A stretch of DNA of 54,115 bases from Flavobacteriaceae bacterium (lineage in GTDB: Bacteria > Bacteroidota > Bacteroidia > Flavobacteriales > Flavobacteriaceae). Positions within the stretch are counted from its first letter, which is position 1, and each line of letters begins with the position of its first letter. The position numbers and the translations under genes are program-made. Positions 1-54,115 of this stretch are shown here, in pieces. The notes under the pieces were generated by a model, which had not been told where the DNA came from, did no database searches, and saw nothing but the letters and a program-made list of their open reading frames with translations. The DNA lies in the NCBI GenBank assembly GCA_024635765.1, contig JAGXIE010000068.1:1-54115 (forward strand), given 5' to 3'.

Positions 1-256
1 ACAATTTTATGGGATGAGTTCAGATACTGCAATGGAAAAGCATGTGGGCGGTATTGCAGAATACAGAGCGAGTGAGGGTAAAACAGTAAAAGTCCCATAT
101 CGTGGTGATGTTGAACTAACTTTAAAAGACATTCTTGGTGGTGTACGAAGCACGTGCACTTATGTTGGTGCACAACGGCTAAAAGAATTGACTAAACGAA
201 CCACTTTTATTAGAGTTGAAGAGCAGGAAAATAGGATTTACAGTGAAGAGCAATAA
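1..256 (+). CDS. guaC: GMP reductase, C-terminal part (cut by window start)
   Basis: This is the 3' end of a gene that begins before the window; the frame is open to base 1 and the residues before the first internal Met read QFYG, so that Met is not the start. The visible 84 or so residues carry [40 protein letters not shown] and RRTTF-like segments, which are the typical end of GuaC, the NADPH-dependent enzyme that converts GMP to IMP in purine salvage. IMP dehydrogenase shares the fold, but the SEGKTV[10 protein letters not shown] tail fits GuaC better. The gene ends one base from the convergent mgsA stop, with no terminator hairpin visible between them. Confidence 0.9.
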
Positions 257-257
257 T

Positions 258-620
258 TCATAGGCCTTTCATTAATAATTCTGCCGTGGCTGGATTTGTA
301 GCTAAAGGTACGTTATGGACATCACACAATCTCATTAGCATTAACACATCTGGTTCGTGTGGATGTTTCTCCAGAGGATCTCTGAAAAACAAAACCATAT
401 TACATTTACTCTCGGCTACACGCGCGGCTATTTGAGCATCTCCTCCAAGTGGACCAGAGAGAAGTTTTCTTACTATAAAACCGGCTTTCTCTACTTTTTG
501 ACCGGTAGTTCCAGTGGACACAAGTGTGATTCTCTTTTGCTCAAGAATGGCCCGATGCTCATTTAAAAATTGAACCATTTCAGATTTCTTACCATCATGG
601 GCTATAATAGCAATTTCCAT
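258..620 (-). CDS. mgsA: Methylglyoxal synthase
   Basis: A 120-residue protein that converts dihydroxyacetone phosphate to methylglyoxal and phosphate, a cytosolic bypass of lower glycolysis. The family signature is complete: STGTTG (35-40, phosphate binding), SGPLGGDAQ (55-63) with the catalytic Asp61, FFRDPL (78-83), and HPHEPDV (86-92) containing His88 and Asp91, followed by ATNPATA. It is shorter than E. coli MgsA (152 aa), lacking N- and C-terminal extensions, which is common in this phylum. Its ATG overlaps the stop of the upstream kinase by one base (TAATG), so the two are very likely translationally coupled, and both sit downstream of gapA and pfkA in a central-carbon cluster. Confidence 0.95.
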   Translation of the reverse strand: MEIAIIAHDGKKSEMVQFLNEHRAILEQKRITLVSTGTTGQKVEKAGFIVRKLLSGPLGGDAQIAARVAESKCNMVLFFRDPLEKHPHEPDVLMLMRLCDVHNVPLATNPATAELLMKGL

Positions 621-1480
621 TACAATCGTTTTGTATGATAGGCAACAAGTCCCTCAATAGGACGACGTATAAAGTTACCAACTTTGAAACCCATTTCCTC
701 ACCCACTTCCCTAATTTCATTTTGAGAGAAAAATGCAATAGAACCTGCAAAATGCACAGGTACTTTTTCTATTTCATTTTTAAATTGAAGAATCATATTT
801 TTAGCGAACAATCTAACACCTTCTTTAATCATGCTTTGAACGTATATTGAATCTTTGTTCAAGAACATAAATTCAGCAAAATTTGCTAGATACGCATTTG
901 GACTTGGTTGTTTGTATAAGTTGTACTTAACGTAATCGGCATCCATATTGTACTTGTCACCAAAAGAAACACGGATAGCTTCAGGCATGTGGTTAAAATA
1001 ATAATCACGAATCAGCTGTTTTCCATAATAATTACCAGAAGCATCATCCATGAGCGTATAACCTAGGGATATAATTTTCTGATGCAAATGTGTGCCATCA
1101 TAATAACTACAATTGGAACCGGTGCCTAATATACAAACCACGGCCGCTTCATCATCATCATTCAAAGTTGCTCTTACCGCAGCCATAGTATCCTCTGTTA
1201 CTTCGACTTCGGCGTTTATGAATATATCTTCAAGTACTTTCTTCAAAAGTAATCTTGGATTTTCAGTACCACAACCAGCACCATAGAAAAATATATGTGT
1301 GACATCACGTTTGTGAGCCATTAATTCTTCGCTCTTTCTAATGATTTTGTAGAGTTTTTTTTCCTTAAGAATTTCAGGATTGAGGCCGTTAGTTCTAATT
1401 TTTTCGAGAAGTTGTTTCCCATTATTATCTACAGAAATCCAATCACATTTTGTAGAACCACTATCAACTATTAAAATCAT
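620..1480 (-). CDS. BadF/BadG-type ATPase, probable N-acetylglucosamine kinase
   Basis: A 286-residue actin-fold sugar kinase of the BadF/BadG/BcrA/BcrD family. It opens with MILIVDSGSTKCDW, the first phosphate loop, and carries GAGCG near residue 70, the second phosphate loop CILGTGSNC near 125, and the adenosine region HFAGSIAFF near 245. Eukaryotic GlcNAc kinase and bacterial homologues share this layout, so phosphorylation of an amino sugar is the likeliest reaction, but the substrate cannot be read from sequence. I chose the ATG at 1480: a longer reading to 1516 adds 12 unrelated residues and would begin inside the gapA terminator hairpin. The stop overlaps the mgsA start by one base. 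Confidence 0.8.
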   Translation of the reverse strand: MILIVDSGSTKCDWISVDNNGKQLLEKIRTNGLNPEILKEKKLYKIIRKSEELMAHKRDVTHIFFYGAGCGTENPRLLLKKVLEDIFINAEVEVTEDTMAAVRATLNDDDEAAVVCILGTGSNCSYYDGTHLHQKIISLGYTLMDDASGNYYGKQLIRDYYFNHMPEAIRVSFGDKYNMDADYVKYNLYKQPSPNAYLANFAEFMFLNKDSIYVQSMIKEGVRLFAKNMILQFKNEIEKVPVHFAGSIAFFSQNEIREVGEEMGFKVGNFIRRPIEGLVAYHTKRL

Positions 1481-1489
1481 GAGAGTTTT

Positions 1490-1549
1490 GAATAAAAAAT
1501 TCCGTACAAGCTCCAACTATAAAAATGTAGTAAAACTTATACGGAATTT
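1490..1549 (-). terminator. Strong intrinsic terminator after gapA
   Basis: Read on the minus strand, AAATTCCGTATAAG (1549-1536) can pair over 14 positions, one a G-T wobble, with CTTGTACGGAATTT (1510-1497), followed directly by a T-run. The loop holds a smaller ACTA/TAGT stem. It lies between the gapA stop (1560) and the sugar kinase start (1480), so it should reduce read-through from glycolysis genes into the kinase-mgsA pair. Confidence 0.8.
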
Positions 1550-1559
1550 ATAGTAAATA

Positions 1560-2573
<1,014 letters not shown>

Positions 2574-2602
2574 TTATATTCTTTATTATTTGTTTTAAAA
2601 TC

Positions 2603-2619
2603 TAGTCTTCGTAAGACTA
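2603..2619 (-). other. Small hairpin between pfkA and gapA
   Basis: A perfect 7-bp inverted repeat, TAGTCTT-cgt-AAGACTA, lies in the pfkA-gapA gap. On the minus strand it is followed by GATTTTAAAA rather than a clean T-run, so it is at best a weak terminator or an RNA-processing or stability element. Confidence 0.35.
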
Positions 2620-2633
2620 AATACATCCTATTA

Positions 2634-3620
2634 TTAAATACTCATAATCTCTGATACTCGCAATAATTCTTTGTTGATTTTTGATTTTCCTTTGACAGCT
2701 TGTTCTATTGGTGTAAGCGCCATCTCGTCATTGAGTAACCCGACCATATAATTTGTTTTGCCACTTAATAAGCTTTCGACTGCCTTCACTCCCATTCTGC
2801 TTGCCAATACTCTGTCAAAGCAAGAAGGAGAACCACCTCGTTGCATATGTCCTAAAACTGAAACACGCACTTCATATTCAGTCATGTTACTCTCAACGTA
2901 ATCTTTCAATTCAAATACGTTTTTACCGATCTTATCACCTTCAGCTACAACGACAATACTAGATGATTTGCCTGATTTTTTACTTCGCCTTAAGGATTCT
3001 AACAGGCGTCCTAAACCTAAATCTTCTTCAGGGATTAAGATTTCTTCAGCTCCTGCGCCTACTCCAGCGTTTAAAGCAATATGTCCAACATCACGTCCCA
3101 TTACCTCTACGAAAAATAGTCGGTTGTGAGAACTTGCCGTATCTCTAATTTTATCAATGCACTCCACCACTGTATTTAATGCAGTATCGAAACCGAGCGT
3201 GTGGGTTGTTCCAAAAATATCATTGTCAATGGTACCTGGGATTCCTATAACAGGAAAATCGAATTCTTTATTGAATATCAAACCACCATTAAAGGTGCCG
3301 TCACCACCAATCAGCACAAGAGCATCTATATTGGCTTCTATGAGCTTTTCGTGTGCCATTTTACGTCCTTCAACAGTTCTAAATTCTTTTGAACGAGCGG
3401 ATTTAAGAACGGTTCCACCTTTGTTGATGATACCTTTAACGCTACGTGCATCCATAGATTTAAAATCGCCTTCTATCATACCTTCATAGCCGCGATAAAT
3501 ACCTACACATTCAATATTATGATATGCACAGGTTCTTACAACAGAACGGATGGCTGCATTCATTCCTGGAGAGTCACCTCCAGAGGTCATGACACCTACT
3601 TTTTTAATGCTATTCGACAT
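2634..3620 (-). CDS. pfkA: ATP-dependent 6-phosphofructokinase
   Basis: A 328-residue phosphofructokinase that commits fructose 6-phosphate to glycolysis. Visible motifs are TSGGDSPGMNAA (12-23, ATP site), GGDGTF (105-110), PGTIDND (128-134) with the catalytic base at Asp132, MGRDVG (substrate loop) and GHMQRGGSPS. The Gly after GGD rather than Asp favours ATP over pyrophosphate as phosphoryl donor. Length fits bacterial PfkA (about 320). Its stop is near gapA on the same strand. About 90 bases upstream of the start lies an AAACGTTT palindrome that resembles a LacI-family half-site pair (listed separately). Confidence 0.95.
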   Translation of the reverse strand: MSNSIKKVGVMTSGGDSPGMNAAIRSVVRTCAYHNIECVGIYRGYEGMIEGDFKSMDARSVKGIINKGGTVLKSARSKEFRTVEGRKMAHEKLIEANIDALVLIGGDGTFNGGLIFNKEFDFPVIGIPGTIDNDIFGTTHTLGFDTALNTVVECIDKIRDTASSHNRLFFVEVMGRDVGHIALNAGVGAGAEEILIPEEDLGLGRLLESLRRSKKSGKSSSIVVVAEGDKIGKNVFELKDYVESNMTEYEVRVSVLGHMQRGGSPSCFDRVLASRMGVKAVESLLSGKTNYMVGLLNDEMALTPIEQAVKGKSKINKELLRVSEIMSI

Positions 3621-3707
3621 GTAATTTTTAGTTTGAAAAGTAAAACTAATAAACTATTACCATAATTATCTCTCTATTGCAGATTATTTAACAGTGCCTT
3701 GCAAACT

Positions 3708-3717
3708 CAAACGTTTT
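3708..3717. promoter_or_regulatory. Candidate operator palindrome upstream of pfkA
   Basis: CAAACGTTTT contains the 8-bp perfect palindrome AAACGTTT. Centres of this kind (A-rich, CG in the middle, T-rich) are typical of LacI/GalR-family operators, which often control sugar catabolism. It lies in the 135-bp region between the tamB stop and the pfkA start. Only one copy is visible and no LacI-type gene is in the window. Confidence 0.25.
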
Positions 3718-3755
3718 CGTTAATAACTATCATTAAATATGTTCCGAATTCGAGA

Positions 3756-6700
3756 TTAATTGTTCTCTTTATTATCAGATTTTGATTTTATAGTAATAAA
3801 ATCTGGTGTCATTTGTTCCTCTTCTTTTCTGGCTTCAGTGTCCTTCTTTTGATCAACTATAACATTCCTGTTTTTTCCTAAAAAAATAATTTGGAGCAAT
3901 TCCTTAAATGTATCGAACTCGACGTTATAGGATAAACCTAATCCTTGGGTGTAGCCTATTTCCTCACCAAAATTTCGAATGTTATTTTCCCGATTGAAAA
4001 ATTTTGCCGAAAGTGTCCCATCATCATTTAGTAACAGCTCAATTTCAGCATCACCCGCAATAACAGTTTGATTCACACCTCCTATAGGAACTCCAACTTT
4101 TCCGTTGAATAAAACTCTATCGCTAATTTTTGTACTTAAGGTTAAACCTAATCGGTCATCCGTTTGATATTCAGGAGTATTTTCACCAGATTCAAAGTTA
4201 ACACCAACTCGTACTTTGTCATCATCACTAGAAAACAGACTGTTAAACAAATTATTTACTCGATCCTGAACAGTACCATATGCCTGCTGCCCTAAACTCA
4301 ATTCACTCGCAAAAGAACCCGTTGCTAGTAAAAAAACTCCTTGATAGTCTCTACTTTCTTTAGTTTCCAATCGATAATCAAGCTCTGATTTTATCGTAGA
4401 ACTCACATTAGGAAACCCAAAGGTAAAATCAAGATCTGGCTGTTCTAATTGACCTGTTAAATTCAGTTCTACATTCACTGGAATACTCCTATTTATTGGA
4501 TTGTCTAAAAGAACAGAAGGGTTAGCATTCGTTTTATAAATGGCTTTTAAGTTTAGTTGTGCTTTGAGTGGATCACCATTCCATTGAAGGTTTCCTCCTT
4601 TTTCTACTTCGAGTTTCTTCTGGACTAAACCACCATAAGCAAAATTGTATGTTCCTTTATAAATTATAAAGTCGCCATACATATTAAATTTACCATTTGT
4701 ATTAATCTCTATCAATAAGTTACCCTCTCCCCTCCCTTGTATTGTACTACCTGAATTCCTGTCTATGACAATTTCTATATCAGCATTTTGATTGACATTC
4801 AAATCAAAATCAAGTTCTAATCCTCGTACATCAGTTTCGGAGATGGTTTCTCCTCTCAAACGTGCCCTTTTTTCTTCAGGGCTTAAGAAATGGATATAAG
4901 AATTATCACCAAAACTTTGAGTTTCATTTAAAGGAATTTTAAATACCGTTCCCTGCGCAGTGCTACCATCTACTTTTATAACCAATTGTTCCGTAGGACC
5001 ATAAATACTGGCAACACCAGTAACAAACGCTGTACCATAATAAAGTGCATTTTCACTATCTTCTGTATTAAGTACCAGCAAACGTTTTGTATCGATATCT
5101 AAACCAAGGCGCCAGTCAGAAAAGTTGTTGTGACTCATATAGCCGTTGAGAGTTGCCCGTGAAAAATATTTGGAATCAGTCATTTCAACATTATTGAAAA
5201 TAAATCTCTGCTGGTTTAATTTCACTTCCGTATCAAAATCAAAACCATAATCAACATTGAGTTCAGCGATTCTCAATCCGGCATTATTGAGTATTAAATC
5301 ACCGTTAATATCAGGTTTTTCCAAACTACCTGTAACCTTTGCATTCCCCGATGCTAAACCGCGAATATTGGTAATGACACCTGAACCAAATACATTTAAA
5401 GGCTCTAGTTGGAATTCATCAAGTACAACATCCAAATCGATATTAAAATTTGATTTGCTCACATCTATTTGACCTTTAGCTTGAAGCGATTTTAAGTTGT
5501 CGTTTTGTAATAATAAATCAACCTTGTAATTTGTCAAGGATTCATTACCGATAATGTCAGCCCTTAAGTTACCCAACTCATACTCATTGAATTTAAAACG
5601 ATCAATTGTGACATTAGAATTCGGTAGATATACCCCATTTTTCTGAAGCACTTCCAATTGACCATTAACATTGCCTGCAAATTGAATACTGTCCAATCGT
5701 GGCGTGATTTTATTTAAATCAACATCCTTAAAATTGAGTCTTATATCCTTGTAAGTTGAATCACGTATTTCGCCAGCTAATTCTATTTCCTCATCTAAAT
5801 GACTCATGACTATTTCAGAAATATCAAATTCTTTAAACTGCCTATCAAAAGTAATTTTGTTTTGTCGGTCTTTATTTGCATTTATAACCCAATCATTATC
5901 CTTAAATGTCACATCAGACCTCTTAAAACCAATTATAGATTTATTGTCTTTATCTATTGTATAGAAAAGGCTTAAATTAAAAACATCTTTGTTTAATTGC
6001 CCACCTTGAAACTCTGATTTGATAAACAGAGTATCTCGCATGGTCACATTAATCAGATTAAATTTTGAGACATTGTACACGTTCGTATTTAAGGAATCAA
6101 TCTCAATAAACGTATTGAACAACGGATTTGAATTGTCTACTTTTAGATCGACGTTATTGGCAAAATAATTGTTTAGCCTAATCTGTGGTGATTTAAAGGC
6201 TAACTTAAAGCCTCTCTCATCACTTTCGATACGACCTTTGATAGATGTGTTAGGACTTAATTCTAATTGATGTACAAATACTTCAATGATTTTATTATAA
6301 ATTTTAAAATTAAAATCGAGATATTGATCACCCTTAATTTTATGGGGTAGATAATTGGTGTAAATACTACCTACTGAATTTTCTACAAGTTTGCCTATGT
6401 CTTCAATTTTAAAAACACCACTTACATAACCTTCAATAATGTCAGTTGAGTTAATTTTAATGGTTCGTTTTTGGTCATCAAAGCTTGAAGTAACATCAAA
6501 ATCCTCAAAATAATACTCGTCATTTTGATTGATATAGGTTGTGTTTTCAAAATGTAAGGTTCCATAGGCATCATTAATTCCCGTACCTTGCATAGATGTT
6601 TCTACTCGTCCTTTAAAAATCGATATGCTGTCTTTCTTAACAAAATTTAAAGCATTCAAATCAACATGCTCCACGTCCGCAGTAAAATCCAATGTCTTAA

Positions 6701-8171
6701 TGTCTTTTGACAAATCAGCCAAACCATTGAATTTCAACTTGAAATTTTCGTCATTAGACACTAATTCGCCATTAAACACGTTGTTTCCAATCTGCCCAAC
6801 GACATTGATGTCCATGTAAGTATAGTTATTGTAATTCAATGAAAACACTTTACCAGCAACGTTGGTTTTCAAGTTTTGGACAGTAAATCCTTTGCCATCA
6901 ACGTCCACATCAAAAGAAGCTTCCTTAACTGAAGGGTCGTTGATAAGTTTGCCAATATCGAATTGATCAAAAATGACTTTCCCTTTATAACTGGCATTGT
7001 CTATATCGTCTATTTGTGATAAGAGCATTTTTGAATCTACAAATCCAATATCTGTGCGGATTTTAATATTGGAATCAATATAGGTCGGTGTAATTTTAGT
7101 TGTTCCATTAATAGAGAAATTACCAACTTTTGAGAAAACTGAAGGTATTGCTTCACCCAAAATGTTAGGCAACAAAGCTCTTAAATCATAATAATTAGAA
7201 GACAAATCATCAAATCGACCATCAAGTTCAAAATTATCCTCTTCAAGGCTAAATAGATTTTTGAAATTTATATCACCATAAATACGTGTTTGCGAAGTTG
7301 TATAAAGCTTTAAATTATCAGCCTGCAAATTATTTAAAGTACCTGATAGATTAACATTTAATTTGGCACGTTGTTCTGTGCCGAATTCATTATAAAATGT
7401 GTTAAGTTCATCAAGTAATACTTCAGAATCTTTAAAATTTGCTTCAACTTTTACTTTATTAGTAAAATCTTGCATTTCTTCTGAAGTGTAGGTGAATTTC
7501 ACATTTCCTTTTAGATGTGATTGCGACGTAGTGATGTTTAAATCCTCAAAACTTAAGTGATTTGGGGAATATTCAAAATCAGTGACCATGTTTTTAATGA
7601 CCAAACCACGACTATCGATAAAAGCAAATGTGTTGATTCTAGCACTGATATCACTGTCATTGATCACGAAGTTGGTAGCATTTAAATATAATTTGTCAAA
7701 TTCGATAATTTTAGGAGTTTCTTTATTTTCATTGATCATTCGAAACATTCCATCATAAATAGAAATATCACTAGAAGACAGTAAAAAAGTCTTTATTTCT
7801 TTCTGAGGGTTGTCTTCTTCGAATTTTTTAATGAAGACATCCAAATTTGACATTGGTTCACCCTTATATGTTTTTAAATTAAAAGTCAAACCATTTATAA
7901 TAATATCTCCAAACGTCAATTTTCCATTATAGATATTGCGAAAACTCAAGATAGAAGTATTCAATTCGTTGATATTAATAAGTGTATCTTTTTTATAATC
8001 TTCTATATAGATACTTTTTAAATCAACATCTCCATTGAATCTTAAACCTATTCTTTCAATATTGATATTCGTTCCAAAGTCATCATTTATGCGCTTCGTA
8101 GCTTTTTTTCCAAAATAAGTCTGCACAGAAGGTAGCGATAACATTAATACCAAAATGACAAAAAGCAGCAA
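3756..8171 (-). CDS. tamB: TamB-like translocation and assembly module protein
   Basis: A very long (about 1470-residue) AsmA/TamB-type protein: an N-terminal membrane anchor, a long periplasmic stretch of alternating beta-strand sequence, and a C-terminal DUF490-like domain with GNLQWNGDP, RSIPVNVELNLTG and FGFPN segments. The family bridges inner and outer membranes and helps outer-membrane protein assembly or phospholipid transport. The nearest standard start is TTG at 8171, but this leaves the anchor without basic residues. The same frame continues upstream as a Lys-rich anchor (KKLLKILLKIAAIF) to a TGA at 8271 with no ATG, GTG or TTG. The true start may be ATC (8216) or ATT (8255). It diverges from tsaD. 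Confidence 0.85.
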   Translation of the reverse strand: MLLFVILVLMLSLPSVQTYFGKKATKRINDDFGTNINIERIGLRFNGDVDLKSIYIEDYKKDTLININELNTSILSFRNIYNGKLTFGDIIINGLTFNLKTYKGEPMSNLDVFIKKFEEDNPQKEIKTFLLSSSDISIYDGMFRMINENKETPKIIEFDKLYLNATNFVINDSDISARINTFAFIDSRGLVIKNMVTDFEYSPNHLSFEDLNITTSQSHLKGNVKFTYTSEEMQDFTNKVKVEANFKDSEVLLDELNTFYNEFGTEQRAKLNVNLSGTLNNLQADNLKLYTTSQTRIYGDINFKNLFSLEEDNFELDGRFDDLSSNYYDLRALLPNILGEAIPSVFSKVGNFSINGTTKITPTYIDSNIKIRTDIGFVDSKMLLSQIDDIDNASYKGKVIFDQFDIGKLINDPSVKEASFDVDVDGKGFTVQNLKTNVAGKVFSLNYNNYTYMDINVVGQIGNNVFNGELVSNDENFKLKFNGLADLSKDIKTLDFTADVEHVDLNALNFVKKDSISIFKGRVETSMQGTGINDAYGTLHFENTTYINQNDEYYFEDFDVTSSFDDQKRTIKINSTDIIEGYVSGVFKIEDIGKLVENSVGSIYTNYLPHKIKGDQYLDFNFKIYNKIIEVFVHQLELSPNTSIKGRIESDERGFKLAFKSPQIRLNNYFANNVDLKVDNSNPLFNTFIEIDSLNTNVYNVSKFNLINVTMRDTLFIKSEFQGGQLNKDVFNLSLFYTIDKDNKSIIGFKRSDVTFKDNDWVINANKDRQNKITFDRQFKEFDISEIVMSHLDEEIELAGEIRDSTYKDIRLNFKDVDLNKITPRLDSIQFAGNVNGQLEVLQKNGVYLPNSNVTIDRFKFNEYELGNLRADIIGNESLTNYKVDLLLQNDNLKSLQAKGQIDVSKSNFNIDLDVVLDEFQLEPLNVFGSGVITNIRGLASGNAKVTGSLEKPDINGDLILNNAGLRIAELNVDYGFDFDTEVKLNQQRFIFNNVEMTDSKYFSRATLNGYMSHNNFSDWRLGLDIDTKRLLVLNTEDSENALYYGTAFVTGVASIYGPTEQLVIKVDGSTAQGTVFKIPLNETQSFGDNSYIHFLSPEEKRARLRGETISETDVRGLELDFDLNVNQNADIEIVIDRNSGSTIQGRGEGNLLIEINTNGKFNMYGDFIIYKGTYNFAYGGLVQKKLEVEKGGNLQWNGDPLKAQLNLKAIYKTNANPSVLLDNPINRSIPVNVELNLTGQLEQPDLDFTFGFPNVSSTIKSELDYRLETKESRDYQGVFLLATGSFASELSLGQQAYGTVQDRVNNLFNSLFSSDDDKVRVGVNFESGENTPEYQTDDRLGLTLSTKISDRVLFNGKVGVPIGGVNQTVIAGDAEIELLLNDDGTLSAKFFNRENNIRNFGEEIGYTQGLGLSYNVEFDTFKELLQIIFLGKNRNVIVDQKKDTEARKEEEQMTPDFITIKSKSDNKENN

Positions 8172-8230
8172 GAATATTGCCGCTATTTTTAATAGTATTT
8201 TGAGGAGTTTTTTGATATCTTTTAAAGTTA

Positions 8231-8238
8231 TAACTTTG
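8231..8238 (+). promoter_or_regulatory. Putative tsaD promoter (-7 box TAACTTTG)
   Basis: TAACTTTG matches the Bacteroidetes -7 consensus TAnnTTTG exactly. A TTTG at 8211-8214, 16 bases upstream, could be the -33 element. It lies 38 bases upstream of the tsaD ATG and in the sense direction. Confidence 0.55.
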
Positions 8239-8276
8239 TAGCCAAATTTAACAATTATTGTGCCTAATCTTCACTA

Positions 8277-9299
8277 ATGTCATCACAAAATATTTATATA
8301 CTCGGAATTGAGTCATCTTGCGATGATACGGCGGCCTCTGTATTGTTAAACGGAAAAATAGTAAGTAACATTGTTGCTGGTCAATCAATTCACGAGGCTT
8401 ACGGCGGAGTTGTACCTGAATTGGCATCTAGAGCACATCAACAAAACATAGTTCCTGTAGTTCATGAAGCCTTGAAAAGAGCCAAGGTCGATAAGACTCA
8501 ATTGAGCGCCATAGCCTTTACTCGTGGGCCAGGATTGATGGGTTCTTTGTTAGTAGGTACATCTTTTGCAAAGTCATTGGCTTATGGTTTGAATATTCCC
8601 CTGATTGATGTGAATCACATGTCGGCACATATTTTGGCGCATTTTATAGATGAAGAAGGATTTAACAAACCTCCATTCCCGTTTTTGGCGATGACTATTT
8701 CTGGAGGTCATACCCAAATTGTGAAAGTCAATCACTATTTTGATATGCAAGTAATAGGCGAAACCATTGATGACGCCGTAGGTGAGGCATTTGACAAAAG
8801 CGGAAAGCTTCTTGGATTAGGCTATCCAGCAGGTCCGGAGATTGACAAGAGAGCCAAATTGGGAAATCCGAAAGCATATAAATTCACCAAACCAAAGGTG
8901 GATGGACTTAACTTTAGCTTTTCTGGATTAAAAACGGCTATTTTATATTTTATTCAGAAGGAAACGCAGGCGAATCCAAATTTTATTGAAGAAAATCTAA
9001 ATGATATTTGTGCATCCATACAATATACAATCATTGGAATCCTGATAGACAAACTGAAATTGGCAAGCAAAGAAACTGGAATCAAACACATTGCAATAGG
9101 CGGAGGTGTTTCAGCAAATTCTGGCATCCGTCAAGCGCTGAAAGATGGTGAAGATAAATTTGGATGGACAACATATGTCCCAAAATTTGAATTTACTACT
9201 GATAATGCCGCTATGATTGCCATCGTGGGATATTTAAAATATTTAGAAGGTGACTTTGCTGGGAATGATGTGGTGGCTTCTTCGAGGTTGAAGATTTAG
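8277..9299 (+). CDS. tsaD: tRNA N6-adenosine threonylcarbamoyltransferase
   Basis: A 340-residue enzyme that transfers the threonylcarbamoyl group to A37 of ANN-decoding tRNAs together with TsaB and TsaE. It begins LGIESSCDDTAASV, the ASKHA phosphate loop, and has the metal-binding His pair in NHMSAH near residue 114, TISGGHTQIV, DDAVGEAFDK, and the C-terminal IAIGGGVSANS and TTDNAAMIA motifs. Length and all landmarks match. It is divergent from tamB with about 100 bases between, which contain a good TAnnTTTG promoter. Confidence 0.97.
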   Translation: MSSQNIYILGIESSCDDTAASVLLNGKIVSNIVAGQSIHEAYGGVVPELASRAHQQNIVPVVHEALKRAKVDKTQLSAIAFTRGPGLMGSLLVGTSFAKSLAYGLNIPLIDVNHMSAHILAHFIDEEGFNKPPFPFLAMTISGGHTQIVKVNHYFDMQVIGETIDDAVGEAFDKSGKLLGLGYPAGPEIDKRAKLGNPKAYKFTKPKVDGLNFSFSGLKTAILYFIQKETQANPNFIEENLNDICASIQYTIIGILIDKLKLASKETGIKHIAIGGGVSANSGIRQALKDGEDKFGWTTYVPKFEFTTDNAAMIAIVGYLKYLEGDFAGNDVVASSRLKI

Positions 9300-9521
9300 T
9301 GTTTAGTGTCCTTTTGAATCAAACAATTACCTTAACCAAACCATCCTCTAAATAATTTTTAGAATTCAAGATTCATTCAATCTTTCATGTTTGCTCTTTA
9401 TTCTTGGCTCTCTGCGTGAAAGAAGGTTATAAACAATGAATTCTTAAAAACTTAAATTTCATTCTGTTTTAAGTATCAGCATTCATTATAAATTTGAAGC
9501 ATAATCAACAAAAAACTAATT
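9300..9521. other. Intergenic region with a CTCTGCGTGAAAG-like tract
   Basis: No gene is visible in these 222 bases. They include TTCTTGGCTCTCTGCGTGAAAG (about 9401-9421), which resembles the CTCTGCGTGA-type non-coding strings scattered in many bacterial intergenic regions. The rest is AT-rich, with no convincing hairpin or promoter box. Confidence 0.3.
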
Positions 9522-10160
9522 ATGCTTAAACTTATTCTCTACTCTTCTATTATATTTTTGTTTACTATATTCTCAAACGCACAAAATGGTTTTGAGGAAG
9601 AATTAGATTCCATTCAAGACGAAACTCAAGCGGTAAAATTTCTTGAGATTCATAAATCGAGTAAAGGTCAATTGTTTGTGTTCAATAAAGAAAAACACAA
9701 AACCGAATTGGCTGAAGAACTTTTCAAATTGGGAAAAGGTGGAAATAGAGTGATTTCCAATGAGATTGAAAAGACACACTACAAGGTGATTGATAAATAC
9801 GCCGTGCCTTACTATCGCGTTAGCTATGTGTATTTAGACGGTACCAATAAAACTAAAGATGAAATTTATGACTGGGAGCAGCTTATTCTTAACAAATACC
9901 AACAAGGATATAAGTTTAAGGATTTGGCGAAACAATATTCAATGGATGTCAATGCAACGCGCGGTGGTGATTTAGGTTGGTTTACAAAAGGGACGATGGA
10001 TCCGGAATTTGAAGATCTTGTGATCAATTCGGGAAACAGTATTGGAGATCTTTTTACGGTGCATATTCCAAATAAAAATTTACATTATGTTGTTTTAAAA
10101 ACATATGACTCAAAAATGATAGAAGAGATAAAAGTGCTGAAAATCACCGAAAAAATCTAA
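9522..10160 (+). CDS. PpiC-type peptidyl-prolyl isomerase, secreted
   Basis: A 212-residue protein with an N-terminal signal peptide (MLKLILYSSIIFLFTIFSNA) and a parvulin-like rotamase domain in the second half (about 105-200): the segment DLAKQYSMD, then ARGGDLGWFTKGTMDPEFED, is the PpiC core. The family accelerates cis-trans proline isomerisation during folding of envelope proteins. The first half (about 25-100) has no motif I recognise. The next gene, rsmE, starts one base after the stop, so the two form an operon. Periplasmic location is inferred from the signal peptide. Confidence 0.85.
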   Translation: MLKLILYSSIIFLFTIFSNAQNGFEEELDSIQDETQAVKFLEIHKSSKGQLFVFNKEKHKTELAEELFKLGKGGNRVISNEIEKTHYKVIDKYAVPYYRVSYVYLDGTNKTKDEIYDWEQLILNKYQQGYKFKDLAKQYSMDVNATRGGDLGWFTKGTMDPEFEDLVINSGNSIGDLFTVHIPNKNLHYVVLKTYDSKMIEEIKVLKITEKI

Positions 10161-10161
10161 A

Positions 10162-10869
10162 ATGCAATTATTCTACAATCCCGATATCGATGAACTTACA
10201 AAACAAGTAGCCTTTTCAAAAGACGAAAGCAGGCACATCGTTAAGGTTTTACGCAAATCGGTAGGTGATGAATTGCAAATAACAAATGGCAAAGGTTGGC
10301 TTTTTAAAGCCGAAATCGTAATTGCAGATATAAAAAATTGTATGGCGAGCATTGCTTCAAAATCATATCACGAAAGGAAACGCAACAAACTTCATTTAGC
10401 AGTTGCTCCAACAAAAATGAACGATCGATATGAATGGTTTCTCGAAAAAGCTACAGAAATAGGAATCACTGCAATTACTCCCATAATTTGTGACCATAGC
10501 GAACGACAAGTCATAAAAAACGACCGTTTTGAGAAGATTTTGCAATCAGCAATGAAACAATCTTTACACTATCATTTACCAATATTGAATGAAGCCATTT
10601 CATTTAATGAGTTTTTGAAGCAAGACTTCGAAGGTCAAAAATTCATCGCCCATTGTGAAGAAACTAATAGAAAGTCATTGAAAAAAGTTTTGAAGCCAAA
10701 TGAAGATGCAACAATACTTATAGGTCCTGAAGGTGATTTTAGCACTAACGAAATCAATTTAGCATTGGAGGCTAATTTCATACCAGTTACATTAGGAGAA
10801 ACACGATTGAGAACAGAAACCGCAGCAGTTGTGGCTTGTCATAGTTTTGTTTTTACTAATGAAGTATAA
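10162..10869 (+). CDS. rsmE: 16S rRNA (uracil-1498-N3)-methyltransferase
   Basis: A 235-residue SPOUT-class methyltransferase that methylates U1498 of 16S rRNA with S-adenosylmethionine. Its N-terminal PUA-like region includes ESRHIVKVLRK, followed by KATEIGITAI, and the C-terminal knot has IGPEGDFS and LGETRLRTETAAV, which form the cofactor pocket. Length matches RsmE (about 240). It lies directly after the PpiC gene. No clear terminator follows; the stop overlaps an AT-only ACTTTA/TAAAGT inverted repeat without a T-run. Confidence 0.95.
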   Translation: MQLFYNPDIDELTKQVAFSKDESRHIVKVLRKSVGDELQITNGKGWLFKAEIVIADIKNCMASIASKSYHERKRNKLHLAVAPTKMNDRYEWFLEKATEIGITAITPIICDHSERQVIKNDRFEKILQSAMKQSLHYHLPILNEAISFNEFLKQDFEGQKFIAHCEETNRKSLKKVLKPNEDATILIGPEGDFSTNEINLALEANFIPVTLGETRLRTETAAVVACHSFVFTNEV

Positions 10870-11032
10870 CTTTATTTTAAAGTATATAACTACATATAAA
10901 TCAAATTATTAAATAAATTATTATTAATTGATCTGATTAGTTGACAATACATGGAGTTCCAATCATTCTTTTTCATTCATTAGTATTGAGATCAATTTCT
11001 AATTATTTCTAAATCAGATTTTACTTTCGAAT

Positions 11033-11392
11033 TTAAATAGTTTCATTGGAGCCTGCAAAGTGTTCAATTCCATTAAAAATCGATCGGGATGTATAAATAG
11101 AAAGACTTTTGAATTTCTGTCCATATTTTCTTTGTTTCTAACTGAATTCCGTCTTACTGAAAGGGTCTTTTAACCCAATATAATTCCAATAATGTACATC
11201 ATATGACATTGCAATCACTATTGAAGGGGCGGAAGTTTTATGGATTTTATTCAACATTATTTCAACTGGAGGACAACTAGAACAACCTGGTGAAGTGAAC
11301 AATTCCAAAACAACAATTTGTTTGTGAATTTCTGTTTGCTTTGATTTCATAGACGTTAACAAAACAATTAACGCAATAAATAAAATTTTCAA
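11033..11392 (-). pseudogene. Decayed DUF1223 thioredoxin-like protein, internal stop
   Basis: The intact part encodes a signal peptide and ELFTSPGCSSCPPVE, the CxxC motif of the DUF1223 family, then SYDVHYWNYIGLKDPF, which is also conserved there. A TAG at 11138-11140 ends the frame after 84 residues. The same frame then continues for 34 codons as QRKYGQKF and IYTSRSIFNGIEHFAGSNE, matching the next family block (usually RQ..YA...YTPQ..VNG...VGSN), before a TAA at 11033. The usual C-terminal half (about 100 residues) is not recognisable downstream. A nonsense mutation plus C-terminal loss explains this best. It sits between rsmE and the DUF4159 gene, against their direction. Confidence 0.75.
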
Positions 11393-11430
11393 GGGTATTA
11401 TTTTTATTTTTGAGGTTAATATTCAGTACG

Positions 11431-12084
11431 ATGAAAAATGAATTTATTACAGTTACATTGATTTGTAATATTTTTTTGGCCTACACATGCAACGCTCAAG
11501 AAATAGCCGTTTTAAAATATAAAGGAGGTGGTGACTGGTATAGTAATCCAACATCATTACCCAATTTGATTGCGTTCTCTAACAGCAATATTAATACCAA
11601 AATCAATCCAAAACCAGCAGTTGTAGAGGCTGGTAGTTTAGATGTTTTTCAATATCCAATGCTCCACATGACGGGTCATGGTAATGTGTTTTTCAGTGAT
11701 GAGGATGCTGAAAATTTAAGAAATTATCTGTTTTCGGGAGGATTTCTCCATATAGACGATAATTATGGATTGCAGCCTTATATTACCAAGGAATTAAAAA
11801 AAGTATTTCCAAATAAAGAATTAGTGGAGCTTCCAAAAACACATGAAATATTTAATGTGGCCTATAAGTTTCCTGATGGATTGCCAAAAATACACGTTCA
11901 TGATGGTAAACGTCCGCAGGCATTTGGCATATTTCATGAAGGGAGATTAGTGCTTTTATTTACTTATGAAAGCGATTTAGGTAATGGATGGGAAGACTCT
12001 GAAGTGCATAATGATCCGGTTGAATTACGTGAAAAAGCATTAAAAATGGGAGCAAATATCATTAAGTATGCTTTTGAAAATTGA
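11431..12084 (+). CDS. DUF4159 domain-containing secreted protein
   Basis: About 217 residues with a signal peptide (ending near TCNAQ) followed by a DUF4159 domain: LKYKGGGDWYSNP, HMTGHGNVFFSDED, LRNYLFSGGFLHIDDNYG and HEIFNVAYKFPDGLPKIHVH. The family resembles a glutamine-amidotransferase-like fold but has no established function. The ATG at 11431 is chosen; a TTG at 11410 in the same frame would add seven residues before a normal signal peptide. Genes of this family usually follow rsmE in flavobacteria, and here only the decayed DUF1223 gene intervenes. Confidence 0.85.
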   Translation: MKNEFITVTLICNIFLAYTCNAQEIAVLKYKGGGDWYSNPTSLPNLIAFSNSNINTKINPKPAVVEAGSLDVFQYPMLHMTGHGNVFFSDEDAENLRNYLFSGGFLHIDDNYGLQPYITKELKKVFPNKELVELPKTHEIFNVAYKFPDGLPKIHVHDGKRPQAFGIFHEGRLVLLFTYESDLGNGWEDSEVHNDPVELREKALKMGANIIKYAFEN

Positions 12085-12377
12085 TGGCTGGTTAGATTAT
12101 CATATCGTAAACTAATCATTACAATTTTTCTATAATGTGACAACGTTAATTAATAATATAGTTTAGGAAATATATTCAGAACACCAAAAATTATGGATTC
12201 ACAAATGGAGTATAATGTCAAAGTTATAGTGTTATTCACATCTATTTTTTCGGTCAAAAGAGTGGTGTAAATGTCTTTCAATCAAATTCAATTGTTCTTT
12301 AGGAATTTCCCGGACAGTATAATAAAAATTACTTTTTTGGTTTTAAAAACTATGGTAAATTATTCTATATTTACACG
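12085..12377. other. Intergenic region, possible gene remnant on the minus strand
   Basis: Nearly 300 bases without a convincing gene. On the minus strand 12232-12342 is an open stretch of 36 codons containing YYTVREIPKEQLNLIERHL, which looks protein-like but has an upstream stop and no start codon. It may be the tail of a lost gene or chance. Near the AI-2E start, TATATTTA (one mismatch from TAnnTTTG) could be a -7 box. Confidence 0.25.
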
Positions 12378-13466
12378 ATGAAGTCAAGGACTATTGCAAA
12401 AGGAAATTTAAAAACATTAGCGGTTGTTGCGATCGTTATTTTGCTCATTTATTTTCTATTTAAGATTAAGTCCTTATTGCTTTTTATTTTTATTGCTGGT
12501 GTTATATCACTGATATGTAGGCCACTTGTTTCTTTTTTGAAGAATAAATTTAAATTTGGCAATACACTTGCTTCTCTAACGACCTTAATTTTGGTAGGTG
12601 TATTTTTATTCTTGCTGATTCGCATTTTCTTACCAATTATTTTAGTGCAGAGTAAAAATATCTCCGATATCGATTTTGATATTGTTAAAAAAGATTTGTA
12701 CGAATTGAATGTTCAAGCGAGTGAGTATTTAGGTGTTGAAAAAATAAACATTATTGAAGCCATAAAGCGAACAGAATTTGTGAAAAATTTCAACTCCAAA
12801 TTAGTTTCAAGTTTTGTCGAAACATTTTTTCAAAATATTGGAGATGTTGTCGTGGGTCTATTTTCGGTTTTGTTTATTTCTTTCTTTCTGTTAAAAGACG
12901 AAAAACTGATCACCACAGCTGTTTCTTCTTTTGCTGATAAAGGAAATGAACGCCGTTCTTTATCTATCCTAATTAAAGTGAAGGAACTTCTTTCTCGATA
13001 CTTCATAGGACTGTTATTACAAATGCTTATTGTGGCATTATTTTATTTAGGATTATTGTTGTACTTAAATGTTAACAATCCCCTGGCCATCGCCATTATT
13101 TGCGCATTTTTAAATATTGTACCGTATATCGGACCTTTTATTGGTGCTGTACTAATGCTTTTGGTTGTCGTTTCAAATAACCTTGGTGCTGATTTTTCAA
13201 CCGAATTGTTGCCTATGCTAATTAAAGTCGTAGTAGGTGTCTCTATTGTGCAACTTATTGATAATCTTATTTCTCAACCTGTAATTTTTGGAAGGAGTGT
13301 TCGTTCTCATCCACTAGAAATATTTATAGCTATTGTAATTGGTGGATTATTATTTGATATTAGCGGCATGATATTGGCTGTTCCAGTTTATACAACCATT
13401 AAAGTTTTCTCAAAAGAGTTTTTATCAGAATATAAGATTGTCAAACATCTTACAAAAAACATGTAA
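12378..13466 (+). CDS. AI-2E family transporter (PerM-like)
   Basis: A 362-residue inner-membrane protein with about eight hydrophobic segments: two near the N-terminus, one at about 70-90, one at about 155-170, and a group between 205 and 340. The blocks FISFFLLKDE, FLNIVPYIGPFIGA, QLIDNLISQPVIFG and SHPLEIFIAIVIGG are the signature of the AI-2E/PerM family. Members have been linked to autoinducer-2 export or sodium-proton exchange; the substrate here cannot be told. The methyltransferase gene follows after eight bases. Confidence 0.9.
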   Translation: MKSRTIAKGNLKTLAVVAIVILLIYFLFKIKSLLLFIFIAGVISLICRPLVSFLKNKFKFGNTLASLTTLILVGVFLFLLIRIFLPIILVQSKNISDIDFDIVKKDLYELNVQASEYLGVEKINIIEAIKRTEFVKNFNSKLVSSFVETFFQNIGDVVVGLFSVLFISFFLLKDEKLITTAVSSFADKGNERRSLSILIKVKELLSRYFIGLLLQMLIVALFYLGLLLYLNVNNPLAIAIICAFLNIVPYIGPFIGAVLMLLVVVSNNLGADFSTELLPMLIKVVVGVSIVQLIDNLISQPVIFGRSVRSHPLEIFIAIVIGGLLFDISGMILAVPVYTTIKVFSKEFLSEYKIVKHLTKNM

Positions 13467-13474
13467 TTTTTTTT

Positions 13475-14656
13475 TTGAACCCACTACTTTTAAATACTGA
13501 AAATCAAGAATTCATCAATGATAATTTGAATTCTGATTTAACAGCATTAATTTTGAAAGGAACCTCAATAGAAGGAATAGAAACCAAGGAGTTAATCGAG
13601 CAGATAGAGTCAAAAAAAAGAAGTAAAAACAAGCTTCCAACTTGGTTTCAGCACAAAAACATTTACTATCCCAATAAACTCAACATCGAACAAACTTCTT
13701 CTGAAATAACTGCGGAATATAAAGCTTCGTTCTTAACAGGTTCAGTTATTGTTGACATAACGGGCGGTTTTGGAGTCGACAGCTTTTATTTCACCAAACG
13801 ATTTAAATCTGTTATTCATTGTGAGATCGATGCGGATTTATCTCAAATCGTAAGCCATAATTTTAAACAACTCGAAGTCGAAAACGTCCAAACTATTCAG
13901 ACCGATGGGATTGATTTTTTAAAAACGCCCGATAAGTATTATGATTGGATCTATATTGACCCTTCTCGAAGACATGACATAAAAGGTAAAGTTTTCTTAT
14001 TAAGCGATTGCATACCTAATGTTCCAGAAGAATTGGAAGCGCTTTTTAGCCATTCCAATAATATCATGATTAAAACATCACCTTTATTGGATATTTCTGC
14101 AGGTATTAATGATTTGAAATATGTTAAAACGATTCATGTAGTAGCTATTAAAAATGAAGTCAAGGAATTATTGTGGATTCTTGAAAAAGGATATCATTCA
14201 GAAATTACTATTGAAACTATTAATATCACACCTAAAATAAATGAAGTTTTTAATTTTATTTATTCTGATGAGCTAGACTTAAAAATCAATTACAGCTTAC
14301 CTCTCAACTATTTGTATGAGCCAAATTCGGCAATTTTAAAAGCAGGTGGTTTCAATTCAATTGCCTTTAAATTAGACGCTTTAAAACTTCACAAACATTC
14401 ACATTTATACACAAGTGAAGAATTAATTGACTTTCCAGGTAGAAGATTCAAGATATCAAGAATAATTCCATATCATAAAAAGACAATTAAATCATTGGAA
14501 TTTCAAAAAGCCAATATAACTACTCGCAATTTCCCAGAAACCGTGCAACAAATTCGAAATACATTCAAAATAAAGGACGGAGGAACTTCATACTTATTCT
14601 TCACAACCATTATGAATAACGAAAAGGTATTACTAATCTGCTCTAAAGTTGAATAG
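13475..14656 (+). CDS. Class I SAM-dependent methyltransferase with THUMP-like domain
   Basis: A 393-residue protein of a Bacteroidetes family with a central Rossmann methyltransferase: TGSVIVDITGGFGVDSFYF (about 88-106, SAM loop), CEIDADL, and DWIYIDPSRR (about 153-162). The C-terminal third (about 270-393) resembles the PG_1098 ferredoxin-like plus THUMP-like pair, suggesting an RNA substrate. The start is TTG at 13475; the frame from there (MNPLLLNTENQEFINDNL) fits the family N-terminus and no nearby ATG does. It begins eight bases after the AI-2E stop, and its 3' end overlaps the convergent lipoprotein gene by 14 bases. Confidence 0.8.
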   Translation: MNPLLLNTENQEFINDNLNSDLTALILKGTSIEGIETKELIEQIESKKRSKNKLPTWFQHKNIYYPNKLNIEQTSSEITAEYKASFLTGSVIVDITGGFGVDSFYFTKRFKSVIHCEIDADLSQIVSHNFKQLEVENVQTIQTDGIDFLKTPDKYYDWIYIDPSRRHDIKGKVFLLSDCIPNVPEELEALFSHSNNIMIKTSPLLDISAGINDLKYVKTIHVVAIKNEVKELLWILEKGYHSEITIETINITPKINEVFNFIYSDELDLKINYSLPLNYLYEPNSAILKAGGFNSIAFKLDALKLHKHSHLYTSEELIDFPGRRFKISRIIPYHKKTIKSLEFQKANITTRNFPETVQQIRNTFKIKDGGTSYLFFTTIMNNEKVLLICSKVE

Positions 14657-15068
14657 GCGTGCCAGTATCCAATTGATTATCTTCATTGATCGTAACATCA
14701 TAAGCCATACAAGTTCCCATATCTATTATGATGGGTTTGGATGATTCGGAAGTACTCACGGTAAATGTGACAACTCCTACAGGAAATGTCTTCCAATCTG
14801 ATGTCTGACCCGGGTTTAAACCATACACATAGTTTATCAAAGCGCCATTAGCATCATGAATTTCAAAATTCACCAAGCTGTCGCCATCGTTAGTTATTCG
14901 TGATTTTGGATCTTCACCGCTACATGGTGTAACGGGATTGAGGAGTAAGCTCATGGATTGCTCGGTAACCAATTCTTGTTGAAATTGATCTGTTGGTTCA
15001 ATAGAACAATTATAAAGCGGCGTCATAACTATTGCCAAAGCAACAGCTTTTAGTAGGTTGTTTTTCAT
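14643..15068 (-). CDS. Hypothetical lipoprotein
   Basis: A 141-residue protein with a hydrophobic signal and lipobox (TPLYNC, Cys21), so probably a membrane-anchored lipoprotein. I recognise no domain. The mature part has two more Cys (in VTPCSGED and MGTCMAYD), which could form a disulphide, and a beta-rich middle with a FTVSTSES-like edge. It lies alone on the minus strand, converging with and overlapping the methyltransferase by 14 bases. Its upstream region carries three 20-bp phased repeats. Function unknown. Confidence 0.7.
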   Translation of the reverse strand: MKNNLLKAVALAIVMTPLYNCSIEPTDQFQQELVTEQSMSLLLNPVTPCSGEDPKSRITNDGDSLVNFEIHDANGALINYVYGLNPGQTSDWKTFPVGVVTFTVSTSESSKPIIIDMGTCMAYDVTINEDNQLDTGTPIQL

Positions 15069-15131
15069 TTTAATTTGGGGTTAAATGAAATTATGTAAGC
15101 AAATATATGTTAAAACTTTTAAATTGTAAAC

Positions 15132-15190
15132 AATAAATTCGATTAAATGTATCATAAATTCGATGAAATACAAAATTATCGATGAAATGC
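15132..15190. repeat. Three phased direct repeats upstream of the orphan lipoprotein
   Basis: ATAAATTCGATTAAATG, ATAAATTCGATGAAATA and AAATTATCGATGAAATG follow one another, with their GAT cores at 15141, 15162 and 15181, that is 21 and 19 bases apart (about two helical turns). A fourth, inverted copy (AAATTAATCGAATA) lies at about 15225-15238. They sit 64-170 bases upstream of the lipoprotein ATG. Cooperative transcription-factor sites are one explanation; chance in AT-rich DNA is another. Confidence 0.45.
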
Positions 15191-15276
15191 ACTACAAATT
15201 TTATGTAAATATCAGTAAATGAGTAAATTAATCGAATAGAAAATATTTAAATAGTTACATTCAGAACATGATTGAC

Positions 15277-15414
15277 TCAAAATACTTCGAATACATAACC
15301 GAGTAACCAATATAAAACTAGAAATACAATAATAGTTCCAATACAACCGCATTTCCCTCCACCTATCTTATTGGCTCCCCAGCCTGCCAAAATTGCTCTT
15401 AGTAAATTTTTCAT
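15277..15414 (-). CDS. Small 45-residue membrane peptide, Gly/Cys-rich
   Basis: An ATG at 15414 opens a 45-codon frame ending in TGA at 15277. The peptide starts MKNLLRAILAGWGANKIGGG, continues with KCGCIG, and ends in one hydrophobic segment (TIIVFLVLYWLLGYVF). Basic start, glycine-rich middle with two Cys, and a single membrane span make it look like a genuine small membrane protein. Similar short peptides beginning with a lysine-leucine run and a WGA..GGG motif are familiar in this family of bacteria, but I cannot name a function. It lies alone upstream of the lipoprotein on the same strand. Confidence 0.6.
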   Translation of the reverse strand: MKNLLRAILAGWGANKIGGGKCGCIGTIIVFLVLYWLLGYVFEVF

Positions 15415-15615
15415 TTTTAATAAAATAAATATAGATTATAATCACTATTCAAGCGTAAAAGAAAGATCAAATATCTGAAATAAAACTATTTTAGTTCACA
15501 ATTAAAGAACTATTGATTTTTCGGTAAATTTTAGGAATTTCAACTTGAATGAAAATAAAATTTAAAACATTAAAAATTAAAAAAAATGGCTAATACAAAA
15601 TCGAACCTTATATTT

Positions 15616-16116
15616 TTATAAGTTGATTTTTCCTTGGTCCATCAGGTCGGGTTCATTACCAGTAATGGCTCCTGCTCCCATTTTGATCAAAGTGACCAAT
15701 TTGTTGTTTTTTGGGTCCCAATAATACGCTTCAATTGGTCTTACAGAAATAGCTGTAATGTTTGAGTCTTCTTTACCTTCAAACCAAATATCATCAGTAT
15801 TACTGTAAAGTTCATCAATTATTTTCCTATCTGTCGAAATAGTCGCCATGCCGTAAACGTTTAAAAATTGCATATTACTCTTACTCGCATAAACTAAATG
15901 CAAATTGGAATCATTCAGAAGATTTTGATTATGTGTGCTATTCTTGTTACTCAAAAACCAAATATTACCTTTATCATCCACCTTTTTTGTACTCATAGGA
16001 ATCATGTGCAAAGGCGTTTCTTTTAGGTTTGTTGCCATCATTGTAAAATCGATTTCTTCTGCCATTTTCTTTACTTTTTTTATGGCATCCTCGCTATATA
16101 AGTTGTCGTTGCTCAT
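15616..16116 (-). CDS. Pyridoxamine 5'-phosphate oxidase-like (general stress FMN-binding) protein
   Basis: A 166-residue split-barrel flavin protein. After an N-terminal helix it reads FTMMATNLKETPLHMIPMS, DDKGNIWFLSNKNS, LVYASKSNMQFLNVYGMATI and VRPIEAYYWD, which follow the general-stress-protein-26 branch of the PNPOx-like family. Such proteins bind FMN or related cofactors; true pyridoxamine-phosphate oxidase activity is unlikely. It lies on the minus strand, alone, facing away from the App1 gene end. An 11-codon ATG frame (about 15586) runs head-on into its 3' end and is probably meaningless. Confidence 0.85.
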   Translation of the reverse strand: MSNDNLYSEDAIKKVKKMAEEIDFTMMATNLKETPLHMIPMSTKKVDDKGNIWFLSNKNSTHNQNLLNDSNLHLVYASKSNMQFLNVYGMATISTDRKIIDELYSNTDDIWFEGKEDSNITAISVRPIEAYYWDPKNNKLVTLIKMGAGAITGNEPDLMDQGKINL

Positions 16117-16232
16117 TGTGTAGATATTTTAGAATTTATTTTGTTAAGTTAATTTCTATAAACTAATAAACAAAAATGTGAATTCTTGCTCTTATCAATA
16201 ATATTAATGATGCATTTAAAATGAAAAGCAGA

Positions 16233-17198
16233 TTAGAGTAAGCCAATTTCTTTAGAATGATTGATAGCTTCAGAACTGTTATGGTAATACATTGTTTTTA
16301 CTGAAAGGTCTTGAATGTTGTCGAGAGCTTTAATTACTCTTGCTTTTTTACTTTTTGATGTTTGTCTGATATAAACAACTTTGATGTTTTTGGGGAATAT
16401 TTTACAAATCCTTTCATATAAAAAAGGGTCTTGTTGTGTATCATCGCCAAAAAGAACATAGGTCAGTGCTGGATAAAATGAAATAATATCCTTTATTTTT
16501 TCAAATTTATGGTCATGGCTTCCTCGACCTGAAAATAGAAAATCTGTAACACCTGTTTTTATTTTTTTAAGTTTTATAACCGCTTTAGGCAATTCATGTA
16601 TTCGGGCAAATTCTTCAATAAATCCATATAAATTCCATTCACTACTAGATACATAAAAAAAAGAATTAGAAGCAATATTATTGTCGTGACCAGAAATACT
16701 CAATGCCCTATAATGTACAGCAACATCATTAAAAATCTTTCGCTTATTGATGTTTTTTGATAACAAGACGTATAATTTCTTAAAAAAATTATTACTGTGT
16801 GATATCAAAAAGGTATCGTCTATATCTGAAATGATCCCATATTTGCTTTCAAATGGTTTTAATAACTCTCCAATAGCTACAATTCCAAATTCATTAAATT
16901 CACAGGTTACTTTATATTCATGCCAACCACTCTCCACTTTACCTCCGAAAGGAATTGTGAATCTAAAATAACCATCATCCAGAGTTTTGGTTTTGATGAC
17001 CGTATCTTTAAAGTTCAAAGTAATTCTTGCATTACTCAATGGCGAAATAGTGAACATTCTCAAAATGGACAACACATGCTTAAAACCACGTCTATCGATG
17101 CGGTAACTGGCAGGAGACCAGGATTTAAAAACATGACCAAAAACAATAAGTTCTTCATCATTCATGTAGCCACGATATAGTTTTAAATCAATTTTCAA
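16233..17198 (-). CDS. App1-type phosphatidate phosphatase
   Basis: A 321-residue protein with the App1 catalytic domain (formerly DUF2183), a HAD-like phosphatase. GIISDIDDTFLISHS (about 140-155) holds the two catalytic Asp of the DxDxT motif, and FLFSGRGSHDHKFEKI and LFGDDTQQDPFLYE supply the later conserved residues. The N-terminal 130 residues contain an Ig-like beta segment, as usual for bacterial members. Yeast App1 dephosphorylates phosphatidate to diacylglycerol; the bacterial substrate is inferred. It is divergent from a diacylglycerol-kinase-family gene 65 bases away, a suggestive pairing. No signal peptide is visible, so a cytosolic location is likely. Confidence 0.85.
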   Translation of the reverse strand: MKIDLKLYRGYMNDEELIVFGHVFKSWSPASYRIDRRGFKHVLSILRMFTISPLSNARITLNFKDTVIKTKTLDDGYFRFTIPFGGKVESGWHEYKVTCEFNEFGIVAIGELLKPFESKYGIISDIDDTFLISHSNNFFKKLYVLLSKNINKRKIFNDVAVHYRALSISGHDNNIASNSFFYVSSSEWNLYGFIEEFARIHELPKAVIKLKKIKTGVTDFLFSGRGSHDHKFEKIKDIISFYPALTYVLFGDDTQQDPFLYERICKIFPKNIKVVYIRQTSKSKKARVIKALDNIQDLSVKTMYYHNSSEAINHSKEIGLL

Positions 17199-17263
17199 AA
17201 TTTAGCATACTTTTTTGGTTTCAATTCTTATTAATCATTAAATTTAATAAGAAAATTTATCAA

Positions 17264-18139
17264 GTGCATAAAAAGCTTCATATTTTACTGGTAGTTAACC
17301 CACAATCTGGTTCAAGGGACAAGTCAGAGCTAAAAGACATGGTGATCCAAAAAGTAAATCAGAAAAATTGGTCTTTGGAAATTTATGAAACAAGTGGCAA
17401 TAATGATGAATCTGAAATTAAAAACAGAATTAAATCGAACAAGCCATATCGGATTCTGGTTGCCGGTGGTGATGGAACCATAAATTTTGTAGCTCATATT
17501 TTAAAAGACTACGAAATCCCAATTGGGGTTATTCCAGCAGGATCGGCCAACGGACTGGCTTTAAATTTAAACTTACCCGAAAATTTAAAAAATCAAATTG
17601 AAGTGGCGCTTGGTGATAATTTTAGGGAGATTGACCATCTTAAAATCAACGGTAAAACTTGTTTGCATATCGCAGATTTGGGGTTGAATGCTGAATTAAT
17701 TGAAAATTTTGAGGATTCAACCATTAGAGGCAAGTTTGGATACTTACTTCAAAGCATTCCAACACTCATCAATACTGAAGCACCTTTTAAATTTACATTA
17801 GAATTTGACGGTAAAAACATCCAGAGAAAAGGCATACTCTTGGCAATCGCAAATGCTCGACACTATGGCACAGGCGCAACTATTAACCCAAGTGGAAAAA
17901 TGGACGATGGTAAATTTGAGGTCTTGATATTTAAATCATTTGACACAATGGAAATCTTAAAAACTTTATATGACAAAGCCAATTTAAGATCAGAATTCGC
18001 AGAATGCTATAGTAGCGATAATTTTATGATCACTTCGAGCAAATCCATACCTTTTCAAATTGATGGTGAACCCATGGGGAAAATTCAAAAAGTAGTGGCT
18101 TCTTTATTCGAAAAAAGGTTAAAAATCGCAATTCCATAA
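17264..18139 (+). CDS. Diacylglycerol kinase family lipid kinase (YegS-like)
   Basis: A 291-residue lipid kinase of the YegS/DgkB family, which phosphorylates diacylglycerol or a related lipid. VVNPQSGS (11-18) and VAGGDGTINFVA (about 66-77) are the nucleotide-binding and catalytic loop; GVIPAGSANGLALNL follows, and QIDGEPMG near the C-terminus is the family's closing motif. The start is GTG at 17264, the only sensible choice before MHKKLHILLV. It is divergent from the App1-type phosphatase, so the two could interconvert phosphatidate and diacylglycerol. No terminator follows; the next 250 bases lead to ferritin. Confidence 0.9.
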   Translation: MHKKLHILLVVNPQSGSRDKSELKDMVIQKVNQKNWSLEIYETSGNNDESEIKNRIKSNKPYRILVAGGDGTINFVAHILKDYEIPIGVIPAGSANGLALNLNLPENLKNQIEVALGDNFREIDHLKINGKTCLHIADLGLNAELIENFEDSTIRGKFGYLLQSIPTLINTEAPFKFTLEFDGKNIQRKGILLAIANARHYGTGATINPSGKMDDGKFEVLIFKSFDTMEILKTLYDKANLRSEFAECYSSDNFMITSSKSIPFQIDGEPMGKIQKVVASLFEKRLKIAIP

Positions 18140-18389
18140 ATATATAGGTTTTATAAAAAATATTTTTCATTCCTAATTTGAATAGATAATTAAGGAAAAA
18201 TTATAATTTAAAATAAATAAGAGCTGACTAACTGAAGAACATAAAGATTAAACTTATTGGGTTTAAGGTAATTTCACCCGAGCTTCTATTTAGCTTTCAA
18301 AAAACTCTTATATGAGTTAAAAATCAATCGTAATCAGTCTAAAAAATCAAGCAAGAATCAATAAATTAGTAATACTAAATTAATACAAT
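18140..18389. other. Intergenic region upstream of ferritin
   Basis: About 250 AT-rich bases with no gene. A perfect AACTC-ttatat-GAGTT hairpin lies at 18303-18318, about 75 bases before the ferritin ATG. I see no exact TAnnTTTG box and no obvious Fur or DtxR box. Confidence 0.3.
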
Positions 18390-18944
18390 ATGGATACTAA
18401 CAGATTATCAAAAAAAATAGAAGTTATTTTGAACAAACAAGTTACAAAAGAAGCAGAAGCAGCTCAAATTTACTTATCCTATGGTTGTTGGGCTGATAGC
18501 GAAGGTTATAGTGGTATTGCAAACTATTTATTTCGCCATTCACAAGAAGAGCGCAACCACATGATGAAGGTTATGCAATATATAATGGAACGCGGAGGAA
18601 AGGTGAAAATTGAAGCCATAAAAACGCCTCCTTCTAATCCAAAAAACCTTAAGGATTGCTTTGAAAGAACTTTTAAACATGAAGTTGATAATTCGACGGC
18701 TATAAACGGAATTGTAAATTTGGCCCATGAAGAAAAAGATTGGGCAACTTTTAATTTTGCTCAATGGTTTGTAAAAGAACAAATTGAGGAAGAAAAGTTG
18801 GTAATGGATTTACTTGATAAACTAAAAATTGCTGGAGGACCAGAAGCAACTAGCGAATCGTTATTCAATTTAGATCATCAATTAGGGAAATCTCCAAATG
18901 AAGTTCCTTTGGCAAGAGAAGCCTCAATGGAAAATCCAGTATAA
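18390..18944 (+). CDS. ftnA: Ferritin, non-haem
   Basis: A 184-residue four-helix ferritin that oxidises and stores iron in a 24-subunit shell. The diiron ligands can be read: Glu at about 21, ExxH at Glu54-His57 (SQEERNHMMK), Glu98 in KHEVD, and QIEEE giving Gln131 and Glu134. It lacks a haem-binding Met arrangement of bacterioferritin. Length is slightly longer than E. coli FtnA (165) owing to a C-terminal tail. The gene stands alone and is followed by a strong bidirectional terminator shared with the convergent tRNA cluster. Confidence 0.95.
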   Translation: MDTNRLSKKIEVILNKQVTKEAEAAQIYLSYGCWADSEGYSGIANYLFRHSQEERNHMMKVMQYIMERGGKVKIEAIKTPPSNPKNLKDCFERTFKHEVDNSTAINGIVNLAHEEKDWATFNFAQWFVKEQIEEEKLVMDLLDKLKIAGGPEATSESLFNLDHQLGKSPNEVPLAREASMENPV

Positions 18945-18979
18945 TATATATGGTTAAATAATCAAATACTAGACAAATA

Positions 18980-19012
18980 AAAAAAGCAAACCATGGTTGG
19001 TTTGCTTTTTTT
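18980..19012. terminator. Bidirectional terminator between ferritin and tRNA cluster
   Basis: AGCAAACCA-tggt-TGGTTTGCT forms a perfect 9-bp stem flanked by A-run and T-run, so it can act in both directions: for ferritin on the plus strand and for the tRNA genes on the minus strand. Confidence 0.85.
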
Positions 19013-19017
19013 ATTTG

Positions 19018-19091
<74 letters not shown>

Positions 19092-19164
19092 ATTCAAGAA
19101 TTAAACTGATTAATTCTGAAAAGTTAAAGAGGTTACACTCTATAGTGTGGCGACCTCTATTTTG

Positions 19165-19239
19165 TCGGGGTGGCAGGATTCGAACCTGCGACCTCCGCGT
19201 CCCAAACGCGGCGCGATAACCGGGCTACGCTACACCCCG
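19165..19239 (-). tRNA. tRNA-Pro (anticodon UGG)
   Basis: Acceptor CGGGGTG/CACCCCG, anticodon loop TTTGGGA on a CCGCG/CGCGG stem, and GGTTCGAATCC in the T arm. The C1-G72 type end and the TGG anticodon identify proline. The 3' CCA is not encoded. Confidence 0.95.
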
Positions 19240-19258
19240 AATTGATTATCTAATTTTG

Positions 19259-19343
19259 CGGAGAGTGTGGGATTCGAACCCACGCGACAGTTTCCCGTCG
19301 ACAGTTTAGCAAACTGCTCCATTAACCACTCTGGCAACTCTCC
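19259..19343 (-). tRNA. tRNA-Ser (anticodon GCU)
   Basis: Acceptor GGAGAGT/ACTCTCC, anticodon loop TGCTAAA on CAGTT/AACTG, a long variable arm (GTCGACGGGAAACTGTCGC region) typical of class II tRNAs, and GGTTCGAATCC. The GCT anticodon reads AGC/AGU. The 3' CCA is not encoded. Confidence 0.95.
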
Positions 19344-19440
19344 TAAATTATTTAAAGAACGATCTCTTAAATGCGGATGCAAATGTAAGTTTTCATTATA
19401 AAGAACACAACAAATTTTTAAATTTTTTATTGGCTTAATT

Positions 19441-21483
19441 TTATTCAGGATATTCTATCCTCAAATGGAAGATGTTAGCTAGTTTATTTTTTAAAACTTT
19501 TTTAATAGATTCGATTTCTTTAAATGTAATATTGGCATTCAAAAACTGGCCTGTTTCCATTTGTTTACTAATGATGGCCTCCACAAATTGATTTATTTTA
19601 GTTGAAGATGGATCCTTCAAACTTTTTGAAGCAGCCTCAACACTATCGCACATCATTAAAATAGCAGTTTCTTTACTGAATGGCTTCGGTCCAGGATATT
19701 GATAGTCTACTTCAGTTGTCAACGCATGAAACTCTTTTTGCTTCTTATAAAAGTAATAAACAACACTTGTGCCATGGTGCGTTCTTATAAAATCGATTAC
19801 TCTATCCGGAAGGTTGTTCTTCTTCGCAATTTCAATGCCATCTATTACATGATTTATGATAATTGCGGCACTTTCTTTTGATGATAATTCTTCGTGTGGA
19901 TTGATTCCAGTAGATTGATTTTCCGTAAAATATGTTGGATTTTTCATTTTACCAATATCATGGTATAAAGCTCCCACTCGTACTAGCATGGCATTAGCAC
20001 CAATTTCATTGGCCGATGCTTCTGCAAGGTTTGCAACATTTAAAGAGTGATGAAATGTGCCTGGAGCTTTATTAGAAAGCTCCTTCAATAGCTTCGTATT
20101 TGTGTCTGATAATTCCAATAGAGAGACATCCGATACCAATCCAAACAATTTTTCATAAACATAAATTAAAGGTTGAACGAACAACGTGGCTAATCCGCAA
20201 AGAATAAACAAACCAAATATCTCAACTTTTAATTCTAGAATATTTCCTTCATGGATCACAAAAAACGCAAAATAAGCTATGATATAAACTAATGTGATCT
20301 GTCCAACAGATATGAATAAATTTGCTCGCTTATAAAGCTCTGACACAGTTAAAATTGTAACGATTCCAGCAATAATCTGCAAAAACATATATTCATAACT
20401 GTTGGGAACAATAAAGCCTAATAATAAGACTGTTAAAACATGAGAAAAAAGACCTAATCTAGCATCAAAAAAAGCTTTTAAAACCAAAGGAAGTACGCAT
20501 AATGGGACGACATAAACATATTGAGAATTATAATTGATGATAAATGTGGTTAGTAGAATCATCAAGAACATATTAAAAAAAATGAAAGTCACTTTTGTAT
20601 TATCCAAAAATACTTCGATACGATATTTCCTCAAAAAAAGTAGCAGCATTAATAGCGATAATGCTACCAAGATAACATAAGCCACGGTAACCCATATGTA
20701 ATTTTTCTGGTTCCAAACTTGCGATTCATACTCTGATTCCAATGATTTTAAGATGTCATATTTATTCCCCTCAACGAGTTCTCCTTTTGAAATTATCAAA
20801 GTGCCGCTCTCAATACTCCCCCGTGTTGAGGAAATATTGTTTAGATCTTCTTGAAGGGCTTTATTCGTGATAGATTTATTGAGTGTTAAATTAGGACTGA
20901 TAACATCAAAAAATAGAGATAGAAATATCGTTTTGTATTGTGTATAGCCCTTATCATCTATTACTTTCTCTAGATTTACTCTCAGCGACTCGGTTTTTAC
21001 CAAATTATCATAGGTAGTGACATCTTTCTGTTTCTGATCTTCGAGGATTACGACTTTTTTATCTGGAGGATAATTGAAGTTTTCCTCTATGACACCAAAC
21101 TCGTAAATAGAATTTAATATAGATTTTCCAGCATTATATAATTTCGATTTGTCTTGTTCAACATCTTTAAAAACGGTTTTAAACTTGCTGTCATAATTTT
21201 CAAAGACATCCTTTTTTATGTCTTTTTTTTGTGAAAAATAAACGGTACTGTTTTCGATAACCTCATCCTTTTCCTTCTTTAACTCAAAATCCGATTTTTT
21301 AATTGCAAAATCAAAAGGTGCCAATAAATTTTCAGATTGCCATGGTTTTCCTTTGTCGAAACTGTATTTGAATTTTCCGCTTTTTGGAAATAAATAGACA
21401 ATTAGAAATGTTGTAGCTATAAACAAAAGCACCTTGTAGACAAGTGCATGATTTCGATACCATTTATTTATTAATTCTTTCAT
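19441..21483 (-). CDS. PgpH-like 7TM-HD phosphohydrolase (c-di-AMP)
   Basis: A 680-residue membrane protein with the order seen in PgpH: one N-terminal span (about 14-32), an extracytoplasmic region (to about 265), seven membrane spans (about 265-450), and a cytosolic HD domain. The HD domain contains FHHSLNVANLAE, GALYHDIGKM (catalytic His-Asp) and IRTHHGTS. PgpH hydrolyses cyclic di-AMP to pApA. No diadenylate cyclase gene is in the window, so the nucleotide is inferred from the family. It is on the minus strand upstream of the tRNA cluster and divergent from thiolase. Confidence 0.9.
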   Translation of the reverse strand: MKELINKWYRNHALVYKVLLFIATTFLIVYLFPKSGKFKYSFDKGKPWQSENLLAPFDFAIKKSDFELKKEKDEVIENSTVYFSQKKDIKKDVFENYDSKFKTVFKDVEQDKSKLYNAGKSILNSIYEFGVIEENFNYPPDKKVVILEDQKQKDVTTYDNLVKTESLRVNLEKVIDDKGYTQYKTIFLSLFFDVISPNLTLNKSITNKALQEDLNNISSTRGSIESGTLIISKGELVEGNKYDILKSLESEYESQVWNQKNYIWVTVAYVILVALSLLMLLLFLRKYRIEVFLDNTKVTFIFFNMFLMILLTTFIINYNSQYVYVVPLCVLPLVLKAFFDARLGLFSHVLTVLLLGFIVPNSYEYMFLQIIAGIVTILTVSELYKRANLFISVGQITLVYIIAYFAFFVIHEGNILELKVEIFGLFILCGLATLFVQPLIYVYEKLFGLVSDVSLLELSDTNTKLLKELSNKAPGTFHHSLNVANLAEASANEIGANAMLVRVGALYHDIGKMKNPTYFTENQSTGINPHEELSSKESAAIIINHVIDGIEIAKKNNLPDRVIDFIRTHHGTSVVYYFYKKQKEFHALTTEVDYQYPGPKPFSKETAILMMCDSVEAASKSLKDPSSTKINQFVEAIISKQMETGQFLNANITFKEIESIKKVLKNKLANIFHLRIEYPE

Positions 21484-21576
21484 TTAGGATTTTAAATAGG
21501 CTTTCAAATGTAATAAATATAACGGTTTTAGTTCGGTTATAATCTTGTTTCATTCTAAATTCTATTAAAAAATGAT

Positions 21577-21584
21577 TAATTTTG
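21577..21584 (+). promoter_or_regulatory. Putative thiolase promoter (-7 box TAATTTTG)
   Basis: TAATTTTG matches TAnnTTTG exactly, 27 bases before the thiolase ATG. No well-placed -33 TTG is visible. Confidence 0.5.
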
Positions 21585-21611
21585 CAGTGATAAAAATTAA
21601 ACAAGTAAAAA

Positions 21612-22790
21612 ATGAGTAAAGAGGTCGTCATTGTATCAGCTGTAAGAACACCAATTGGGAGTTTTATGGGTGCATTATCTACCATTCCTGCTCCAAAATT
21701 GGGAGCAATTGCCATTAAGGGAGCTTTAGATAAAATCAATCTAAATCCAGATTTGGTTCAGGAAGTTTTGATGGGAAATGTGGTTCAGGCAGGTACTGGT
21801 CAAGCTCCAGCAAGACAAGCGGCAATCTATGCAGGAATTCCAGATACAGTGCCTTGCACGACCATTAATAAAGTATGTGCTTCTGGAATGAAAGCTGTGA
21901 TGCAAGGTGCGCAAGCGATTGCTCTTGGAGATGCCGATATTGTTGTTGCAGGAGGTATGGAAAATATGAGTTTAATTCCTCATTATTTTCATGCAAGAAC
22001 TGGTACTAAATTTGGTCCTGGCACTTTAGAAGATGGTATGCAAAAAGACGGGTTAGTCGACGCATTCGGTCAAAATGCCATGGGAGTTTTAGCTGATGCC
22101 TGTGCAACGAAACACGAATTTTCACGAGAAGATCAAGATGCCTATGCAATCCAATCATATAAGCGATCAGCTGATGCTTGGGATGCTGGTAAATTTGATA
22201 ATGAAGTTGTACCTGTAGAAGTTCCGCAAAGGCGAGGTGCTCTTGTTGTAGTCTCAGTAGATGAAGAATTCAAAAATGTATTTATCGATAAAGTTGCTTC
22301 GTTACGTCCTGCTTTCACAAAAGACGGAACGGTAACTGCTGCAAATGCTTCAACGATTAATGATGGCGCAGGAGCTGTCGTATTAATGAGTAAAGAAAAA
22401 GCCCAGGAGTTAGGATTAAAACCTCTCGCAACCATTAGAAGTTATGCCGATGCTGCCCATGAGCCTAAATGGTTTACAACCGCACCTTCGAAGGCATTGC
22501 CCAAAGCACTTAATAAAGCAGGAATTTCAATAGATGATATTGATTATTTTGAATTTAACGAAGCATTTGCCGTTGTTGGACTGGCTAACATGAAACTATT
22601 AGGTCTCAATGACAGTAATGTCAATGTTAATGGTGGTGCTGTTTCTTTAGGTCATCCACTTGGTTGTTCGGGTGTTAGAATTATCGTCACACTAATCAAC
22701 GTTTTGGCACAGAACAATGCAAAATTAGGAGCAGCCGTTATTTGCAATGGTGGTGGTGGAGCCTCCGCAATCATTATTGAACGTAATTAA
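21612..22790 (+). CDS. Acetyl-CoA C-acyltransferase (thiolase)
   Basis: A 392-residue thiolase that condenses two acetyl-CoA or cleaves acetoacetyl-CoA. The acyl-accepting Cys89 lies in NKVCASGMKA, NEAFAVV is present, His348 in GGAVSLGHPLGCSG, and Cys378 in CNGGGGASA is the general base. Length fits the biosynthetic (AtoB/PhbA) branch, but degradative FadA cannot be excluded. It is followed 10 bases later by the NlpC/P60 gene in the same direction. The start is the ATG at 21612, with a good -7 box 27 bases upstream. Confidence 0.95.
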   Translation: MSKEVVIVSAVRTPIGSFMGALSTIPAPKLGAIAIKGALDKINLNPDLVQEVLMGNVVQAGTGQAPARQAAIYAGIPDTVPCTTINKVCASGMKAVMQGAQAIALGDADIVVAGGMENMSLIPHYFHARTGTKFGPGTLEDGMQKDGLVDAFGQNAMGVLADACATKHEFSREDQDAYAIQSYKRSADAWDAGKFDNEVVPVEVPQRRGALVVVSVDEEFKNVFIDKVASLRPAFTKDGTVTAANASTINDGAGAVVLMSKEKAQELGLKPLATIRSYADAAHEPKWFTTAPSKALPKALNKAGISIDDIDYFEFNEAFAVVGLANMKLLGLNDSNVNVNGGAVSLGHPLGCSGVRIIVTLINVLAQNNAKLGAAVICNGGGGASAIIIERN

Positions 22791-22799
22791 GTCAAATTA

Positions 22800-23549
22800 A
22801 TGCAATACGGAATTTGTAATTTAAGCATTGTTCCTTTAAGATTAGAGCCTTCAGATACTTCAGAATTAGTTACCCAAGTATTGTACGGTGAATTTTTTAA
22901 GGTGTTGGAGCAACGCAAATCATGGAGTAAAGTTCGACTAGCGTATGACAAATATGAAGCTTGGATTGACAACAAGCAATATTTAGAGATCTCTCATCAA
23001 AATTATAATTCACTCAAAAATTCTATTTTAAAATTATCATCTGATTTACTCGAATTTATTCAGGATGAGTCAGGTAAGCTTCATACTATTCCATTGGGTT
23101 CCACTTTGAACGGACTAGAAATTTTAAATCATGAACATGAAGGAAATTTCACCGTTGGGACTAAACCAAAGCAACATTTGATAGAGACGGCCTTTAATTA
23201 TTTAAATGCACCATATTCATGGGGAGGAAAAACGCCTTTCGGCATTGATTGTTCAGGTTTTACACAGATGGTATATAAGCTCAATGGCTATAAGCTTTTG
23301 AGGGATGCTTCCCAACAGGCCACACAAGGTTCAGCTTTGAGTTTTATTGAAGAAAGTGAACCTGGAGATCTGGCATTTTTTGATAACGATGAAGGGCGTA
23401 TAGTTCATGTTGGAATCATTATGGAAGACAATTACATCATCCATGCACATGGAAAGGTTAGGATTGATAGATTGGATCATTCGGGAATTTACAATGTAGA
23501 TAAACGATTTCATACACATAAATTGAGAGTCATCAAAAAAATTATATAA
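22800..23549 (+). CDS. NlpC/P60 family peptidase with SH3-like domain
   Basis: A 249-residue protein: an N-terminal bacterial SH3-like domain (about 8-62, RLEPSDTSELVTQVLYGE), a linker, and a C-terminal NlpC/P60 domain (about 125-245) with the catalytic Cys151 in GIDCSGF, His203 in VHVGI and His215 in IIHAHG. The family cleaves gamma-D-glutamyl-diaminopimelate links in peptidoglycan. No signal peptide is visible, which suggests a cytosolic role such as peptide recycling, or export by another route. It is the second gene of the thiolase operon and is followed by a strong terminator. Confidence 0.88.
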   Translation: MQYGICNLSIVPLRLEPSDTSELVTQVLYGEFFKVLEQRKSWSKVRLAYDKYEAWIDNKQYLEISHQNYNSLKNSILKLSSDLLEFIQDESGKLHTIPLGSTLNGLEILNHEHEGNFTVGTKPKQHLIETAFNYLNAPYSWGGKTPFGIDCSGFTQMVYKLNGYKLLRDASQQATQGSALSFIEESEPGDLAFFDNDEGRIVHVGIIMEDNYIIHAHGKVRIDRLDHSGIYNVDKRFHTHKLRVIKKII

Positions 23550-23550
23550 A

Positions 23551-23579
23551 AAAAGCAACTCAATTGAGTTGCTTTTTTC
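23551..23579. terminator. Bidirectional terminator after the NlpC/P60 gene
   Basis: AAGCAACTCAA-TTGAGTTGCTT is a perfect palindrome with flanking A-run and T-run, serving both the NlpC/P60 gene and the convergent TPR gene. Confidence 0.85.
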
Positions 23580-23605
23580 TTAAAAGTCTAGAAGTATCAA
23601 ACTAA

Positions 23606-24883
23606 TTAGTTTTCAGTTTGTATTGCTTCTACTTTAGCTTTCATATCCTTAAATTTTGCAGTTTCACCTATTGCACTGTATATATTCATCAGAGTTTTAG
23701 CTGCCTCCAAATTTTTTGGTCTATATTTCAAAGTAGTCTCTAAATATGGAATTGCATTCTGATACAAAACCGCACGCTGTTCCTTTAACTCATCGTATTT
23801 TTTGTTATCAGCAGAAGAAGTTCCTAATTTGTTCATTTTTTCAACAATATCTTGTTCACCTTGTAGAATCAAAACAGCCATATTATTATAAGCATCTGCG
23901 TATTCGGGATCTAAAGCAATAGCCTTTTTGTAATACTTTTTAGCCGATTCTGAATCTCCTGATTCTGCTGCTACTACACCTAAATTATATTGTAATTCAG
24001 GATTTTCTGGATCTTTTTTAGTAGCTATTTCAATTAGTTTTTTGAATTCATCTTTATTTCCTAATTGCAATTGTACGTTAGCTTCTGATAATAAAAGGCC
24101 CAAATCGTCTGGATTTGCTTCTCTAGCTTCTTTCATAGCAGCAAGACCTTTTTCGTTTTCACCACTGTTAACATAAATTAGAGCTATGTTTTTAATGATT
24201 TCACCAGCTTTCGACTCTGATTTTTTGTCTTTAGGAGTAATGTGACTTCCGGCTCTTACTGAAATATCTCTTAATGATTTACTCGAAAATGTCTCTACTT
24301 CTCCCGATTCCTTATCGACAGCCGTGTATTCCATTTCTTCTCCAGTAAAACCTAAATCTCTCAACTCTTCATAATACTTCAATGATGTTTTATAATCTTG
24401 AGCGTTTATTGCAGTTGAAGCAGCGTAATACAAATATAATGTGTCTTTGGGAGACATGCGATAGGCCTTTTCAAATCCTAAAGAAGATGCTGAAAAATCA
24501 CTCTTTTCAAGAGCTGTATTAGCTTTTGTTAGAAAGGCATTTAACATCACCATTTTGGTTTCATTAACATCATCTGTATATTTTTCTTTTCCATCTTTCT
24601 TTTCAATTTCTACTACTTTGTCAAAACTCTCAATTGCAGTATTTATATCTTCATTAGAAGCGTTGCCATTGGCGTACAATGCTTGCCCTTTAAGAAAATA
24701 AAATTTAGCTTTTGTTCTATCGTCCGCAGTTCCTATAAGTGGTTCTGCAGATTTAATTGCGGATTTTGCATCTGCAAAATTCCCATTCTTTATTGCTTTT
24801 TCGGCATCTTTTAACTCATCCTTTTGCGAAAAAGAAAAGGATGCGACTAAAAGTGCCAAAGCAAGAATAATTTGTTTTTTCAT
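23606..24883 (-). CDS. Secreted tetratricopeptide-repeat protein
   Basis: A 425-residue protein with a signal peptide (MKKQIILALALLVASFSFS) and TPR-like helical pairs throughout, clearest at about 253-340 (PENPELQYNLGVVAAESGDSE, then AIALDPEYADAYNNMA) and again near the C-terminus (ALKYRPKNLEAAKTLMNIY-like). TPR proteins of this type act as envelope scaffolds. The specific partner is unknown. It lies 24 bases after gyrA on the same strand, a common flavobacterial arrangement, and shares a terminator with the convergent NlpC gene. Confidence 0.85.
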   Translation of the reverse strand: MKKQIILALALLVASFSFSQKDELKDAEKAIKNGNFADAKSAIKSAEPLIGTADDRTKAKFYFLKGQALYANGNASNEDINTAIESFDKVVEIEKKDGKEKYTDDVNETKMVMLNAFLTKANTALEKSDFSASSLGFEKAYRMSPKDTLYLYYAASTAINAQDYKTSLKYYEELRDLGFTGEEMEYTAVDKESGEVETFSSKSLRDISVRAGSHITPKDKKSESKAGEIIKNIALIYVNSGENEKGLAAMKEAREANPDDLGLLLSEANVQLQLGNKDEFKKLIEIATKKDPENPELQYNLGVVAAESGDSESAKKYYKKAIALDPEYADAYNNMAVLILQGEQDIVEKMNKLGTSSADNKKYDELKEQRAVLYQNAIPYLETTLKYRPKNLEAAKTLMNIYSAIGETAKFKDMKAKVEAIQTEN

Positions 24884-24907
24884 TTTTAGTTAATTTTAAT
24901 ATTTGTG

Positions 24908-27478
24908 TTAATTATTGTTTTCTTCGTTAGAATTATCAAGAGTTGTGCCATCTTCATTAGAATCAGGATTCTCATCTGTTATAGTCTGATTATCATCTAT
25001 TTCTAAATCTTCCTCATCTTCTTTCATAACTTTGGCTACAGCAGCGATAGAATCATTTCCTTTGAGGTTAATAAGTTTAACACCTTGAGTTGCCCTACCC
25101 ATTACTCGTAAATCAGCAACAGCCATACGAATCGCAATTCCTGATTTATTGATGATCATTAAATCATCATCATCACTTACCGTTTTTATAGCGACAAGAT
25201 GTCCTGTCTTTTCTGTGATAGAGATAGTTTTTACTCCCTTTCCTCCACGGTTAGTGATTCTATAAACTGCCTCTCCATCTTCAGGATCATCAATATAACT
25301 TCGTTTGCCATATCCTTTTTCCGATACTACGAGAACGGATTCTTCCATTGGATTTTCAATAGCAACCATACCGATCACTTCATCTTTTGCATTGGCAAGT
25401 CTTATTCCTCTTACTCCAGAAGCATTTCGGCCCATAGGACGTGTTTTGGCCTCTTCAAAACGAATGGCCTTACCGGATTTAAGAGCCAACATAACCTGAC
25501 TCTGACCAGTGGTTAACCTTGCTTCTAATAATTCATCATCCTCTTTAATAGTTATCGCATTGATACCATTGGTACGTGGTCGAGAATATTGTTCCAAAGA
25601 GGTCTTTTTTACTTGACCTTGCTTGGTCGCCATGATTACATAATGACTGTTGATGTATTCTTCATCTTTTAAATCTTGAGTGCATATGAATGCTTTTACT
25701 TTATCATCTTGCTCAATATTTATAAGATTTTGAATGGCACGCCCTTTAGAAGTTTTACTTCCTTCAGGAATTTCATAAACACGCATCCAGAAACATTTTC
25801 CTTTTTGTGTGAAGAACAGCATGTATTGGTGATTGGTACCAACAAATAAATGTTCCAAGAAATCTTCATTTCGAGTGGTTGATGCTTTTTGACCAACTCC
25901 TCCTCTATTTTGTGTTTTATATTCAGTTAAAGAAGTACGCTTAATATAACCAGCATGAGAAATGGTAATAACAACCTGCTCATCTGCAATCATATCTTCT
26001 ATACTCAAATCTCCTCCAGCATATTCAATTACAGAGCGACGATCATCACCGTATTTATTCTTGACTGTTGCTAATTCTTCTTTGATAATCTCCATTCTGC
26101 GATCTTTCTTATCAAGAATATCCTTCAAATCTTCGATCGTTTTCATCAACTCCTCGTATTCAGAACGTAATTTATCTTGTTCCAGTCCTGTCAATTGACG
26201 CAAACGCATCTCAACAATCGCTTTTGCCTGTATTTCTGACAGCTCAAAACGTTTAATCAAGTTCTCACGCGCTTCATCCGCATTGGCCGAAGCTCTAATA
26301 ATCGCAATGACTTCGTCAATATTATCTGAAGCAATGATTAAGCCTTCAAGAATGTGAGCGCGCTCTTCAGCTTTTCGTAATTCATACGTAGTTCTGCGTA
26401 CAACAACTTCATGTCTGTGTTCTACGAAATAATGAATGAGTTCTTTAAGATTTAATAATTGCGGCCTACCATTAACAAGTGCAATATTATTCACACTAAA
26501 TGAAGACTGCAGGGCCGTATATTTATATAAAGTGTTTAATACGATATTTGGGATTGCATCGCGCTTAAGAATATATACAATTCGCATACCGTTTCTATCC
26601 GACTCATCACGAATCATGGATATCCCTTCAATTTTTTTGTCATTAACTAAATCGGCAGTTTTCTTTATCATATCTGCCTTGTTGACTTGGTAAGGAATTT
26701 CAGTAACTATAATGGTTTCTTTTCCTTGGACCTCCTCAATAGTCGCTTTAGCACGCATAACGATTCGACCACGACCTGTTTTAAAAGCTTCGATTACACC
26801 GTCATATCCATAGATTGTTCCACCTGTTGGAAAATCAGGAGCTTTAATATGGGTAATCAATTCGTCAATATCAATATCAGGATTCTCGATATAGGCAATG
26901 GTACCATCAACAACCTCGCTTAAATTATGTGGAGGCATGTTCGTAGCCATTCCGACTGCGATACCTGATGCACCATTCACTAGCAATCCTGGAATACGGG
27001 TAGGTAGTACTTTAGGTTCCATCAACGTATCATCAAAATTAAGCTGATGGTCAACAGTTTCTTTATCGATATCTGCCAACATGTCTTCCGAAATCTTACG
27101 CATACGTGCTTCAGTGTAACGCATAGCCGCTGGACTATCGCCATCTATGGATCCAAAATTTCCTTGTCCATCGACTAACATATATCTTAGACTCCACTCT
27201 TGCGCCATACGCACCATCGCATCATAAACTGAAGTGTCTCCATGTGGATGGTACTTTCCTAAAACCTCACCAACGATTCTTGCCGATTTTTTATGAGCTG
27301 TATTCGACCTCACGCCCAATTCATGCATTCCAAATAATACACGTCTATGAACCGGTTTTAAACCGTCTCTAACATCTGGTAATGCACGTGACACAATGAC
27401 TGACATTGAATAATCAATGTACGCCGATTTCATTTCATCTTCAATATTAATTGGAATCAATTTTTCTCCTTCTGCCAT
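24908..27478 (-). CDS. gyrA: DNA gyrase subunit A
   Basis: An 856-residue type II topoisomerase subunit that cuts and rejoins DNA to introduce negative supercoils. The quinolone region reads [15 protein letters not shown], the catalytic Tyr is Tyr121 in AMRYTEARM, and the C-terminal pinwheel contains [10 protein letters not shown], the GyrA box, which sets it apart from ParC. Thr82 corresponds to E. coli Ser83; Thr there is usual in flavobacteria and is not a resistance change. The last 60 residues form an acidic tail ([12 protein letters not shown]). It is divergent from clpC and upstream of the TPR gene. Confidence 0.97.
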
Positions 27479-27722
27479 ATATAAAATTAATTAGTTTTTT
27501 GTAGGTTTTCAAACCGTGCTAAGATACGATTTTTCATAGTGTTCGAGCGACTTTAAAACATACTTTTTTGGAATTTTTTATTAACAATATTCTAGATAAT
27601 ATATTTAATAAGTATGATGTTAAAAGTTTTGAATTCCGAAAGTTTTTATGTCTATTAGCGATAATAAAAATAATTAAGGTATAGTTTTTGCCTTATTACA
27701 CTTGTTTTTATTATTTTTATAC

Positions 27723-27730
27723 AGAAAGGA
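27723..27730 (+). promoter_or_regulatory. Shine-Dalgarno-like site for clpC
   Basis: AGAAAGGA ends seven bases before the ATG at 27738. Recognisable Shine-Dalgarno sites are uncommon in this phylum, and this one supports the ATG at 27738 over an in-frame ATG at 27702, which would place the site inside the coding region. Confidence 0.5.
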
Positions 27731-27737
27731 ATTTACT

Positions 27738-30284
27738 ATGGATGATAATTTTTCCCCAAGAGTCAAAGATGTAATAGCGTATAGCAAAGAAGAAGCCCTG
27801 CGTTTGGGTCATGACTTTATTGGCACGGAACATTTAATGCTTGGCCTGCTTCGAGATGGCAATGGTAAAGCAATAGATATTTTGAGCGCTTTAGAAATCG
27901 ACTTGAACCATTTAAGGAGAAAAGTTGAAATTTTGAGCCCTGCTAACCCTACCATTTTGGCGACATCAAATGAAAAAAAGAACCTGCATCTTACAAGACA
28001 GGCAGAACGCGCATTAAAAACAACATTTTTAGAAGCTAAATTGTTCCAGAGTACGTCAATTAATACAGCACATCTGCTGTTGTGTATTTTAAGAAATGAA
28101 AATGATCCTACCACAAAATTGCTTAATAAGCTTAAGGTGGATTATGATAATGTAAAAGAACAGTTCAAATCTATGATAACAAATGATGACGATTATTTAG
28201 AATCTCCGAAAGCAGAATCATTTTCGGATGATGATAGCGGAGATGATGACGATAAACAAAATCCGTTCAGTCAGTCAACATCCAAATCCACCAAGAAGTC
28301 AAAAACACCTGTTTTAGACAATTTCGGTCGCGATTTAACCGTAATGGCTGAAGAGGGTAAGTTAGATCCCGTTGTAGGCCGAGAAAAGGAAATACAGCGC
28401 GTTTCTCAAATATTGAGCAGACGTAAAAAAAATAATCCATTGCTTATCGGAGAACCAGGAGTTGGTAAATCTGCAATTGCTGAAGGTTTAGCATTGCGCA
28501 TAGTAAAACGTAAAGTCTCCCGCATTTTATTCAATAAACGTGTGGTGACTCTCGATTTAGCGAGTTTGGTCGCTGGGACTAAATACCGTGGCCAGTTTGA
28601 AGAGCGGATGAAAGCAGTCATGAATGAGTTAGAAAAAAATGATGATATCATTCTATTTATTGATGAAATACACACGATTGTGGGTGCAGGTGGTGCAACA
28701 GGAAGTCTGGACGCCTCTAACATGTTCAAACCTGCATTAGCGAGAGGTGAGATACAATGTATAGGTGCTACTACATTAGACGAATACAGACAATATATTG
28801 AGAAGGATGGGGCATTAGAACGTCGCTTCCAAAAGGTGATTGTTGAACCGACTACCGTTGAAGAAACAATTCAAATATTAAACAATATCAAGGACAAATA
28901 CGAAGAGCATCATAATGTCGATTATACAGATGAAGCTATTGAGGCTTGTGTTAAGTTGACCAATCGATATATGACAGAACGTTTCTTGCCAGACAAGGCA
29001 ATTGATGCTTTGGATGAAGCTGGCTCAAGGGTTCATATCACGAATATTCAAGTTCCTAAACAGGTTTTGGAGTTGGAAAAACAACTTGAAGAAGTTAAGG
29101 AAACTAAAAATACGGTTGTTAAGAAACAAAAGTATGAAGAGGCTGCCAAATTACGCGATGATGAAAAACGTCTTGAGAAAGAATTAGCAATCGCTCAAGA
29201 AAAATGGGAAGAAGAAACTAAATTGCATAGAGAGATCGTCACAGAAGATAATGTAGCAGATGTGGTATCGATGATGACTGGGATCCCAGTGAATAGAATC
29301 GCACAGACCGAAAGTAACAAATTGGCAAAACTGCCTGATCTTATTAAAGGCAAGGTAATAGGTCAAGATGATGCTGTTGCAAAAGTCGTAAAAGCCATTC
29401 AGCGTAATCGTGCTGGACTAAAAGATCCAAATAAGCCAATTGGTTCATTTATATTTTTAGGTCAAACAGGAGTTGGTAAAACGCAATTGGCGAAAGTTTT
29501 GGCGCGAGAACTCTTCGATAGTGAAGATGCACTTGTGAGAATCGACATGAGCGAATACATGGAAAAATTCTCCATTTCAAGATTAGTTGGGGCACCTCCA
29601 GGGTATGTTGGATATGAAGAGGGTGGGCAATTAACTGAAAAAGTGAGACGTAAGCCCTATGCCGTTATTCTTTTGGATGAGATTGAGAAAGCACATCCAG
29701 ATGTATTTAACATGCTATTGCAAGTGCTTGACGATGGTTATTTAACGGATAGTCTTGGTCGTAAAATTGATTTTAGAAATACCATAATAATAATGACCTC
29801 CAATATTGGTGCTCGTAAGCTAAAAGATTTCGGGCAAGGTGTTGGATTTGGAACTTCAGCTAAAGAGGCACAAGCATCTGATAATACACGAAGTGTCATA
29901 GAAAATGCACTCAAGAAAGCCTTCGCTCCAGAATTTTTAAATAGAATTGATGATGTAATGGTTTTTAATGCTTTGGAAAAAGAAGACATCAATAAGATTA
30001 TTGATATTGAGTTAGAGCAATTAATAGCTCGAATTAAGGATATAGGATACACGCTAGAATTGACTCCAAAAGCCAAAGATTATATTGCTGATAAAGGGTT
30101 TGATAAAGAGTATGGTGCAAGACCATTGAAAAGAGCTATTCAGAAATATGTTGAAGACGCTTTGGCTGAAGAAATTATTACTTCAAAGATCCATGAAGGT
30201 GATAAAATTTTGATGGATTTAGATTCTAAAACCGAAGAATTGACAATTAAAATTGAAAAATCTGAAGAGCATACAGAATCCTGA
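27738..30284 (+). CDS. clpC: ATP-dependent Clp protease ATP-binding subunit ClpC
   Basis: An 848-residue AAA+ unfoldase that feeds substrates to ClpP. In order: a Clp N-terminal repeat domain (1-145), a charged linker ([11 protein letters not shown] region), AAA module 1 with Walker [10 protein letters not shown] (about 238), a UVR motif [19 protein letters not shown] (about 465), and AAA module 2 with Walker [10 protein letters not shown] (about 574) and [14 protein letters not shown]. The UVR motif between the modules marks ClpC rather than ClpB or ClpA. A reading from 27702 adds 12 hydrophobic residues of no meaning. It is followed by a hairpin terminator. Confidence 0.95.
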
Positions 30285-30315
30285 TAACCAAATTAGTATG
30301 AATATTATGATATAG

Positions 30316-30344
30316 ACCTCTTACTAGTTAAGAGGTTTTTTTTG
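30316..30344 (+). terminator. Terminator after clpC
   Basis: ACCTCTTA-ctagt-TAAGAGGT followed by an eight-T run, shortly after the clpC stop. Confidence 0.8.
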
Positions 30345-30376
30345 TTGATATAGCGAGTTATTTGTAACTTTAAGAC

Positions 30377-30745
30377 ATGACTGATGAGTTAAAGTTTGAT
30401 TTCTGTAAGATGTATATTTATAATAATTACATGATAGTTGTTATAAATGAGGGTGTTACGATTACCCCTAAACACAATCAAACCTTATTGAACGTTGTTG
30501 ACACTTATTATAAGAATAAAAAGTTTGTCTATATTACTCATAGGCTCAACTCTTACGCAGTTGATCCTGCCGTTTATTTAGAAACATCAAAAATTGATAA
30601 CCTTGCAGGCTTCGCTGTGGTTTCTAAAGATTTTAAGGCAAAAAGCAATGCCGAAATTGAGAAACTTTTTTTGAGCAAGCCATTTGAGGTGTTCAACACT
30701 ATTGAAGAGGCCATTTATTGGTCAGATTTGATACTTAAGGCATGA
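30377..30745 (+). CDS. Small STAS/SpoIIAA-like protein
   Basis: A 122-residue protein with no signal peptide. Its layout, with alternating strands and helices, ending PFEVFNTIEEAIYWSDLIL, resembles small STAS/SpoIIAA-like proteins common in flavobacteria, where the last helix carries the EEA..W pattern. I cannot assign a partner or ligand. It starts about 30 bases after the clpC terminator hairpin, so it is probably transcribed separately. Confidence 0.6.
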   Translation: MTDELKFDFCKMYIYNNYMIVVINEGVTITPKHNQTLLNVVDTYYKNKKFVYITHRLNSYAVDPAVYLETSKIDNLAGFAVVSKDFKAKSNAEIEKLFLSKPFEVFNTIEEAIYWSDLILKA

Positions 30746-30828
30746 TGCTCACTTTCTAATCTTTTCTAAAATAGAATTAAAGACAATACTCTATAGGCAT
30801 GACTTTTTTCGCTTTATTTTTATTTGTA

Positions 30829-32340
30829 TTAGTCAAAAAGCAACTCATTCTCTATGTGAAAAACTTCAATAAACTGCAAGGTGGTTTTTATCAAATTATG
30901 TAAAACCTCATCTTGTGTTACAAAATTGACATCTTGGCGATACATTTTAAGGAATGATTCAATAAATGGTGAAGAATTAATAGGTTTCCTAAAGTGTAAG
31001 GCTTGAGATCCGTTTAATAATTCAATTGCTAGAATACGTTCAACATTGTTAATCAAGGTGTATGCTTGGGTTGCCGCATTCGCTCCCATACTTACATGAT
31101 CTTCTTGACCATTTGAAGAAACTATGGAATCTACACTTGCTGGAGTAGCTAGTTGTTTATTGGCACTAACTATACTGGCTGCAGTATATTGAGGAATCAT
31201 AAGTCCCGAATTGAGACCTGGATTATCTACTAAAAATGTTGGTAATCCTCGTAATCCTGACACCAATTGAAAAATTCTTCGTTCGGAAATATTTCCTAAT
31301 TCCGCCATTGCGATTTTAAGATAATCCAGAGCTAAAGCCAAGGGTTGTCCATGAAAGTTACCACCTGAAATAATTTTATCCTCGCCAATAAATATATTGG
31401 GATTATCAGTTACCGAATTGATTTCAGTTGTAAAAACCTTATAAACATATTCTAATGTATCTTTTGTAGCACCATGAACTTGAGGCATACATCTAAAAGA
31501 GTAAGGATCTTGAACGTGCGCTTTTTTTTGTTTTATCAATTCACTCCCATCTAAAAACTCCCTTATACGCTCTGCCGTTTTCAATTGTCCTTTGTGTGGC
31601 CTGACCAAATGTACTAACTCATCAAAAGGTTCAATCCTTCCATCAAAAGCATCCAACGAAATACTTCCAATTAAATCAGCCAAATATGATAATTTATAGG
31701 ATTTTAAAATGAGGAGAACTCCGTAGGCACTCATAAACTGGGTCCCGTTAAGCAACGCCAGACCTTCTTTAGATTGCAACTGTAGTGGTTTCCAATTAAA
31801 CCTATTTAAAACTATTTCTGAATCTAAAACCTCACCTTCAATGTCCACTTCTCCTTTCCCGATAAGCGGTAATGATAAATGCGCCAATGGTGCCAAATCT
31901 CCTGAAGCTCCTAAAGAACCTAGAGTATAAATAACAGGTAAAATATCATTATTATAAAAGTCCACCAATCGTTGTACAGTAGCCAATTGAATTCCACTAT
32001 GTCCATAACTCAATGATTGGATCTTTAGAAGTAACATCAATTTTACAATCTCATTCGGCACCCTATCGCCTATACCACAAGCATGAGACATTGCCAAATT
32101 TTCTTGAAGTTGTGTTAGCCTATCTTTTGTAATCTTTACATTATATAAAGATCCAAAACCTGTATTTATACCATATATAGGCTCGTCTTCAGCTTGCATT
32201 CTTTTGTCCAAGTAAGCTCTACATTTCAATATTTTGTCTTTTGCAGAATCTGATAATTCAATCTTCTTCTGCTGAAAAACAATAGTACCAATTGTAGAAA
32301 TCTCTAAAATATCTGACGATATCTGATGGCTTGTTATCAT
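30829..32340 (-). CDS. hutH: Histidine ammonia-lyase
   Basis: A 503-residue lyase that deaminates histidine to urocanate. The MIO prosthetic group forms from Ala145-Ser146-Gly147 in GSLGASGDLAPLAH; Tyr57 in YGINTGFGS is the catalytic Tyr. NLAMSHACGIG has Ser85-His86, which in this family marks histidine over phenylalanine or tyrosine specificity. Length matches HutH (about 510). No hutU, hutI or hutG is nearby, so the rest of the pathway lies elsewhere. It diverges from the TlpA-like lipoprotein gene. Confidence 0.93.
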   Translation of the reverse strand: MITSHQISSDILEISTIGTIVFQQKKIELSDSAKDKILKCRAYLDKRMQAEDEPIYGINTGFGSLYNVKITKDRLTQLQENLAMSHACGIGDRVPNEIVKLMLLLKIQSLSYGHSGIQLATVQRLVDFYNNDILPVIYTLGSLGASGDLAPLAHLSLPLIGKGEVDIEGEVLDSEIVLNRFNWKPLQLQSKEGLALLNGTQFMSAYGVLLILKSYKLSYLADLIGSISLDAFDGRIEPFDELVHLVRPHKGQLKTAERIREFLDGSELIKQKKAHVQDPYSFRCMPQVHGATKDTLEYVYKVFTTEINSVTDNPNIFIGEDKIISGGNFHGQPLALALDYLKIAMAELGNISERRIFQLVSGLRGLPTFLVDNPGLNSGLMIPQYTAASIVSANKQLATPASVDSIVSSNGQEDHVSMGANAATQAYTLINNVERILAIELLNGSQALHFRKPINSSPFIESFLKMYRQDVNFVTQDEVLHNLIKTTLQFIEVFHIENELLFD

Positions 32341-32437
32341 ATTCGTAATTTATAGTCACAAAATTCAACATTACATATATACTATACAAGAAATGTTAAT
32401 AATAATTCAATATATTGAAAATGCGATTACAAAATGG

Positions 32438-32445
32438 TATTTTTG
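32438..32445 (+). promoter_or_regulatory. Putative promoter of the TlpA-like gene (-7 box TATTTTTG)
   Basis: TATTTTTG fits TAnnTTTG exactly and lies 21 bases before the ATG at 32467. It would overlap codons of the longer reading from 32434, which argues for the later start. Confidence 0.5.
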
Positions 32446-32466
32446 AGAAACTTAAAATTTAATTCA

Positions 32467-33525
32467 ATGAAACATTTGCTTCTCTTAATTCTTACGCTTT
32501 CTATTGTTGGATGTAAGAATGAACCCGAAAAAACAAAAGATTATGTGACCTTTTCAGGAAAAATCATAGATAAAAACAGTGATTCTATTGTTATACGTAA
32601 CGATTCGTATTCTAAAACTATAAAAGTAAATGATGAAGGAGTATTTAAAGATACTTTAAAAGTTGAAACAGGTATTTATACTTTTTATGATGGCGGTGAG
32701 TCGACAAATATTTATTTACAGAATGGGTATGATCTAAATATGACATTGGACACTAAAATGTTTGATGAAACTATTCAATATTCTGGCAGAGGAGCGGAGA
32801 CAAACAATTATTTTGCAAAAAAAGCATTGATGGAAGAATCCCTATACCCTCCTAGTTTTTTTGATATGGAAGAAGCTGATTTTAGAACTAAAGTTTCTGA
32901 AATTAATTCAAAATTGAGCTCGTTTTTAGAGCAAAATAAGGATATCGATTCAATTGTATATAAAAATGAAAAAGAAAATATTGACGGATTCGAAACTGAA
33001 ATATTTTCTTTTTATTCTAAAAATAAAGAAAGAGAAATAGCCCGAGCAAAAGAATTTGAGAGTTTTATAGGCCAACCATCACCTAAATTCATCAATTACG
33101 AAAATTATGAAGGTGGAACCACTTCGTTAGCTGACTTAAAAGGAAAATATGTCTATGTTGATGTTTGGGCAACTTGGTGTGGCCCTTGCATAGCTGAAAT
33201 ACCTTATCTAAAGGAAGTTGAAAAACAGTATGATGGAAAAAACATTCAGTTCGTAAGTATTTCAGTTGATAACGGTAGAGGTTATAAAGACCAATCGTTA
33301 GAAGCCAGTAAAGAAGGTTGGAGAAAAATGATTGCTGAAAAAGAATTGGGCGGTATTCAATTATTCTCAGATAAAGCATGGAAATCTGATTTTGTCACAG
33401 GTTATAAAATTCAAGGTATTCCTAGATTCATACTAATAGATCCTCGTGGAAATGTCGTGAATGCTGACGCACCGAGACCATCAAGTCCAAAATTAGTTAA
33501 ATTGTTCAACGAGAAAGGAATATAA
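32467..33525 (+). CDS. TlpA-like thioredoxin-fold lipoprotein with DUF4369-like N-terminus
   Basis: A 352-residue lipoprotein: signal and lipobox (LSIVGC), a beta-rich N-terminal region of the DUF4369 type (about 25-110), a helical linker, and a C-terminal thioredoxin domain (about 210-350) with WATWCGPC giving Cys238 and Cys241. TlpA-like proteins reduce disulphides in the envelope, often for cytochrome maturation or repair. The ATG at 32467 gives a normal lipoprotein signal; the upstream ATG at 32434 would add 11 residues and lies in the promoter. A bidirectional terminator follows. Confidence 0.9.
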   Translation: MKHLLLLILTLSIVGCKNEPEKTKDYVTFSGKIIDKNSDSIVIRNDSYSKTIKVNDEGVFKDTLKVETGIYTFYDGGESTNIYLQNGYDLNMTLDTKMFDETIQYSGRGAETNNYFAKKALMEESLYPPSFFDMEEADFRTKVSEINSKLSSFLEQNKDIDSIVYKNEKENIDGFETEIFSFYSKNKEREIARAKEFESFIGQPSPKFINYENYEGGTTSLADLKGKYVYVDVWATWCGPCIAEIPYLKEVEKQYDGKNIQFVSISVDNGRGYKDQSLEASKEGWRKMIAEKELGGIQLFSDKAWKSDFVTGYKIQGIPRFILIDPRGNVVNADAPRPSSPKLVKLFNEKGI

Positions 33526-33547
33526 AACATTTTACGATTCAAAAATA

Positions 33548-33580
33548 AAAATGCCACTCTAATTTAAAGTGGCATTTTTT
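33548..33580. terminator. Bidirectional terminator between TlpA-like gene and nnr
   Basis: AAAATGCCACT and AGTGGCATTTT form a stem around a CTAATTTA-type loop, with flanking A and T runs, between two convergent genes. Confidence 0.85.
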
Positions 33581-33581
33581 A

Positions 33582-35156
33582 TTAAATTGACTTCTGCTTA
33601 TCCTTCTCTGTTTTTTCATCCGCTTGCGGTTCTAGATTGTCTTCTATTGGTGCAAATAAATCTATGTATGCTTTACCCAAATACTCGATCACATGGCTCG
33701 CAATTAAACTTTGATATCCTAAATCTTCAACAGCAATATCTGCAGACTTTCCATGAAGATAAACGCCAAAAACGACCGCATGCAATGGTTCGTAGCCTTG
33801 AGATAATAATCCAGTAAGTATTCCTGTTAAAACATCTCCAGTTCCTGCTGTAGCCAATCCTGGATTACCTGTAGAATTAACATATAATTTATCTTTAGAC
33901 ACAGTTATGGTATTGGAGCCCTTAATGACTACAATTAAGTTGTAGGTTTTAGAGAATTCTTTCACTTTTTTAAGTTTGTCAAAATCATCCTTCCACTTCC
34001 CTATCAATCGCTCCAATTCTTTTGGATGCGGAGTTAGAATTGTTTCTTTAGGCAATAATTTTAAAAACTCTTTATTTTTTGAAATTATATTTATGCCATC
34101 TGCATCGATTACTAATGGCACTTTATTTGACTTTAAAAAAACTTCAAATGCTTTGCTTGTTTTTGCATCTGTTCCAATGCCGATTCCAATTCCTATTGAT
34201 GTCGGTTCTATATCAAATTTTATCTCGGTAATTATGTCATTATCGGTATCAGTAATAACCATTGCTTCGTGAAAAGCAGTTTGCATAACCGTGTAACCAC
34301 ATTTCGGAACGTAAGCTGTTACTAAACCTGCTCCTGATGATAGCGCAGCCCTGCTCGATAAAACTACGGCACCTATTTTTCCATAACTGCCACCTATGAT
34401 TAAACTATGACCAAAACTACCCTTATGTGTGAACTTGTCACGAGGTTTGTAAACTTGGAGCATTTCCAATTTCCCTAATAGTTCAGCTTCGGTCTCGGTT
34501 GATTGAAAAAATTCAGGGTCGAGACCTATATTCAGAATTTCCCATTGTTGTGTGTATTTAGCTGTATCAGGTAAAAAGAACACTAATTTAGGTGAGGCAA
34601 AACTTAAGGTGTGATTTGCCCAAACAACCCCGTTCTCATCCTTTGGAACTTTATCGGTATATAAACCAGATGGCATGTCAATTGCTAAAGTAAATGCTTT
34701 TGATTTCTTGAAATGTTGGAATAAACCTTGAACCCATATGTTTGCTGGACGGTTCAAACCAATTCCAAATATGGCATCTATAATAATATCATCTACTCCT
34801 ATATCTGGAAAATCAGCTTCACAATTAAGCATTTCAGGCCATTTTTTAGTAGTCTCTTTAATTCGTTCATAGTTCACTAAAAAATCTTTTGAGCGCTTGT
34901 CACTGCAATTTACCACATAGGTTTTAACGTTGTAACCATGAGTAATTAGATGCCTTGCCACCACCAATCCATCACCACCATTATTCCCAATACCACAAAA
35001 CACATGAATCGGAACTTGTGCTCCTTGCATGCGAATATGTAACCAATTGAAAATCTGAATGCCAGCTCGTTCCATCAATTCTGTCGAAGAGATGTTTTGT
35101 TTTTCGGCTGTTATTTTATCTCCTTCATAAATCTGTTCTTTGGAAAATATCTTCAT
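33582..35156 (-). CDS. nnr: Bifunctional NAD(P)HX epimerase/dehydratase
   Basis: A 524-residue fused repair enzyme. The N-terminal epimerase half (to about 220) contains FCGIGNNGGDGLVVARHL; the C-terminal half (about 235-500) is the ADP- or ATP-dependent dehydratase with SFGHSLIIGGSYGKIGA, LTPHPKELERL and NPGLATAGTGD (431-441). Together they restore damaged NAD(P)H hydrates. The last 25 residues are a charged tail (EPQADEKTEKDKQ). The gene converges with the TlpA-like gene and is divergent from the threonine operon, whose leader begins about 105 bases beyond its start. Confidence 0.93.
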   Translation of the reverse strand: MKIFSKEQIYEGDKITAEKQNISSTELMERAGIQIFNWLHIRMQGAQVPIHVFCGIGNNGGDGLVVARHLITHGYNVKTYVVNCSDKRSKDFLVNYERIKETTKKWPEMLNCEADFPDIGVDDIIIDAIFGIGLNRPANIWVQGLFQHFKKSKAFTLAIDMPSGLYTDKVPKDENGVVWANHTLSFASPKLVFFLPDTAKYTQQWEILNIGLDPEFFQSTETEAELLGKLEMLQVYKPRDKFTHKGSFGHSLIIGGSYGKIGAVVLSSRAALSSGAGLVTAYVPKCGYTVMQTAFHEAMVITDTDNDIITEIKFDIEPTSIGIGIGIGTDAKTSKAFEVFLKSNKVPLVIDADGINIISKNKEFLKLLPKETILTPHPKELERLIGKWKDDFDKLKKVKEFSKTYNLIVVIKGSNTITVSKDKLYVNSTGNPGLATAGTGDVLTGILTGLLSQGYEPLHAVVFGVYLHGKSADIAVEDLGYQSLIASHVIEYLGKAYIDLFAPIEDNLEPQADEKTEKDKQKSI

Positions 35157-35234
35157 CGGAAAAGTTGTTTAACGAATAAATAGGTTATTCACTCCTAAAT
35201 TGGGCAATTAATTTTTTTATTACAGTAAAAATAA

Positions 35235-35242
35235 TACATTTG
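35235..35242 (+). promoter_or_regulatory. Putative threonine operon promoter (-7 box TACATTTG)
   Basis: TACATTTG is an exact TAnnTTTG match 20 bases before the leader-peptide ATG. No clear -33 TTG at the usual distance. Confidence 0.6.
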
Positions 35243-35261
35243 AAAGGTATTGCATAAAAAA

Positions 35262-35360
35262 ATGTCACACGTTAGTAACATCTCCACCGTAACTATTTCT
35301 TCCACTTCCTTGGAAGGCGTTACATCTGTGACTACTACCACTACAACCCTTTGGGGTTAA
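35262..35360 (+). CDS. Threonine-operon leader peptide
   Basis: A 32-codon frame, ATG at 35262 and TAA at 35358, 76 bases before thrA. It contains ten threonine codons, six of them consecutive (codons 24-29), plus two isoleucine and four valine codons. The last residues are LWG. Such a threonine-rich short frame directly before thrA is the classic sign of ribosome-mediated attenuation, as in enterobacterial ThrL, here in a flavobacterium. Its length, position and the fact that it follows a fitting promoter make a real translated leader likely. The sequence itself does not resemble ThrL beyond composition. Confidence 0.82.
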   Translation: MSHVSNISTVTISSTSLEGVTSVTTTTTTLWG

Positions 35361-35410
35361 TTGCTATAGTTTATCCCGTCCTTTTCATTTTTTTCATTTT
35401 ATTTGTATTT
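35289..35410 (+). promoter_or_regulatory. Possible attenuator hairpins in the threonine leader
   Basis: Three candidate structures can be drawn. First, GTAAC (35289-35293) with GTTAC (35319-35323) enclosing CTTCC/GGAAG. Second, AACCC (35345-35349) with GGGTT (35354-35358), next to the leader stop. Third, GGGGTTAA (35353-35360) with TTTATCCC (35370-35377), one mismatch and one G-T pair, followed by a T-rich tract (35381-35399) like a terminator. The second and third are mutually exclusive because they share GGGGTT. Stems are short and the switching logic is not resolved by eye. Confidence 0.45.
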
Positions 35411-35436
35411 AATAACCATTTTCATAACCTATCTAT

Positions 35437-37881
35437 ATGTTAGTATTAAAATTCGGAGGTACATCTGTCGGTTCGGCAAAGAATATCAATAATGTCATTT
35501 CGATTTTAGAAAAAAAATCGAAACAAAATAAAATTATATGTGTAGTATCTGCAATTGGAGGTGTCACTGATAAATTGCTAAAAGCAGGAACATTAGCCCA
35601 AAATAAGAACGAAACCTATCTTTCAGTATTTAAAGAAATTAAAACAATTCATATCAGCATAATTGATGAGTTGATTCCCAATAAAAGTGAATCTATAGCC
35701 GAACATCTTGAATCTAAATTCAACGGATTGAAAAGCCTTTTGGATGGCATTTATCTAATCAATGAATTATCACCAAAAACAACCGACAAATTAGTGAGCT
35801 ATGGTGAATTACTTTCGTCATACTTGATCACGCGAACGATGCAAAGTCGAAATTTGAATGCCGAATTAAAAAACAGTCAAGATTTGGTTGTTACTAATTC
35901 AAATTTCACAAAAGCAGACGTTAATTATAATCGCACTAATGAGAATATCAAAAAGTATTTTGAATCCGTAAGGCAACAAATCACAATATTACCTGGGTTT
36001 ATATCAAAATCCCATCTTGGGGAAATCACTACACTAGGACGTGGTGGTTCTGATTTTACAGCCTCAATCGTTGCTGCGGCACTTAAAGTTAAACAATTGG
36101 AAATATGGACGGATGTGAGCGGTATGTATACGGCAAATCCAAAATTAGTAAGGCAAGCATACCCTATCGATACGTTATCGTATCAGGAAGCAATGGAATT
36201 ATCGCATTTTGGAGCTAAAGTTTTGTACCCTCCAACCGTGCAGCCCGTTTTGGATTTGAATATTCCAATCCATATTAAAAACACTTTGGAACCGGAAGCT
36301 ACAGGAACAATTATTTCCCAAAAAGGTAACGGAAAGACCTCTCCAGCAAAAGGAATTAGTAATATCAGTAATATTGCATTATTGACCCTACAAGGCAGCG
36401 GGATGATCGGTATTCCTGGTTTTTCAAAGCGATTGTTCGAAACCTTGGCAAACGAAAAAATCAATGTTGTCTTGATCACGCAATCCTCTTCTGAACATTC
36501 AATTTGTTTTGGTATTGATGAAAAAGATGCCGAGCGAGCTCAAATTTCAGTTGATAATACTTTTGAAAATGAAATTTCATTGCGAAAAATTGATCCAATC
36601 ATAGTTGAGAAAGATTTATCGATCATTGCACTTGTTGGTGACAATATGAAAAGCCATCAAGGTATCAGTGGGCGCATGTTCAGTTCTCTCGGTAAAAACA
36701 ATATTAATGTCAGAGCAATTTCCCAAGGTGCTTCAGAGCGTAATATTTCAGCAGTTATTATGGAAAATGATGTCAAAAAAGCTTTAAATACATTGCATGA
36801 AGCCTTTTTCGAAGGGAACATAAAACAACTGAACGTCTTTATTACAGGTGTTGGGAATGTAGGTGAAAAATTGGTTGACCAGATCAGACAGCAGCGAAAA
36901 TACCTCAAGGAAAATTTAAAACTTAATTTGAGAGTCGTTGGATTATCCAATTCGCGAACCATGATTTTTAACGATGGCGGTTTGTCTCTTAAAGATTGGA
37001 AAGAACAATTGAAGGAAGGCAAACCGGCTTTACTTCTAGGTTTTATGGACGAAATAAAACGATTTAATCTGCGTAACAGTATTTTTGTGGATGTCACAGC
37101 AAATGAAGATATTTCTAATTTATATTCTGACTATTTGAAACAAAATATAGCTGTGGTTGCATGCAATAAAATAGCGTGCTCGAGTGACTATGAAGATTAC
37201 AGTGAATTGAAATATTTATCTAAAAAATATAGTGTACCATTTTTGTTTGAAACCAATGTAGGCGCAGGTTTACCAATAATTGACACATTGAACCACCTGA
37301 TAGTTTCAGGCGATAAAATTACTTCCATTCAAGCAGTTTTATCAGGAAGTTTGAATTTTGTGTTTAATAATTTTAATGACAACACTAAATTTCACGACGT
37401 GGTTAAACAGGCACAAACTGAAGGCTACACTGAACCAGATCCAAGAATTGATTTGAGTGGCGTCGATGTCGCTCGAAAAATCCTTATTTTGGCACGAGAA
37501 AGCGGTACAGAAATGAATCTGGAGGATATAGAAAATAAATCTTTCTTAACTAAAGATAATTTAGAAAGTAAATCAGTTGAAGATTTTTATAAAACTTTGG
37601 TTGTGGATGAAGACCATTTTCAAAAGCTATATGCTTCCGCGAAAGCGAACGACAGCCAATTAAAATATGTGGCAGAATTTATAGATGGAAAAGCAAAGGT
37701 TGGATTAAAGGAAATTCCCCAAGGTCATCCTTTTTACAATTTAGAAGGAAAAGACAATATAGTGATGTTTTATACCCAAAGATATCCCGAACAACCTTTG
37801 ATTATTAAAGGTGCCGGTGCTGGTGCAGAGGTTACGGCATCAGGATTGTTTGCTGATATTATTAGAGCTGGAAATAAATAA
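35437..37881 (+). CDS. thrA: Bifunctional aspartokinase/homoserine dehydrogenase
   Basis: An 814-residue fusion catalysing the first and third steps from aspartate to threonine. The kinase half opens LKFGGTSVGS; TTLGRGGSDFTA is its second motif. Two ACT domains lie around 310-460 (SGMIGIPGFSKRLFETLA), the usual sites of feedback control by threonine. The dehydrogenase half starts at about 467 with FITGVGNVGEKLV and contains GAGLPIIDTLNHL and SGSLNFVF. Length is that of E. coli ThrA (820). It is the first structural gene of thrABC, seven bases before thrB, and is preceded by the threonine-rich leader. Confidence 0.97.
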   Translation: MLVLKFGGTSVGSAKNINNVISILEKKSKQNKIICVVSAIGGVTDKLLKAGTLAQNKNETYLSVFKEIKTIHISIIDELIPNKSESIAEHLESKFNGLKSLLDGIYLINELSPKTTDKLVSYGELLSSYLITRTMQSRNLNAELKNSQDLVVTNSNFTKADVNYNRTNENIKKYFESVRQQITILPGFISKSHLGEITTLGRGGSDFTASIVAAALKVKQLEIWTDVSGMYTANPKLVRQAYPIDTLSYQEAMELSHFGAKVLYPPTVQPVLDLNIPIHIKNTLEPEATGTIISQKGNGKTSPAKGISNISNIALLTLQGSGMIGIPGFSKRLFETLANEKINVVLITQSSSEHSICFGIDEKDAERAQISVDNTFENEISLRKIDPIIVEKDLSIIALVGDNMKSHQGISGRMFSSLGKNNINVRAISQGASERNISAVIMENDVKKALNTLHEAFFEGNIKQLNVFITGVGNVGEKLVDQIRQQRKYLKENLKLNLRVVGLSNSRTMIFNDGGLSLKDWKEQLKEGKPALLLGFMDEIKRFNLRNSIFVDVTANEDISNLYSDYLKQNIAVVACNKIACSSDYEDYSELKYLSKKYSVPFLFETNVGAGLPIIDTLNHLIVSGDKITSIQAVLSGSLNFVFNNFNDNTKFHDVVKQAQTEGYTEPDPRIDLSGVDVARKILILARESGTEMNLEDIENKSFLTKDNLESKSVEDFYKTLVVDEDHFQKLYASAKANDSQLKYVAEFIDGKAKVGLKEIPQGHPFYNLEGKDNIVMFYTQRYPEQPLIIKGAGAGAEVTASGLFADIIRAGNK

Positions 37882-37888
37882 GAGAATT

Positions 37889-38821
37889 ATGATTAAAAAA
37901 GAAATCAAAATATTCTCGCCTGCAACTGTTGCCAATGTTTCTTGCGGATATGACGTCCTTGGGTTTTGTTTGGATACCATCGGTGATGAAATGACCATAA
38001 GAAAAACTGATAAAAAAGGTATTGTCATCACGAAAATTGAAGGCTATGATTTACCTTTTGAAACCATAAAAAATGTTGCTGGTGTTTCAGCGTTAGCACT
38101 TTATGATGATGCGAAACCAGACTATGGGTTTGAAATTGAAATTTTTAAGAAAATAAAACCAGGAAGCGGTATTGGAAGCAGCTCTGCTAGTGCTTCAGGT
38201 AGTGTTTTTGCAATGAACGAATTACTTGGGCGACCTTACAATAAAACCCAGCTAACTAATTTTGCAATGAAAGGTGAAGCATTGGCAAGTGGTTGCGAAC
38301 ATGCCGATAACATTGCACCTGGAATTTTTGGAGGTTTTACGTTAGTAAAAAGTATATCTCCGTTGCAAATCTTACAATTGCCTACACCTCCCGATTTATA
38401 TGCTACAATCATTCATCCACAAATTGAAATAAAAACCTCTGAAGCTAGGTCTATATTACCTAAAGAGATTTCTTTGAAAAATGCGATCACTCAATGGGCT
38501 AATGTTGGAAGTTTGGTTCACGCACTGCATACCAGTGATTATGAATTGATTCGACGTTCTCTTGAAGATGTTATCGTCGAACCATTTCGAAGTCAATTGA
38601 TTCCATATTTCGCGAATGTTAAGAAAATGGCTCTTAATTCTGGAGCACTGGGATGTGGTATTTCCGGTTCTGGACCTTCGATTTTTGCGCTATCAAAAGG
38701 AATTGAAACAGCGAAAGAAGTCGAGAGTGCCATGAAAGCAGTCTATTCCCAAACTGAAATTGGATTTCACACCTATGTTTCTAAAATTAATGTAGAAGGC
38801 ATGAAAATTATTCAAAAATGA
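37889..38821 (+). CDS. thrB: Homoserine kinase
   Basis: A 310-residue GHMP-family kinase that phosphorylates homoserine. It begins FSPATVANVSCGYDVLG, and the ATP loop is KPGSGIGSSSASASGS (about 91-106); the C-terminal motif GCGISGSGPS is present. I chose the ATG at 37889, seven bases after the thrA stop; the longer frame from 37811 overlaps thrA by 70 bases and adds 26 non-homologous residues. The stop TGA overlaps the thrC start as ATGA, a translational-coupling arrangement. Confidence 0.96.
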   Translation: MIKKEIKIFSPATVANVSCGYDVLGFCLDTIGDEMTIRKTDKKGIVITKIEGYDLPFETIKNVAGVSALALYDDAKPDYGFEIEIFKKIKPGSGIGSSSASASGSVFAMNELLGRPYNKTQLTNFAMKGEALASGCEHADNIAPGIFGGFTLVKSISPLQILQLPTPPDLYATIIHPQIEIKTSEARSILPKEISLKNAITQWANVGSLVHALHTSDYELIRRSLEDVIVEPFRSQLIPYFANVKKMALNSGALGCGISGSGPSIFALSKGIETAKEVESAMKAVYSQTEIGFHTYVSKINVEGMKIIQK

Positions 38822-40116
38822 ATTATTACTCACTAAACAAAACGGCTCCCAATTCATCCTTCAAAGATGCAGTCATCAAAGGTTTAGCACCAGATAAAGG
38901 CTTATATTTTCCTGAATCGATAACCGCTTTGCCAAGATCATTTTTTGACAAAATAGATGTGTTATCTTATGAAGACATAGCGTTTGAATGCATCAAACAA
39001 TTCGTATCACCTGATATTCCTGAATCAATTTTAAAAAAGATCATTGAAGATACACTATCATTTGATTTTCCAATCGTGGAAATCAATAAAGATATATCAA
39101 CACTTGAACTGTTTCATGGACCAACCATGGCATTTAAAGATGTTGGTGCCCGATTTATGGCAAGATGTCTGGAATATTTCAATGAAGAAAAAACTAATGA
39201 AGTCACCGTTTTGGTAGCGACCTCTGGAGATACTGGAGGTGCAGTGGCAAATGGTTTTTTAGGTGTAAAAGGCGTTAACGTTGTTATTTTATATCCAAGT
39301 GGTAAAGTGAGTGATATCCAAGAAAAACAATTGACCACACTCAAAAAAAACATCACGGCTTTGGAAGTAGATGGTGTTTTTGACGATTGCCAAGACATGG
39401 TCAAGCGTGCATTTTTAGATGAAAAGTTAACGAGTAAAATGCAATTGACATCAGCAAATTCAATAAATGTTGCACGCTGGTTGCCTCAAATGTTTTATTT
39501 CTTTTTTGCTTATAAACAACTACACAAAACTCATAAGAATATTGTGTTTTCAGTGCCAAGTGGAAACTTTGGTAATATCTGTGCAGGCATGATGGCGCAG
39601 CAATTGGGACTGCCTATTCATCATTTTATCGCATCGAATAATGAGAACAATGTAGTGACGGAATATCTGACCACACAATTATACCAACCAAAACCTTCCA
39701 TACAGACGATATCAAATGCAATGGACGTGGGAAATCCGAGTAATTTTATTAGAATACAGGAAATTTATAAGAATGATTTTGAAGCCTTGAAAAAGAATCT
39801 ATCTTCTTATAGTTTTTCGGATGAGGAGACCCGAGAAGCTTTAAAAGAACTGTACAATGAATCTTCATATATAGCTGATCCTCATGGTGCTGTTGGGTAT
39901 TTGGGATGTAAAGAATATTTGAGGTCAAATCAGGATGCTCATTGTGTGTTTTTGGAAACCGCGCATCCTACCAAGTTTTTAGATGTTGTGGAAGATGTCA
40001 TACGGGAGAATATTGATTTACCACCTCAAATAGCGGCTGTGATGGACAAGAAAAAAAGATCCATTCACATCAGTTCCTACAATGAATTAAGGGACTTTTT
40101 ATTAAGTCGTATTTAA
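38818..40116 (+). CDS. thrC: Threonine synthase
   Basis: A 432-residue PLP enzyme converting O-phosphohomoserine to threonine. HGPTMAFKDVGARF near residue 100 contains the Lys that binds PLP, and ATSGDTGGAVANGF and VPSGNFGNICAG are the phosphate and substrate loops. Length and start (MNYYSLNKTAPNSSFKDAV) match the E. coli-type branch. It overlaps thrB by four bases, and an acetyltransferase gene follows three bases after the stop, so all share a transcript. Confidence 0.96.
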   Translation: MNYYSLNKTAPNSSFKDAVIKGLAPDKGLYFPESITALPRSFFDKIDVLSYEDIAFECIKQFVSPDIPESILKKIIEDTLSFDFPIVEINKDISTLELFHGPTMAFKDVGARFMARCLEYFNEEKTNEVTVLVATSGDTGGAVANGFLGVKGVNVVILYPSGKVSDIQEKQLTTLKKNITALEVDGVFDDCQDMVKRAFLDEKLTSKMQLTSANSINVARWLPQMFYFFFAYKQLHKTHKNIVFSVPSGNFGNICAGMMAQQLGLPIHHFIASNNENNVVTEYLTTQLYQPKPSIQTISNAMDVGNPSNFIRIQEIYKNDFEALKKNLSSYSFSDEETREALKELYNESSYIADPHGAVGYLGCKEYLRSNQDAHCVFLETAHPTKFLDVVEDVIRENIDLPPQIAAVMDKKKRSIHISSYNELRDFLLSRI

Positions 40117-40119
40117 CCT

Positions 40120-40635
40120 ATGATCACAATACTTCAAGCCGCAGTCAACGATGCCAAATTACTCGTACGCATTGGAAAATCCTCATTTTTAGAATCGCAC
40201 GGCATGAGTGCTTCGCAAGAGGATATTGATGCTTATGTGAAGTTGAAATTTAATGTATCTACTTTTAAGGAAGAATTACAAGATTCCAGTAATCATTTTT
40301 ATATTATTTATCACCACCAAATACCAGCGGGTTATTCCAAAATTATCTTTGATTATCCACATGAAAAAATTCCTTTTAAAAACGTCACCAAACTGGAACG
40401 TCTTTATTTACTGAAAGAATTTCATCATTTGAAGTTAGGTTTAGAACTTTTTAATTTCAGTGTACAAGAATCCCTCAAAAACCACCAAGCTGGCATGTGG
40501 TTATTTGTTTGGACTGAAAACGTAAAAGCATTTAATTTTTACAATAAAGTTGGTTTCAAGATTGTCGGAAGCCATGATTTCAAAATCTCTGAAACCCATT
40601 ACAACCCCAATCATCAAATGTTACTAACGTACTAA
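40120..40635 (+). CDS. GNAT family N-acetyltransferase
   Basis: A 171-residue GNAT-fold protein. The acetyl-CoA region is around KLERLYLLKEFHHLKLGLEL (92-111), where the usual Q/RxxGxG is reduced to HHLKLG, and WTENVKAFNFYNKVGFKIVG (about 128-147) is the typical final strand-helix. Substrate unknown. It starts three bases after thrC, so it belongs to the threonine operon, though nothing in it points to amino-acid metabolism. Confidence 0.85.
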   Translation: MITILQAAVNDAKLLVRIGKSSFLESHGMSASQEDIDAYVKLKFNVSTFKEELQDSSNHFYIIYHHQIPAGYSKIIFDYPHEKIPFKNVTKLERLYLLKEFHHLKLGLELFNFSVQESLKNHQAGMWLFVWTENVKAFNFYNKVGFKIVGSHDFKISETHYNPNHQMLLTY

Positions 40636-40645
40636 ATAATAAATT

Positions 40646-40891
40646 ATGAATTTTATAGACTGGGTTGGTTCTGTAGGCGTTTTTCAAGTACTACTCGCCT
40701 ATTTCTTAAATAGCATTGGAAAAATCTCAACCAAAGAATTGTCTTTTATTCTTCTTAATCTTATAGGCGCTTCAATGGCTTGTATTGCTTCCATTCTTCT
40801 AAATTACTGGCCGTTTATAGTTTTGGAAGGTTTATGGGCGTTGGTTTCTCTATATTCATTAATAAAATTCCATAAAAAAAGGAGCACATAA
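40646..40891 (+). CDS. Small membrane protein, CBU_0592-like
   Basis: An 81-residue protein with three hydrophobic segments (about 5-22, 30-50 and 52-70) and the layout WVGSVGVFQVLLAYFLNS...LLNLIGASMACIAS...FIVLEGLWALVSLYSL, characteristic of the small CBU_0592-like domain. Function unknown. It lies 10 bases after the acetyltransferase and ends the operon at a hairpin. Confidence 0.75.
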   Translation: MNFIDWVGSVGVFQVLLAYFLNSIGKISTKELSFILLNLIGASMACIASILLNYWPFIVLEGLWALVSLYSLIKFHKKRST

Positions 40892-40903
40892 TTTGTACTC
40901 CTT
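40877..40903. terminator. Terminator at the end of the threonine operon
   Basis: AAAGGAG-c-ACA and TGT-a-CTCCTTT can pair with one mismatch around TAATT, overlapping the stop of the last gene. A-rich upstream and T-rich downstream flanks allow use in both directions. Confidence 0.55.
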
Positions 40904-40922
40904 TAGATTTATTTTCAGTTAT

Positions 40923-41564
40923 TTATGCTAATGACATGGCATTCTCATCCAAGGCTTCAGATATGAGTTTTTCTCCTTGCAAAATCTCGAAGGTTGCTTT
41001 ATTTGCAATATCGTCATTCAATGTTCTCACTAGAGTTTCAGCAACATCTGCTCTACTAATTTCACCTTGTATATTTAATTTCTTTTCTAGTTTGATTCGT
41101 CCAGTTCCATTTTCGTTAGTTAAGGCACCAGGTCGTACGATTGTGTAATTCAATCCACTTGATTTTAAATGCTCATCTGCGTTGTGCTTCGCTTTTAAAT
41201 ATTCTTTTATATCATCCGCTTTTTCTGGTTTGTCAGCTCCCATTGAACTCAACATCACAAACTTTTTAATATTTGCTATTTTTGACACATCCATCAATCG
41301 CTTTGCCCCTTCCTGATCTACTTCTATTACTTTTTTTCCACCAGAGCCTGCTGCAAATATTACTTTATCTATGTTTGTTACAGCGTGAGCCAGATCTTCT
41401 TCTAAATCTGCAATGACATAATCAATATTTTCTTTCTTAAATTGAGTGGCTTGTTCTTTTTCTCTAATCATTGCCACTGGATTGAAATACTGTGAAGACT
41501 TTAATAAGTTAACTATTTTTTTTCCTGTTGTGCCGTTTGCACCTGCTATTAATATATTTTCCAT
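40923..41564 (-). CDS. NAD(P)-binding SDR-like protein
   Basis: A 213-residue atypical short-chain dehydrogenase. It opens ILIAGANGTTGKKIV, the nucleotide loop, then VIFAAGSGGKKVIEVD, FVMLSSMGAD and LNYTIVRPGALT, the pattern of the BVR-B/YwnB-like group. These often lack the classic Tyr-x-x-x-Lys, though YLKAKHNADEHL occupies that place. Substrate unknown. It is on the minus strand, separated from the next gene by a long hairpin. Confidence 0.85.
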   Translation of the reverse strand: MENILIAGANGTTGKKIVNLLKSSQYFNPVAMIREKEQATQFKKENIDYVIADLEEDLAHAVTNIDKVIFAAGSGGKKVIEVDQEGAKRLMDVSKIANIKKFVMLSSMGADKPEKADDIKEYLKAKHNADEHLKSSGLNYTIVRPGALTNENGTGRIKLEKKLNIQGEISRADVAETLVRTLNDDIANKATFEILQGEKLISEALDENAMSLA

Positions 41565-41596
41565 ACCTATAATATAGCGAATGAAGTCCTTTATTA

Positions 41597-41633
41597 AAAA
41601 CCTAGATCTGATTTTAACTTCAATTTAGGTTTT
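41597..41633 (-). terminator. Possible terminator after the SRPBCC gene
   Basis: AAAACCTA (41597-41604) and TAGGTTTT (41626-41633) form an 8-bp perfect stem with a 21-base loop. Read on the minus strand the stem ends in TTTTTAAT, so it could end transcription of the SRPBCC gene. Confidence 0.4.
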
Positions 41634-41669
41634 AATACCTGAATATTAAATCCTCCAAGCTTTTTGAAG

Positions 41670-42107
41670 TTAATCTTTTAAAAAGTCTTTCAAAGATCTA
41701 TGGATAATATCATTCCAACCGGCTACGAAATTTTTGGTTGCTAAATCTGGATTTGTTTTAGGGAAGGTTTCTAATCCTTGATGTGTCAATCTTAATAATG
41801 TTTGATTTCCTTTGGGAAACAATTCAAAACTTACAAATGAAATTCCATCATAACCATCATATTTCCAACTATAAGTCAATTTATTTTCGGGTTTTGCTTC
41901 AGTAACTTCGCACAAATGTAGATATTGTCTGTTTTCATCTGGACCACCACTAAATTGAAACTTAAATCCAACTTCTGGTTGAAATGCTTCAAGATCAAAA
42001 TACCAATGCTTCATTTCATTTTTATCTGAAATGGCTTTCCAAACTTCTGAAATTGATGCATCAAATGTTTCTTCTATAATTATTGGTTGATTGTTCATTT
42101 CATTCAA
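41670..42107 (-). CDS. SRPBCC (AHSA1-like) domain protein
   Basis: A 145-residue START-like protein. It starts IIIEETFDASISEVWKAISD, the family's first strand and helices, continues MKHWYFDLEAFQPEVGFKF, and ends with GWNDIIHRSLKDFL, the usual final helix. The fold binds hydrophobic ligands or, in AHSA1, Hsp90; nothing here narrows it. A second Met three residues in (MNEMNN) makes the exact start uncertain. It lies close downstream of the Xaa-Pro peptidase gene on the same strand. Confidence 0.85.
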   Translation of the reverse strand: MNEMNNQPIIIEETFDASISEVWKAISDKNEMKHWYFDLEAFQPEVGFKFQFSGGPDENRQYLHLCEVTEAKPENKLTYSWKYDGYDGISFVSFELFPKGNQTLLRLTHQGLETFPKTNPDLATKNFVAGWNDIIHRSLKDFLKD

Positions 42108-42138
42108 TTTATCATATTACCTGTTTCGAAGGAATTTA

Positions 42139-43782
42139 TCAATTCAATTTAGGCAACACAAAATCATCCAAAGCACTTTTTTCTTTCATCAAGGCTTCAA
42201 TTTCACTTGACTTTCTTGGTGCTTCATCAGACAGATTCACTGGTCCATTTTCTGTAATCAGAATATCATCTTCAATGCGCACTGCAATACCCCACCATTT
42301 TTTATCGCAATCACTTCCTTCTGGTATATAGATCCCTGGTTCTACGGTAATGACCATATTAGCTTCAAAGGGACCTCTCAAACTCGGATCATGTACATCC
42401 AAACCGATATGGTGAGACGTTCCATGAGGGAAATATTGTCTAGCATCTGCATCATTCTTGGCAATCCCCAATTTTATTAATCCAGCATTGATTACTTTTC
42501 TTGCCTCCTCATCTGGTGATCTTAAATTATTACCAATAACAGATGCTTTAATGCCCGCTTCTTGTGCTTCATACACTAAATCATAAATTTTCTTTTGTTC
42601 TAATGAAAACTTTCCATTCGCTGGAATTGTTCTAGTAACATCTGCAGAATAACCATGATATTCAGCACCGAGATCCATCAACACCAAATCATTCTCCAGC
42701 TTCATTTTTGTATTTTCGATATAATGGAGCACACAACCATTGCTGCCTGCACCTACAATGCTTGGATAGCCTTCATACTCACTTCCGTATTTTTTATAGA
42801 CAAATTCGTGGACACCTTGTACTTCACTTTCTGACATACCAGGATGCATCGCTTTCATTACTTCACGTTGTCCCATGGCTGATATTCGTACTGCTTTTGT
42901 CAAAAGCACCATTTCTTCAGGTGTCTTAACTTGTCGTAGTCCAGCCATTAAGGTAGATAAGGTTTTAGTGTCTAGATTATTTTTAGGAGCCTCAGCCTCA
43001 ATTTTAATAACTTCTTGCTTTAAATCCATGCGCAATTTATCATCTTTGGCGTCTATATATTCTGCAATGACTTTATCATTTTTAAGTTCAGGATAATTGG
43101 CAACAGAATGTTCAATTCGTTGCACAACGATAGTATTGTTTTCAACATCGGTAGTTTTTATGAGTTCATATACTCTTTTCTTATCACTATTATCAGTTGC
43201 GAAAACCTCATAATTGATTTGTTCTTTAAATGCTTCTATCAAACTATATAAATCAGCATCATTACGCTTCGAATCGCGATAGTCATTTTCGAAGTTCTTA
43301 AACAACACTTTATCAAATTTGGCATAATCAATACCAGAATCCTTAAAATCCTTTCCATTGAATGCCATATCAAAGCCCAATTGCTCTTTAGCACCTTCTG
43401 TTCCCAAACGAATTCCGGTCCATTGCTCGGCTTGTGGATTTTTTTCCTGTACATAAAGGATTTCGTTTGTCATACCTCCTTCATAAACCTCTTGTTTTTC
43501 TGAAAAAATCACCAATACTGCATTAGGTTCTTTATATCCTGTTAAATAATAAAAATTAGGATCTTGATGATACACATAATCCACATCATTTGAGCGATTG
43601 CGCTCTGGATTGGCGAAAAACAGTGCCACACTATTCGCAGGCATTTTGTTACGAAGCGCTTCACGGCGCTCTTTATGAAACTGTGCACTCAAATAATCCT
43701 CTGGAAGCCCTTTTTGGGCATAAGAAAGTGTCACTAAAAAGATAGTAAAAAAGGCAGTAATAAATATTTTCATTGTCATCAT
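42139..43782 (-). CDS. Secreted Xaa-Pro aminopeptidase (M24B)
   Basis: A metallopeptidase of about 547 residues with a signal peptide (IFITAFFTIFLVTLSYA) followed by an aminopeptidase P N-terminal domain and an M24 catalytic domain. Metal ligands are visible: MDLGAEYHGYSADVTRTI (two Asp), PHGTSHHIGLDVHD (His), ITVEPGIY (Glu) and VRIEDDILIT (Glu). It would remove N-terminal residues before proline. Three Met cluster at the start (MMTMK); I use 43782, but 43773 is equally possible. A longer frame to 43815 disrupts the signal peptide. Confidence 0.92.
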   Translation of the reverse strand: MMTMKIFITAFFTIFLVTLSYAQKGLPEDYLSAQFHKERREALRNKMPANSVALFFANPERNRSNDVDYVYHQDPNFYYLTGYKEPNAVLVIFSEKQEVYEGGMTNEILYVQEKNPQAEQWTGIRLGTEGAKEQLGFDMAFNGKDFKDSGIDYAKFDKVLFKNFENDYRDSKRNDADLYSLIEAFKEQINYEVFATDNSDKKRVYELIKTTDVENNTIVVQRIEHSVANYPELKNDKVIAEYIDAKDDKLRMDLKQEVIKIEAEAPKNNLDTKTLSTLMAGLRQVKTPEEMVLLTKAVRISAMGQREVMKAMHPGMSESEVQGVHEFVYKKYGSEYEGYPSIVGAGSNGCVLHYIENTKMKLENDLVLMDLGAEYHGYSADVTRTIPANGKFSLEQKKIYDLVYEAQEAGIKASVIGNNLRSPDEEARKVINAGLIKLGIAKNDADARQYFPHGTSHHIGLDVHDPSLRGPFEANMVITVEPGIYIPEGSDCDKKWWGIAVRIEDDILITENGPVNLSDEAPRKSSEIEALMKEKSALDDFVLPKLN

Positions 43783-43890
43783 TTTAAGAACTGCGAAATT
43801 TAATATTATTTTCATCCATTGAGTCTCAAATTCTCAAAATTAACATAATTTTAATCGAAATCATTCCTAAAGAAAACAGATTATTTTCTA

Positions 43891-43898
43891 TACTTTTG
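43891..43898 (+). promoter_or_regulatory. Putative promoter upstream of the small ORF and gcvT (TACTTTTG)
   Basis: TACTTTTG matches TAnnTTTG. It ends 10 bases before the ATG of the 51-residue peptide gene, so a transcript would have almost no 5' leader, and it also fits as promoter for gcvT. Confidence 0.45.
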
Positions 43899-43908
43899 TG
43901 CTGCAATT

Positions 43909-44064
43909 ATGGAAGATATATTTGTAGGAATAATTAAGTTTATTGGGAATATCATGGAGAACATAGTTTCACACACGAACTTAAAAATAGGATTATTTTA
44001 TGCAATCATCATATTCTCTATCGTAATTTTGACGGTTTACTTTTTGACTAAAGACTTTAAATAA
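43909..44064 (+). CDS. Small 51-residue membrane peptide
   Basis: An ATG at 43909 opens a 51-codon frame ending TAA at 44062. The N-terminal part ([20 protein letters not shown]) is amphipathic; the C-terminal part has a single strong membrane span ([19 protein letters not shown]) followed by TKDFK. An alternative ATG at 43954 would leave 36 residues. It lies between a promoter box and gcvT, in the same direction, 32 bases before gcvT. I recognise no family, and translation is not proven. Confidence 0.5.
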
Positions 44065-44096
44065 GATTTCCGACTTCGCGGAAAAAAAACAATTAT

Positions 44097-45179
44097 ATGA
44101 AAAACACGGCCTTATCATCCACTCACGAAGCTCTTGGAGCTAAAATGGTTCCTTTTGCAGGTTATAACATGCCAGTACAATATGAAGGAGTTAACATTGA
44201 ACATGAAACGGTTCGCAACGACCTTGGTGTGTTTGATGTCTCTCACATGGGCGAATTTTTGATTGAAGGGCCTCATGCGCTGGAATTGATTCAGAAAGTA
44301 AGTAGTAATGATGCATCTAAACTAGTTGTCGGAAAAGCACAGTATAGTTGTTTGCCAAATGATATTGGTGGAATCGTGGATGATTTGATCATTTATAAAG
44401 TTAAAGAAGAGACCTATTTGTTGGTTGTGAATGCCAGTAATATTGAGAAAGATTGGGATTGGATTTCCTCCAAAAATGATGTCGGTGCCGAAATGAAAGA
44501 TTTGAGTGAAGATTATTCGTTGTTGGCAATCCAAGGTCCGAAAGCTGTGGAAGCTATGCAAGGTCTATCAAGCCATGATTTATCAGCAATTCCGTTCTAT
44601 AATTTTGTTGTAGGTGATTTTGCAGGAATAAAGCGTGTCATTATTTCTGCAACGGGTTATACTGGAAGTGGTGGATTTGAAATCTACTGCAAAAATTCTG
44701 AAGTGAAACAGGTTTGGGACAAAGTCTTTGAAGCTGGAGCAGCCTATGGAATTAAACCAATCGGACTTGCCGCTCGTGACACCTTGCGATTAGAAATGGG
44801 CTATTGTTTATATGGGAATGACATTGACGACACTACCTCTCCTATTGAAGCTGGTCTGGGATGGGTTACTAAATTTACGAAAGACTTTACAAACAGTGAA
44901 GCTTTGAAAGCCGAAAAAGAACAGGGTCCAGAACGCAAATTGGTAGCTTTTGAGTTAGATGACAGAGGGATTCCTCGTCATGGCTATGATATTGTCGATG
45001 GCAATGGAAAAACAATCGGTGTTGTCACTTCCGGAACCATGTCGCCTATGTTGAATAAAGGCATTGGTTTGGGCTATGTACCAACCATTCTTGCAGAGGC
45101 GGGAAGTAAAATAAACATTCAAATACGTAAAAATGCGATTCCTGCGACGGTTGTAAAATTACCTTTTTATAAAGCCTAA
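44097..45179 (+). CDS. gcvT: Aminomethyltransferase (glycine cleavage T protein)
   Basis: A 360-residue folate-dependent subunit of the glycine cleavage system. It begins [26 protein letters not shown], has [10 protein letters not shown], and [12 protein letters not shown] and [16 protein letters not shown], the substrate-binding signature of this family. Length fits E. coli GcvT (364). gcvH and gcvP are not in the window. It follows the small membrane peptide gene and is 3 bases before glutaminase, so it may head an operon. A short TTCCG/CGGAA inverted repeat lies just before its start. Confidence 0.96.
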
Positions 45180-45182
45180 TGA

Positions 45183-46097
45183 ATGACAGATTTCCAAAAT
45201 GTAATAGACAAAATTCATGCTGACTTAAAAGACAAAGTTAACCGAGGTCTGGTTGCCTCTTACATTCCAGAATTATCAAATGTTGATCCGCATCAATTTG
45301 GTCTACATTTAAAACATATGGATGGTCGATCTTTTTCAACAGGTGTGTCGCAAAAAGCATTTTCCATTCAAAGTATCTCAAAAGTCTTAACGCTTGCAAT
45401 GGCACTTCCCCTCTATTCTGAAAACATATGGAAACGTGTCGATGTAGAGCCATCAGGAAATCCATTTAATCATTTATCTTTACTGGAATTGGAAAATGGT
45501 ATTCCAAGGAATCCGTTGATCAATGCTGGTGCTTTAGTTGTTGCAGATATTTTGGTCTCACGTTTAACAAACCCAAAAGAAGAGTTTTTACAATACGTTA
45601 GAGATTTGGCAAATGACCAAACAATTAATTATAATTATGTAGTTGCTGAATCTGAACGGTTGACTGGTTTTAATAATTTTGCAGCGGCCAACCTGTTGAA
45701 AGCTTATCATAATCTGGAAAACAACGTTGACGATGTTTTAGACTTTTATTTTCATCAATGTTCTATTGAGATGAATTGTGAGCAATTGTCCAATGCTTTT
45801 TTTATGTTTGCCAATCATGGAATTTGCACACAAGGCAAACATCATTTGACCCATAGCAGAGCGAAACGTATTAACGCTATCATGCTTACTTGTGGTTTTT
45901 ATGACGAAGCTGGAGAGTTTGCATTTGAAGTTGGCTTACCTGGAAAAAGTGGCGTAGGTGGAGGTATCGTTGCGTTATTACCACATCATTTTACAATTAC
46001 CGTTTGGTCACCAGGATTGAATCCAAAAGGAAATTCGTTATTGGGAATGCAAGCCTTGGAACAATTTACTTCTGAAACCAAACTCTCCATTTTTTAA
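45183..46097 (+). CDS. glsA: Glutaminase
   Basis: A 304-residue glutaminase that hydrolyses glutamine to glutamate and ammonia, of the serine-dependent, beta-lactamase-like fold. The catalytic SxxK motif lies in FSIQSISKVL (about 61-70), and NPLINAGALV, ESERLTGFNN and LPGKSGVGGGIVA are the later landmarks. Length matches bacterial GlsA (about 308). It starts three bases after the gcvT stop in the same direction, suggesting co-transcription. Confidence 0.96.
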   Translation: MTDFQNVIDKIHADLKDKVNRGLVASYIPELSNVDPHQFGLHLKHMDGRSFSTGVSQKAFSIQSISKVLTLAMALPLYSENIWKRVDVEPSGNPFNHLSLLELENGIPRNPLINAGALVVADILVSRLTNPKEEFLQYVRDLANDQTINYNYVVAESERLTGFNNFAAANLLKAYHNLENNVDDVLDFYFHQCSIEMNCEQLSNAFFMFANHGICTQGKHHLTHSRAKRINAIMLTCGFYDEAGEFAFEVGLPGKSGVGGGIVALLPHHFTITVWSPGLNPKGNSLLGMQALEQFTSETKLSIF

Positions 46098-46121
46098 TAT
46101 ATTACCTACTTTAAACTGTTT

Positions 46122-46952
46122 ATGTTAACTCCTGAAAATAAACATAGAATCCTCATATTAGGCGCAAGCGGCTTTCTCGGCAATGCGCTATACAAAGAAC
46201 TATGCTCTTATTTCAAAACATTTGGGACTTATTGCAAGCCAAATTCAGCATTGGAAAAAAACAAACATTTCTTTCAATATAACGTCGAAGAAGATGATGT
46301 CTTTGAAATTTTAGAAGCGGTCAAACCGTCCATTATCATTTCAGCATTACGAGGTGATTTTCATGCACAGACGATTGCACACCAACATATTACAGAATAT
46401 TTGGTCATAAACGATGGTAAGATCATTTTTCTTTCATCAGCAAATGTATTTGATGCTTACAGCAAATATCCCAGCTATGAAGAAGATAAAACTTTGAGCG
46501 AAAGCATCTATGGCCATTTTAAAATAAAGATTGAGAACATGTTACTTCGTTTACCCAAACGCCAGGCATGCATCATACGCCTTCCAATGGTTTTTGGTTC
46601 TCAATCGCCACGTATCAAGGAAATCAAAATTCATATTCAGGAACAGACTGCCATTGAAATATTTCCTAATTTAATAATGAACGTTACTACAGATTATAAG
46701 CTGACACAGCAAATACATTTTATGATCAATCGGAATAAATCTGGTGTATTTCATTTAGGAAGTACGGATTTAGTGCACCATGATGAATTTATTGAGGAAC
46801 TCGTGGAACGTTTGACCACTAAAAGGGTGCATTATAAACGTGTTTACACCACCAATGAAGACCGTTATCTTGCAGTGATGCCAAAAGTGAATAGACTGCC
46901 GAAGCACCTTCAGATTACCAGCAAGGAAGTTTTGGAAGAATTGGAAGTTTGA
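46122..46952 (+). CDS. RmlD-like NAD-dependent epimerase/dehydratase
   Basis: A 276-residue SDR protein. Rossmann loop ILGASGFLGNALYKEL (13-28), IIFLSSANVFD, and a Tyr-x-x-x-Lys in SIYGHFKIKIEN; CIIRLPMVFGS follows. The layout resembles dTDP-4-dehydrorhamnose reductase (RmlD) and similar enzymes, but no other rhamnose gene is nearby, so the sugar cannot be named. It follows glsA by 24 bases. Confidence 0.82.
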   Translation: MLTPENKHRILILGASGFLGNALYKELCSYFKTFGTYCKPNSALEKNKHFFQYNVEEDDVFEILEAVKPSIIISALRGDFHAQTIAHQHITEYLVINDGKIIFLSSANVFDAYSKYPSYEEDKTLSESIYGHFKIKIENMLLRLPKRQACIIRLPMVFGSQSPRIKEIKIHIQEQTAIEIFPNLIMNVTTDYKLTQQIHFMINRNKSGVFHLGSTDLVHHDEFIEELVERLTTKRVHYKRVYTTNEDRYLAVMPKVNRLPKHLQITSKEVLEELEV

Positions 46953-47061
46953 AGAAACATTGATTAGAATTAAAGGTAAACATGATTGAAAAACTTTAAA
47001 ACTTTAACCTTGATTAATGCCAGATATTTTCCTAACTTTCATCATCAAAAAAATTTAAACC

Positions 47062-47352
47062 ATGACTAAATTAGATAAAGACACCATCGAAGCAAAATTA
47101 CTTCACTTTCCAGATTGGGATTATTATGATGACGCATTGCATGCCGAATTCGAATTCGATAACTTCAAGGACTGTTTTAGTGCCATGAGCCGTATTGCAT
47201 TTGAGTGTGAAGCATTAAATCATCATCCTGATTGGACGAATGTTTATAACGTACTTACTATTTCTTTATCTACCCATTCTGCCGATGGTGTTACTGAAAA
47301 AGATTTCCAACTGGCGGAAGCGATTGAAGCCATTGTAGAAGTGCAAGAATAA
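47062..47352 (+). CDS. phhB: Pterin-4a-carbinolamine dehydratase
   Basis: A 96-residue protein that dehydrates 4a-hydroxytetrahydrobiopterin. The signature CEALNHHPDWTNVYN, then LSTHSADGVTEKD, contains the His-His-Pro of the active site. The length is usual for the family. It recycles the cofactor of phenylalanine hydroxylase, which is not in this window; a DCoH-like moonlighting role is known only in other organisms. Confidence 0.93.
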   Translation: MTKLDKDTIEAKLLHFPDWDYYDDALHAEFEFDNFKDCFSAMSRIAFECEALNHHPDWTNVYNVLTISLSTHSADGVTEKDFQLAEAIEAIVEVQE

Positions 47353-47565
47353 AGTTGCATTATAAATTTCCTTTTTTCTAAATTTGCTGAAAAGTTAGCT
47401 CAATCCCTTCGGTGTACAATCTTGTCATCGCTGCAGCGTATCAACGTTAAATTGTTGCAGCGGTTAAATGATGAGATAACGCGATTAAATATTTTTTAGG
47501 TATATATGCAATTGAAGGATTTGACACAAACTATTAAACTGTTATAAAATTAAACAATTTTAAAA
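47353..47565. other. Intergenic region with inverted repeats before yebC
   Basis: About 210 bases without a gene. CGCTGCA and TGCAGCG form a 7-bp inverted repeat across about 20 bases (roughly 47430-47463), with CAAC/GTTG inside; the first arm is also part of the palindrome CGCTGCAGCG. This could be a stem-loop in the yebC 5' region. I see no clean promoter box. Confidence 0.3.
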
Positions 47566-48288
47566 ATGGGAAGAGCTTTTGAATTTAGAAAGGCACGTAA
47601 AATGAAACGTTGGTCAGCGATGAGTAAAGCCTTTACACGTATAGGTAAAGACATCGTAATGGCAGTGAAAGAAGGTGGTCCAGAACCAGACAGTAACGCT
47701 CGATTGAGAGCAGTCATTCAAAATGCAAAGGCTGTGAACATGCCTAAAGATAATGTGGAGCGCGCTATTAAACGTGCTTCTGACAAAAGTCTTGGGGATT
47801 TTAAAGAAGTTCTTTTTGAGGGCTATGCACCTCATGGGATAGCGATTTTAGTGGAGACTGCTACCGATAACAACACACGAACAGTCGCCAATATTCGTAG
47901 TTATTTTAATAAATGCGATGGAAGTTTGGGCACTTCAGGATCGGTGGTGTTTATGTTTGATCATACCTGTAATTTCCGTATTCCAGCGGAAGGAATTGAT
48001 TCTGAAGAATTAGAATTAGAGATGATTGATTTCGGTGTTGAGGAAGTATTTGTGGATGATGATGGCATTTTAATATATGCCCCTTTTGAGAGCTTTGGTG
48101 CCATCCAGACTGAATTAGAGGCTCGTGGGCTTGATATTTTGTCTTCTGGGTTTGAAAGAATACCGCAAGTGACGAAAGCTTTGACGCCTGAACAAGCTGC
48201 AGATGTTGAAAAGCTCCTTGAGAAGATTGAGGAGGATGATGACGTACAGAATGTTTACCACACCATGGAAGAAACTTCGGAAGAGTAA
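47566..48288 (+). CDS. yebC: YebC/PmpR family transcriptional regulator
   Basis: A 240-residue YebC-family protein. The N-terminal MGRAFEFRKARKMKRW is typical, KDNVERAIKRASDK and VEDATDNNTRTVANIR-like segments (TATDNNTRTVANIRSYFNK) follow, and the acidic third domain ends EDDDVQNVYHTME. Family members act as DNA-binding regulators; some also relieve ribosome stalling at polyproline. It stands alone, ending at a strong terminator. Confidence 0.93.
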   Translation: MGRAFEFRKARKMKRWSAMSKAFTRIGKDIVMAVKEGGPEPDSNARLRAVIQNAKAVNMPKDNVERAIKRASDKSLGDFKEVLFEGYAPHGIAILVETATDNNTRTVANIRSYFNKCDGSLGTSGSVVFMFDHTCNFRIPAEGIDSEELELEMIDFGVEEVFVDDDGILIYAPFESFGAIQTELEARGLDILSSGFERIPQVTKALTPEQAADVEKLLEKIEEDDDVQNVYHTMEETSEE

Positions 48289-48315
48289 TACCTTGTTACC
48301 TGCATTTTATTGAAT

Positions 48316-48346
48316 GAGAACCTGATGGGTTCTCTTTTTTTTTTTT
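48316..48346 (+). terminator. Terminator after yebC
   Basis: GAGAACC-tgatg-GGTTCTC followed by a run of twelve T. Confidence 0.85.
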
Positions 48347-48441
48347 GATTATTGTTTTGAAGCCATTGCATCTGAAAGGCTAAAGAGTAAACTTAATTTT
48401 GTGGGAATGTTAAGGAAGCTTACATTAACAGAGCAAGCCAA

Positions 48442-51400
48442 TTATGCGGTTGCCGATTCACTTTCTCGTTTTACCGATCGACGCTCTGTAATATATAGTC
48501 GCACATCCTCTAAAGTCAGATATAAACAAGGGACAATTACCAGAATAATAGAGGTTGCAAAAATGATTCCGAAGCCTAGCGAAATTGCCATAGGAATCAA
48601 ATAGAACGCCTGGCTCGAAGTTTCCAGTATTATAGGAGTCAATCCGCCAAAGGTTGTCAAAGTTGTGAGCATTATAGGTCTAAACCTTCTTAAGCCAGCC
48701 TCGTGAATAGCTTCATAAATTGATACCTCCTTTCGTTTTTTATTGGCATAATCAATCATAATTAAGGAGTCATTTACCACAACACCAGATAAAGCAATGA
48801 CACCCATTAAACTCACCAGTGACAAATCATAGCCTAAAAGAATGTGGCCTAGTACTGCTCCCACAATACCAAAAGGTATAGCGGTCATAACAATTATAGG
48901 CTGAAAATAATTTGAAAAAGCCATTGCCAATAAGGCATAGATCAATAACATCGCCATACTAAAATTGCCCCACAACGATTGTGCAGATTCTCGCATGTCC
49001 GCCTGTCCGCCTTCGAAAGTCCATGTAATTCCGGGATAATCTGCGCGTAATTTTGGCAACTCTTCTTCCTTAACTTTTGCAAGCACACGACCCACAGCAT
49101 TTGCAGGTTCTACATCAAATCCTACATTTACAACACGTCGGCCATCTCTGCGGTTAATACTGGTAAAAGCTTCACGCTGGTTGACCTCTACCACATCCAA
49201 AAGCGGCACTTCAACTCCAGTAGGAGTTCTGACTATAAAATTTTCAAGATTTTGAAGGTCCCTTCGTTCTTCTAAAGGTAATTTTACCCGTACTTCAATC
49301 TCATTGGTTCCTCGCAACTGTCGTAAGGCAAGAGCGCCAAAAAACGCATCACGTACCTGTTGGCCTACCTCATTCGAGGTTAATCCCAGATTACGCCCTT
49401 CTGGTAAAATATTGAAATCATATTGCAGTTTTCCTTTGTCGTAATTATCGCTCACATCCCTCGAATTTTCCAAAGCTTTCATTCGACCATAAAAGTCCAT
49501 GCTCGCGCGCTCTAACATCTCAAGATCTGAATGGCTTAAATCGATACTTATATCTTGTTGATAGCTTCCAGGACCTCGCTCTGCCTCAAATGTAATTTGA
49601 TCTACCCCTTTAATATCCCCTATATTATCTCGCCAAAGCGCAATGACTTCTGCCGCACTCATATCTCGCTCATCAGGTGGTAATAAGACAATTTCGACAT
49701 CAATAAAATTTTGACCACGTATGTTGGTTTTTATACCTTCTGCAATTTCGTAGAGATTATGCTCCTCAAACATACGTTGTGTCGCCGCCGTGATTTCTTC
49801 AGCAACTTCTTCCGCCTGCAAACGGGTTGTTCCTACAGGTAAGCGTACACCTGCCTCTATTTCTTCTGCAGCCACTTGAGGCATTAGAATCATCCCCATA
49901 TGATCACTATAGGCATATCCTCCCACGATGAGCAATAGTGCAACAGCCAGACTTAAGGTGATATAGCGGTATTTTAAACATCGGTCGAGAAAAGGACGGT
50001 AATAAGTTTGAATGACATGATCAAAACCTTTCGCAAAATATTGCTGATAACTTTCTAACTTTAGGATCCATTTCTTCTTCTTTTTAGTGGAAAGATTTGC
50101 TAAATGGGATGGAAGAATAAATAATGCTTCAAACAAACTCACAGCAAGAATAACAATGACCACAGCCGGAAGCGGTAACCAAAATTTCCCTGTTTCTCCA
50201 GGGATAAATAGCAAAGGAAAAAACGCAATTATTGTTGTGAGAATGCTGAAAATTACCGGTTTAGAGACATCCTTTGTGCCTTCTATAGCAGCCTGCATAT
50301 AGCTCATTCCTTGTTGGCGTTTTTCATAAATATTTTCTCCAACAACTATGGCATCATCCACCACAATTCCTAAAACCACAAGAAAGCCAAACATCGAAAT
50401 CATGTTGATACTAACTCCAATTATTGGTAATAAAATCATGCCTCCGATAAATGAAATTGCCATTCCTATCATCACCCAGAATGCCAACCGGTATTCTAAA
50501 AATAAGGTTAGAATGACCAAAACGATGATAATAGCCAAAAAACCATTTTCGGTCAGCAGAGAAAGTCTTTCGCGATAATCTTCTGCTCGGTTACTGTCGA
50601 TTCTAAAATTTACCCCTGGTGGAAGCGGAAATTCTTTCATTATTTGGTCAACAGTTTCAGCAATCACTAATGGTGACTGATCACCTATTCTAAAGATTTC
50701 CAGTTCGACGGAAGGCGTCTGGTTAAATTTTCCATGAAACCCACTTTCTTCAAACGTATCTGTGATTACAGCAAGGTCTCCTAAAGTAACTTTAGCGCCT
50801 GAATCTGCTGTTAGAATTGTAATAGTTTCAAACTCCTTTGCCCACTGTTTGCGTTCTTTCATCCGTAGTAAAATTTCGCCAGAATTCGTTTCTACAGCGC
50901 CGGCAGGAACATCCTGGCTGCTTTGGGCAATGATGTCTGCAACTTGTCCCAGTGTCAATCCATATTCCTGTAATTTGTATCTGGGAATTTCTATACTCGT
51001 TTCATAATCTGGAACTCTTCCTATTTCTACCTGTGTAATATCAGGATTGCTTAAAAGCGTATTTCTCATTTCTTCAGCGAGCTTACGCAATGTCCAGATA
51101 TCAGCATCGCCATAAATGCCGATCTCCATAACGTCTCGTTGACGATCTTGAAGGCTTACTTGAGGTTGTTCAATATCATCAGGAAAGGTATTTATACGAC
51201 TCACGGCTTGATCAATATCCTGAAATGCTTTCATGCGATCTGATCCTGCAACCAATTCTATAGCTACTTGCCCTGAACCTTCGTTAGCGGTTGAAACGAT
51301 TTCTTTAATTCCTTGGATGCCACGTATTGCTTCTTCGACTGGTAATAGAATACCTTGTTCAACTTCTGCCGGTGCCGCTCCAGGATAGCTTACATTTACA

Positions 51401-51570
51401 TTGACAAAATCAAGCTGGAACTGTGGAAACACTTCTTTTTGAATGTTGAACATAGTATAAATACCGCCCCCAATCAACAGAATCATCAGCAAATTAGTAA
51501 TCACAGAATTACGTGCCATATAGGCTATGGCTCCTTCTTTACGTGGTGTATCTTTCTCCTGCTTGGCCAT
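48442..51570 (-). CDS. RND efflux pump inner-membrane permease (HAE1-type)
   Basis: A 1042-residue AcrB-like proton-driven pump. It has the first span (about 20-40), a large periplasmic porter domain, then spans from about 340, with [17 protein letters not shown] (two Asp of the proton relay in TM4), a second large loop, and further spans at about 880-1020 ([14 protein letters not shown]). Length and layout fit HAE1-type exporters. Substrate range is unknown. It is the last gene of a minus-strand operon with its adaptor and outer-membrane protein; the adaptor stop abuts its start. The region looks less AT-rich than the rest of the window. Confidence 0.93.
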
Positions 51571-52767
51571 CTATTCTTCCGAATTATTTGATTTGTCTTC
51601 TTTGGGTTTATTGGTGTCTTCTCTTAATGCTACGCCTTCTGCCACGGTACTTAAATTGGTTATTACAATTTTATCACCACCTTCAAGACCTTCTTTCACG
51701 TAGGCATACTCTGAATCTGTGAGTTCTAGCTCAAGTTTACGTATTTCTAGTTTTCCATCCTTCATGACCCATGCAGTGTTATTCGGTCTTATATAATCAC
51801 GGTTGAGCCTTACGACATCATTAACCGGTTTTCCTTCAATGTTGACTTCAACGAAAGAGCCAATCATCAAGTCTGGTTTGTCAGACTCTGTTTGATAATT
51901 TAAAGGATCCGGTATTTTTACTAGTATGCGTGCAAGACGTGTTTGCCCTTCTAATGCACCAATTTGTTTATCTAAAAAGCCAATGCGAGAAGCGTTAGCA
52001 GGCCATGAAGATTTATTACGCAATATAACAGTTGATCCTTGTTTATTTTCGTTGGGAAACGTTAACCAGCGCAATTTTGATACAGGTATAGTTACTTCAA
52101 CCCAGTAACAATCAGTACCCACCAGCCTTCCTAAGTTATCCCCGGGAGCCACCTGCGATCCCACCGTGACATTCTGACTTAAAATATGTGCATCAAAAGG
52201 GGCCCGTATACTAGTGCGACTAAGATTAAGAGCCGCCTGATCTACATTTGCCTGAGCAGATTGAATAGTCGCCTTTACAGCGTTAAGTTGGGGTTGACGC
52301 AACACAAGATTACGTTGATTGTCAGACAAACTATCCATACCTATTAAAGCCAAATCTAGCTCGGCTACCTCCTGTCGACCCATTTCAATATTCAAATTCG
52401 TTTGTTGCTGATTTAAGTTTCCACGTTGCAATTCTAGAGCATTACGATAATCTGCGGGATTTATCTGAAGTAGCAACTCACCTTTTTTAACATAACTCCC
52501 TGGAATAAAATTTGACGAGCGCTTTATCACAGGACCTGAAACCAATGGGCTAATAATAACATCTTCCACTGGAAGTACCGTTCCCGTGGCTTGAATATTG
52601 GGAATATAATTTTTACGTTCTGCTGTCGTTAGGCTTACCAACATCGCACTTTGTTTAACGCTACCCTCGCTTTTTGCAGTAGGCTCTGTGTTAAAAATCA
52701 ATACAACTACCGCTGCTGCGATCAGTAAGATTCCTGCACATATTAAAAGTATTTTTTTTGTACTCAT
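51571..52767 (-). CDS. HlyD/MFP-type periplasmic adaptor of RND pump
   Basis: A 398-residue membrane fusion protein with an N-terminal anchor (ILLICAGILLIAAAVVVLIF, about 6-25), a coiled-coil hairpin at about 110-190 (QLNAVKATIQSAQANVDQAALNLSR), a lipoyl-like barrel (SIRAPFDAHILSQNVTVGSQVAPGD), and a beta-barrel domain with LARILVKIP. It links the pump to the outer-membrane channel. The stop lies next to the permease start. The C-terminal tail is charged (NKPKEDKSNNSEE). Confidence 0.93.
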   Translation of the reverse strand: MSTKKILLICAGILLIAAAVVVLIFNTEPTAKSEGSVKQSAMLVSLTTAERKNYIPNIQATGTVLPVEDVIISPLVSGPVIKRSSNFIPGSYVKKGELLLQINPADYRNALELQRGNLNQQQTNLNIEMGRQEVAELDLALIGMDSLSDNQRNLVLRQPQLNAVKATIQSAQANVDQAALNLSRTSIRAPFDAHILSQNVTVGSQVAPGDNLGRLVGTDCYWVEVTIPVSKLRWLTFPNENKQGSTVILRNKSSWPANASRIGFLDKQIGALEGQTRLARILVKIPDPLNYQTESDKPDLMIGSFVEVNIEGKPVNDVVRLNRDYIRPNNTAWVMKDGKLEIRKLELELTDSEYAYVKEGLEGGDKIVITNLSTVAEGVALREDTNKPKEDKSNNSEE

Positions 52768-52778
52768 AGGTTTTATTA

Positions 52779-54115
52779 TTAATTCCCTTGTTCAGATTCA
52801 CGAGCAGTTTCAAAACTACCCGCTAATGATCTGTATAGACTTATTCTAAATTCTAGCAACTGCTGTTCTGCAGTAATTCTATCACGTTTTAATTGCTGTT
52901 GTTCATTAAGTGCCAACAATACATCGAGATAATCACTTAAGCCGTTTAAAAATTCAAGACGTAATTGCCGATTTGTCTTTTGGGTTAAATCAAGTTGACG
53001 TTCCAAAACCACCAGGCGTTCTTTTTGTTTTTGTTCATTTATTAAGGCATCCTCAACCTCTCTAAATGCCACTAAAACAGTCTGGCCGTAGTCAAATAGG
53101 GCACTTTGTTTAAAAGCATCTGCCTGATCGGCTTCTGCCTGCAAACGACCTCCATAAAATAAGGGTGCCACCAGGTTCCCTGCAATAGAGTATGCCCATT
53201 CCTGAAATAAATTTGTGTAGGTATTCGATCGTGCCTGTGCAGCAATGTTTAGATTAAGTCTGGGATATTTATTTTTGATTGCTACGGCATAATCGCGGTC
53301 GGCAGCCATTACCCGTTCGTAGGCGTTTTGAATATCAGGTCTGCGACGGGTTAATTCAAGGGGAAGTCCTGTTTGGGGGATTTGGTCTAGTTCTGGTAGT
53401 TCAACTTTTGTGATTTTCAGTTCATTTTGCGGCGGATTACCTAATAAAACCGAAAGTTGATTTATGGCAAGTTCTAAATTACGCTCAAATGTGATTTGTA
53501 AGCCACGGGTAGATTCAAGTAATTGTTCTTGTCTCAAGATATCTACAGCTCTCACCTGACCACCGCCAAAACGAGCTCGGATCAACGTCATTATTTTTTC
53601 ATTATTTCCGACCTGTTCTTTTACCAATTCAACTTGCCGCATCGCATTTAGTATTCTAAAATAGGCTAGACTTATTTCTGCGGAAAGGCTCATAGCGGCA
53701 GCTTGATAATCATAAAAACTAGCTTTAGCTCTAAATACTTCCGCTTGCTTGGCAGTACTTAATCTGCCCCAAAGGTCTACTTCATAAGAAGCAGAAAGTC
53801 CAGCCTGTGTATTTTCTCCACCAGCAAAATCTGGTTCTGGTCTGCTAATACCACTCTGCAAAGATGTTTGTATTTGTGGCCAAAGATTAGAACCTTGAAT
53901 ACGCACATTTGCTTTTGCTGCCTCAAACTGTTCCCAGATTGACGCAAGATTTAAATTTTTTGTTAGTGCAGTATCTATGAACCGATTTAATTGTTCGTCT
54001 TCAAAAGCAGTCCACCAGCGTTCTGGTATCACTTGATTTCCGGTATAATTGAAAGTTTCAGGCTCGGGAATGGGTGCTACCACCTCATTCATTTTTGGCG
54101 CACATGTGATAAAGA
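52779..54115 (-). CDS. TolC/NodT-family outer-membrane efflux lipoprotein (cut by window end)
   Basis: The frame is open to the window end, so the start lies outside. Upstream of the first internal Met the residues read FITCAPK, a lipobox with Cys at 54104-54102, so this is an outer-membrane lipoprotein of the NodT type whose signal peptide is cut off. The mature protein (about 441 residues visible) has the duplicated TolC helical repeats, for example ASYEVDLWGRLSTAKQAEV and LFYGGRLQAEADQADAFKQ. It forms the outer-membrane channel of the adaptor and pump downstream on the same strand (11-base gap). Confidence 0.92.
   Translation of the reverse strand, partial: FITCAPKMNEVVAPIPEPETFNYTGNQVIPERWWTAFEDEQLNRFIDTALTKNLNLASIWEQFEAAKANVRIQGSNLWPQIQTSLQSGISRPEPDFAGGENTQAGLSASYEVDLWGRLSTAKQAEVFRAKASFYDYQAAAMSLSAEISLAYFRILNAMRQVELVKEQVGNNEKIMTLIRARFGGGQVRAVDILRQEQLLESTRGLQITFERNLELAINQLSVLLGNPPQNELKITKVELPELDQIPQTGLPLELTRRRPDIQNAYERVMAADRDYAVAIKNKYPRLNLNIAAQARSNTYTNLFQEWAYSIAGNLVAPLFYGGRLQAEADQADAFKQSALFDYGQTVLVAFREVEDALINEQKQKERLVVLERQLDLTQKTNRQLRLEFLNGLSDYLDVLLALNEQQQLKRDRITAEQQLLEFRISLYRSLAGSFETARESEQGN

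Follow-up and report, generated by a model that had tools for sequence, protein, structure and literature searches.

A conserved threonine-rich leader without a strong terminator precedes thrABC in most sampled Flavobacteriaceae and very probably acts as an attenuator that senses Thr-tRNA

Amino-acid attenuation is a textbook mechanism established in Gammaproteobacteria, and in the proteobacterial thrL a short Thr/Ile-rich leader ORF lies between the promoter and thrA, with its regulatory codons near the stop. Bacteroidota have unusual promoters and make little use of Shine-Dalgarno sequences; Vitreschak et al. in 2004 reportedly predicted some attenuators in Bacteroidetes. Within the phylum, the Bacteroid-trp RNA (RF01692) has a table entry in PMC2864571 and is discussed in PMC6414381, while PMC9723704 reports strong clues to leader-peptide attenuation upstream of F. 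psychrophilum amino-acid operons and names pheA and hisG among the 5′ elements conserved in other genera. Leader-peptide-like sORFs are reported from 5′ UTRs of Bacteroides thetaiotaomicron (PMC7366714). Outside the phylum, the account of actinobacterial cys leaders in PMC1262725 describes them without terminators, and its authors suggest Rho. Among the open-licence matches listed on threonine leader-peptide attenuation in Bacteroidetes or Flavobacteria, we recognised no paper on a thrA leader element.

The window analysed here, a 54,115-nucleotide contig of a marine Flavobacteriaceae bacterium (JAGXIE010000068.1, assembly GCA_024635765.1), carries thrABC preceded by a short leader ORF (Table 1). 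A sequence-only reading of the window had pointed to this 32-codon frame, rich in Thr with additional Ile and Val codons, to an exact TAnnTTTG box upstream of it and to a T-rich tract beyond it, and all three were confirmed: the ORF starts with ATG at 35262 and stops with TAA at 35358–35360, its 32 codons include 10 for Thr (six consecutive), 2 for Ile and 4 for Val, and the T-rich tract occupies 35382–35405. A run of at least four consecutive Thr occurs in this ORF alone among the 436 ATG-started ORFs of 15–60 amino acids on both strands of the window. The gene for an NAD(P)H-hydrate repair enzyme (YjeF_N + Carb_kinase; 33582–35156, minus strand) reads away from the thr promoter.

Table 1 Features of the thr leader and operon in the window
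Feature	Position	Strand	Remark
TAnnTTTG promoter −7 box of the thr operon (TACATTTG)	35235..35242	+	exact match
Leader ORF MSHVSNISTVTISSTSLEGVTSVTTTTTTLWG*, 32 sense codons + TAA	35262..35360	+	frame open in relatives too
P2 arm as a whole	35289..35323	+	inside leader ORF
P2 outer stem GTAAC/GTTAC	35289-35293 / 35319-35323	+	one MFE fold and 15 °C fold; absent at 37 °C
P2 inner stem TCTTCCA/TGGAAGG	35298-35304 / 35311-35317	+	within ORF; both MFE folds
Six-Thr run	35331..35348	+	last codon ACC (35346-35348) within 5′ arm of P3
P3 hairpin AACCC-TTTG-GGGTT	35345..35358	+	overlaps leader stop; MFE folds
Alternative hairpin GGGGTTAATTG-CTA-TAGTTTATCCC	35353..35377	+	shares P3 G-run; −7.5 kcal/mol, MFE at 37 °C
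Untranslated leader–thrA stretch	35361..35436	+	G-poor, T-rich: 14 C, 4 G in 76 nt
thrA, bifunctional aspartokinase-homoserine dehydrogenase	35437..37881	+	Pfam AA_kinase, ACT, NAD_binding_3, Homoserine_dh
thrB, homoserine kinase (GHMP kinase)	37889..38821	+	Pfam
thrC, threonine synthase	38818..40116	+	Pfam Thr_synth_N, PALP, THR4_C

Searched as a whole against Rfam at the gathering score, the window returned three tRNAs only; a search of 35100–35500 up to E 5 gave only four unrelated sub-threshold matches, and eight related loci gave no match at the gathering score. Neither RF00506 (Thr_leader) nor T-box had a covariance-model match in the window, in 35100–35500 or in the eight related loci. 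Three consecutive tRNA genes lie at 19018–19343 of the window (minus strand).

Folding the window's leader, a check named in the sequence-only reading, brought out both P3 and the overlapping alternative hairpin, with an overall stability like that of shuffled sequences (z −0.89; 36 of 200 shuffles were as good). Which of the two hairpins forms depends on the fold, as P3 appears in one MFE fold and at 15 °C and the alternative at 37 °C; because folds of differing stretches and temperatures disagree in this way, comparison with relatives was needed. In the window's own group of four leaders the alternative hairpin has energies of −7.5 (the window, L001), −8.4 (L034), −3.5 (L004) and −3.1 kcal/mol (L033), so that it is stable in two of the four, and it is not conserved in other leaders. 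The T-rich tract begins 4 nt (GTCC) beyond it. No P4 (the AU-rich hairpin described below) was seen by eye in the untranslated stretch 35361–35436. The window copy thus retains the ORF, the Thr run, the P2 inner stem and P3, carries an extra hairpin and is without a visible P4; it is a rather divergent member, in which the family-wide mechanism may be altered. Support for its weak hairpins comes from the relatives, the window alone being insufficient.

The comparative sample comprised 200 thrA upstream regions including the window's own, 166 of them from the family. They came from 80 loci that were the best matches of one search across genome contigs, from 29 loci and 80 stretches of family genomes (those at the head of a list that matched 293 of 299 genomes) and from 34 stretches of an order-wide search. 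The paralogue L003 and L002, in which the thrA start is uncovered, were left out, and regions identical over their last 230 nt were reduced to one copy. Close relatives are over-represented in the sample, which also retains near-duplicates; some tests used a set below 85% identity. Leaders were selected without any condition on an ORF, by a CCC-N3–7-GGG hairpin and a TAnnTTTG box 40–230 nt upstream of it, and those covered lie at most 420 nt from thrA. The selection was passed by 154 of the 200 regions. The 46 unselected regions are mixed: a variant hairpin with a Thr leader is present in some (for example, L160, L185 and L222), five have strong terminators (L221 and L224–L227), and others are leaderless by eye.

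Across the 154 leaders, the frame that ends in the first arm of P3 is ATG-open in 151 (9 and 10 for the other two frames), and its 13 codons before the hairpin hold a mean of 5.27 Thr, versus 0.21 and 0.04 in the other frames, with at least three Thr among these last 13 codons in 148 leaders. The first hairpin codon is ACC in 153 of the selected regions. Thr peaks at codons −6 to −4 (0.53–0.63) and at −1 and 0 (0.68 and 0.99) relative to the hairpin, Ile is the second commonest residue in the codons before it (18%), and the stop codon begins 6–30 nt past the start of the ACC codon, in the P3 loop or soon after. Leaders of only 18 codons, L096 (MKKRQTIFTSFFIITLLG, Olleya), L131 and the similar L091 (Olleya), keep the Ile/Thr codons, the ORF and P3; they are too short for the P2 arm, and the gap and P4 are visible by eye in L091 and L096.

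These data are strong evidence that selection maintains the stretch as a reading frame whose Thr codons adjoin P3. Because the Thr frame is open, Thr-rich and ACC-anchored in nearly all of the 154 leaders, regulation through leader translation is very likely, conservation being our ground for taking the ORF to be translated. The comparison of leaders proposed with the sequence-only reading found that most of the Flavobacteriaceae sampled, and members of some other families, keep the Thr codons and the frame, and its view of the Thr/Ile-rich leader as a sensor of Thr-tRNA charging is supported by the conserved frame, the Thr codons and their contact with the hairpin. We hold with considerable confidence that the leader would sense charged Thr-tRNA via its leader peptide, and Ile-tRNA is probably sensed as well. 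That the Thr run is a functionless product of chance would suit a window leader that folds no better than its shuffles, but the frame conserved in 151 of 154 leaders and the Thr codons kept before the hairpin leave this reading with practically no probability.

In the main family clade two conserved peptide words, LNQN and IFGT, come from the early leader codons and the codons just ahead of the Thr run; as RNA they can pair over most of their length (helix Pm, z 3.7–6.9), and because both words pair in this way their conservation need not be peptide-driven. In some leaders (for example, L019 and L024) the Ile-Phe-Gly codons TATTTTTG in the ORF, about 20 nt before P3, fit the TAnnTTTG box, and a second match, TATCTTTG, stands upstream of P4 in L013, L019 and L020; these internal matches could be chance or secondary promoters.

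Covariation was assessed by arm-swap tests on 99 non-redundant leaders, including a segment-pair scan with 24 permutations per z (305 pairs, s.d. of z 1.9, 10 below −4 and 1 above +4), and by a double-change test on 43 ungapped relatives. P2, the hairpin within the ORF, gave an arm-swap z of −8.1 in that scan and 12 double-change types across its 8 base pairs (z 6.9), and P4, the AU-rich hairpin beyond the gap, gave −7.9 and 13 types (z 6.0). Pm, pairing the first codons with those preceding the Thr run, had arm-swap z values of −4.8 to −6.9 and 7 double-change types (z 3.7). P1, which would join the 5′ UTR to sequence beyond P3, is more weakly supported (z −3.5, 2 of 5,000 permutations; z −4.7 with flat controls; P = 0.098 against the ten nearest relatives). 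P3 itself has 3–9 bp in the 154 leaders (4–6 in 133), a loop of 3–5 nt and a mean energy of −6.2 kcal/mol; its arm swap with extension gave z −4.0, but P was 0.38 when the ten closest relatives served as the reference, in comparison sets picked by ACCC..GGGT, in which P3 is therefore invariant by construction.

P1, P2, Pm and P4 are mutually compatible, being nested or adjacent, and the stretches of the ORF, P3 and P4 are more structured than shuffles (mean z −1.52, −1.42 and −1.54, with z below −1 for P4 in 80 of 115 leaders). Some pair signals clash with a simple nested fold: the ORF start with the gap (−84 × +8) gave z −4.8 at a weak pairing energy of −1.27 kcal/mol and would compete with Pm, and two four-pair helices on the P3 G-run gave z 8.6 and 6.5 with one double-change type each. 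A competitor of P4, in which the Ile-Thr-Thr codons at the P3 base would pair with the P4 5′ arm, was rejected, its signals being weak (−18 × +26, z −3.1, and P3a × +26, z −2.8, in the segment-pair scan; a seven-pair helix with z 3.0 and six double-change types in the 43 relatives) and its pairing broken in L071.

The arm-swap signals at P1, Pm, P2, the P3 extension and P4 would also suit an RNA fold of P1, Pm, P2 and P3 that regulates as a riboswitch or protein-binding element, with the ORF incidental, as would the word ACATAT, found in the gap 9–11 nt past the hairpin in all 18 printed members with L2xx numbers. We consider this very improbable, given how rarely the frame is closed or poor in Thr, the short leaders that keep the ORF where P2 has no room, and the lack of any Rfam match, T-box included.

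Beyond P3, the gap that reaches to P4 holds less structure than its shuffled versions do (mean z +0.69, SE 0.06, n = 115), and positions +7 to +19 contain no G in 98 of 115 leaders, one in 16 and two in a single leader, the window having one. Over the 70 nt that follow P3 the ratio of C to G is 2.03 (n = 152), compared with 1.08 in 40 other thrA regions, which include a few with P3 (for example, L009 and L038), and 1.14 in 28 upstream regions of the window; it is 1.8 in the leader ORF, so the C-over-G bias is not specific to the gap. In the window, the C bias of the stretch is equalled or exceeded by 2 of the 28 upstream regions, thrA's own perhaps among them. A 12-mer of the gap is matched at 9 or more of its 12 letters in 39 of 160 leaders (1.7 expected), the consensus having been built on those very data. 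Taken together, the conserved core reads as Thr/Ile codons adjoining P3, then an unstructured, nearly G-free gap, then, in most leaders tested, the covarying P4. P3 with ACATAT was also tried as a module of other operons and rejected (21 of 199 family genomes, versus 16 for a reversed control); of nine such loci inspected, three were Thr leaders, all upstream of an aspartokinase-type ORF, and six were not Thr leaders. No ilv leader was seen upstream of ilvD.

The sequence-only reading had taken the two hairpins sharing GGGGTT, with the T-rich tract, as a mutually exclusive switch, which amounts to a classical attenuator with P3 as antiterminator and 35353–35377 as terminator before the tract at 35382–35405. 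We scanned 160 leaders to 75 nt beyond P3, and thr controls across 250 nt, for hairpins followed by U. Energies of −8 or lower were found in only 2 of the 160 (0.4 expected), whereas all six controls reached −13 or lower (the His leader of this genome scored −13.2, the five thr leaders −16.1 to −17.4); the window's leader scored +0.5, in a scan that needs a U-rich tail directly at the stem and thus leaves the hairpin at 35353–35377 outside. Weak candidates exceeded shuffles (−5 or lower in 14 of 160 versus 3.2; −3 or lower in 33 versus 9.9), and the best 25 of them run via P3 or P4, where a weak intrinsic terminator is conceivable. P3 as a terminator was rejected, since its tail is not U-rich (score −1.37 versus a null of −1.48), with 4.13 T in the first 9 nt past it, slightly over the regional average of 3.45.

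Taken with the 30 nt that follow it, the G-run folds less well than dinucleotide shuffles across 154 leaders (mean z +0.61; above 1 in 56 and below −1 in 7), which argues against the proposed switch, and in 115 leaders the G-arm formed duplexes with downstream windows no better than shuffled sequence did. P3 and a G-arm/pyrimidine hairpin as alternatives are without support outside the window's group. What stands of the earlier proposal is that hairpins sharing GGGGTT are present in the window and stable there and in L034; they are weak in L004 and L033 and unconserved elsewhere, and its own remark that the stalling logic fits poorly was right. Classical wiring, with a strong terminator and a conserved mutually exclusive hairpin, is thus not supported by the sequences compared. 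It would draw on the stable alternative hairpins of the window and L034, the former displacing P3 at 37 °C, on T-rich sequence that follows after GTCC, on at least three G of the run being paired in the MFE fold of 126 of 154 leaders when the other P3 arm was omitted, on the excess of weak hairpin-plus-U candidates, and on canonical attenuators at thr in another family (L221, L224–L227) and at His in the window's genome. Against these stand the poor folding of the G-run, the rarity of strong terminators with P3 tails at null level, and the missing stable alternative in two of the window's group of four, and we regard the classical reading as improbable.

The His attenuator of the window's own genome (L229, C122) lies upstream of hisG and is canonical, with the leader MTFIQSHHHHFHTGTQAS* and the terminator AAACCGTTTGAGTAAATCAAGCGGTTT followed by a T-run (−13.2 kcal/mol); a single genome thus combines it with a Thr leader that has no strong terminator.

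The leader also shows a regular position relative to promoter and gene. An extended promoter, A[AG]TAATAC[AT]TTT[GC], is present in 95 of the 134 unique family regions that bear a leader, at a median of 208 nt before thrA and in none of the 95 within 90 nt, and in 10 of 32 unselected family regions, seven times at 33–48 nt before thrA and otherwise at −96, −118 and −166. Because the same extended promoter sits close to thrA in seven of those ten unselected regions, the leader has the look of a unit that can be inserted between thrA and a single type of promoter. The distance from P3 to thrA has a median of 99 nt (IQR 93–100) and exceeds 150 nt in 8 of 154 leaders (164–292 nt).

This tight spacing also suits a translational or mRNA-stability switch, in which a leader ribosome that has stalled would alter initiation at thrA or the stability of the message. 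Such a post-transcriptional output is the main rival to termination; the near-constant distance and the covarying P4 fairly near the thrA start speak for it, and mycobacterial polycysteine leaders, which according to Canestrari in 2020 reportedly attenuate operon expression, offer a parallel. We judge it unlikely, as eight leaders lie well away from thrA and no strong helix but P4 and P1 was found within about 66 nt past P3, in a scan that ends before the thrA start.

The reading we prefer, somewhat more in favour than in doubt, is a cis-acting, ribosome-mediated attenuator of thrABC in which stalling in the leader would control premature transcription termination, possibly by Rho. When threonine is plentiful, the ribosome would complete the leader and depart at the stop in or just past P3; with the ribosome gone, P3 would close and the naked gap be exposed, and transcription would end in the leader, possibly via Rho. 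When threonine is short, the ribosome would park on the Thr run against P3, near RNA polymerase, and bar the termination factor, so that thrABC would be transcribed. P3 may be a pause hairpin that holds ribosome and polymerase in step; the size of the ribosome footprint would put a ribosome on the first Thr run just clear of P3. The Thr sensor in this scheme is well supported, and we infer the output step, for which premature termination is the probable form. Rho is the leading candidate for the factor on three grounds, namely the lack of a strong terminator, the unstructured and G-poor nature of the gap, and a rho gene in the genome (a TIGR00767 match over the cut-off, partial at a contig end); we name it only tentatively because the leader ORF is nearly as rich in C over G as the gap.

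Leaders of the P3 type extend beyond the family, to many of L195–L222 in other families and, at class level, to L245, L251 and L263, with L259 and L264 added by eye; in L250 both the hairpin and ACATAT are present, but the scan gave no Thr ORF starting with ATG. In class-level L258 and L261 the GGG arm comes first at the stop region, after the Thr codons (ACGGGGTGACCCGT and ACGGGGTGATCCCGT). Canonical thr leaders are found in other Bacteroidota (L221 and L224–L227 by score; L255, L257, L260 and L265 by eye), Thr-rich in L224–L227, L255 and L257, with L221 being without a Thr ORF by scan, and one sister family, f5, has both types. It is a speculative possibility, which we rate as doubtful, that Bacteroidia hold an ancient attenuator class without a strong terminator, coexisting with canonical attenuators, in which a ribosome at the ACC-anchored mini-hairpin would shield a G-free conserved site from Rho or another termination or processing factor. 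If so, one would expect a protected single-stranded site about 10 nt past the hairpin, ACATAT-like in distant members, and the mix in f5 would look as though one thr attenuator type had replaced the other. If a conserved bacteroidotal version does work without terminator/antiterminator switching, these leaders would provide a natural comparative system for termination control by a stalled ribosome alone. They also supply, in P3, gap and P4, a concrete, testable RNA element for annotation and, within one genome, a contrast pair of canonical His and non-canonical Thr leaders.

Sequence comparison shows a leader that is real and conserved and that very probably works as an attenuator sensing Thr-tRNA; set beside the systems already described, its novelty lies in a conserved plan that lacks a strong terminator rather than in the leader peptide as such. 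Like thrL (RF00506), the flavobacterial leader has a Thr/Ile-rich ORF between promoter and thrA with regulatory codons close to the stop; unlike it, it is without a strong U-run terminator, a conserved antiterminator or an Rfam match. Canonical thr leaders of other Bacteroidota likewise stand before a related thrA but have a strong terminator and were not selected for an ACC-anchored P3. The Bacteroid-trp RNA (RF01692), from the same phylum and with leader-peptide attenuation proposed in the published descriptions, differs in its amino acid and in having an Rfam match, and the F. psychrophilum candidates, as presented in PMC9723704, share the family and the placing of leader peptides before amino-acid operons. 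The actinobacterial cys leaders, as characterised in PMC1262725, resemble it in having runs of regulatory codons near the stop and no conserved terminator hairpin; they differ in using Cys rather than Thr, and whereas their polyY motifs are reported there as unconserved, P3, the gap and P4 are conserved in the flavobacterial thr leader.
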